Assembly: GCA_902607525.1 (NCBI GenBank)
Contig: CACLKK010000008.1
Span: 1 to 35,242, forward strand
DNA from: an uncultured Pelagibacteraceae bacterium
GTDB taxonomy: Bacteria > Pseudomonadota > Alphaproteobacteria > Pelagibacterales > Pelagibacteraceae
Reading direction: 5' to 3'
Length of the DNA stretch: 35,242 nucleotides
Shown one piece after another: positions 1 to 35,242 of the stretch. Below the pieces are notes generated by a model. It was not told the origin of the DNA, searched no databases, and saw only the letters and a program-made list of their open reading frames with translations. Every line of letters starts with the position of its first letter. Position 1 is the first letter of the stretch. Both the position numbers and the translations under genes were made by a program.

Positions 1-22
1 ACAAAAAATGAGAGGAATATAA

Positions 23-1054
<1,032 letters not shown>

Positions 1055-1075
1055 TTAAGGTTTATATTGTGAATT

Positions 1076-1924
1076 ATGGATACAAGTCGTGATGATGTTG
1101 GCATATCAATTCGTTCTGCTTTTTTAAGAAAAGGAACTCAACAAAGATTTTCTTTATTTGCATTAACAGTACTATCAGTATTACTTATTTTTCTTGAGAC
1201 TATCGAAACAAAGCCGCTTGATAGAATAAGAGCATTTATTAAAGATACAATTTTCAGAGGGTCGCTGGTGGCCTCGTACCCAACAAAAACCGTTTCAAGT
1301 GCATATGGTTTTTTTGAAAGGCACATAAATCTTTATAGTGAGTATAATGAATTAATAGAAGAAAATAATAAATTAAAAAACAATATTTCTAAATCTGATT
1401 TTCTTGAATTAGAAAATTCACAACTAAGAAAATTGATAGAAGAGCAAGTTTCTTCACCGACAAACCTTGTAAGCTCAAGGGTTATGCTGGATAAACAAAG
1501 CCCATATCTTAATTCATTTGTTATTAATATTGGGAGCAATAAAAATATAAAAAATGGAATGACCGTTTTGAGTGGAAAATATTTTATTGGAAGAATAGTT
1601 GATGTAAATTATTTTTCATCTCGAGTATTACTCGTTTCTGATCTTAACAGTAAAATTCCAATTATAACAGAACCTTCAGGAAGTCATGCTATTTTAAGTG
1701 GACATGGCAAGAATGAACCAACTTTAGAATATCTACCAGAAAATCATGATATTCAAAATGGTGATAAAATTTACACATCTGGAAAAGAGGGTATTTTTAA
1801 TCCTGGCACTCCCATAGGAGAAGCTAAAGTTGAAAAAGATCAAGTGACTGTTTCGCTATTTTCTAATTTAGATCAAATTACCTTTGTAAATATTGTTTTA
1901 GGAGAAAAAGAGAAGAAAAATTAA
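1076..1924 (+). CDS. mreC: Cell shape-determining protein MreC
   Basis: A 282-residue bitopic inner-membrane protein of the elongasome; MreC connects cytoplasmic MreB to periplasmic PBP2. It has a short cytoplasmic N-terminus, one membrane segment at about residues 22-42, a predicted coiled coil rich in E, N, K and L at about 87-120, and then the glycine-containing beta-rich periplasmic domain ending near residue 275. Length is in the usual 270-330 range. It follows mreB by 21 bases and precedes mreD by 4 bases, which supports co-transcription. The assignment rests on both architecture and position. Confidence 0.93.
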   Translation: MDTSRDDVGISIRSAFLRKGTQQRFSLFALTVLSVLLIFLETIETKPLDRIRAFIKDTIFRGSLVASYPTKTVSSAYGFFERHINLYSEYNELIEENNKLKNNISKSDFLELENSQLRKLIEEQVSSPTNLVSSRVMLDKQSPYLNSFVINIGSNKNIKNGMTVLSGKYFIGRIVDVNYFSSRVLLVSDLNSKIPIITEPSGSHAILSGHGKNEPTLEYLPENHDIQNGDKIYTSGKEGIFNPGTPIGEAKVEKDQVTVSLFSNLDQITFVNIVLGEKEKKN

Positions 1925-1928
1925 ATTT

Positions 1929-2423
1929 ATGGCTTTTCATATTAAAGATTTTAAAACTAAGTTTTTTGAATTATTACCACTTTTATTGCTTTTTTTTATT
2001 TCTCTAAATGGCAGTTCTATAATTAACATAAAATTTTTTTCAGTAAATATTCATTATATACTTGTCTATTACTGGGTTTTAAGACATCCGCGAAGCTTAG
2101 GATATGGATTCATATTTTTATCAGGAATTATCAGCGATGTTGTTTTAGGATTTCCGCTGGGAATAAACGCTCTGTCATTGTTATTTGTGGCTGGAGTAGC
2201 AGCATATGTTAGGGTTGTAACTGTAAGAATAACATTAATAAATGATTGGATAAGCTTTGTCCCAGCATTATTATTTGCAAATATTGTTTATTTTATCTCT
2301 TTATATCTTTCAGATTATTCTGTTGATTATTTTTACTTATTAAAAAATTCAGCATTTACATTAATTTTTTATCCAGTTTTGTGGGGTATTTTTTCTTTAA
2401 TTATAAATTTTTCGAAGTCTTAA
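1929..2423 (+). CDS. mreD: Rod shape-determining membrane protein MreD
   Basis: A 164-residue, very hydrophobic protein with about five membrane segments (roughly residues 12-32, 42-60, 65-95, 108-130, 135-160). MreD is an inner-membrane partner of MreC and PBP2 in lateral wall elongation. The sequence itself is poorly conserved, so the call leans on size, topology and its location between mreC (4 bases upstream) and the PBP2 gene (4 bases downstream). A glycine- and proline-containing stretch around residue 70-85 (VLGFPLGINAL) is typical of the MreD family. Confidence 0.9.
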   Translation: MAFHIKDFKTKFFELLPLLLLFFISLNGSSIINIKFFSVNIHYILVYYWVLRHPRSLGYGFIFLSGIISDVVLGFPLGINALSLLFVAGVAAYVRVVTVRITLINDWISFVPALLFANIVYFISLYLSDYSVDYFYLLKNSAFTLIFYPVLWGIFSLIINFSKS

Positions 2424-2427
2424 TTTT

Positions 2428-4350
2428 ATGCGTAGTTTTTCAGAAACATTTCAAAACAAATCTAAATTAATTTCTAGGAGAATGTTTATCCTAACATCAA
2501 TCAAAATTGGAGTTTTTGTTAGCATTATTTCTAGACTTTTTTACTTACAAATTTCTGAAAATATTAAATACAGATCTTTGTCAGATAAAAATCGTTTTAG
2601 AGAATGGAAAATGGTTCCAGAAAGAGGAATTATAGAAGATTATTATGGTAATAAAATTGCAGATAATATTCAAACATTTCAGTTACATATGGTTCCAGAA
2701 GATGTTCCTAATATGGAGGAGTTATTTTTTAGATTAGCAAGAATAATTAATTTTACTGAAACAAGAAAAAGAATAATAATAAAAAGATTAAAAAAACGTA
2801 AGCGTTGGGAACCTATTGTTATTTCAGACAATTTAACCTGGGAAGAATTTTCTAAAGTAAATCTTTTTTTACATGAAATACAAGGAATAAAACCCGTCGT
2901 TGCTTTATCTAGAAAATATTCTGAAGACGGATCTACCTCACATTTAGTCGGATATGTTTCTGAAACAAGTATAAAGGACTTAGAAAATAATGAATATTTA
3001 GAAGAAGTAAATGTTCCTGGTTTAAAGATAGGAAAAAACGGTTTGGAAAAATTATTAAATCCTAAAATTATTGGCAAACCTGGAATTCAAAGATTCGAAG
3101 TAAATGCTTATGGAAAGAGGATTAAAGAGCTAGCATTAGTTAAAGGAATTGAAGGTCAAAATTTTAGAACAACTATAGACAAGGAAATTCAAAAATTTTC
3201 ACTTGAATTAATGAAAGAAAAAAGCGGATCAGTTTGTGTTATGGATATATATACAGGCGATATAATTTCTTTGGTATCCAGCCCAACCTTTGATCCAAAT
3301 AAGTTTGTACATGGAATAAGCCAAAAAGATTGGGACATTTTAATTAAAGATAAGAAAAAACCATTAATTAATAAACCGATGGCAGGACTTTATCCGCCTG
3401 GATCTACTATTAAACCTATTGTGGCTCTATCGGCTTTAGAAAACGATGTAATTAACCCTAAAAAAATTATTGAATGTAAAGGGAGCATAGAGTTTTACGG
3501 TCAAACATATCATTGTTGGAAAGAAAAAGGTCATGGATTTATGAGTCTAAGGAGTGCGATCAAGCAATCATGTGATGTTTATTTTTATGAAGTCGCACGA
3601 AGATTAGGAGTAGATAGACTTTCAGTTACAGCAAAAGATTTTGGATTAGGGAAAAAAGTTTTAAATTCATTTTATGAAGAGAAAGCTGGCGTTGTTCCAG
3701 ATACAAAATGGAAATTAAAAAATATTGGGAAAGGATGGGTTCTTGGAGAAACTTTAATTTCAGGAATCGGCCAAGGTTATTTTCAAAGTACACCTTTACA
3801 GTTATGTTTAATGATGGCACAGCTTGCTAATGGAGGATATGAAATTAAATCAAGAATAATTGATGATAAGCATGCATTGCAACCAGTCATCAATGCGTGG
3901 CGTGAAGAATTTACAAATAGAAACAGAGGCATAAATATAGATTCTCCTAATTTAAAAAAACTATATAGGAATCCAGAAAATATTAAATTTGTACTTGATG
4001 CTTTATATGGCGCTACCAATGAACCGATGGGAACGTCTTATAGATCTAGGCTAACAAAAGAATATCTGTATGCAGGAAAAACTGGAACGTCTCAAATAAG
4101 AAGAATTACCGCAGAAGAGAGAGAACAAAAACTAAAACAAAAAGATTTACCTTACGAAAGACGAGATCATGCACTATTTATAGCTTTTGCTCCTTATAAA
4201 AATCCAAGATATTCGATTAGTGTTGTTGTTGAGCACGGTGGCGCTGGAAGCTCAGGAGCTGCCCCTATTGCTAAAAAGGTAATAAAAAAACTTCTTCAAA
4301 GACATGAGTTGAGAAAAAAATTTCAATTAGATTTATTTCAAGAGGCTTAA
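2428..4350 (+). CDS. mrdA: Penicillin-binding protein 2 (elongation transpeptidase)
   Basis: A 640-residue class B penicillin-binding protein that cross-links peptidoglycan in the side wall, acting in the periplasm with RodA. A single N-terminal membrane anchor lies at about residues 21-42. The non-catalytic pedestal/dimerisation region follows (about 55-240). The transpeptidase domain holds the serine motif STIK with the nucleophile at Ser326 and Lys329, an SCD triad motif near residue 387 in place of the generic SxN (usual in PBP2), and KTGTSQ near residue 551. Length is typical (about 600-650). It is spaced 4 bases from mreD and 1 base from rodA, so translation is probably coupled. Confidence 0.96.
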   Translation: MRSFSETFQNKSKLISRRMFILTSIKIGVFVSIISRLFYLQISENIKYRSLSDKNRFREWKMVPERGIIEDYYGNKIADNIQTFQLHMVPEDVPNMEELFFRLARIINFTETRKRIIIKRLKKRKRWEPIVISDNLTWEEFSKVNLFLHEIQGIKPVVALSRKYSEDGSTSHLVGYVSETSIKDLENNEYLEEVNVPGLKIGKNGLEKLLNPKIIGKPGIQRFEVNAYGKRIKELALVKGIEGQNFRTTIDKEIQKFSLELMKEKSGSVCVMDIYTGDIISLVSSPTFDPNKFVHGISQKDWDILIKDKKKPLINKPMAGLYPPGSTIKPIVALSALENDVINPKKIIECKGSIEFYGQTYHCWKEKGHGFMSLRSAIKQSCDVYFYEVARRLGVDRLSVTAKDFGLGKKVLNSFYEEKAGVVPDTKWKLKNIGKGWVLGETLISGIGQGYFQSTPLQLCLMMAQLANGGYEIKSRIIDDKHALQPVINAWREEFTNRNRGINIDSPNLKKLYRNPENIKFVLDALYGATNEPMGTSYRSRLTKEYLYAGKTGTSQIRRITAEEREQKLKQKDLPYERRDHALFIAFAPYKNPRYSISVVVEHGGAGSSGAAPIAKKVIKKLLQRHELRKKFQLDLFQEA

Positions 4351-4351
4351 A

Positions 4352-5476
4352 ATGATACAAAACTATTTTCAAAAGAGTAATCAAAGTTTTAAAGAAAAAT
4401 TTTTTGCTTTGGATTTTATGCTAATTTTTCTAATTTTGTTATTAGGAATAATAAGTCTTTTTGCAATGTATTCTTCAGAAAGAGGAAATTTCTCATATCA
4501 TACTCAAAGTCATTTATATCGTTTCAGTGTATTTTTTTTACTTTTTATTGTAATTTCTTTTTTTAAAATTCAATTTTGGTACAAGTCAGCCTATCTATTT
4601 TATTTTTCAGTACTGGTTTTATTATTTGCTGTTGACTGGTTTGGTATTATAGCATCAGGATCAAAACGTTGGATAAGTTTATTTTTTATAAATCTTCAAC
4701 CCTCAGAGCTAATGAAAGTTTCTTTAATTGTTTTTTTAGCGAGGTATTATAATAAAATTCCATCACAAAATGTTCATAATATAAAATATATAATAATACC
4801 TTTTCTAAGCTTTATGATCCCAGTTTTTCTAGTGGTATCTCAACCAGATTTAGGTACAGCAGTATTAATTGCCATCACTGGCCTCATCATAATTTGGTTA
4901 ACAGGATTTAGAATAAAATATTTTTTATATTCTTTTTTTGTTTTAATTTGTCTAGTTCCTGTTGGAATTTCTTTTTTAAAACCTTATCAGAAGTCACGAA
5001 TCTTAACTTTTTTAAATCCAGAAAGAGATCCTTTGGGAGCTGGATATCAAATCATTCAATCAAAAATTGCAGTAGGCTCTGGCGGGGTTTTTGGTAAAGG
5101 CTTTTTGCAAGGAAGTCAAAGCTACTTGGATTATTTACCAGAAAAGCATACGGATTTTATATTTACTTTATTTTCAGAAGAATTTGGTTTTGTAGGAGCG
5201 GTTTTAATTCTAATAATCTACGCGCTTATAATATATCGAATTGCTTTAGTTGGTAGAAACTCGAGAAATAACTTTGCAAGGCTGTTTTGTTACGGGTTTG
5301 CAGCTGCTTTTTTTGTTTATGTTACTGTTAATATGGCCATGGTCTTAGGACTACTACCAATAGTGGGAGCCCCTCTTCCAATCATGTCTTATGGTGGTTC
5401 ATCTATGCTTTCGGTAATGATAGGCCTGGGTATAGTAATGAGTTGTAAGCTACATCAAGACGAAGAAGTTCATTAA
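4352..5476 (+). CDS. rodA: Peptidoglycan glycosyltransferase RodA (SEDS family)
   Basis: A 374-residue multi-pass inner-membrane protein of the SEDS family, which polymerises lipid II into glycan strands as the partner of PBP2. About ten hydrophobic segments are visible. Family features include the GSKRWI stretch near residue 100, the LQPSELMK motif near 111, QPDLGTA near 164, the long periplasmic loop containing AVGSGG and LPEKHTDFIF (about 240-272), and GAPLPIMSYGGSS near residue 340. It starts 1 base after the mrdA stop. It is the last gene of the tight elongation cluster; a 110-base gap separates it from bactofilin. Confidence 0.96.
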   Translation: MIQNYFQKSNQSFKEKFFALDFMLIFLILLLGIISLFAMYSSERGNFSYHTQSHLYRFSVFFLLFIVISFFKIQFWYKSAYLFYFSVLVLLFAVDWFGIIASGSKRWISLFFINLQPSELMKVSLIVFLARYYNKIPSQNVHNIKYIIIPFLSFMIPVFLVVSQPDLGTAVLIAITGLIIIWLTGFRIKYFLYSFFVLICLVPVGISFLKPYQKSRILTFLNPERDPLGAGYQIIQSKIAVGSGGVFGKGFLQGSQSYLDYLPEKHTDFIFTLFSEEFGFVGAVLILIIYALIIYRIALVGRNSRNNFARLFCYGFAAAFFVYVTVNMAMVLGLLPIVGAPLPIMSYGGSSMLSVMIGLGIVMSCKLHQDEEVH

Positions 5477-5529
5477 AAAAAAATTTTTTACCTTTCTTCT
5501 AAAACAACCCAAGATTGTATTTTTTTCTT

Positions 5530-5553
5530 GAAATTAATACATTTTTTAATTTC
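5530..5553. repeat. AT-only inverted repeat between rodA and bactofilin
   Basis: GAAATTAA at 5530-5537 and TTAATTTC at 5546-5553 are perfect 8-base inverted arms around an 8-base loop. A run of six T follows at 5564-5569. It could be a weak terminator for the rod operon or part of the bactofilin promoter region. In sequence this AT-rich such a hairpin may also be chance, so the functional reading is weak. Confidence 0.3.
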
Positions 5554-5586
5554 TCAAACTAGGTTTTTTGTGCTTAAATCGGACAG

Positions 5587-6048
5587 ATGTTTAAATCTTT
5601 ATACAGCGCTGAAGGAAGTAAAATAAATCATAGCGGAAGATCTCATGTCGGAGAGACCATGCAGCTTGAAGGAGATCTAAGAAGTTCAGGCTCAATCGAT
5701 ATTGCTGGTTTAATAAATGGAAATATATTTGTTTCAGAAATGACTGTAACAGAAACCGGATCAATAAGAGGCACAGTAGAGGCAGCTACAATAGAGATCA
5801 ACGGACATGTGGAAGGAAAAATTTTAGCAGATTCTGTAATAGTAGGCAAAACAGCAGTAATTAAAGGCGATATTTTTTTCAAAAACACTTTAAAAACTGA
5901 AGAGGGCGCAGATATAGATGGTTACATCAAAAGGGCAAACAATGGAAAGTCAAATAGCGAAGAAGATATAGCCATTGAAGAGATAGTTGAAAGAAGCGAG
6001 TCGGCTCCAAAACCAATTCACGTAGTGCAGCAAAAAAAAGCTGTATAG
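5587..6048 (+). CDS. Bactofilin-family cytoskeletal protein
   Basis: A 153-residue bactofilin (PF04519), a small protein that polymerises without nucleotide into filaments used as scaffolds for cell-shape and envelope enzymes. The core, about residues 20-118, is a run of short beta-helical repeats with the pattern of alternating hydrophobic residues and turn glycines (for example GDLRSSGSIDIAGLINGNI, EINGHVEGKI, VIKGDIF). N- and C-terminal tails are short and polar, as in the family. Position just downstream of mre/mrd/rod genes fits a role in wall-growth geometry. The start ATG gives the expected short N-terminal tail. Confidence 0.92.
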   Translation: MFKSLYSAEGSKINHSGRSHVGETMQLEGDLRSSGSIDIAGLINGNIFVSEMTVTETGSIRGTVEAATIEINGHVEGKILADSVIVGKTAVIKGDIFFKNTLKTEEGADIDGYIKRANNGKSNSEEDIAIEEIVERSESAPKPIHVVQQKKAV

Positions 6049-6097
6049 TTTGTCACTTTCTATTTAAATTCCAAATAAGATATAAACTTAAGATATT

Positions 6098-7354
6098 ATG
6101 GACGGAGATAGTAATTCAAGATCTTCAGTAGGAGTTATTGGAGCTGGGATACAGGGTGTCTGCACTTCGCTCTATTTAATTAAAAAAGGTTTTAATGTAA
6201 CGCTTATTGATCGAGATGATCCAGGAAAGGTATCAGCATCTTACGGTAATGCTGGGCATTTTTCACCTTACGCCTCCGTGCCAATCAATAGACCAGATAT
6301 ATTGGTTGATGTGCCATCTATGTTGTTAAGTTCAAATGGGCCATTAGCTTTAAAATGGAATTATGTACCGAAGATGATCCCATGGTTTCTTAAATTTATA
6401 AAGAATTGTACTAAAAAAAATATGATGCATACTGCAAAATACATGCATCAAATTTTGGATTTAGCTTTACCAGCTTATGACGAGCTTTTTAAAGATGTTG
6501 ACGTTTCAGAACTTGTTGAAAACAAAGGTATTATTTATTTTTGGACAAATAAAGACTTAAAAAGCAGAGAATTGGAAATTAGTATAAGAAATCAACTCGG
6601 AGTAAAACAACAACCGCTAACTCCTCATGAAATTCATGATCTAGAACCTAATATTAAAAAAATTTATCACGGTGGAGTTTTATATCCTAACGCTAGACAT
6701 ACTAAAAATCCAAAAAAGATTTTGTTAAAGCTGTTAAATTTATTCATAGAAAAAGGTGGACGCTTTGAAAAGCAAAATGTACAATCAATCAGTTTCACTG
6801 AAGATGACAAACCAGTAATAAAGACAGATTTAAATTTTTATAAATTTGATAAAGCAGTTGTAACTTGTGGAGCCTTCTCAAAAAAAATGACTGACCAATT
6901 AGATGAAAAAATTCCTTTAGATACTGAAAGAGGATATCACATTCATTTTAAAGGTCATGATCATCTTCTTACAAGACCAGTAATTTTTTTAAATAGGGGT
7001 TTTGGCATAACGCCAATGGAACAAGGATTAAGAGTTGTTGGCACAGTAGAATTTGGAGGTCTTAATAATCCAGCCAGCAAAAAGAGAATTTTAAATCTTG
7101 TAAATAGTGCAAAATATCTATTTCCAGAACTTAAAGAACACAATGATGAATGGTTAGGCTTTAGACCTACTTTGCCAGATTTTTTACCCGTAATAGGACC
7201 TTCAAAAAATTATAAAAATATATTTTACTCTTTTGGACACCATCACTTAGGCTGGACTTTGGGAGCTATTTCTGGGAAAATAATTTCTGGAATGATTGCG
7301 GGAGAAAATACAAATTTGGATTTATCTCCATATAGCTCAACTAGATTTAATTAG
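6098..7354 (+). CDS. FAD-dependent D-amino-acid dehydrogenase-like oxidoreductase (DadA family)
   Basis: A 418-residue flavoenzyme of the DAO superfamily. The FAD-binding Rossmann motif GAGIQG is at about residues 15-20, with the acidic end of the second strand (LIDRDD) near 37-42 and the family's SYGNAGHFSP stretch near 49-58. The C-terminal GFRPTLPDFLPVIGPS block near 350-365 is typical of DadA-type enzymes, as is the HHHLGWTLG ending. Members oxidise D-amino acids (or related small amines) to oxo acids, passing electrons to the respiratory chain. Location after the cell-wall operon makes D-alanine released from peptidoglycan an attractive substrate, but that is inference; sarcosine/proline-type oxidases are related alternatives. 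Confidence 0.82.
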   Translation: MDGDSNSRSSVGVIGAGIQGVCTSLYLIKKGFNVTLIDRDDPGKVSASYGNAGHFSPYASVPINRPDILVDVPSMLLSSNGPLALKWNYVPKMIPWFLKFIKNCTKKNMMHTAKYMHQILDLALPAYDELFKDVDVSELVENKGIIYFWTNKDLKSRELEISIRNQLGVKQQPLTPHEIHDLEPNIKKIYHGGVLYPNARHTKNPKKILLKLLNLFIEKGGRFEKQNVQSISFTEDDKPVIKTDLNFYKFDKAVVTCGAFSKKMTDQLDEKIPLDTERGYHIHFKGHDHLLTRPVIFLNRGFGITPMEQGLRVVGTVEFGGLNNPASKKRILNLVNSAKYLFPELKEHNDEWLGFRPTLPDFLPVIGPSKNYKNIFYSFGHHHLGWTLGAISGKIISGMIAGENTNLDLSPYSSTRFN

Positions 7355-7362
7355 GTATTATT

Positions 7363-8262
7363 TTGTTTTCAAAAGACAAAACGGCATATATTTTCCTTAT
7401 CCTTGCAACTCTATTTTGGTCGGGAAATTTTATAGTAGGGAAGGCAGCAAGCTTCTTTGATATTCCTCCATTTACATTAAATTTTTATAGATGGACTTTT
7501 GCTTGGTTAATATTGGCTCCATTTACATTTAAAGAAATATTTAATAAAAAAAAATATATATTAGATAATATAAAATTAATCTTAGTTTTAGGGATTACAA
7601 GCATCACTGTATTTAATTCAATTGTTTATTATTCATTAAATTTTACTCAAGTAATTAGCGGTGTACTTATGATTTCAACTATCCCAGTAATGATAATCTT
7701 TTTCTGCTGGGTATTTAGAATAGAAAAGACAAATATTTATCAAATAATAGGAGTAATTCTTTCTTTATTGGGCGTTGTAGTAATACTTACTAAGGCTGAT
7801 TTATCAAAGCTTTTAAACTTGAGCTTTAACAAGGGCGACCTTTGGATGGTGGTTGCCATGTTTTCTTGGGCAATGTATTCAGCTTTACTTAGAAAGAAAA
7901 AATTTGAATTGTCACAAATTTCTTTATTACAAGTTATAATATCCTCCGGTTTAATTTTGTTACTTCCAGCTTACTTAATTGAGATGTCTTTAGGTTACAG
8001 AGCAAGTATTAATTTACCTTTTATATTAACTTTAAGTTATGTTGTTATTTTTCCTGGGTTAGCTTCATTTATTTTCTGGATCAAGGGAATAGCTATAATT
8101 GGGTCAAACAGATCTGGAATATTTTTACATTTAATGTCAATTTTTAGCACAACTCTGGCAATATTAATATTTAAAGAAAAATTTATGTTTTTTCATTTAA
8201 TAGGTGCAAGTTTTATTATTGCAGGTATTATTTTATCATCCAGAAGGAAAGCTAATGTCTGA
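7363..8262 (+). CDS. EamA/DMT-superfamily transporter
   Basis: A 299-residue inner-membrane protein with ten hydrophobic segments in two homologous halves, the arrangement of EamA (drug/metabolite transporter) permeases. The N-terminal FWSGNFIVGKAA stretch near residues 19-30 and the FPGLASFIFWIKGIAIIG region near 227-244 are characteristic. The substrate cannot be read from sequence; relatives export amino acids, metabolites or take up nucleotide sugars. The start is a TTG 8 bases after the preceding stop; no in-frame ATG would preserve the first membrane segment. The 3' end overlaps the msrB start by 8 bases, indicating translational coupling. Confidence 0.87.
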   Translation: MFSKDKTAYIFLILATLFWSGNFIVGKAASFFDIPPFTLNFYRWTFAWLILAPFTFKEIFNKKKYILDNIKLILVLGITSITVFNSIVYYSLNFTQVISGVLMISTIPVMIIFFCWVFRIEKTNIYQIIGVILSLLGVVVILTKADLSKLLNLSFNKGDLWMVVAMFSWAMYSALLRKKKFELSQISLLQVIISSGLILLLPAYLIEMSLGYRASINLPFILTLSYVVIFPGLASFIFWIKGIAIIGSNRSGIFLHLMSIFSTTLAILIFKEKFMFFHLIGASFIIAGIILSSRRKANV

Positions 8263-8620
8263 AAAATTAACAAACGAGCAAAAACATATCTTGTTTAACG
8301 AAGGCACGGAACCAGCAGGAAGTAGCTCATTAAATTATGAAAAGAGAGAAGGGCATTATTGTTGTGCTGGATGTGGAACGAAACTTTTTGAATCTACATC
8401 AAAGTATGAAAGTGGAAGCGGTTGGCCATCATTTTTTGAATCTGTACCTAATGTTTTTGAAACTAAAATCGATACTTTGATTGGATCTCCTAGAACCGAA
8501 TATCACTGTAAAAAATGTGGAGGACATCATGGTCATATTTTTGATGACGGGCCAAAACCCACTGGAAAAAGATACTGTAATAATGGTATATGTTTAGTAT
8601 TCGTACCAGAAAAAAAATAA
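8255..8620 (+). CDS. msrB: Peptide-methionine (R)-S-oxide reductase MsrB
   Basis: A 121-residue enzyme that reduces the R epimer of methionine sulfoxide in oxidised proteins. Structural zinc cysteines are visible as C37/C40 and C85/C88, the substrate region GSGWPSFF is at about 54-61, the HHGHIFDDGP block at about 91-100, and the catalytic cysteine is C108 in RYCNNG. A longer in-frame reading begins at 8204, but its extra 17 residues overlap the transporter gene and match no MsrB, while the ATG at 8255 follows AGAAGGA and gives the standard family length. It is followed 1 base later by a rhodanese gene. Confidence 0.95.
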   Translation: MSEKLTNEQKHILFNEGTEPAGSSSLNYEKREGHYCCAGCGTKLFESTSKYESGSGWPSFFESVPNVFETKIDTLIGSPRTEYHCKKCGGHHGHIFDDGPKPTGKRYCNNGICLVFVPEKK

Positions 8621-8621
8621 A

Positions 8622-8999
8622 ATGATTAAACAATTACCAAGCAAAGAAGTAGAAGAATATTTAAAAAACAATCCTAAATGCGTACTACTTGATGTTAGAA
8701 CAGAAGAAGAGTGGAATGAAGATGGAAGGCCCGATGGGGAAAAATTTGGTTTAAAAACATATTTTCTTCCTATTCAGTTTGCAGACAAAAGTTTAAATGA
8801 AAATTTTGAAGAAGAGTTTAAGAAACTAAACATTAAAGAAGACCACGAAATATTAACCATGTGCATGGGAGGAGTTAGATCTCAAGCTGTAGCAGAACTA
8901 ATAACACAAAAAAATTATAAGTGTATAAATATATCTGATGGTTTTTTAGGAAATAACGAAAATATTGGATGGAAAAGAAACAACCTACCCTGTAAGTAA
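8622..8999 (+). CDS. Single-domain rhodanese-like sulfurtransferase
   Basis: A 125-residue rhodanese domain. The conserved LLDVRTEEEW motif is at residues 22-31, and the active-site loop contains Cys81 followed by MGGVRS, the position that carries a persulfide in sulfurtransferases. The C-terminal block SDGFLGN near 106-112 corresponds to the usual GG-containing end of the domain. No signal peptide is present, so it is cytoplasmic. The neighbouring sulfur genes (MsrB, ETHE1-like hydrolase, CysE/CysK) make persulfide transfer plausible; the physiological donor and acceptor are unknown. The last 15 bases overlap a convergent methyltransferase gene. Confidence 0.9.
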   Translation: MIKQLPSKEVEEYLKNNPKCVLLDVRTEEEWNEDGRPDGEKFGLKTYFLPIQFADKSLNENFEEEFKKLNIKEDHEILTMCMGGVRSQAVAELITQKNYKCINISDGFLGNNENIGWKRNNLPCK

Positions 9000-9641
9000 T
9001 TTTTTTTTAAGAGTTACTCTAAATAATTTTCTTGGAAATTTACCCTCTTCAAATTTCTCAATATCTAAAATTTCAAAGCCTTTTGAAAGTTGATTTATTT
9101 TATCTTTGGAAAAAAAATGAACAATGAAACTATCATTTTCATAAAGATCTTCACCTATATGAGTCCCATTTTTATAGTCACCATCATCGGTATGACGAAC
9201 GGTGTATATATTAATTCCTTCGGGTTTTAAAATTCGCAATATTTCTTTACTTAAATTTTCAAGATCATAATTAGATAGTGCCATACAATAAAGCATGTGT
9301 GAGAAACATCCATCAATACTGTGGTTATCAAAAGGTAATTTTTTTCTTACATCAAAAATTTGTGTTTTTATAAACCCTGTAAGATTTAATTTTTTTGATT
9401 TATTATTAATAATTTCAATTGCCTTTTGACTATAATCTAAAGCTTCTACTTGAATAGAGTTTTGAGCAAAAAATATTGTATCTCTACCAAGACCTGCACC
9501 CAGTTCAACAATTTTTTTATTTTTAAAAAAATTAAGTGATTTAACTGCTGCTACGCTTGGCTCGTTGCCAAACATCTCAGGCTTACTCAAGAAACTTTTT
9601 TCCCAATGCTGAGATTGTTGGTCTAATTTTTTTTTATCCAA
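8985..9641 (-). CDS. Class I SAM-dependent methyltransferase
   Basis: A 218-residue Rossmann-fold methyltransferase. The SAM-binding motif I, VELGAGLGRDT, is near residues 45-55, the acidic end of strand 2 (ALDYS) near 72-76, and a motif resembling FSHMLYCMALS near 113-123. The fold is clear but the acceptor is not; the sequence resembles the broad group that includes tellurite/thiol-type methyltransferases (TehB/TPMT-like), which is inference. The start is a TTG 1 base beyond the peroxiredoxin stop, so the two minus-strand genes are coupled. The next in-frame methionine at residue 18 is a possible shorter start. Confidence 0.8.
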   Translation of the reverse strand: MDKKKLDQQSQHWEKSFLSKPEMFGNEPSVAAVKSLNFFKNKKIVELGAGLGRDTIFFAQNSIQVEALDYSQKAIEIINNKSKKLNLTGFIKTQIFDVRKKLPFDNHSIDGCFSHMLYCMALSNYDLENLSKEILRILKPEGINIYTVRHTDDGDYKNGTHIGEDLYENDSFIVHFFSKDKINQLSKGFEILDIEKFEEGKFPRKLFRVTLKKKLLTG

Positions 9642-9642
9642 T

Positions 9643-10305
9643 CTATTTAGTCGGGTCTGGAACTTTACGCAAATAAGGTTTTAAAGCTTTCCATCCTTTT
9701 GGATATAGCTTTTTAGCCTCTTCGTCTTTAACAGCTGGAACAATAATCACATCTTCGCCTTTATTCCAGTTCGCTGGAGTAGCAACCTTGTGTTTTGCTG
9801 TCATTTGCATCGAGTCAATTGATCTTAATATTTCTTTAAAGTTTCTACCAGTAGCCATTGGGTAAGTTAAAAATAACCCAATTCTTTTATCTGGTCTGAT
9901 AACAAAAACAGTTCTAACTGTTTGATTGTCAACTGCGGTACGACCCATTGAAGTAACTCCAGCATCACCCTCAAGCATATTATAAAGTTTTGCAACTTCT
10001 AGCTTTTCGTCTGCTATAATTGGATAATCGGGCTTGATCCCTGTCACATCTTTAATATCATCTAGCCATTTTACATGATCAGAAACTGGATCAACACTTA
10101 GTCCAATAACTTTCACGTTTCTTTGTTCAAACTGAGATTTCATGCCGCCTAGCGCTCCTAATTCAGTTGTGCACACTGGTGTAAAATCTTTTGGATGCGA
10201 AAACAATACTCCCCAACTGTCACCTAACCACTCATGAAAAGAAATATCTCCCACAGTAGTTTTTGCTTTGAAGTCAGGTGCCAAGCTATTTATTTTTAAT
10301 GTCAT
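9643..10305 (-). CDS. 1-Cys peroxiredoxin (Prx6 family)
   Basis: A 220-residue thioredoxin-fold peroxidase that reduces hydrogen peroxide and alkyl peroxides. The peroxidatic cysteine is C45 in the motif FTPVCTTE, with the characteristic extended C-terminal domain of the Prx6 subgroup (about residues 160-220, ending in the YLRKVPDP stretch), so it is not a short AhpC. No resolving cysteine in the AhpC position is evident. The gene has a strong ribosome-binding site, AAGAGGGAA, about 7 bases upstream of its ATG, unlike most genes here, suggesting high expression. It shares an 89-base divergent promoter region with the ETHE1-like gene. Confidence 0.94.
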   Translation of the reverse strand: MTLKINSLAPDFKAKTTVGDISFHEWLGDSWGVLFSHPKDFTPVCTTELGALGGMKSQFEQRNVKVIGLSVDPVSDHVKWLDDIKDVTGIKPDYPIIADEKLEVAKLYNMLEGDAGVTSMGRTAVDNQTVRTVFVIRPDKRIGLFLTYPMATGRNFKEILRSIDSMQMTAKHKVATPANWNKGEDVIIVPAVKDEEAKKLYPKGWKALKPYLRKVPDPTK

Positions 10306-10394
10306 AAAGTATTCCCTCTTAAATTGTTATTAAAAAAAAATAATATAAGCAAGATTGATTTACTTTGCAATTTTTTATAAAATTTAAAAAAATT

Positions 10395-11081
10395 ATGATT
10401 TTCAGGCAATTATTTGATAATAAATCTTCAACTTATACGTACATTATTTCAAGCGGCAAAGGTCGGGAAGCTCTCATTATTGATCCTGTAATTGAAAATA
10501 CCCAAAAATATTTAAAAGTATTAAAAGAATTAAGTCTAAAACTCGTTAAAGTTATTGATACCCATATTCACGCAGATCATATTTCTGGTTTAAATGAATT
10601 AGCTAAACGAACAAGTTGCTCAAAAATTATGGGGGAACACTCAGCTTCAGAAGTTATAGATATAAGAGTAAAAGATAACGAAAAAATAAAAATTGAAAAT
10701 ATAGAGTTGACATCAATGCATACTCCAGGCCACACAGATTGCTCTTACAGTTTTTTAATGAATGATAGAATATTTACAGGCGACACTTTATTGATCAATG
10801 GAACTGGAAGAACTGATTTCCAAAATGGGAATCCTATAGACCAATATCATTCTTTGTTTGATAAAATTTTAAAATTACCAGAAAAAACATTAGTTTATCC
10901 AGCTCACGATTATAAAGGTAATAAAGTAAGTACTATTGGTGAGCAAAAAAAAAACAATCCTAGATTACAAGTAAGTTCAGCAGAGCAATATGTAGAAATA
11001 ATGAATAATTTAAATCTAGAGAAACCAACAATGATAGATATTGCTGTTCCAGCGAATGTAAAAGGTAAATTAAGAGTTTAA
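10395..11081 (+). CDS. ETHE1-like metallo-beta-lactamase-fold persulfide dioxygenase
   Basis: A 228-residue protein of the ETHE1/Blh glyoxalase II-like group. Metal ligands are visible: the THIHADH motif at residues 56-62, HTPGHT near 109-114, the GDTLLINGTGRTDF block near 131-145 that marks the persulfide dioxygenase branch, and PAHDY near 174. ETHE1 enzymes oxidise glutathione persulfide to sulfite and glutathione using one mononuclear iron. Bacterial members are sometimes fused to rhodanese; here a separate rhodanese gene lies 1.4 kb upstream. A TTG start at 10365 would add ten residues with no counterpart in the family, so the ATG is preferred. Confidence 0.88.
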   Translation: MIFRQLFDNKSSTYTYIISSGKGREALIIDPVIENTQKYLKVLKELSLKLVKVIDTHIHADHISGLNELAKRTSCSKIMGEHSASEVIDIRVKDNEKIKIENIELTSMHTPGHTDCSYSFLMNDRIFTGDTLLINGTGRTDFQNGNPIDQYHSLFDKILKLPEKTLVYPAHDYKGNKVSTIGEQKKNNPRLQVSSAEQYVEIMNNLNLEKPTMIDIAVPANVKGKLRV

Positions 11082-11099
11082 ATAAGTTAAATATAAGAA

Positions 11100-11131
11100 C
11101 GATAACTATTATCAATTTAAATAATTATAAT
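11100..11131 (+). promoter_or_regulatory. Fur-box-like palindrome and -10 element upstream of cysE
   Basis: CGATAACTATTATCA (11100-11114) is a 5+3+5 inverted repeat (GATAA/TTATC). It matches the 7-1-7 Fur consensus TGATAATnATTATCA at 12 of 14 defined positions. A perfect TATAAT lies at 11126-11131, about 30 bases before the cysE ATG, and the palindrome occupies the -35 region. This looks like a promoter controlled by a dimeric repressor; Fur-family identity is inference from the consensus alone. Confidence 0.5.
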
Positions 11132-11160
11132 ATTAAGATTAATACCTATATAATTCAGTT

Positions 11161-11733
11161 ATGAATAATTTTTTAAAATCTATAATGGAAAGAGATCCGG
11201 CGGCCAAATCTAAATTAAGTATTATTTTGACTTATCCTGGGGTTAAAGCAGTATTTTTACATAGAATAGCAAACTTTTTTTCCAAGGCTAAATTTCATTT
11301 GGTTGCTAGAATAATCTCACAATTTTCTAGATTTATTACGGGTATAGAAATTCATCCTAATGCAAGCATAGGAAAAAATTTATTTATTGATCATGGAATG
11401 GGAGTAGTAATTGGAGAAACCTCTCATATTGGTGACAATGTAACCATTTATCATGCTGTTACTCTTGGTGGAATTTCTCCAAGCATAAAATCAGAAGATC
11501 AAAGAAATATAAAAAGACATCCTACTCTTAAAGATAATGTTGTTATTGGTTCTGGAGCTCAAGTACTTGGCCCAATAACCGTAGGAGAGTATGCAAAAGT
11601 TGGAGCTAATGCGGTTGTAACTCACGATGTACCTTCCCATGCAGTTATGATTGGTGTACCAGCAAAAAATATTAAATCTAAACCTGACGAAGATAAATCA
11701 TTTAAACCATATGGAATTAGCCATGAAGATTAA
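11161..11733 (+). CDS. cysE: Serine O-acetyltransferase CysE
   Basis: A 190-residue enzyme making O-acetylserine from serine and acetyl-CoA, the first step of cysteine synthesis. The C-terminal part is a left-handed beta-helix of hexapeptide repeats (about residues 60-165), including the family block DHGMGVVIGETSHIGD near 77-92 with the catalytic histidine, and HAVTLGG near 97-103. The N-terminal helical domain is short, as in the compact Bacillus-type enzymes rather than the 270-residue enterobacterial form. It is 17 bases upstream of cysK, consistent with one transcript from the promoter at 11126. Confidence 0.95.
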   Translation: MNNFLKSIMERDPAAKSKLSIILTYPGVKAVFLHRIANFFSKAKFHLVARIISQFSRFITGIEIHPNASIGKNLFIDHGMGVVIGETSHIGDNVTIYHAVTLGGISPSIKSEDQRNIKRHPTLKDNVVIGSGAQVLGPITVGEYAKVGANAVVTHDVPSHAVMIGVPAKNIKSKPDEDKSFKPYGISHED

Positions 11734-11750
11734 AAAAAATCTTAAAATTT

Positions 11751-12752
11751 ATGAAAAATACTCAGAATAATTTTATTTCAGGAATAGGAAACACGCCTCT
11801 AATAAAATTACACGGACCTTCAGAGTTAACAAAATGTAATATTTATGGAAAGGCTGAATATTTAAATGCAGGAGGTTCAGTCAAAGATAGAGCAGCATTA
11901 GCATTAATTAGAGACGCAGAAGAAAAAAAACTTATATCAAAAGGCGGTACTATAGTTGAAGGAACCGCAGGCAATACAGGTATTGGTCTCTGTCATATTG
12001 GTAACTCATTAGGATATAAAACTATAATTGTGATGAATGATAATCAAACTCAAGAAAAAAAAGATACACTAATAAACATAGGAGCTGAGCTAAGGCTAGT
12101 CCCACCCAAACCATACAAAGATAATGATAATTATGTAAAAGTTGCGGGTAGATTAGCTAAAGAATTAAAAAATACAAATAATCAGGGTGTGGTTTGGGCT
12201 AATCAATTTGATAATACTGCAAATGCTAAAGGACACTATAAATCTACAGGGCCAGAAATATGGGAACAAACCGAAGGAAAAATAGATGGTTTTGTTTGTT
12301 CCTCAGGAACTGGTGGTACAATTGCAGGTGTTAGCAATTTCTTAAAAGAAAAAAACAAAAATGTAAAAATTTATTTATCTGATCCTCGAGGCTCATCTCT
12401 TTATAACTATATTGAAAATGGAGAATTAAAAAGCGAAGGCGGATCAATTACTGAAGGTATTGGCTCAAGCAGAATCACTGCTAACTTTGCCGAAGCTAAA
12501 ATTGACGGCGCTTTTTCTATAGATGACCAAGAGTCTTTGCCTATTTTATATAATTTGATTAAGAATGAAGGTTTAAGTCTTGGAACTAGTTGTGGAGTAA
12601 ATATAGCTGGCGCTATTCGATTAGCAAAAAAATTAGGACCAGGCAAAACTATAATTACAATACTTTGTGATAGATCTGATAGATATCAAAGTAAATTGTT
12701 TAATAAAAAATTTTTAATCGAAAAAAAATTACCTTTTCCAGATTGGCTTTAA
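11751..12752 (+). CDS. cysK: Cysteine synthase (O-acetylserine sulfhydrylase)
   Basis: A 333-residue PLP enzyme of the beta family that replaces the acetate of O-acetylserine with sulfide to give cysteine. The PLP lysine is K45 in GGSVKDR. The substrate loop reads TAGNTG (about residues 72-77) where the classic CysK has TSGNTG, and the phosphate-binding loop GTGGT follows near 185. The C-terminal GLSLGTSCGVN region near 275-285 is typical. Because of the substituted loop it may belong to a cystathionine beta-synthase-like or CysM-like subgroup, but the neighbour cysE favours O-acetylserine sulfhydrylase. Sulfide must come from elsewhere, since no sulfate-reduction gene is in the window. Confidence 0.92.
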   Translation: MKNTQNNFISGIGNTPLIKLHGPSELTKCNIYGKAEYLNAGGSVKDRAALALIRDAEEKKLISKGGTIVEGTAGNTGIGLCHIGNSLGYKTIIVMNDNQTQEKKDTLINIGAELRLVPPKPYKDNDNYVKVAGRLAKELKNTNNQGVVWANQFDNTANAKGHYKSTGPEIWEQTEGKIDGFVCSSGTGGTIAGVSNFLKEKNKNVKIYLSDPRGSSLYNYIENGELKSEGGSITEGIGSSRITANFAEAKIDGAFSIDDQESLPILYNLIKNEGLSLGTSCGVNIAGAIRLAKKLGPGKTIITILCDRSDRYQSKLFNKKFLIEKKLPFPDWL

Positions 12753-12754
12753 AG

Positions 12755-13012
12755 TCATATTTCTAAAAGCGTATTAAGTTTACCCTCAACTTCTAAAGCT
12801 TTTAATTCGTTATAGCCGCCCACATAGGTATCACCAATAAAGATTTGGGGAATGGTTCTTGCACCATTTGTTTTTTCTTGCATTTCTTGTCTTTTTGATG
12901 AATCTACGGCAATGTCAAATTCTGTATAGTTAACTTTTTTTTTATCCAACAAATGCTTTGCAGCAGAGCAAAAATTACACATTGGACCAGTATAAATTAC
13001 CACTTTTTTCAT
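12755..13012 (-). CDS. grxC: Glutaredoxin (dithiol type)
   Basis: An 85-residue glutaredoxin, a glutathione-dependent thiol-disulfide reductase of the cytoplasm. The active site is C12-N-F-C15, a variant of the common CPYC, preceded by the usual YTGPM strand end. The cis-proline segment TIPQIFIG is near residues 53-60 and the GGYNEL motif that binds glutathione near 65-70. Length is standard for GrxC. It converges on cysK with only 2 bases between stop codons. Its own promoter would lie in the 86-base gap shared with the divergent gene at 13099. Confidence 0.95.
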   Translation of the reverse strand: MKKVVIYTGPMCNFCSAAKHLLDKKKVNYTEFDIAVDSSKRQEMQEKTNGARTIPQIFIGDTYVGGYNELKALEVEGKLNTLLEI

Positions 13013-13056
13013 CTATATATGGACACCTTTCATCTAGCTTATTATATGGGAATCGC

Positions 13057-13062
13057 TATAAT
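13057..13062 (+). promoter_or_regulatory. -10 element upstream of the small-protein cassette
   Basis: A perfect TATAAT lies 36 bases before the ATG at 13099. No good TTGACA is seen 17 bases upstream (TAGCTT at 13035-13040 region is weak). It is the best promoter candidate for the four-gene cassette 13099-14384. Confidence 0.4.
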
Positions 13063-13098
13063 TTTTACAACATTAATTACCAAATGGGGGGGGTAAAT

Positions 13099-13395
13099 AT
13101 GGAAAAAGAAATGCTTGCAATAGCAAAACTTAAATCTGGTGAAGGAAAATTTGAAAAGTTCATGGGATTTATGCAATCAGATGAAGGAATGGCAGTAAGA
13201 AAAACTATTGCTCATGTTGAAAAAACAGTTCCAGCAATAGCACCAGATAAAAGTTATGTTATGTTTAAAGTCTCAGTTCATAACGAACAAGAAATGAAGA
13301 AGTTTGCTTCAGGTAATAACCCGATAGCAAAACCTATTTTCGATGAATGTATCGAAGTTGTTCAAATGTATGAATTGAGTAAAGTCAATCTATAA
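13099..13395 (+). CDS. Small soluble protein of unknown function (98 aa)
   Basis: Not recognised with certainty. From the ATG at 13099 it encodes 98 residues, with no signal peptide or membrane segment. The pattern of a short beta strand (MLAIAKLK), helix, and a second strand (SYVMFKVSV) followed by a helix and a final strand (CIEVVQMYEL) suggests a ferredoxin-like alpha/beta fold of the dimeric ABM or DUF3764 type; this is inference. An upstream in-frame extension to 12958 overlaps the glutaredoxin gene and has unlikely composition; the chosen ATG follows an unusually strong run of seven G (13087-13093), a convincing ribosome-binding site. It begins a four-gene cassette. Confidence 0.8.
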   Translation: MEKEMLAIAKLKSGEGKFEKFMGFMQSDEGMAVRKTIAHVEKTVPAIAPDKSYVMFKVSVHNEQEMKKFASGNNPIAKPIFDECIEVVQMYELSKVNL

Positions 13396-13423
13396 AGATT
13401 AATAATAAGAAAGGATAATAAAA

Positions 13424-13837
13424 ATGATAGAACAATTTAACGGAATAATTTACTTAATAATTTTTGTAATTCATTTTTTAGGTTTCGGAGTTTATGCTTA
13501 TCAAATGATAATTAATAACAAAAATTTTAGAGCTAAATTTGAAATGGACGAAACAGCAACACCTATAATGCGAATGATAGGTGCTTCGTTTCTTGGAGCA
13601 TTATTAATGGCTCTTTACATTATGTTCATTAGACCTGGAGGAGTAGAAGGTACTTGGGCATTTTTTAATTTAATTTTTATACAAAATCTTTGTATCTTCA
13701 TTGTAAATACTTACTCAATTAAAATTGACAAGACAGGAATAAAAAACGATTCAAACGAAGGGGTTATTGCACCACTAGTTTTTACAATTTTAAGCGCTAT
13801 TCTTTGTTACGGTCTTGCTGATAAAATATATATGTAA
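13424..13837 (+). CDS. Four-helix membrane protein of unknown function
   Basis: Not recognised. The 137-residue product has four hydrophobic segments at about residues 6-28, 46-67, 76-96 and 112-133, so it should sit in the inner membrane with both ends on the same side. A conserved-looking polar loop between helices 1 and 2 contains FRAKFEMDETATP, and helix 2 ends in IRPGG. There is an AAAGGA-like ribosome-binding site (GAAAGGATAATAAAA) before the ATG. It lies 28 bases after the 98-residue gene and 2 bases before the thioredoxin-like gene, so it belongs to the same transcript. Confidence 0.82.
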   Translation: MIEQFNGIIYLIIFVIHFLGFGVYAYQMIINNKNFRAKFEMDETATPIMRMIGASFLGALLMALYIMFIRPGGVEGTWAFFNLIFIQNLCIFIVNTYSIKIDKTGIKNDSNEGVIAPLVFTILSAILCYGLADKIYM

Positions 13838-13839
13838 TA

Positions 13840-14214
13840 ATGAAAAAAATTCTCGTAATTATTTTCTTATTAATATGTACAAACGCTTTTTCTGCTGAAA
13901 ATCAGAAATTAAATTTTACGATTGAAATGTTTGAAAAAGCTAAAAAAAATGGAGAAACGGTTGTAGTAACAGCATGGAATAAGTATTGCGGAACATGCAA
14001 AAGGCAAAAAGTTGTGCTTGATCAAGCACAAAAGGATTTTAAAAATGTTTTGTTTTTATACTACAACCATCCAAAAATGAAGGATGTTGCTAAATATTTA
14101 AAAATTGAACATAGAAGCACGATTCTTGTTTACAAAGGAAGTGCAGAAGTTTCGAGAACACTTGGTCAAGTTGATAAGTCTATTATTTATTCAAATATAG
14201 AAAAAGGTATTTAA
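13840..14214 (+). CDS. Exported thioredoxin-fold protein with CGTC motif
   Basis: A 124-residue protein with a clear signal peptide (KK, hydrophobic core, cleavage probably after residue 18-19, NAFSA). The mature part resembles a minimal thioredoxin fold: strand VVVTAWNKY, then a C50-G-T-C53 redox motif, helix, strand VLFLYYNH and a later strand STILVYKG followed by a glycine-containing turn. The usual cis-proline is replaced by the RSTIL segment, which is odd. The likely role is a periplasmic thiol-disulfide reaction, with the adjacent membrane proteins as candidate partners. Start is 2 bases after the preceding stop. Confidence 0.78.
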   Translation: MKKILVIIFLLICTNAFSAENQKLNFTIEMFEKAKKNGETVVVTAWNKYCGTCKRQKVVLDQAQKDFKNVLFLYYNHPKMKDVAKYLKIEHRSTILVYKGSAEVSRTLGQVDKSIIYSNIEKGI

Positions 14215-14216
14215 AT

Positions 14217-14384
14217 ATGAGATATGACAAAAACGGTTTACCAGTAAAAGAATATTATACTGAAGAACTAAACACACCTACCGTTAAAAAAATGAAAGCT
14301 TTGGAATATCAAAAATATTATACAGGCGGATCAATTATATTGATGATTCTAGTTCTTATAACTATGTTTATTATTTTAAACTAA
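14217..14384 (+). CDS. Small single-pass membrane protein (55 aa)
   Basis: An open reading frame of 55 codons that starts 2 bases after the thioredoxin-like stop. The first 35 residues are polar and rich in Y, K and E (YDKNGLPVKEYYTEEL), and residues 38-54 form one membrane helix (GSIILMILVLITMFIIL). The tight spacing, normal composition, ATG start and complete lack of alternative genes in this stretch support it as real. Function is not known; its small size and anchor suggest an accessory subunit of whatever the cassette builds. Confidence 0.7.
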   Translation: MRYDKNGLPVKEYYTEELNTPTVKKMKALEYQKYYTGGSIILMILVLITMFIILN

Positions 14385-14443
14385 AATAGGTCTTTAAAAT
14401 TCTCTTTATTTAAGGGTAGCGCTTCTATATTCTTCATTTCATC

Positions 14444-15214
14444 ATGAAATTAGGATTTATCGGAACTGGAAAAATTACTTCTGCTGTAATTACTGGAATT
14501 TGCACTTCAAAGATTTCCTTTCAAAAAATTCTTATTTCACCAAGAAATAGAAATATAGCTCAAAAATTAAAAAAAAAATTTAGAAAAGTTAATATTGGAA
14601 AAACTAATCAAGAAATAGTTGATAAATGTAATTGGATTTTTTTAGCTGTAACACCCAAAGTGGGTGCAAAAATATTGCCTAAATTAAATTTTAGATCTAA
14701 TCAAAAGATTATCAGTTTTATTTCTACAATTAATTTAGCACAATTAAAAAAAATAGTTAAAAAAAAGGCAAAAATTGTTAGAGCCATACCATTGCCACCA
14801 ATTTCATTGGGTAAAGGACCGGTTCCGATTTGTCCACCAGACAAGCAGGCAAAAAGTTTTTTTGACAAAATTGGTACAACAGTAGAAATCCGAAACGAAA
14901 AAACATCAAAAAATTTCTGGGCAACCTCAGGTATGATGGCTCCTTTCTATGAAATATTAAAGGTTTTGTCAGATTGGTTGGTTAAAAAAGGAATTAAAAG
15001 AGATGAAGCTCAAAAATATATTACTTCATTGTTTGTTGCTTTATCAGAAGATTCAGTAGTTAATTCAAAAAAACATTTAAAATATTTAGTATCAGAATCT
15101 CAAACTCCAGGAGGACTTAACGAACAAGGAGTTAAGGAGCTTCGGAAATTCGGTTTTTACAAATCTTTAGATAAATCTCTTAACAGTATTTTAAAACGAT
15201 TAAACAAAAAGTAA
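14444..15214 (+). CDS. Pyrroline-5-carboxylate reductase-like protein (ProC family)
   Basis: A 256-residue NAD(P)-binding protein of the ProC family. The N-terminal Rossmann motif GFIGTGKITSA is at residues 4-14, the FLAVTPK motif near 67-73 corresponds to the classic LAVKPQ, and the C-terminal helical domain has the family's SQTPGG motif near residue 224. ProC makes proline from pyrroline-5-carboxylate. The region normally reading GSGPAY is here SGMMAPFYE, a clear divergence at the substrate-facing helix, so a different imino-acid substrate is possible. Lysine content is very high. It lies 5 bases before the ABC transporter genes, so the reductase may act on what is imported. Confidence 0.75.
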   Translation: MKLGFIGTGKITSAVITGICTSKISFQKILISPRNRNIAQKLKKKFRKVNIGKTNQEIVDKCNWIFLAVTPKVGAKILPKLNFRSNQKIISFISTINLAQLKKIVKKKAKIVRAIPLPPISLGKGPVPICPPDKQAKSFFDKIGTTVEIRNEKTSKNFWATSGMMAPFYEILKVLSDWLVKKGIKRDEAQKYITSLFVALSEDSVVNSKKHLKYLVSESQTPGGLNEQGVKELRKFGFYKSLDKSLNSILKRLNKK

Positions 15215-15219
15215 ACCTT

Positions 15220-16017
15220 ATGCAGCAAGATCAAAATATTTTGCAAGTAAACAAACTTTCCAAATATTTTGGAGGTCTGGCAGCTGTTTCAAATTGTTCA
15301 CTTAAAATTAAAAAAGGTTCTATTACTGGAGTAATTGGCCCTAATGGATCAGGCAAAACAACTTTATTTAATTTAATTGCAGGAAATTTAAAACCTTCTG
15401 AAGGGAATGTGTTATTTCAGGATGAAAATATTACAGGAATACCATCTTATGAATTATTTTCGAAAGGGTTGTTAAGAACTTTCCAGATAGCCCATGAATT
15501 CACTAATCTTACAGTCTTAGAAAATTTAATGATGGTGCCGGGTAATCAATCTGGAGAAAAATTAACGAATGCCTTATTTAATCCAAAAATTGTGAAAGAA
15601 GAAGAAAAAAAAGTTAAACAAAAAGCCCTGGAGGTAATTAAATTTTTAAATCTTACGCATCTATCCAAAGAGTTAGCTGGCAATTTATCTGGTGGACAAA
15701 AAAAATTATTAGAGCTTGGCAGAACTATGATGGTCGATGCCAAATTAGTTTTACTAGACGAAGTTGGAGCTGGAGTAAATAGAACACTACTAAAAGATAT
15801 TGGAAGTGCAATTCTAAGACTCAACAAAGAAAAAGGTTATACCTTTTGTATGATTGAACATGATATGGATTTTATAAGCAGACTATGTGATCCAGTGATT
15901 GTCATGTCAGAGGGATCTGTTTTGTTTAAAGGAACTTCAAATGAAGTAAAAAATAATGAACAAGTAATCGAAAGTTATCTTGGCAGAGGTTCTAAGATTA
16001 GAAATGGATCAGGATAA
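15220..16017 (+). CDS. livG: Branched-chain amino acid-type ABC transporter ATPase LivG
   Basis: A 265-residue ABC ATPase of the LivG branch. Walker A is GPNGSGKTT near residue 40, the ABC signature LSGGQKK near 157, and Walker B LVLLDEVGAG near 177, with valine in place of the proline that usually follows DE. The RTFQIAHEFTNLTVLENLM stretch near 88-106 is typical of LivG. Its stop overlaps the start of the second ATPase by 1 base (TAATG). It forms a LivGFHM set with the next three genes; the set lacks a binding-protein gene, so the substrate is open. Confidence 0.9.
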   Translation: MQQDQNILQVNKLSKYFGGLAAVSNCSLKIKKGSITGVIGPNGSGKTTLFNLIAGNLKPSEGNVLFQDENITGIPSYELFSKGLLRTFQIAHEFTNLTVLENLMMVPGNQSGEKLTNALFNPKIVKEEEKKVKQKALEVIKFLNLTHLSKELAGNLSGGQKKLLELGRTMMVDAKLVLLDEVGAGVNRTLLKDIGSAILRLNKEKGYTFCMIEHDMDFISRLCDPVIVMSEGSVLFKGTSNEVKNNEQVIESYLGRGSKIRNGSG

Positions 16018-16721
16018 TGTTTTTTTTCTCTGGCGAAAATATGACTGGTGGATATGGAGGAGCAGATATTATCAGTTCCTGTACAATTACAGTAAACAGA
16101 GGAGAGATTGTAGCAATTCTTGGACCTAATGGTGCTGGCAAATCTACCGCCATGAAAGCTATGTTAGGCTTATTAAATCTTAAGTCGGGTAAAGTTTCAA
16201 TTAATGGAAAGGATATATCAAAATTAACTCCACAAGATAGAGTCAAGGAAGGAATATCATTTGTTCCTCAAACTAGAAACGTCTTTACTGGATTAAGCGT
16301 AAAAGAAAATTTAGAAATGGGAGCTTTTTTAAGAGAAGAACATATAGAAGAAATTATTAATGAAATTTATGAATTGTTTCCAGTCTTAAAAGAAAAAAGT
16401 TCTCAAATAGTAGGAGAGTTATCGGGCGGTCAAAGACAACAGGTTGCTTTGGGTAGAGCTTTAATGACCAAACCTACAGTTTTAATGCTTGACGAACCTA
16501 CAGCTGGCGTTTCACCAATAGTAATGGATGAATTATTTGATCATATATTAAAAGTAAAAAAAACAAATGTTGCAATCATAATGGTTGAACAAAATGCAAA
16601 ACAAGCTTTAAGCATTGCTGACAGAGGATATGTTTTAGTAACTGGGGAAAATAAATTTTCCGGTACAGGAAAAGAATTATTAAATGATCCTGAAGTTAGA
16701 AGATCATTTTTGGGTGGATAA
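16017..16721 (+). CDS. livF: Branched-chain amino acid-type ABC transporter ATPase LivF
   Basis: A 234-residue ABC ATPase of the LivF branch, the second nucleotide-binding subunit of a hydrophobic amino-acid uptake system. Walker A is GPNGAGKST near residue 38, the signature LSGGQRQQ near 137, Walker B VLMLDEPTAG near 157, and the H-loop is replaced by the family's VEQNAKQAL near 186. The ending VRRSFLGG is a LivF hallmark. The N-terminus (FFFSGENMTGGYG) is slightly longer than usual. Starts inside the livG stop codon; 1 base separates it from livH. Confidence 0.92.
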   Translation: MFFFSGENMTGGYGGADIISSCTITVNRGEIVAILGPNGAGKSTAMKAMLGLLNLKSGKVSINGKDISKLTPQDRVKEGISFVPQTRNVFTGLSVKENLEMGAFLREEHIEEIINEIYELFPVLKEKSSQIVGELSGGQRQQVALGRALMTKPTVLMLDEPTAGVSPIVMDELFDHILKVKKTNVAIIMVEQNAKQALSIADRGYVLVTGENKFSGTGKELLNDPEVRRSFLGG

Positions 16722-16722
16722 T

Positions 16723-17733
16723 ATGGACATTATAAATGCAATAGTTTTACTTTTAAATTACATATTCGTGCCAGCTTTATCATATGGTTCTCAGTTAGCC
16801 TTAGGTGCGATTTTTGTTTCCTTAATTTATGGAATTTTAAGATTTGCTTATTTTACTGCTGGAGACCTTATGTCATTTGGAACCATGTTTACCATTTTAT
16901 TTACATGGTATTTTCAATCTCTGGGAATTAGTCTTGGTATACTTCCAACAGCATTAATTGCCATCCCGTTTGGGATAGTCATTACAATTTTCTATGTTCT
17001 CGTTAAGGATAAATTAGTTTTTAGCTATTATCGTTTTAAGAAAAGCCCACCTGTTATGCTTGCAATGGTGAGTATTGGAACAATGTTTGTTACCCAAGCA
17101 ATTGTAAGAATAGTTATTGGACCTTTTGACAGAAGATTTTTCGATGGTGAAAAATTTATTTTAAAGGCAAATGAATTTAAAGAAATGACAGGTTTAAACG
17201 AAGGGCTAACTATTAAGTCAACTCAGGTTATTACTTTATTAGTTACAATTGTTGTTGTGTCCGTTTTATTTTGGTTCTTAAACAAAACTAAAACTGGAAA
17301 AAGTATGCGGGCATACTCAGATAATGAAGATTTAGCTTTGTTATCCGGAATAGATCCCAAAAAAGTTGTTATGATAACTTGGGTAATAGCTGCAATTTTA
17401 GCAACAATTGGTGGAACTTTATATGGATTAGATAAAAGTTTTAAACCATTTACTTATTTTAATAATATGCTTCCAATATTTGCAGCTGCTATCGTTGGAG
17501 GCATTGGAAATCCATTTGGAGCTTTTTTAGGAGGTTATGTTATTGCTTTTTCGGAAATACTCATAACTTATGCGTACAAAAAATTCTTTATTTATTTGCT
17601 ACCAGAAAGTATAGAGCCAGATAGTTTGTTACAATTGTTATCAACTGACTATAAGTTTGCCGTTTCATTCTCGATTTTAGTTGTAGTTTTATTATTTAGA
17701 CCTTCAGGAATCTTTAAAGGAAAAGTTTTATGA
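16723..17733 (+). CDS. livH: Branched-chain amino acid-type ABC permease LivH
   Basis: A 336-residue inner-membrane permease with about eight hydrophobic segments, homologous to LivH. Typical features are the N-terminal GSQLALGAIFVSLIYGI region, the conserved cytoplasmic loop TGKSMRAYSDNEDLALLSGID near residues 187-207 (EAA-like ATPase contact), and GGIGNPFGAFLGGY near 260. A periplasmic loop of about 40 residues near 135-170 (RRFFDGEKF...) is longer than in the enterobacterial protein. The ATG at 16723 lies 1 base past the livF stop; an upstream in-frame start at 16684 would overlap livF and add no membrane segment. Overlaps livM by 4 bases (ATGA). Confidence 0.9.
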   Translation: MDIINAIVLLLNYIFVPALSYGSQLALGAIFVSLIYGILRFAYFTAGDLMSFGTMFTILFTWYFQSLGISLGILPTALIAIPFGIVITIFYVLVKDKLVFSYYRFKKSPPVMLAMVSIGTMFVTQAIVRIVIGPFDRRFFDGEKFILKANEFKEMTGLNEGLTIKSTQVITLLVTIVVVSVLFWFLNKTKTGKSMRAYSDNEDLALLSGIDPKKVVMITWVIAAILATIGGTLYGLDKSFKPFTYFNNMLPIFAAAIVGGIGNPFGAFLGGYVIAFSEILITYAYKKFFIYLLPESIEPDSLLQLLSTDYKFAVSFSILVVVLLFRPSGIFKGKVL

Positions 17734-19100
17734 GACAAAATCTAGATGTAATAATTGCTTATATAATAATGCTAGGGTTAATAACTTTAGTAGGGATTTT
17801 TCAGTCTTGGAGTATAGCATTATCAATTTTATGTTTTTGTTTAATATCTGCCGTAATGACGATGGGAGCGAATATTCAATGGGGATATGCGGGATTAATA
17901 AATTTTGGAATTATGGGCTATACAGCTCTTGGCGGGTTAGCAGCTGTTTTAGTTTCAGTTCCACCCGTGAAAGAAGCTTGGCAAGTCGGCGGACTAAATA
18001 TGATTTTGAGCGTGCTACTAATAGCTTTTATGGTATTTAGTGTTCGTTTTATTATCAAAAATTATAAAAAAACAAAAAAAAGAAATTATGGAATTGCTCT
18101 TGTCATAATAATAGGGTTAATTCTTTTAAGATTAATATCTGGACCTGCAATTGAATCAATCGAAGCTGTTAATCCAGCAACCACTGGTTTTTTAGGTGGC
18201 ATGGGTCTACCAATCATGTTTTCTTGGATTGTTGGAGCTTTTTTTGCTGGAGGATTAGCATATATAATAGGTAAAATTGCATTAGGACTTAGAGCAGATT
18301 ATTTAGCTATAGCAACATTATTAATATCAGAAATTGTAATTGCGGTAATAAAACATGAAGACTGGTTATCTCGTGGTGTTAAAAATGTAATTGGTTTAAA
18401 AAGACCGGTTCCTTATGAAATTGATCTTCAAGCTAAAGAATGGTTTATCAACTTAGTTGCAAAATTCAATCAGGGTACTTTAAGTTTAGTTACCGATACT
18501 TTAGAAAAAGAACAACTGTTAAAACAGTTGGTAATTGAAGGGTCCACAGTATTTGTAAAATTATGCTTTGCAGGTCTTTTCACAATAGTTGTAATTATTT
18601 TATTAATCATAACTCAAAAAGCTCTTTACTCACCCTGGGGCAGAATGATGAGAGCGATTAGAGATAATGAGGAAGCTGCTAATGCAATGGGAAAAAATGT
18701 TGTTAAACAGCATCTTTTAATTTTTGTTCTAGGATCCGCAATAGTTGGAATAGCTGGAGCAATGATGGTTACCTACGACGGTTTATTTACGCCAGGAAGT
18801 TATAGACCAATGCGATATACTTTTTTAATTTGGGTAATGGTAATTGTTGGGGGTAGCGGAAATAATTTTGGAGCAGTTTTAGGTGGTTTTGCTGTATGGT
18901 TTTTATGGATTGAAGCAGCACCAATTGCTCTATTCTTAATTAATTTTTTTACAAGCGGTTTAGATGAAGCAAATGCTTTAAGACTTCATTTAATAGATAG
19001 CATTCCTTATTTTAGGTTTTTAATGATGGGAATAGGCTTGCTCTTGATTATGAGATATAGACCAAAAGGAATTCTTCCTGAAAAAATTAGGCATGTTTAA
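17730..19100 (+). CDS. livM: Branched-chain amino acid-type ABC permease LivM, enlarged
   Basis: A 456-residue permease, the second membrane subunit of the Liv-type transporter. Motifs include NIQWGYAGLINFG near residues 48-60 (the family has NGxxGxxSxG here), LGLRADYLAIATL near 185-197, SPWGRMMRAIRDNEEAANAMGKN near 298-320 (ATPase contact loop), and the C-terminal YRPKGILPE. It is longer than most LivM (about 300-425): there is extra material at about 100-140, and a further soluble insertion at about 210-265 containing KEWFINLVAKFNQ. What the insertion does is unknown. The start overlaps livH by 4 bases. Confidence 0.88.
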   Translation: MRQNLDVIIAYIIMLGLITLVGIFQSWSIALSILCFCLISAVMTMGANIQWGYAGLINFGIMGYTALGGLAAVLVSVPPVKEAWQVGGLNMILSVLLIAFMVFSVRFIIKNYKKTKKRNYGIALVIIIGLILLRLISGPAIESIEAVNPATTGFLGGMGLPIMFSWIVGAFFAGGLAYIIGKIALGLRADYLAIATLLISEIVIAVIKHEDWLSRGVKNVIGLKRPVPYEIDLQAKEWFINLVAKFNQGTLSLVTDTLEKEQLLKQLVIEGSTVFVKLCFAGLFTIVVIILLIITQKALYSPWGRMMRAIRDNEEAANAMGKNVVKQHLLIFVLGSAIVGIAGAMMVTYDGLFTPGSYRPMRYTFLIWVMVIVGGSGNNFGAVLGGFAVWFLWIEAAPIALFLINFFTSGLDEANALRLHLIDSIPYFRFLMMGIGLLLIMRYRPKGILPEKIRHV

Positions 19101-19153
19101 TTAATTTTTTATTAAAGAATTAATTACATTTTGTTCAAATTGACATTAAAGTG

Positions 19154-19167
19154 ACCCAATATGAACT
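19154..19167 (+). promoter_or_regulatory. Putative operator copy 1 (ACCCAATATGAACT)
   Basis: The 14-base sequence lies 46 bases before the ATG at 19213 and 8 bases after a TTGACA (19140-19145). It matches 13 of 14 bases of the minus-strand sequence at 20452-20465 upstream of the winged-helix regulator gene. Function is inference. Confidence 0.4.
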
Positions 19168-19212
19168 CTAAAAACATGGATCAGATTTAATATTTGTGAT
19201 GTAATTTCTCTT

Positions 19213-19425
19213 ATGAAGAGGGGAACGAGCGAAGGGGTTTTAAACGATAGCGATAAAAATGATTCATATTTAAATGATCGTTTTACATCTAAAGCTAGAG
19301 TAAATCTTAATGATTTATTAAAAAAAAAAACAGAAGAAAGAAAAATAGATAAAAAAACAAATTTATTAATTTTTTCTGGTGCTTCGGCAGTTGCCGCAGT
19401 CGTTTTTGTAATACTTAGCTTATAA
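19213..19425 (+). CDS. Small tail-anchored membrane protein (70 aa)
   Basis: Not recognised. The product is a 70-residue protein with a strongly charged N-terminal region (residues 1-47, rich in K, D, E, R; KARVNLNDLLKKKTEERK) that should form a helix, and one C-terminal hydrophobic segment at about residues 49-69 ending at the stop. That is the layout of a tail-anchored inner-membrane protein with a cytoplasmic domain. It has its own upstream region with TTGACA at 19140-19145 and ends 3 bases before the convergent regulator gene. A shared promoter element with that regulator suggests it is a target. Confidence 0.72.
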   Translation: MKRGTSEGVLNDSDKNDSYLNDRFTSKARVNLNDLLKKKTEERKIDKKTNLLIFSGASAVAAVVFVILSL

Positions 19426-19428
19426 AAT

Positions 19429-20433
19429 TTAAGATTTGTGATGCATTAAGCTATTTAGAATAATAGCAATGTACTCGCTGAAAGTTTTAATAGTAAAACC
19501 AACATTTTCTTTACTTAAAATATTTTTAGTTCTCGAATCGATAGATTGATTTACTGAATATCTTTTAGTTGTTTCTTCACGTGTTAAAAAACCATAACTT
19601 ACAAGCTTTTCTAGTTTTCTAATAGCGGTAGCTCTAGGTATTCCAGTGACTTCAGACACAGAAGTTGCACTAATAGAACAATTTTTACATTCATCCTTAT
19701 TAACTTGGCCAATTATTTTGAATACGTTATCTAAATTTATTACGGGCATAGTTTGATCTATATATTTTAATGTGGGTAGTGTAGCCTGAAGGACAATTAA
19801 CAATAGATCATTATCTTTTAATTTTAGTTGCCACCATTTTAACCAATCTAGTTGACAAGACAAATAGTGGTACCAATAAAAAGAAAATTGTGAGCGCAAT
19901 TCACTTTCTATCACTTTGTTTTCAAATTTTATATTGAGACTATGCATAATTTTTGAAATAAATACTGATAAATTTTTTGTTTCATCATCGATAATTTTAA
20001 ATAAAGCTTCTTTTTCTTTTGATTGAAGGTCCCAGTAGTAGCCTTTATTTTTTTTATCTTTTAATAAAAAGCCTATACTCATCAAATTTTTAATTTTTCT
20101 CCTTACAGTTTCTTTCGGTATACCTGTCATTTTTACTACTTGTGTGATTTTTTCTGTTGGTTTCTCTATTGTATTAAAATTCTTCCAAAAATTTTCTCTA
20201 GATACATTAAAATTCAAATCTTTTTCTCTTTGCCTAATTATTGATAAATGTACATTTCTAGAAAAACAAAGAATGATGTTTGCAGTTTCAATACTTTTAT
20301 ATCTTCTATAAACACCACACAAAAAAGAACTTTGCGATTCATAAAAAGCTTGCATTAAACTTGCGTAGTGAGTTTTAATAAGTTTAGAAACATCGTCGGG
20401 AGAAATTGTGTAATTTTTTCGAAGAGGAATCAT
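19429..20433 (-). CDS. Transcriptional regulator with two winged-helix motifs
   Basis: A 334-residue protein, no membrane segment. Two similar helix-turn-helix units are visible: ITQVVKMTGIPKETVRRKIKNL near residues 95-117 followed by a wing (GFLLKDKKNKGYY), and VSEVTGIPRATAIRKLEKL near 260-280 followed by GFLTREETTKRY. Both read as MarR/IclR-like recognition helices preceded by the GIP turn, so the protein looks like an internal duplication with a connecting helical region. Cysteines C251 and C254 in DECKNCSI lie next to the second unit and might bind metal or respond to redox; that is speculative. The family is not one I recognise by name. Confidence 0.75.
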   Translation of the reverse strand: MIPLRKNYTISPDDVSKLIKTHYASLMQAFYESQSSFLCGVYRRYKSIETANIILCFSRNVHLSIIRQREKDLNFNVSRENFWKNFNTIEKPTEKITQVVKMTGIPKETVRRKIKNLMSIGFLLKDKKNKGYYWDLQSKEKEALFKIIDDETKNLSVFISKIMHSLNIKFENKVIESELRSQFSFYWYHYLSCQLDWLKWWQLKLKDNDLLLIVLQATLPTLKYIDQTMPVINLDNVFKIIGQVNKDECKNCSISATSVSEVTGIPRATAIRKLEKLVSYGFLTREETTKRYSVNQSIDSRTKNILSKENVGFTIKTFSEYIAIILNSLMHHKS

Positions 20434-20451
20434 GTTATCTTTCTGAAGGGC

Positions 20452-20465
20452 AGTCCATATTGGGT
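20452..20465 (-). promoter_or_regulatory. Putative operator copy 2 (ACCCAATATGGACT, minus strand)
   Basis: Read on the minus strand it matches copy 1 at 19154-19167 except for one base. It lies 18 bases from the regulator start codon and just downstream of the -10 like element at 20469-20474, a position where a bound repressor would block transcription. Function is inference. Confidence 0.4.
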
Positions 20466-20468
20466 TTT

Positions 20469-20497
20469 ATTTGACCAATTTAGGGACAATATGTCAA
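20469..20497 (-). promoter_or_regulatory. Probable promoter of the winged-helix regulator with overlapping dyad
   Basis: On the minus strand a perfect TTGACA (20492-20497) and TCAAAT (20469-20474) are separated by 17 bases. The -35 overlaps a dyad GACA-ATA-TGTC at 20485-20495, which contains the CAATATG core shared with both 14-base copies. This arrangement suggests autoregulation. On the plus strand TTGACC at 20471-20476 could also serve the ccm genes, though no good -10 follows. Confidence 0.45.
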
Positions 20498-20532
20498 TTG
20501 TTTTTAAAATTTTTTTAGGGTAGTAATTTGTT

Positions 20533-20757
20533 ATGAATATTGAGCTTTTAGTTTTTAATGGTTATGGACAGTTTATTTGGCCAGCATTTATATTCACATT
20601 TTCAATTTGTTTTTTACTTTATATAAAAACAAAAAAAGATTTTCAAAAGCAAGAAAAGCTTTTTCTAAATGAATTTAATAAATTGCAAGCTGTAGAAATT
20701 AAAATCAAAAAGAGAAAAGAAAATACCAAAGAAGCTCTATCTGGAATCTCAATTTAA
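20533..20757 (+). CDS. ccmD: Heme exporter protein CcmD
   Basis: A 74-residue protein with one membrane segment at about residues 12-29 (GQFIWPAFIFTFSICFLLYI) and a basic, helical cytoplasmic tail. CcmD is a small inner-membrane subunit that releases heme-loaded CcmE from the CcmABC complex. The FIWPAF motif at the start of the membrane helix corresponds to the conserved (Y/F)VWPAY of CcmD. The identification depends on this motif plus position 17 bases before ccmE. Slightly longer than many CcmD proteins (50-70 residues). Confidence 0.85.
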   Translation: MNIELLVFNGYGQFIWPAFIFTFSICFLLYIKTKKDFQKQEKLFLNEFNKLQAVEIKIKKRKENTKEALSGISI

Positions 20758-20774
20758 TTAAAAAAGCATGTTAA

Positions 20775-21200
20775 ATGTTGGGTAAGAAAGTTAAATCAAG
20801 GGTTTTTTACTTGATCCTTCTTTTAGCAACTGCAACTGCAGTCATTTTTATTACACTTAAATCTTTAGAAGATAATGTTGTCTATTTTTATTCTCCAACT
20901 GAAATTTATAATAAGCCAAGCATTTCATTTAATAAAAAAATACGCATAGGGGGTTTAGTCAAAGAAAAATCAGTTAAAAAAAAAGAAAATTCAGTAAATT
21001 TTATTATAACTGATTTAAAAAATGAAGTTATCGTTTCTTACAGCGGTTTATTACCAAATTTATTTTCCGAAGGAAAAGGGGTTATTGCTGAAGGACTTCT
21101 TACTGATAAAAAATATTTTGTTGCGGATAAAATTTTGGCTAAACATGATGAAAATTATATGCCACCAGAAGTTAAAAAGGCCTTAGAAGATGCTAAATAA
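20775..21200 (+). CDS. ccmE: Cytochrome c-type biogenesis heme chaperone CcmE
   Basis: A 141-residue periplasmic heme chaperone anchored by one N-terminal membrane segment at about residues 10-28. The beta-barrel (OB-fold) domain follows, with [12 protein letters not shown] near 56-67 and the [21 protein letters not shown] block near 113-133. The histidine of HDENY is the residue that binds heme covalently in the family, with the conserved tyrosine four residues later. Length is typical. The 3' end overlaps the first possible ATG of ccmC. Confidence 0.95.
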
Positions 21201-21903
21201 AATGTTAAAAAATTTTTTTCCAGGAAAAATTATTTCTTTAGAGAATAAGTGGATTAACATTCTTTTAATTTTAATGATTTTTGTTATTTTTATTGGACTT
21301 ATATATGCACTATTTATTTCTCCCCCTGACTATATCCAGGGAGACGCTGTAAGAATAATGTATGTGCATGTACCCTCATCTTTTATTTCTTTAGGGTGTT
21401 TTGCAGTTATTGGAACAGCCTCAATATTAAATTTAATTTTTAAAGCTAGGTTTATGTCTTTAATTGCCAAAAGCTTAGCGCCGGCTGGCATAATTTTTAC
21501 AATAATATCAATAGTCACAGGATCATTATGGGGTAAACCGACCTGGGGAGTTTGGTGGGTGTGGGACGCAAGGCTGACTTCTATGTTAATTTTATTTTTT
21601 TTTTATTTTGCTTATATTTTGACTTGGAAATTTGTTAACGATTTTGAAAAAGCAAATAAAATTTCCTCAATAATTGCTATTATAGGTTTACTCAATTTAC
21701 CCGTTATAAAATACTCTGTTGACTGGTGGAATACACTACACCAGCCATCAAGCATTACTCTTACTTCTGCGCCGACGATTCATTATAAAATGCTTATTCC
21801 TCTAATTATAATGTTACTAGGATTTGTTATTTTTTCTCTAATTATTTTTTTAATGAAATACAAAACTGAAATAATGAAGTTTAAATTAAATAAAAAAAAA
21901 TAA
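21190..21903 (+). CDS. ccmC: Heme export protein CcmC
   Basis: A 237-residue inner-membrane protein with six membrane helices that loads heme onto CcmE. The tryptophan-rich WWD signature is present as [17 protein letters not shown] near residues 114-130, and conserved histidines flank it (HVPSSF near residue 60, HQPSS near 184). A second in-frame ATG at 21202 lies 1 base after the ccmE stop and would shorten the product by four residues; either start is possible. The downstream end converges on ccmH with a 17-base gap. Confidence 0.95.
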
Positions 21904-21920
21904 TTAGAAAGCTATATAAT

Positions 21921-22340
21921 TTATTTAGATTTTTTGTTGTGAGATAAAACCACATAAACTCCAATTACAAAAAAAATAAAAGGTAAAAACCAAAGAGCAA
22001 GTGTAGTCAATTTAAAAGGGGGTTTAAGTAGAATAAAATCTCCATATCTGTCTGTTAAAAATTCATATATTTCATCGTTTTTTTTACCTTCTTTTATCTT
22101 GCTTCTAATTATTATACGCAAATCTTTAGCAAGCGGAGCGCTTGATTCATCAATGGATTGATTTTGACAAATCATACATCTTATATTTTTTGAAATATCA
22201 CGGGCTCTCAATTCTAGTTTTTTGTCTTCTAAAACTTCATCTGGTTCAACCCCATAGGATTTATTAAAAAAAGGTAAAAATAAAAAGATCATCATAACTA
22301 TTATAAATATTTTTGTAGATATATGATTTTTATTTATCAT
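21921..22340 (-). CDS. ccmH: Cytochrome c maturation protein CcmH (CycL)
   Basis: A 139-residue membrane-anchored thioredoxin-like protein that reduces apocytochrome c cysteines before heme attachment. The signature RCMICQNQSIDES (the RCxxCQNQ motif) is near residues 54-66, after a probable signal/anchor at about 9-27. A C-terminal membrane segment lies at about 112-131. Length is normal for the short CcmH form that lacks the CcmI/TPR extension; no ccmI lies in the window. Its start overlaps the end of ccmG by 11 bases. Confidence 0.94.
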   Translation of the reverse strand: MINKNHISTKIFIIVMMIFLFLPFFNKSYGVEPDEVLEDKKLELRARDISKNIRCMICQNQSIDESSAPLAKDLRIIIRSKIKEGKKNDEIYEFLTDRYGDFILLKPPFKLTTLALWFLPFIFFVIGVYVVLSHNKKSK

Positions 22341-22863
22341 TTTTTTTAATTATTGAGTTTATTTTTTTAAATATTTTATTATTCACTGGTCCTACATGGC
22401 GATATTGAATAATTCCTTCTGGGCTAACAACAAAAGTTTCTGGGATTCCATAAACTCCCCAATCTATTGCTATCCTTCCATTCTTATCTATAGCTATATT
22501 AGAATAAGGGTTTCCTAATTTTTTGAGCCAAGCCAAAGCTTTTTTGGGATTATCTTTATAATTTATACCTATTACTTTAATTGTTTCATCATCTGAAAAA
22601 CGTTGGATAAATTTATGTTCTGTGGAACAAGATTTACACCATGATGCAAAAAAATTTACTAAAACAGTTTTATTCTCAAACTCTTTAACTGAAAGAAATT
22701 TTTCTTTTTTTAATAGCGATTCTGTTTCAAATTTTGGATAATTTTTATTTAATAAAGTGGATGGGATCTCAGATGGATTTCTATCAATTATTAATAAATA
22801 AAAAAAAGTCAACAAAACTAATGAAAAGATAACAAAAGGTAGTATTAAAATTTTTTTTTTCAT
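22330..22863 (-). CDS. ccmG: Thiol:disulfide interchange protein CcmG/DsbE
   Basis: A 177-residue periplasmic thioredoxin-like protein of cytochrome c maturation. One N-terminal membrane anchor lies at about residues 4-24. The redox motif is WCKSC near residue 74-78, with the GVYGIPETFVVSPEG block containing the cis-proline and the CcmG-specific acidic pocket near 137-151. It passes reducing power from the DsbD/CcdA pathway to CcmH or apocytochrome. It starts at the ccmF stop (1-base overlap) and overlaps ccmH by 11 bases. Confidence 0.94.
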   Translation of the reverse strand: MKKKILILPFVIFSLVLLTFFYLLIIDRNPSEIPSTLLNKNYPKFETESLLKKEKFLSVKEFENKTVLVNFFASWCKSCSTEHKFIQRFSDDETIKVIGINYKDNPKKALAWLKKLGNPYSNIAIDKNGRIAIDWGVYGIPETFVVSPEGIIQYRHVGPVNNKIFKKINSIIKKNDK

Positions 22864-24752
22864 TAGGATAAATTTTTTAATTTTTTCAAATTACTATTTA
22901 CCGAGATAATTCCACCCGCAAATATTGCAAAAGCACCAATCCATATCCAAATTACAAGAGGATTATAATAAATTCTAACTACCCATCCATCATTCAGATT
23001 TCCTTCTCCTATTACAATGTAAAGATCCCCTAATAAACTAGTATGTATTGAAGCTTCAGTGGTAAAAATATTAGTTATTGGATAAAATCTGTTTTCAGGC
23101 TTAAGCTTTGTTACAATGTTTTTTTTGTTATCATGAACTACGAAGTTACCTTGTAAAGCTAAATAGTTTGATCTTTTGATTTCTTTTATTTCCTTAAAAA
23201 CAATATTATATTTATTGACCTGAACGTTATTGTTAATTTTCATTCTAGAAATTTTTTCTTCCTGCCACACGCTTGAACCTGTTATACCTAGAATTAGCAA
23301 TCCAATGCCTAAATGCGCCACAATCATTCCCAAAGAATGATTTTTAACTTTTTTTATTAAAATCATAATATTATTAAAGATAATCCAAAAAGCTAATGTT
23401 ATACCCGCGACCCCAATTAAACTGTATGATTGATAAAATAAAAAAACAATCATTGTCATTATTGCTGTAAGAAAAATGCTAGGAAGTATTTTTTTAAAAA
23501 TTTTTAATTTATCTTCTTTGCCCCAAGATAAAATTGGTCCTATGCCCATAATTAAAATAGCAGGCATTATTATTGGAACAACCGTAGAATTATAATAAGG
23601 TTCACCAACTGAAATTTTATTACTAGTTAGAGCTTCTATTAAAAGAGGATAAACTGTTCCTAAAAAAACTGTGGAGCATACTACAACCATGAGAATATTA
23701 TTTACAAGAATTGATCCTTCTTTACTAAAAAAAGTAAAATAATTTTTATTAAAATATTTTTTTGAATTGTTTCCAAATAATATTAAGGAATATCCACCAA
23801 GTAATGCAGTAAAAATAAGTATATATATTCCTCTAGATGGATCCAAAGCAAAAGTATGAACGCTTGTTAGTATGCCCGATCTAACCAGAAAAGTTCCTAC
23901 TACACTTAGTAGAAAAGTAAGTATGGACAAAAACAATACCCACGCTTGTAAAGATTTTCTTTTTTCAACAATAATAAGAGAGTGCAAAAGGGCAGTACCA
24001 AGAAGCCAAGGCATAAAAGAGGCGTTTTCAACCGGATCCCAAAACCACCAACCACCCCAACCTAATTCGTAGTAAGCCCATATAGAACCTAGAGCAATAC
24101 CTATAGATAAAAAACTCCAAGCAGCTACAACAAAAGGTTTCATATAATTAAACCAAAGAATTTTTTCTTCGTTATTTAATTTTAATGTAGCAATACTCAT
24201 AGAAAATGCTGCAGAAAAACCGACGTATCCAATATAAAGCAAAGGAGGATGGATTGCTAAAGCCGGATCTTGTAAAATTGGATTAAATCCTAAACCATCC
24301 TGTTCATTAGAAATCATTCTCTCAAATGGGTTTGACGTAAGCACAGTGAACAATATAAATCCTATGGTAATTAATGCCTGAGTTTCTAAAGATTTTAAAA
24401 TAAAAAAATAATTTTTTTTGCTATTTAATTTAAATATAAAATAATTAAAAATAGTTAAAACAAGTATCCATAAAAGCATCGAGCCTTCATGATTTCCCCA
24501 GACTCCTGAAACTTTATAAAGCAAAGGTTTTGTTGTATGTGAATTCTGAAATACATTTAATAAACTAAAATCTGAAATTACATACGCATACATTAATAAG
24601 AAAAAGGATGCGGTAGATGAAATTAATAATCCAATGACGCTAACACCAATAAATTTTAAATTTTGTTGATTAATTTTTCGTGAGATAAAAAATTGAGAAA
24701 TTGCAAAAAATAATGATGACCAGAGTAAAAAATTTCCTAAATATGAAGTCAT
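22863..24752 (-). CDS. ccmF: Cytochrome c heme lyase subunit CcmF
   Basis: A 629-residue, multi-pass inner-membrane protein (about 14 helices) that attaches heme to apocytochrome c with CcmH. The WWD signature GWGGWWFWDPVENASFMPWL is near residues 228-247, and conserved histidines occur in NHEGSMLLW near 87-95, HPPLLYIGYVG near 168-178 and VHTFALDP near 294-301. A soluble C-terminal part holds the periplasmic domain before the final helix at about 596-614. Length fits the family (about 620-660). It is first of the minus-strand ccmF-ccmG-ccmH set, 64 bases after ispH, so both may share a transcript. Confidence 0.96.
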   Translation of the reverse strand: MTSYLGNFLLWSSLFFAISQFFISRKINQQNLKFIGVSVIGLLISSTASFFLLMYAYVISDFSLLNVFQNSHTTKPLLYKVSGVWGNHEGSMLLWILVLTIFNYFIFKLNSKKNYFFILKSLETQALITIGFILFTVLTSNPFERMISNEQDGLGFNPILQDPALAIHPPLLYIGYVGFSAAFSMSIATLKLNNEEKILWFNYMKPFVVAAWSFLSIGIALGSIWAYYELGWGGWWFWDPVENASFMPWLLGTALLHSLIIVEKRKSLQAWVLFLSILTFLLSVVGTFLVRSGILTSVHTFALDPSRGIYILIFTALLGGYSLILFGNNSKKYFNKNYFTFFSKEGSILVNNILMVVVCSTVFLGTVYPLLIEALTSNKISVGEPYYNSTVVPIIMPAILIMGIGPILSWGKEDKLKIFKKILPSIFLTAIMTMIVFLFYQSYSLIGVAGITLAFWIIFNNIMILIKKVKNHSLGMIVAHLGIGLLILGITGSSVWQEEKISRMKINNNVQVNKYNIVFKEIKEIKRSNYLALQGNFVVHDNKKNIVTKLKPENRFYPITNIFTTEASIHTSLLGDLYIVIGEGNLNDGWVVRIYYNPLVIWIWIGAFAIFAGGIISVNSNLKKLKNLS

Positions 24753-24816
24753 AAGTTAAATTCATAATACTACTTTTTAAACAATATCAGAACCTACTAA
24801 CCGTCACATCCATCAA

Positions 24817-25764
24817 TTAGCTTAAAGATCTAGGCAGTTTGAAAGTAACCTTTTCTTCAGTAGTAACCACTTCTTCTATTGAAACTTTACAGTGTTTTTT
24901 TACTTCTGTTATAAAATCTTGAATTAACTTTTCAGGAGCAGATGCACCAGATGTAAGGCCAATTTTTTTATTATTTATTATCTCACTTATTGGAAGTTTT
25001 TTGCTAAAATCGAACAGTTCTGCTCTCTTACACCCTGATTTTTTAGCTACTTCTACCAATCTTTTGGAGTTGGAAGAGTTTTCGCTACCAATGACAAAAA
25101 ACATATCACAATTTCCTGCAATTTGTTTAACCGCATTTTGTCTGTTTGTGGTTGCGTAGCATATATCTTCTTTAATTGAAGATTTAATATTTGGAAATTT
25201 TTTCTTTAAAATTTCAATAATATTTTTTGTATCATCAATTGATAATGTAGTTTGGGTTACATATGCTACTGGTTTATCAAATTCATCTTTTTTAAGATTT
25301 GTAGCATCTTCTTCAGTTTCGATTAATTTAATACTTCCTTTAGGAAGCTGTCCCATTGTTCCAATGACTTCTGGATGCCCTTTGTGCCCAACCAAAATTA
25401 TTTGATATCCATTTTTAAAGTGACGCTCAGATTCTTTGTGAACTTTTGTAACAAGAGGACACGTAGCATCTATATAGAACATTTTTTTATTTTCAGCTTC
25501 TTTCGGTACAGTTTTAGGCACTCCATGTGCAGAAAATATAACAGGTCTTTTATTATCTTTAATTTCATTTAATTCCTCAATGAATATAGCTCCCTTTTTT
25601 TTCAAATTTTCAACTACTTGCTTATTATGGACAATTTCGTGTCTTACATAAACTGGTGATCCGTATTTATTTAGAGTTTTTTCTACTATTTCAATCGCAC
25701 GATCAACACCTGCGCAAAAGCCTCTTGGAGAGGCCAAAATTATTTTTACTTCGTTATTATTCAT
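24817..25764 (-). CDS. ispH: 4-hydroxy-3-methylbut-2-enyl diphosphate reductase IspH
   Basis: A 315-residue iron-sulfur enzyme, the final step of the non-mevalonate isoprenoid pathway, making isopentenyl and dimethylallyl diphosphate. The three cluster-binding cysteines are in the family's motifs: RGFCAGVDRAI near residue 17, DATCPLVTKVH near 100-110 and DICYATTNRQ near 200-209. The catalytic glutamate region follows the VTQTTLS segment near 167-173. Length is standard (about 310-325). It lies 46 bases downstream of the NCS2 permease on the same strand, but nothing ties the two functionally. Confidence 0.97.
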   Translation of the reverse strand: MNNNEVKIILASPRGFCAGVDRAIEIVEKTLNKYGSPVYVRHEIVHNKQVVENLKKKGAIFIEELNEIKDNKRPVIFSAHGVPKTVPKEAENKKMFYIDATCPLVTKVHKESERHFKNGYQIILVGHKGHPEVIGTMGQLPKGSIKLIETEEDATNLKKDEFDKPVAYVTQTTLSIDDTKNIIEILKKKFPNIKSSIKEDICYATTNRQNAVKQIAGNCDMFFVIGSENSSNSKRLVEVAKKSGCKRAELFDFSKKLPISEIINNKKIGLTSGASAPEKLIQDFITEVKKHCKVSIEEVVTTEEKVTFKLPRSLS

Positions 25765-25810
25765 TGTAAGATTTTAACAATGATATTCTTTTATTAAGAT
25801 ATTAGAAGTA

Positions 25811-27133
25811 TTATTTTTTTGGAAGAGTAGCGTTTAATACAAATGCTAATAACCCTGCAGGAATTAAGCCAGTTGTTAACAATAACTTCAATTTAATTCC
25901 AAAGTCAGGTATGTGAGCAACGAATTCTGGAAAAGCATATAATCCTATTCCAAAAGAAAGAGATAATGCTAATATTAAAATATTTCTTTGACTCATTTCA
26001 GATTTTGAAATTAATTTTATTCCTGCGCCAGCAATTAGCCCAAACATAATAATAGCAGCTCCACCAATTACTGAATCTGGCATTGCGGCAATTACTCCAC
26101 CAAGTTTTGGAAATAGGCCCAATAAAATTAAAATAACACCTGCAACTGTTCCCACATGTCTACTAATTACTCCAGTAAATGCAACAAGACCGGCATTTTG
26201 CGAATAAGAAGTGTTAGGCATAGCATTAAAAATTGAAGCAAAAGCTGTTCCAACTCCATCAGCCATTATACCTCCAGAAAGCTCTTTATCCGTAGCTTCC
26301 CTGTTTGCGCCACCCATTGTAGTAGCACTAATGTCTCCAATAGTTTCAATTGTTGTTACGATCGACATGAACAACATTAATATGACTGCACCCCAAACAA
26401 AATCAATTCCGTATTGGAATGGCATTGGAAATGCAAACCAACCAGCTGCTGCTATTTTTTCAAATCTAACTTCTCCTAGGATAGTTGCCATTACGAAACC
26501 GGCTATTATTCCGATTAGTATAGAGGCTGAAGATACCATTCCTTTTCCTCTTATGTTGCATAGAAGAGCTACTATTAAAACAGTTCCAGCTATAAGCAAG
26601 TGTTCCCAATTTCCAAAAATTTCTGGTTTATTGTTCATTAACCATACTCCGCCACCAGCATACTTAAATCCAACTTTAAGAAGACTGATTCCAATCATTA
26701 ACACAACTATTCCTGTGACTAACGGAGGGAACATATGTCGAATTGGTTTTAACATTTTACCAATCCATATTTGGAAAATTCCTCCTATAAATGCTGCCGT
26801 AAATATTGCTCCTAAACCGAAAGCTTTAAATGGCAACATTATTGGAATGAAAGCAAAACTTGTACCTTGGATTATTGGAAGCCGTGAACCTATATTTTTA
26901 TAGCCTACTGTTTGTATAATTGTTGCTACACCAGCGGCAAACAAAGCCATTTGAATTAAAAAAATCTTTTCAGCAGTTGTTACACCAAAAACACCTGCTA
27001 CAATTAGTGGGACCGTAATGTTACCAGCAAACATAGCAAATACGTGCTGGATACCTAAAGGTATAGACTGATTTAGTGGTAGCTTTTTATTTGTTCCACC
27101 GCTTCCTCCAGATTTTCTTCGTGATCTTGCCAT
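25811..27133 (-). CDS. NCS2-family nucleobase (uracil/xanthine-type) permease
   Basis: A 440-residue inner-membrane transporter of the nucleobase:cation symporter-2 family, with about 12-14 hydrophobic segments. Family features are LGIQHVFAMFAGNITVPLI near residues 26-44 (contains the QH motif), the QGTSFAFIP region near 88-96, the ETIGDISATTMGG region near 265-277 with the substrate-binding glutamate, and the NTSYSQNAGLVAFTGV signature near 308-323. The last two resemble the purine (xanthine/uric acid) branch as much as the uracil branch, so the base is left open. The 5' side has a strong GAGAGGGA ribosome-binding site. It follows the binding-protein gene terminator by about 110 bases. Confidence 0.9.
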   Translation of the reverse strand: MARSRRKSGGSGGTNKKLPLNQSIPLGIQHVFAMFAGNITVPLIVAGVFGVTTAEKIFLIQMALFAAGVATIIQTVGYKNIGSRLPIIQGTSFAFIPIMLPFKAFGLGAIFTAAFIGGIFQIWIGKMLKPIRHMFPPLVTGIVVLMIGISLLKVGFKYAGGGVWLMNNKPEIFGNWEHLLIAGTVLIVALLCNIRGKGMVSSASILIGIIAGFVMATILGEVRFEKIAAAGWFAFPMPFQYGIDFVWGAVILMLFMSIVTTIETIGDISATTMGGANREATDKELSGGIMADGVGTAFASIFNAMPNTSYSQNAGLVAFTGVISRHVGTVAGVILILLGLFPKLGGVIAAMPDSVIGGAAIIMFGLIAGAGIKLISKSEMSQRNILILALSLSFGIGLYAFPEFVAHIPDFGIKLKLLLTTGLIPAGLLAFVLNATLPKK

Positions 27134-27257
27134 TAAATCCCTCTCAATTGGGAAAGCCTATTAAAATAATCAATACAGGTCAAATACTGTTTTGTGACAT
27201 TTTTAGCCTTAAATCACCCTTTATGTATGTGCAGCGTATAAACATTTACTAATAAAT

Positions 27258-27293
27258 AAAAAAAATCCCAGCGATTATTCATCGCTGGGATTT
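27258..27293 (-). terminator. Strong rho-independent terminator after the binding-protein gene
   Basis: On the minus strand a perfect 13-base-pair stem (AAATCCCAGCGAT at 27263-27275 pairs with 27281-27293) with a 5-base loop is followed by an uninterrupted run of at least 8 T. It sits 14 bases beyond the stop of the binding-protein gene. It is by far the best terminator in the window and separates that gene from the NCS2 permease. Confidence 0.95.
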
Positions 27294-27306
27294 GTAAAAT
27301 TAAATT

Positions 27307-28488
27307 TTATCTTTGTTTTTTAGTCTTAAATTTACCACCTTTAATTTCTTTTTCTAAGAAACTACCAACGTGTTCTCCAACGTCTGTAAATACGACTCCA
27401 GTTGCTCCTTCGTAATCAACCGCTTTACCTTTAGCTAAAAGATCTAAAGCTTTTTTAAGCTGACCTGGATAAATTTTCTTACCAGGGCCATTAGCTACAG
27501 CCATTACGTTTTTAGCAATTGAATCACGATCAGCAGAACCACCAGCTTGCATTGCAAGTACGATTAAAGCTGCTGCGTCGTAAGACTCTCCAGTATATGG
27601 ACCAGATGGATCAATTCCAGCTTTTCCAGCTACTTTTGCAAAAACTCCTGCGCCTTTACCTGTAGAACCTGGTAAAGAACCAAAAGATTTATTTAAGCTT
27701 TTACCGAAGGCATCCGTAAGAGAATCACCAATCATACCATCTGATAATATAAATGTATCAAAGGCACCAGAATCTAAAGATCCTTGAATAATTCCTTTAC
27801 CACCTTGGTCAAGATATCCGATAACAGCTACCGCATCACCACCAGCTGAATTTAGTGTAGCAACTTCAGCGCTGTAGTCGGCTTTTCCATCTTCGTGTGC
27901 TTCTACAGTAGTAACTTTAATGCCATGAGCTTTAACAGCTGCTGAATAAACATCAGCTAAACCTTTACCATAGTCATTGTTAGTATATGTAACCGCAACA
28001 CTTTTAATTCCTCTGTCTTTAGTTATATCAGCAAGAATTTGTCCACCACGAGCATCCGACGGAGCTGTACGGAAGAACAAACCTTTGTCATCCAAAGTTG
28101 TTAAACCAGGAGACGTTGCTGAAGGAGATATCATTACTACACCATTAGGAACTGCAACGTTACTTGCAATTGCTCCAGTAACACCAGAACAGTCTGCTCC
28201 CATAATTGCAGCAACACCTTGAGAGACTAAGCCTTCAGCAGCTGTTGTAGCTGCAGCTGAGTCAACACAAGTTGAGTCTGCTCTTACAGGTGTAATTTTT
28301 TCTCCACCTAGCAAAGAGCCAGAGTCAGAAGCTTCCTTAAAAGCTAATTCTGCTGAAGCTGCCATAGCTGGTGTTAGAGATTCAATAGGACCAGTAAATC
28401 CTAAAATGATACCCATTTTGATTTCTGCAAATGTGTTTGTTGTCAAAAGAGACAAAGACATAATTGCAGCAATAAATAGTTTTTTCAT
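27307..28488 (-). CDS. Liv-type periplasmic amino acid/amide-binding protein
   Basis: A 393-residue periplasmic binding protein of the Leu/Ile/Val type (peripla_BP_6, LivJ-like). A signal peptide (KK, hydrophobic core, cleavage after residue 21, NTFA) is evident. The mature protein has the two-lobed family pattern: IKMGIILGFTGP at its start, GVAAIMGADCSGVTGAIASN near 90-110, ISPSATSPGL near 119-128 and AVTYTNNDYGKG near 165-176. Base composition is less AT-rich than its neighbours and it has a GAGGGA ribosome-binding site and the strong terminator, all pointing to high expression. The Liv permease/ATPase set at 15220-19100, which lacks such a gene, is a possible partner. The ligand cannot be read. 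Confidence 0.92.
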   Translation of the reverse strand: MKKLFIAAIMSLSLLTTNTFAEIKMGIILGFTGPIESLTPAMAASAELAFKEASDSGSLLGGEKITPVRADSTCVDSAAATTAAEGLVSQGVAAIMGADCSGVTGAIASNVAVPNGVVMISPSATSPGLTTLDDKGLFFRTAPSDARGGQILADITKDRGIKSVAVTYTNNDYGKGLADVYSAAVKAHGIKVTTVEAHEDGKADYSAEVATLNSAGGDAVAVIGYLDQGGKGIIQGSLDSGAFDTFILSDGMIGDSLTDAFGKSLNKSFGSLPGSTGKGAGVFAKVAGKAGIDPSGPYTGESYDAAALIVLAMQAGGSADRDSIAKNVMAVANGPGKKIYPGQLKKALDLLAKGKAVDYEGATGVVFTDVGEHVGSFLEKEIKGGKFKTKKQR

Positions 28489-28526
28489 ATTTTCCCTCTT
28501 AATAATATTATTAATTACGATAGTAT

Positions 28527-28547
28527 TTACTTTTAAAACTTACTTTT
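28527..28547 (-). repeat. Tandem 8-base direct repeat in the binding-protein promoter region
   Basis: TTACTTTT occurs at 28527-28534 and 28540-28547 (plus-strand reading), 13 bases apart start to start, 40-60 bases upstream of the binding-protein ATG. Tandem repeats spaced about one helical turn are a common mode of response-regulator binding. In AT-rich DNA the match could be chance. Confidence 0.3.
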
Positions 28548-28588
28548 CAATGAGAAAATTGCTTTTATTTATCTTATTGATTCGGGCA

Positions 28589-30070
28589 TTATCCCATTGT
28601 AAATGGATCTGCCATGGGTTTTTCTGAAGTGTTAAACCAAGTTGTTTTAATTCTTGTATAATCTTTTATAGATTCAATACCTGCTTCTTTACCGTATCCG
28701 CTATCTTTCATGCCTCCAAATGGAGCTGAAGGTGATATTAATCTATAAGTATTTACAAATGTTATTCCAGCTCGTATTGCTTTTGATACCCTTAAACCCC
28801 TCCCCAAGTCTCTTGTATAAACTCCTGAAGAAAGACCATATTGATTGTCATTCATTTTATTAATCACTTCTTCTTCTGTCTCAAATTTCATTACTGACAA
28901 TATTGGACCAAAAAGTTCATTTTCAGCTGTTGGAAGGTTGTGGTTTTCACACTCTATTATTGTTGCAGGGAAATAGTAGCCCTTATTAGAAAGACTATGT
29001 CTTTTCCCTCCGCATTTTAGTTTTCCTCCCTGATTAATTGTATCTTTAATATTTTTTTCAATTATCTCTAATTGTTTTAAACTGCTAAGAGGCCCCATTT
29101 GTGTTTTAGGATCCATCGGATCACCCAATTTTATTTTATTTGCACGATCAACTAATTTATCTAGAAAATTATTATAAATTTTTTTTTGTAAGTATAATCT
29201 TGATCCTGCAATACAACTTTGACCACTTGCTCCAAAAATACCTGCGGTAATTCCATTCAATGCATTTTCTTGATCTGCATCTTCAAATACAGCTACAGGA
29301 CTTTTTCCACCTAATTCCAAACTAACCTGCGATAAGTTTTCGGCAGAATTTCTAATAATATGTCTAGCTGTTTCTGGCCCTCCAGTAAAAGCAATTCTCT
29401 CAACATTTTTGTGAGTAGTTAAAGCTTTACCACAGGGATTTCCAAATCCAGTTATAACATTTACTACCCCCTTAGGGATTCCTGTTTTTTCTATTAGTTT
29501 TGCAAATTCAAACATGGTTGCGGGAGCTAACTCAGAAGATTTAATTACAACTGTGTTACCCATCGCGAGAGCTGGCGCAAGTTTTACAGCTGTTAAAAGC
29601 ATTTGAGAGTTCCATGGAATGATTGCTGCGATAACACCAATTGGTTCTCTAGTTGTAATGACTTGCATATCAGGTTTATCAATTGGCAAGACGGTTCCTT
29701 CAACTTTATCTGCTAGTCCAGCAAAATAATCATAATATTCAGCAATGTAATTTGCTTGAGTTTTGGTTTCTCTAAAAAGTTTTCCAGTATCGATTGTCTC
29801 AATCTTTCCTAATGCTTCTGCATTTTCTCTTAATTGATTTGCAATAGCTTTTAAATAATTAGCTCTTTCTCTTGGAAGCAATTTTGGCCATTTTCCTTGA
29901 AAAGCTATTTGCGCCGCATCAACAGCTTTATTAACATCATTTTCGCTTGCTTCAGGAACAATAACCCATGGTTCATTATTCTCCGGATTTAAACTTTTAA
30001 AAGTTTTTTTATTCTCAGCATCAACCCACGCACCATTGATGTACATTTTATATTCTTTAAGTTTAGTCAT
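28589..30070 (-). CDS. NAD(P)-dependent aldehyde dehydrogenase
   Basis: A 493-residue member of the aldehyde dehydrogenase superfamily, converting an aldehyde to a carboxylic acid. Catalytic residues are in place: N154 in IPWNSQ, the cofactor lysine K177 in VIKSSE, E252 in LELGGKSP and the nucleophile C286 in GQSCIAG. Length is normal for betaine-aldehyde or semialdehyde dehydrogenase-like enzymes; the substrate is not determinable. The start overlaps the hydrolase gene by 8 bases. Its position as the last catabolic gene suggests it oxidises an aldehyde or semialdehyde released by the upstream enzymes. Confidence 0.94.
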   Translation of the reverse strand: MTKLKEYKMYINGAWVDAENKKTFKSLNPENNEPWVIVPEASENDVNKAVDAAQIAFQGKWPKLLPRERANYLKAIANQLRENAEALGKIETIDTGKLFRETKTQANYIAEYYDYFAGLADKVEGTVLPIDKPDMQVITTREPIGVIAAIIPWNSQMLLTAVKLAPALAMGNTVVIKSSELAPATMFEFAKLIEKTGIPKGVVNVITGFGNPCGKALTTHKNVERIAFTGGPETARHIIRNSAENLSQVSLELGGKSPVAVFEDADQENALNGITAGIFGASGQSCIAGSRLYLQKKIYNNFLDKLVDRANKIKLGDPMDPKTQMGPLSSLKQLEIIEKNIKDTINQGGKLKCGGKRHSLSNKGYYFPATIIECENHNLPTAENELFGPILSVMKFETEEEVINKMNDNQYGLSSGVYTRDLGRGLRVSKAIRAGITFVNTYRLISPSAPFGGMKDSGYGKEAGIESIKDYTRIKTTWFNTSEKPMADPFTMG

Positions 30071-30854
30071 TATCTCTATCTATAAATTTTTTAAAAGTTA
30101 TATTAACATCATCAGCGTATTCTATACTACAAAGATGTTTTCCTTTCTTTATTTCAATAAATTTGCTTCCACGAATAGTTTTGCTTAAATTTCTAGACAT
30201 TTCAGGTGTTGATCCCACATCATTTTCTCCTGTAGTTATAAGAGTATTAACATTAATTTTTTTTAGCATATTATCATCATCAATATAGTTAACAAAAATC
30301 TCATAACATTTTAAAAAATCTAAGGGCTTATTTTTATCTAAAATTGAGTAAATTTTTTTATAGGTTTCAGGATTTTTTTTAATAAAATTTTCAGACAACC
30401 ACCTTCTTATAGCATTTTGCTTTGAAGCCGGCCTTTTCATTTTAGCTACTTCGAATCTATTCATAACAACTCTTTTTTGTTCTTCATTTCTTTTATATAT
30501 CGAGCCATGTATTATTAAGGATTTTAACTTATCACTATGCTCAGCGGCAAAATGTCTAGCAATGAGAGCTCCCAATGAAAAACCTACTAAATGAATTTTG
30601 TTGAATTTTAATTCTTTAATCAATCTAAGTAATTGTTTAGTAAAATCGTCAAAACTAATTTTGGATTTTTTTAAAGGTGTTTTTCCATGACCCATCAAAT
30701 CGTATGTTAGAGTATTATAATCTTTAAAAAATTTAATTTGTGGATCCCAAATTTCCTTATTTAAACCAACGCCATGAATAAACACGATTGGATCTTTTTC
30801 ATTTATTTTATGCAGAGAATATGAAGTGCCAAAAGAATCTTTTTTATTTGACAT
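30063..30854 (-). CDS. Alpha/beta hydrolase
   Basis: A 263-residue alpha/beta-hydrolase fold protein. The oxyanion HG motif is at residues 27-28 (IHGVG), the nucleophile Ser93 sits in GFSLGA, an acidic residue lies in TTGENDVGS near residue 211, and the catalytic histidine is in KKGKHLCSI near 240. The DLMGHGKT segment at 52-59 is typical. Members hydrolyse esters, amides, or carbamates, or enol-lactones (PcaD-like); RutD of the pyrimidine pathway belongs here as well. Tight overlap with the aldehyde dehydrogenase and a 5-base gap to the AA_synth gene place it in one operon. Confidence 0.87.
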   Translation of the reverse strand: MSNKKDSFGTSYSLHKINEKDPIVFIHGVGLNKEIWDPQIKFFKDYNTLTYDLMGHGKTPLKKSKISFDDFTKQLLRLIKELKFNKIHLVGFSLGALIARHFAAEHSDKLKSLIIHGSIYKRNEEQKRVVMNRFEVAKMKRPASKQNAIRRWLSENFIKKNPETYKKIYSILDKNKPLDFLKCYEIFVNYIDDDNMLKKINVNTLITTGENDVGSTPEMSRNLSKTIRGSKFIEIKKGKHLCSIEYADDVNITFKKFIDRDND

Positions 30855-30859
30855 TTAAT

Positions 30860-31450
30860 TTATTTGGTATTTTTAATGCCCATTTCTTTCATATCTTGGT
30901 ATCGATCACCAGTTCTAGCGTGTGCTCTTCCTCCCGGTGACCCACCAATCGCGACAACAATTTCATCAGGAAAGGGTGCATCTTGAATATTAAATTCGTG
31001 TGTTAAATAATAAGGTCTTAATCCACTATCAGTCTTATGCATCATTGGAATTGAAATTTTACATCCAGCAGGACCTCTTGTATTTGTAAAACTTAAATAG
31101 GAAGTTCCGCCCACAGCGTCTCTAAATTTATTTCCAAATCTTAAAGTATGAATAAATGCAGAAGCATGTTCGATTTCACCTTTTAAACCTACAACTGCTG
31201 CTTTACCGTAAGCTAAAACTTTATCTCCTGAGCCTATTTCTTTTATTAATTCAGGCACCAAAATATCTCCAAGCTTCGGAGCTAGCGCAAGAATTTCAGG
31301 TTTTAAGTCTTCAACAAAACCTTTATCAATCCAAGGATTTTTTATTACAGCAGCGACAGAAACAAGTAACACAGGTTCTTTTGCCTTTTTACCACCTTCA
31401 ATAAAAGTTTTATCAACAAACTTTGAAAATTTTCTTAAATTTAAATCCAT
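30860..31450 (-). CDS. AA_synth (DUF1185) family protein
   Basis: A 196-residue protein matching the Pfam family PF06684 (AA_synth, formerly DUF1185). Recognisable stretches are VAAVIKNPW near residues 32-40, GKAAVVGLKGEIEHASAFIH near 77-96, the GNKFRDAVGG segment near 100-111, and GGSPGGRAHARTGDR near 168-182. Known structures of the family show a chorismate-mutase-like fold and the role was proposed, not shown, to lie in amino-acid metabolism. Here it sits 2 bases after the flavin monooxygenase gene and 5 bases before the hydrolase, so it is probably an enzyme step or partner in the same pathway. Confidence 0.85.
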   Translation of the reverse strand: MDLNLRKFSKFVDKTFIEGGKKAKEPVLLVSVAAVIKNPWIDKGFVEDLKPEILALAPKLGDILVPELIKEIGSGDKVLAYGKAAVVGLKGEIEHASAFIHTLRFGNKFRDAVGGTSYLSFTNTRGPAGCKISIPMMHKTDSGLRPYYLTHEFNIQDAPFPDEIVVAIGGSPGGRAHARTGDRYQDMKEMGIKNTK

Positions 31451-31452
31451 TA

Positions 31453-32619
31453 TTAACTTGCTTGTTTTACCACTGTTTTTTCTAAATTTATTTTTGGAAT
31501 TACTTCATCATTAAAAAGTTTAATACTTCTCATAGCATCTTCATGTTTTACGCCTGGCATGCTAGACCATACTTGTAAATTTTGAAGGTTAAGTTCAGAT
31601 TTTAGTTCTTTAATTTTTTCAACAACATAATCAGGTGTACCAAACAACATATTTCTTTTATGTAAAAAATCATAATTTAATAAATCTAACTTGCCTTTAG
31701 TTTTAGGAAGTTCTTCATCAGGATCCATATGGTTGCCTAAACCTCTCCAATGGCAAACCCATCTCATATAATTTACCATTTGTTCTCCAGCTAGTTTTTT
31801 TGCATCTTCCATGGTTTCTGCAACAAACATATCTCTAACTAATGAAATTCCTTCTCCCATTGAAACATCTCTCTTTTCTGCTTCAGATTTTGCATTTTTG
31901 TATATTTCAAATCTTTTTTTCAAAGTTTTAACAGTAGGAATCCACATTATACAATTAATTCCATTTTTTGCAGCCCATTCAATAGATCCTGTAGAGTCTA
32001 CTACTTGCCACAAAGGAGGATGAGGTTTTTGATATGGATGAGGAACAACACTAATTTTTTTAATTTGATTAGTTTTTAAATCTACAAAATCTTCGTTAGG
32101 TGGACTCATGTCGTGCTGCCAAACAAAGTTTGGCGAAGGGTAAGTATAAAATTCTCCTTTATGACTAAAAAATTTTTTAGTCCAAGCTTTTTTCATTACT
32201 TCTAGCGTTTCTTGAAATAATCTTTTATTTTTTGCTTGATCTTTTAAATCTGCTTCTATGTTCATGTGTACTGCTTCTCTTCCATATACACCTCTACCAA
32301 TTCCAACTTCTATTCTACCTTTGGAAAGTTGATCTAACGCCGCAATATCTTCAGCTAATCTTATTGGATTCCAAAAAGTAATTACATTACACGCTTGTCC
32401 TAATCTTATTTGTTTTGTTCTCGCGGCAATATCTGTACACATCATTAATGGATTTGGTTGTACTTCCATGCCTTCGTGATTAAAATGATGTTCTGTAAAC
32501 CAAATAGAATTCCAATTATTCTTGTCACAATAGTCAGCTATATCTCTAGCATCATCCAAAATTTCTGTGTAAGGTTTTTTTTTCCAGTTAGTAATATTAC
32601 AAAAATATCCAATTTTCAT
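31453..32619 (-). CDS. LLM-class (luciferase-like) flavin-dependent monooxygenase
   Basis: A 388-residue flavin-dependent oxidoreductase of the bacterial-luciferase family. Typical motifs are IGYFCN near residue 3, WFTEHHFNHEG near 41-51, the RLGQACNVITFWNPIRLAEDIAALDQLSKGR block near 72-102, GIGRGVYGRE near 106-115 and AKNGIN near 220. Members use reduced FMN and oxygen to cleave or hydroxylate substrates; RutA, alkanesulfonate monooxygenase SsuD and EDTA-type monooxygenases are examples. The start is set by AAGGAG (32626-32631), which is 6 bases before the ATG at 32619 but directly abuts an upstream ATG at 32625, so the shorter start is preferred. First gene of the catabolic operon. Confidence 0.9.
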   Translation of the reverse strand: MKIGYFCNITNWKKKPYTEILDDARDIADYCDKNNWNSIWFTEHHFNHEGMEVQPNPLMMCTDIAARTKQIRLGQACNVITFWNPIRLAEDIAALDQLSKGRIEVGIGRGVYGREAVHMNIEADLKDQAKNKRLFQETLEVMKKAWTKKFFSHKGEFYTYPSPNFVWQHDMSPPNEDFVDLKTNQIKKISVVPHPYQKPHPPLWQVVDSTGSIEWAAKNGINCIMWIPTVKTLKKRFEIYKNAKSEAEKRDVSMGEGISLVRDMFVAETMEDAKKLAGEQMVNYMRWVCHWRGLGNHMDPDEELPKTKGKLDLLNYDFLHKRNMLFGTPDYVVEKIKELKSELNLQNLQVWSSMPGVKHEDAMRSIKLFNDEVIPKINLEKTVVKQAS

Positions 32620-32625
32620 ATCCAT

Positions 32626-32631
32626 CTCCTT
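32626..32631 (-). promoter_or_regulatory. Ribosome-binding site that fixes the LLM monooxygenase start
   Basis: AAGGAG on the minus strand is one of the few near-consensus ribosome-binding sites in the window. It sits 6 bases from the ATG at 32619-32617 and 0 bases from the ATG at 32625-32623, so the downstream codon is the likely start. Confidence 0.7.
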
Positions 32632-32913
32632 AAAAACTTAAGTCGACCGATCCCACTTTCACTTTGTAATATGACGAGTTATGTATCGCTTTATTTCCAA
32701 TGATTCTAATTGAACTTAATAAGATTGCAATGAACATCTAACAAATCATTTATTAAAGAAAATTGTTCTGATGTTGCAAAAATACGACAATAAACCCTCA
32801 AAAAATTGAGTAAAATCAACGTTTTTTGGTTATTTACCTCATGCAATATTCTTGAATTTAATGGTTTTATTAATTATTAAATTATATATCATAATGACTA
32901 ACAAGTTTTTAAA
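32632..32913. other. Divergent intergenic region with a predicted hairpin
   Basis: About 280 bases without a coding gene, between divergent LLM monooxygenase and outer-membrane protein genes, so it must contain promoters for both. A 55-base imperfect hairpin lies at 32725-32779: TTGCA plus ACATC (with a 4-base bulge) pair with GATGTTGCAA, and inside it AACAA pairs with TTGTT. A shorter CTCAA/TTGAG hairpin is at 32797-32810. No convincing -10/-35 pair was found for either direction. Confidence 0.45.
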
Positions 32914-32919
32914 GGGGGA
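32914..32919 (+). promoter_or_regulatory. Ribosome-binding site of the outer-membrane protein gene
   Basis: GGGGGA lies 4 bases before a TTG codon at 32924. It supports TTG initiation over the upstream ATG codons at 32852 and 32894, which lack any such sequence and would place a non-signal extension before the signal peptide. Confidence 0.65.
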
Positions 32920-32923
32920 TTAT

Positions 32924-33613
32924 TTGAAGATTAAATTTGTAGCATTTATAGGAGCAGTGGCGTTAATGCTAAGCGCATTAACAACGTCGCTAATGGCTTT
33001 CAGTTTTGGAGTAGGAGGAAGCTTTGGTGCGACTCATGTTGAAATAGATGGTACCGAAACTTTAAAAACCAGCAGCGCAACACAAACTGCAAAAGAGGAT
33101 GCTCAAGCACCTTTAGGTTCAGCATATGCACAGATGATTGTAGGTGAAGGTACCTTCGGAGAAGGTAACGGATTTGCTATTGGTTATGAACACATTTTTG
33201 GTCAAGGGAAAAGAAGTCAAAAGACAGATAACGTAACTGACGTACGTGCTGACGAGGTATCTGCTACTGGTTCTCAATATGCAGAAGTGGTTTTCAAAAA
33301 TTTTCATAATGTTTTCGTTGAAACGCCTGGTTTTACAGTGTTGGGTCTTTATTTAAAAGCTGGATGGGCAGATATGGATATTATAACAAACGAAGACCTT
33401 GTTACTCAGGGTACATGGCCCGATGCATCATCAGATGGCCCAATGTATGGTTTCGGATTTAAAAAATCAGCTGGAGGATTTCAAGTTAAGACAGAATTTA
33501 GTTATACCGATTGGGACAAAATATCAATAAGCTCTAGTTCTGACACTGCAAGTACCATTGATGCAACTCCAGAACAATGGTCATTTAAATTTGGCGTAGG
33601 ATATAACTTTTAG
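32924..33613 (+). CDS. Outer-membrane beta-barrel protein
   Basis: A 229-residue exported protein. Starting at the TTG, the first 24 residues form a standard signal peptide (KIKF, hydrophobic AFIGAVALMLSALTTSLMA) with cleavage after LMA. The mature sequence has many alternating beta strands, and it ends FKFGVGYNF, with the C-terminal aromatic residue recognised by the BAM complex. Size fits an 8-stranded barrel of the OmpA/OmpX/Ail-like or opacity type. Base composition is less AT-rich than neighbours, suggesting high expression. Function beyond being a barrel is not determined. A terminator follows. Confidence 0.85.
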   Translation: MKIKFVAFIGAVALMLSALTTSLMAFSFGVGGSFGATHVEIDGTETLKTSSATQTAKEDAQAPLGSAYAQMIVGEGTFGEGNGFAIGYEHIFGQGKRSQKTDNVTDVRADEVSATGSQYAEVVFKNFHNVFVETPGFTVLGLYLKAGWADMDIITNEDLVTQGTWPDASSDGPMYGFGFKKSAGGFQVKTEFSYTDWDKISISSSSDTASTIDATPEQWSFKFGVGYNF

Positions 33614-33634
33614 TTAAATATAAGTTGAGCATTC

Positions 33635-33671
33635 AAAAACCCACTTGAGTAAAATTTAGTGGTTTTTTTTT
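33635..33671 (+). terminator. Rho-independent terminator after the outer-membrane protein gene
   Basis: AAAACCCACT (33636-33645) pairs with AGTGGTTTT (33658-33666) leaving one bulged C, with a 12-base loop, followed by a run of nine T ending at 33671. It lies 22 bases after the stop codon. Confidence 0.8.
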
Positions 33672-33717
33672 ACCAAAATCATTAATCTTAGAGTTTGTAA
33701 ATTTATAGACAAAAAAA

Positions 33718-34824
33718 ATGAAAACAGTTGTCAATAGTTGGAATGAGTGGGATTCATTAAAACACGTAATTTTAGGTCGTGCAGATGGGTGTTGCATTCC
33801 CCCCTCTGAACCAGCGGTTGATGGAAAAGTCCCAGAAGATTCAGATATGCGAGGTCAATTTGGTGTAAGACCAAAAGAAACTATTGATCGCGCAAATGAA
33901 TTACTTGAAAATTTTGCTAATCTTTTAAAAAAAAGAGGTATAAGAGTTGATCGTCCAACTCCACTTAATTTTAACCAACCTATAGCTACACCAGACTGGA
34001 AAACTAAAAGCATGTTCGGAACTATGCCAGCAAGAGATATAATATTAACAGTAGGAAAAGAAATGCTAGAAGCCACGATGAGCTATAGATGTAGATTTTT
34101 TGAATACCTTAATTATAGACCGCTTTTAAAACAATATTATGATGAAGATCCAGAAATGCGCCATGAGTCAGCGCCGAAACCTAGATTAACCGATAAAAGT
34201 TTTCATCTAGATTATTTGTCAGACAAAATTGGTGTTCAAAAAAGACTAGAATGGACAGCCAAAAAGTTTTTTGTAACAACGGAAGAAGAATTTTTGTTTG
34301 ATGCAGCTGATGTTTTAAGGTTTGGAAAAGACCTAATGGTTCAACACGGTTTTACAACAAATTTAAAAGGTATTGATTGGTTAAAAAGACACTTTCCAAA
34401 TCATAGAGTTCATGCTCTTAATTTTCCTGGAGACCCATACCCTATTCATATAGATGCTACTTTTAATGCACTAAGACCCGGTCTAATAATAAACAATCCT
34501 AATAGACGTTTGCCTGATGAACAAAGAAAAATTTTTGAAAAAAATGATTGGAAAATAGTTGATGCGGCACAACCAGCTCACAATAAACCACCACCTTTGT
34601 GCTTTTCATCAGTATGGTTATCAATGAATATTTTGGTTCTTGATCCAAAAACTGTATGTGTTGAAAAGAGTGAAGTTTATCAGGCCGAACAATTAAGCAA
34701 ACTAGGCATGGAAGTTGTTGAAGTTGATTTTCGAGACGTTTATCCTTTTGGAGGCGGGCTACACTGCAGTACTACTGATGTTTATAGAGAAGGTAAGTGT
34801 GAAGATTATTTTCCTAAACAATAA
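33718..34824 (+). CDS. L-arginine:glycine amidinotransferase-family enzyme
   Basis: A 368-residue member of the amidinotransferase superfamily (AGAT/StrB branch). Shared blocks include VNSWNEWD near residue 5, FDAADVLRFGKDL near 192-204, the HIDATF motif near 243-248 carrying the catalytic histidine and aspartate, and GGGLHCSTTD near 345-354 with the catalytic cysteine C350. These are the active-site motifs of human AGAT, which moves the amidino group of arginine to glycine, giving guanidinoacetate and ornithine. The acceptor here may be another amine. The protein is shorter than mitochondrial AGAT because it lacks the targeting region. No ribosome-binding site is obvious. Overlaps the next gene by 1 base. 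Confidence 0.92.
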   Translation: MKTVVNSWNEWDSLKHVILGRADGCCIPPSEPAVDGKVPEDSDMRGQFGVRPKETIDRANELLENFANLLKKRGIRVDRPTPLNFNQPIATPDWKTKSMFGTMPARDIILTVGKEMLEATMSYRCRFFEYLNYRPLLKQYYDEDPEMRHESAPKPRLTDKSFHLDYLSDKIGVQKRLEWTAKKFFVTTEEEFLFDAADVLRFGKDLMVQHGFTTNLKGIDWLKRHFPNHRVHALNFPGDPYPIHIDATFNALRPGLIINNPNRRLPDEQRKIFEKNDWKIVDAAQPAHNKPPPLCFSSVWLSMNILVLDPKTVCVEKSEVYQAEQLSKLGMEVVEVDFRDVYPFGGGLHCSTTDVYREGKCEDYFPKQ

Positions 34825-35242
34825 TGAACATTAAATCAAACTATATAAAGCCAAAGTTCAAAAAAAAAATAAATCCAAAAATAGGCTTACTTGCACTTTC
34901 AACTGATCTTACAATAGAAAACGATTTTCAATCTATTTGTCAAAAGCTGCCTTTAGATTTATTTGTAAATCGTATACATAATGAGAATCCTTTAACTAAA
35001 GAAAATCTTTTAAAAATGTATACTCAAATAGAGCCAGTTACTCAAAAAATTCTACCTGGTCAAAAAATAAATACAGTTGCCTACGCGTGCACATCAGGAA
35101 CAATAGCTATAGGAGAAGATAAGGTTAAAGAAAAAATTCAATTAGCCAAACCAGGTTGCTATGTCACAACACCGATCACTTCTGCTTTGAAAGCTTTTAC
35201 AGAGATGAATGCAAAAAAGATTGCTTTATTTACCCCATATCC
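34824..35242 (+). CDS. Asp/Glu racemase/maleate isomerase-family enzyme (partial, 3' end beyond window)
   Basis: The first 139 codons of a gene that continues past the window. The start ATG overlaps the amidinotransferase stop (TAATG), a sign of coupled translation. The motif ACTSGTIAIG near residues 88-97 holds the first catalytic cysteine of the Asp/Glu racemase superfamily branch that includes maleate cis-trans isomerase, arylmalonate decarboxylase and the ectoine-utilisation EutA proteins. The TPITSALKAFTEMNAKKIALFTPYP stretch continues the fold; the second cysteine lies outside the window. Reaction unknown; only the family is supported. Confidence 0.78.
   Translation, partial: MNIKSNYIKPKFKKKINPKIGLLALSTDLTIENDFQSICQKLPLDLFVNRIHNENPLTKENLLKMYTQIEPVTQKILPGQKINTVAYACTSGTIAIGEDKVKEKIQLAKPGCYVTTPITSALKAFTEMNAKKIALFTPY

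Follow-up and report, generated by a model that had tools for sequence, protein, structure and literature searches.

A conserved four-gene cassette in SAR11 bacteria, which are among the most abundant heterotrophs in the ocean, probably works like the trigonelline (tgn) operon, by oxidative opening of an N-heterocycle followed by aldehyde oxidation and hydrolysis (probability about 0.65). Sequence comparison marks the cassette as a tgn-type operon in which the oxygenase has been swapped, because its aldehyde dehydrogenase (ALDH) and AA_synth protein nest in tgn clades and its LLM (luciferase-like) flavin monooxygenase does not. We found no description of the cassette in SAR11 in the open-licence PMC literature on AA_synth, homarine, trigonelline enzymes, or SAR11 together with trigonelline. 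Should homarine or a comparable plankton osmolyte prove to be what the cassette opens, a major pool of dissolved nitrogen and carbon would be tied to named genes that metagenomes allow one to count.

Gene layout and conservation

The cassette lies in a 35,242-nucleotide stretch of DNA from an uncultured Pelagibacteraceae bacterium (the window), with the following features:

31453..32625, minus strand: LLM flavin monooxygenase, first cassette gene, 390 aa (PF00296, 148.6 bits)
30860..31450, minus strand: AA_synth protein (PF06684, formerly DUF1185; 213 bits)
30063..30854, minus strand: alpha/beta hydrolase with the Ser-Asp-His pattern intact; proposed amide or lactone hydrolase
28589..30070, minus strand: ALDH of the TgnC clade (PF00171)
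27307..28488, minus strand: Liv-type substrate-binding protein, a neighbour and possible uptake partner
27263..27293, minus strand: intrinsic-terminator-like hairpin of 13 pairs, followed by a T run, closing the cassette/binding-protein unit
25811..27133, minus strand: NCS2 permease of the PbuX/xanthine type (TIGR03173), outside the conserved unit
15220..19100, plus strand: LivG, LivF, LivH and LivM set, without an adjoining binding-protein gene of its own

Coordinates and domain matches bore out the predicted row of six minus-strand genes with the first four tightly packed: 2 bases separate the LLM and AA_synth genes and 5 bases the AA_synth and hydrolase genes, while the hydrolase and ALDH genes overlap by 8 bases. 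Gaps of 100 and 173 bases follow, between ALDH and binding protein and between binding protein and permease, and the strong terminator predicted between the latter two was found as the hairpin at 27293-27263. The LLM start is conserved at Met3 (position 32619), the coordinate given in the original prediction. A search of Rfam returned no match anywhere in the window.

The original prediction named conserved synteny in related genomes as a check, and such synteny was present: cassette order and strand were kept in 69 of the 70 SAR11 loci, from a set of 80, that extend at least 3.5 kb beyond the LLM gene. The four-gene cassette is under purifying selection, with dN/dS of 0.04-0.10 for the LLM, AA_synth and ALDH genes and 0.11-0.38 for the hydrolase. 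Because of this synteny and these low ratios, we regard the cassette as more than a chance grouping. Its LLM was found in 34 of the 100 relatives searched, a set that overlaps in genomes with the 80 loci, and a ThDP enzyme recurs in some cassettes.

Comparison with the Rut pathway

The Rut pathway had been offered as a template for this cluster. It had been called an analogy only, which was apt, but it is the wrong template, as the parts are not Rut orthologues. A Rut-like pyrimidine pathway would draw on the LLM, hydrolase and NCS2 permease genes lying near one another, and as broad families these three are shared with the E. coli system. Compared with E. coli RutA, RutC, RutD, RutE, RutF and RutG, however, the SAR11 operon held no orthologue of any Rut protein, and we rejected homology. 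The LLM was 21.5% identical to RutA (BLAST E 0.001), and RutA was absent among the NCBIfam matches listed for it. The hydrolase was 19.8% identical to RutD, has GFSLG in place of RutD's GHALG, and scored 72.4 bits against the RutD model TIGR03611 (cut-off 238.5); the permease scored 107 bits against the RutG model TIGR03616 (cut-off 758.65) and is incidental to the cassette (see below). RutF was not found, and the eight window proteins scanned contained neither a RidA-like domain (RutC) nor, as predicted, an isochorismatase-like domain (RutB). The AA_synth protein, earlier likened in fold to RutC, is not a YjgF/RutC protein. Judged on its parts by these alignments, the Rut-like reading is already refuted, and we give it next to no weight. 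The broader expectation, a catabolic operon for an N-heterocycle or related compound that runs parallel to Rut, probably holds.

Shared ancestry with tgn operons

The known parts list that matches is that of the tgn operon, namely LLM, AA_synth, hydrolase, ALDH and flavin reductase. The trigonelline pathway was reportedly described in Acinetobacter by Perchat in 2018. In Acinetobacter sp. PK01, where tgnA, tgnB and tgnC are annotated, the locus reads GntR-AA_synth-hydrolase-tgnA-tgnB-tgnC-permease-SSADH, with the GntR gene divergent and a hypothetical gene preceding SSADH. Four families are common to the tgn and SAR11 operons. The order differs (AA_synth-hydrolase-reductase-LLM-ALDH in tgn, LLM-AA_synth-hydrolase-ALDH in SAR11), and the SAR11 operon is without a flavin reductase and without SSADH; no second ALDH that might be a TgnE-type SSADH occurs within it. 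Gene layouts of related regions were drawn from tblastn matches, and the protein sets exclude rows that contain stops or fall short of 70% of the expected length.

The ALDH was 53.0% identical to the annotated TgnC of Acinetobacter sp. PK01. In the ALDH tree, which included four E. coli ALDHs and only rows longer than 430 residues (four distant rows removed, one of which returned as L163_gucD), all ALDHs of AA_synth operons formed one group (54 rows, SH-aLRT 99), and the SAR11 proteins fell inside a 44-row TgnC group (support 98). The TgnC-type ALDH of tgn operons is thus present in the SAR11 cassette.

The same was found for the TgnF-type AA_synth protein, which in SAR11 belongs to an LLM-associated clade and is 56-61% identical to AA_synth proteins of tgn-type operons (55.9% in Acinetobacter sp. 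PK01, 60% in Rhizobium). The AA_synth tree had a single deep split (support 100), with an LLM in the locus for 50 of the 53 rows on the window's side and no LLM in the locus for 62 of the 63 rows on the other. We then counted partner genes in 79 proteobacterial AA_synth regions by tblastn (E 1e-8, within 7.5 kb; nine second copies adjoining a chosen one, the window's own match and one fragment omitted). The 26 tgn-type regions had an LLM in 23, an ALDH in 26, a hydrolase in 26 and a flavin reductase in 22, whereas the corresponding counts in the other 53 regions were 1, 4, 4 and 0. Within this poorly understood family (DUF1185), one clade lives with LLM operons and the rest almost never do.

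TgnF is homologous to HcdD, an AA_synth/DUF1185 protein, according to the authors of the hcd study (PMC7913881). The hcd operon of Pseudomonas mandelii 7HK4, for 7-hydroxycoumarin, shares with SAR11 an AA_synth gene in a catabolic operon but differs in its alcohol-dehydrogenase-type first enzyme and cupin, and its authors could show no effect of HcdD (PMC7913881). Because a coumarin-degradation operon also has AA_synth, this gene alone is no proof of a pyridinium substrate. By analogy with TgnF, the SAR11 protein may play an accessory role. Two structures, 2qtp and 3byq, which we take to be those of BB2672 and SPO0826, matched the window's AA_synth protein at 84.5 and 79.3 bits, more weakly than tgn-type AA_synth proteins did; they share its Pfam family and presumably its fold. 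The paper on BB2672 and SPO0826 reports BCAA-transport neighbours, and the terms luciferase, monooxygenase, hydrolase and aldehyde dehydrogenase are absent from it.

The oxygenase, the hydrolase and flavin supply

The ancestry of the SAR11 LLM is non-tgn. It was 25.9% identical to the LLM (TgnB) of Acinetobacter sp. PK01, and a joint clade with TgnB-type LLMs was rejected (AU p=0.0005) in a careful tree of 33 of 72 rows, the grouping tested having been picked after the first tree; TgnB orthology was thereby ruled out. Relative to the tgn LLM it is of another subfamily and has a longer insertion after about residue 162. Among the NCBIfam matches listed, it fell below the cut-off of every model. 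An AlphaFold model built from a shallow 13-row alignment was too poor for use (mean pLDDT 54.7).

Among solved structures, luciferases gave the best LLM matches (up to 96.5 bits) and 3,6-diketocamphane 1,6-monooxygenase matched at 59 bits, all of these matches being weak, and within NCBIfam the hydrolase was closest to 3-oxoadipate enol-lactonase, its top scores being against enol-lactonases. Both results would suit a Baeyer-Villiger type route with no N-heterocycle, in which a ketone is converted by the LLM to an ester or lactone that the hydrolase then opens, leaving an aldehyde for the ALDH to oxidise. The hydrolase, however, also matches the tgn hydrolase of Acinetobacter sp. PK01 (not annotated TgnD) along its full length (28.5% identity, E 4e-36), with Ser, Asp and His aligned, and this route leaves aside the ancestry that ALDH and AA_synth have in common with tgn operons. 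We consider it unlikely.

A TgnA-like flavin reductase beside the oxygenase is missing from the SAR11 cassette and present in a non-SAR11 relative (G667), where flavin reductase, LLM (53% identity), AA_synth (63%), hydrolase and ALDH genes are consecutive. Searches for PF01613 flavin reductases came up empty in the SAR11 operon, the window's assembly (58% complete), all 80 SAR11 loci and all eight further genomes of the same family that bear the cassette, of which two are about 99% complete. Flavin reductases of other families are present in some cases.

A second SAR11 LLM cluster (L049) combines ALDH, LLM and hydrolase genes with an alternative oxidase and a betaine-type ABC transporter. We rejected it as kin of the cassette, since its ALDH lies outside the tgn group, beside E. 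coli PuuC, and the cluster is rare (1 of 100 relatives).

Proposed reactions and substrate

For the tgn-like cassette we infer that the LLM, using free reduced flavin and O2, would act on a zwitterionic N-heterocycle, probably an N-methylated one, and open (or oxygenate) it. The resulting aldehyde or lactol would be oxidised by the TgnC-type ALDH, the formamide, enamide or lactone bond that is left would be cut by the hydrolase, and the TgnF-type AA_synth protein would assist. Uptake might run through the neighbouring Liv transporter. Tentatively, and at clearly less than even odds, LLMs of different subfamilies may have been plugged in evolution onto one reusable module, made up of TgnF-type AA_synth protein, TgnC-type ALDH and hydrolase, that handles N-heterocycles once their ring is open. 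The SAR11 LLM would then define a pathway, so far undescribed, for an N-heterocyclic osmolyte abundant in the sea, with flavin from an unlinked non-PF01613 reductase.

The oxygenase chooses the substrate, and its swap therefore suggests a substrate other than trigonelline. Degradation of trigonelline itself, an unrelated LLM having replaced TgnB, would agree with the retained TgnC-type ALDH and TgnF-type AA_synth protein. Trigonelline is, however, far scarcer than homarine in ocean samples (PMC8269262), and the different LLM subfamily and the lack of a second ALDH as a possible TgnE also speak against this substrate, which we hold to be quite improbable.

Our leading candidate is homarine (N-methylpicolinate), a guess more apt to be wrong than right. 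As a special case of the tgn-like reading, the cassette could be the SAR11 form of a published homarine pathway: the LLM would open N-methylpicolinate, and ALDH and hydrolase would lead to N-methyl-imino/oxo-glutarate, then N-methylglutamate and glutamate. Genes of the hom type reportedly occur in SAR11. The cassette LLM is far more widespread than the betaine-transporter LLM cluster (34 against 1 of 100 relatives), and the ThDP enzyme of some cassettes would suit a 2-oxo acid product. Against homarine, LLMs of the cassette type hardly occur in the family to which genome G475 belongs, which we take to be Rhodobacteraceae (2 of 394 at E<=1e-55, both of them distant), so that a homarine pathway found there would use another LLM. 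Surface-ocean particles contain abundant homarine, and a swapped oxygenase fits this substrate because TgnA/B are argued to be sterically unlikely to act on homarine (PMC8269262). A homarine pathway conserved among environmental bacteria, in which Mgd is said to participate, has been published (Ferrer-Gonzalez 2026); it would share with the cassette the catabolism of marine N-methylpyridinium acids, the probable substrate class.

Permease and Liv transporter

Conservation as a unit covers the first four genes, LLM, AA_synth, hydrolase and ALDH. Of the larger grouping in the original prediction this operon stood; the permease proved to lie outside it, as did, less clearly, the binding protein. 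The NCS2 permease (TIGR03173, xanthine permease, 417.1 bits against a cut-off of 414.15) was present in only 6 of 63 related SAR11 loci; it was rejected as a cassette part and is incidental.

The Liv-type binding protein followed the cassette in 49 of the 63 loci and is possibly its uptake partner; in most relatives a LivGFHM set is convergent with it and adjoins it. A dedicated role is weakened because binding protein and LivMHFG stand alone in four SAR11 genomes that have no LLM (G024, G037, G060 and G063). This protein is a resident neighbour that cassette-free SAR11 genomes have as well: in G037 it lies side by side with the decarboxylase-like neighbour gene, with no cassette between them.

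A four-gene cassette conserved in SAR11

Checking the window, which comes from a SAR11 genome of 770,570 bases (58% complete), showed that the minus-strand genes and spacings of the original prediction were correct. The operon proper consists of genes for an LLM monooxygenase, an AA_synth protein, an alpha/beta hydrolase and an aldehyde dehydrogenase (ALDH); the first two gaps measure 2 and 5 bases, and the last two genes overlap by 8. A binding-protein gene lies 100 bases after the ALDH gene, followed by a terminator-like hairpin and an NCS2 permease gene.

31453-32625, minus strand, LLM monooxygenase
30860-31450, minus strand, AA_synth protein
30063-30854, minus strand, alpha/beta hydrolase
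28589-30070, minus strand, ALDH
27307-28488, minus strand, Liv-type binding protein
27293-27263, strong terminator-like hairpin between the binding-protein gene and the NCS2 permease gene
25811-27133, minus strand, NCS2 permease
15220-19100, LivGFHM genes lacking a binding-protein gene of their own

The LLM is present in 34 of 100 related genomes (a few as fragments), and the best 80 named matches are nearly all from Pelagibacteraceae or Pelagibacter, the remainder being 'Alpha proteobacterium SCGC'. Among 80 named SAR11 loci, 70 extend at least 3.5 kb beyond the LLM gene. In 69 of these the LLM gene is followed on its own strand by AA_synth, hydrolase and ALDH, in this order; the sole exception (L054) has no ALDH in view. 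The flanks vary around these constant genes, with an arylmalonate-decarboxylase-like gene in 43/80 loci and a 2OG-Fe(II) oxygenase gene in 43/80, and the four genes therefore move as a cassette. One genome (G037) has a cassette-free arrangement, the decarboxylase-like gene being followed directly by the binding-protein gene. dN/dS of the cassette genes against relatives is low, and the hydrolase evolves fastest.

Of the six sister-family loci in which AA_synth is in view, five carry an extra gene between the LLM and AA_synth genes; the same holds for four loci of the window's own family (L035, L036, L037 and L039). The two inserted genes scanned encode ThDP enzymes nearest to the sulfoacetaldehyde acetyltransferase/acetolactate synthase group, below those cut-offs. 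A ThDP-dependent enzyme (Xsc/acetolactate-synthase-like, under cut-off) was seen within the cassette in several SAR11 lineages (L035, L036, L037, L039 and L042-L046) and likewise inserted in a tgn-type operon of another genome (L257 of G393).

Kinship with the trigonelline operon

The Rut uracil pathway, the template originally suggested, did not hold, as the cassette LLM and hydrolase and the neighbouring permease do not match RutA, RutD and RutG. The LLM is 21.5% identical to E. coli RutA and the hydrolase 19.8% identical to E. coli RutD, whose GHALG motif lacks the serine of the hydrolase's GFSLG. The permease scores far below the RutG model and passes the xanthine-permease model; an NCS2 permease is near the cassette in 6/63 eligible SAR11 loci. 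No isochorismatase, RidA or flavin-reductase domain was detected among the window proteins scanned.

AA_synth proteins of high identity to that of the window are found on rhizobial, roseobacter, enterobacterial and other plasmids, where they are encoded in clusters together with a hydrolase, a flavin reductase, an LLM and an ALDH. In the same cluster of Acinetobacter sp. PK01, genes annotated tgnA, tgnB and tgnC are preceded by AA_synth and hydrolase genes, with a succinate-semialdehyde dehydrogenase gene further on. TgnF is described as a stimulator of TgnE and a homologue of HcdD, a DUF1185 protein (PMC7913881).

We compared 79 AA_synth regions from proteobacterial genomes. The 26 tgn-type regions contain ALDH (26), hydrolase (26), LLM (23) and flavin reductase (22); the corresponding counts for the remaining 53 are 4, 4, 1 and 0. 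The AA_synth tree has one deep split, with the window protein on the LLM-associated side. At 53% identity to TgnC, the window ALDH nests within the TgnC group, also after addition of E. coli BetB, PuuC, PatD and GabD. The cassette is alike in plan to tgn. Behind an ordinary-looking annotation, reading it as a catabolic cassette of tgn type whose oxygenase has been replaced is well supported. We did not file it as a tgn member because the tests for TgnB and TgnA were negative.

Three loci (L198, L200 and L201) have clusters of tgn-type AA_synth, hydrolase, ALDH and flavin reductase genes, with no LLM in the ~15 kb read; L198 also has, by eye, an apparent GntR regulator and a NUDIX protein.

The replaced oxygenase

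In the tree, the window LLM groups with LLMs of other alphaproteobacteria and not with TgnB. Forcing it into one group with TgnB and its kin was rejected (p 0.0005, for a grouping picked after an earlier LLM tree). The SAR11-type LLM also carries a ~26-residue insertion relative to TgnB at about residues 163-190 of the window protein, near a region that in LLMs often shapes the substrate pocket.

The best evidence for the swapped-LLM cassette as a real two-component monooxygenase operon is the locus of a non-SAR11 genome, G667, where a SAR11-type LLM (53%), AA_synth (63%), hydrolase and TgnC-like ALDH occur together directly downstream of a PF01613 flavin reductase gene. However, none of the 14 other stretches around non-SAR11 relatives of this LLM (L290-L303) contained a tgn-type AA_synth, ALDH or flavin reductase, and they gave only one weak hydrolase match, which counts against that interpretation.

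PF01613 reductases were found in none of eight cassette-bearing genomes searched from the same family and in four of five from the sister family. FMN_red proteins are present in two cassette carriers, G045 and G053 (both about 99% complete).

Proposed reaction and substrate

Tgn-type ring-opening chemistry forms the basis of our proposal, and we infer every SAR11 step by analogy with it. With reduced flavin and O2, the LLM would break open the ring in a pyridinium acid bearing an N-methyl group, and the product would be an N-formyl enamine that carries an aldehyde. Oxidation of this aldehyde would fall to the ALDH, and formate and the amine would be freed by the hydrolase. A 2-oxo acid or an aldehyde as product would fit the ThDP enzyme of some cassettes.

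That the oxygenase has been swapped speaks against trigonelline as the substrate. The hom genes have reportedly been found in SAR11. Ocean particles are rich in homarine, and it has been argued that this compound does not fit TgnA/B (PMC8269262). A homarine pathway has already been published, and Mgd is said to take part in it. The SAR11-type LLM is nearly absent from the family of G475 (2/394), which counts against simple identity with that pathway; we take this family to be Rhodobacteraceae because Ruegeria and Leisingera sit among its members in the LLM tree.

Transport and neighbouring genes

The binding protein beside the cassette resembles Leu/Ile/Val-binding proteins, and a convergent LivM gene lies downstream of the cassette in 42/59 eligible loci. 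Perhaps the cassette has co-opted this Liv-type transporter. The binding-protein/LivMHFG pair also occurs in four genomes without the LLM; the transporter is therefore a resident one, linked to the cassette by position.

A gene for an L-arginine:glycine amidinotransferase (AGAT) family protein (33718-34824; 281 bits to AGAT structures) adjoins the cassette; such a gene is near the cassette in 10/80 SAR11 loci. After a tgn-type operon of another genome lies a copy with 77% identity (L199:13415-14515), which suggests gene transfer. Beyond it, the window ends inside the first gene (34824-35240) of a divergent cluster present in many SAR11 (L036:1008-6422) and encoding an arylmalonate-decarboxylase-like protein, creatinase-type M24 peptidases and an ABC transporter, by eye of Pot type.

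The G667 cassette adjoins genes (L289:10777-17205) for a GbcA-like Rieske oxygenase that scores far below cut-off, for a LysR regulator and for two further enzymes, a DAO-type oxidase and a choline-dehydrogenase-like GMC enzyme; these neighbours hint at the metabolism of quaternary amines. A second SAR11 cluster (L049:3422-12255 of G053 and L067:1-1662), whose LLM occurs in 1/100 relatives, contains ALDH, LLM, PcaD-like hydrolase and alternative oxidase genes and continues with those for an OpuAC-type betaine-binding protein and an ABC transporter; it is possibly another betaine catabolic route.
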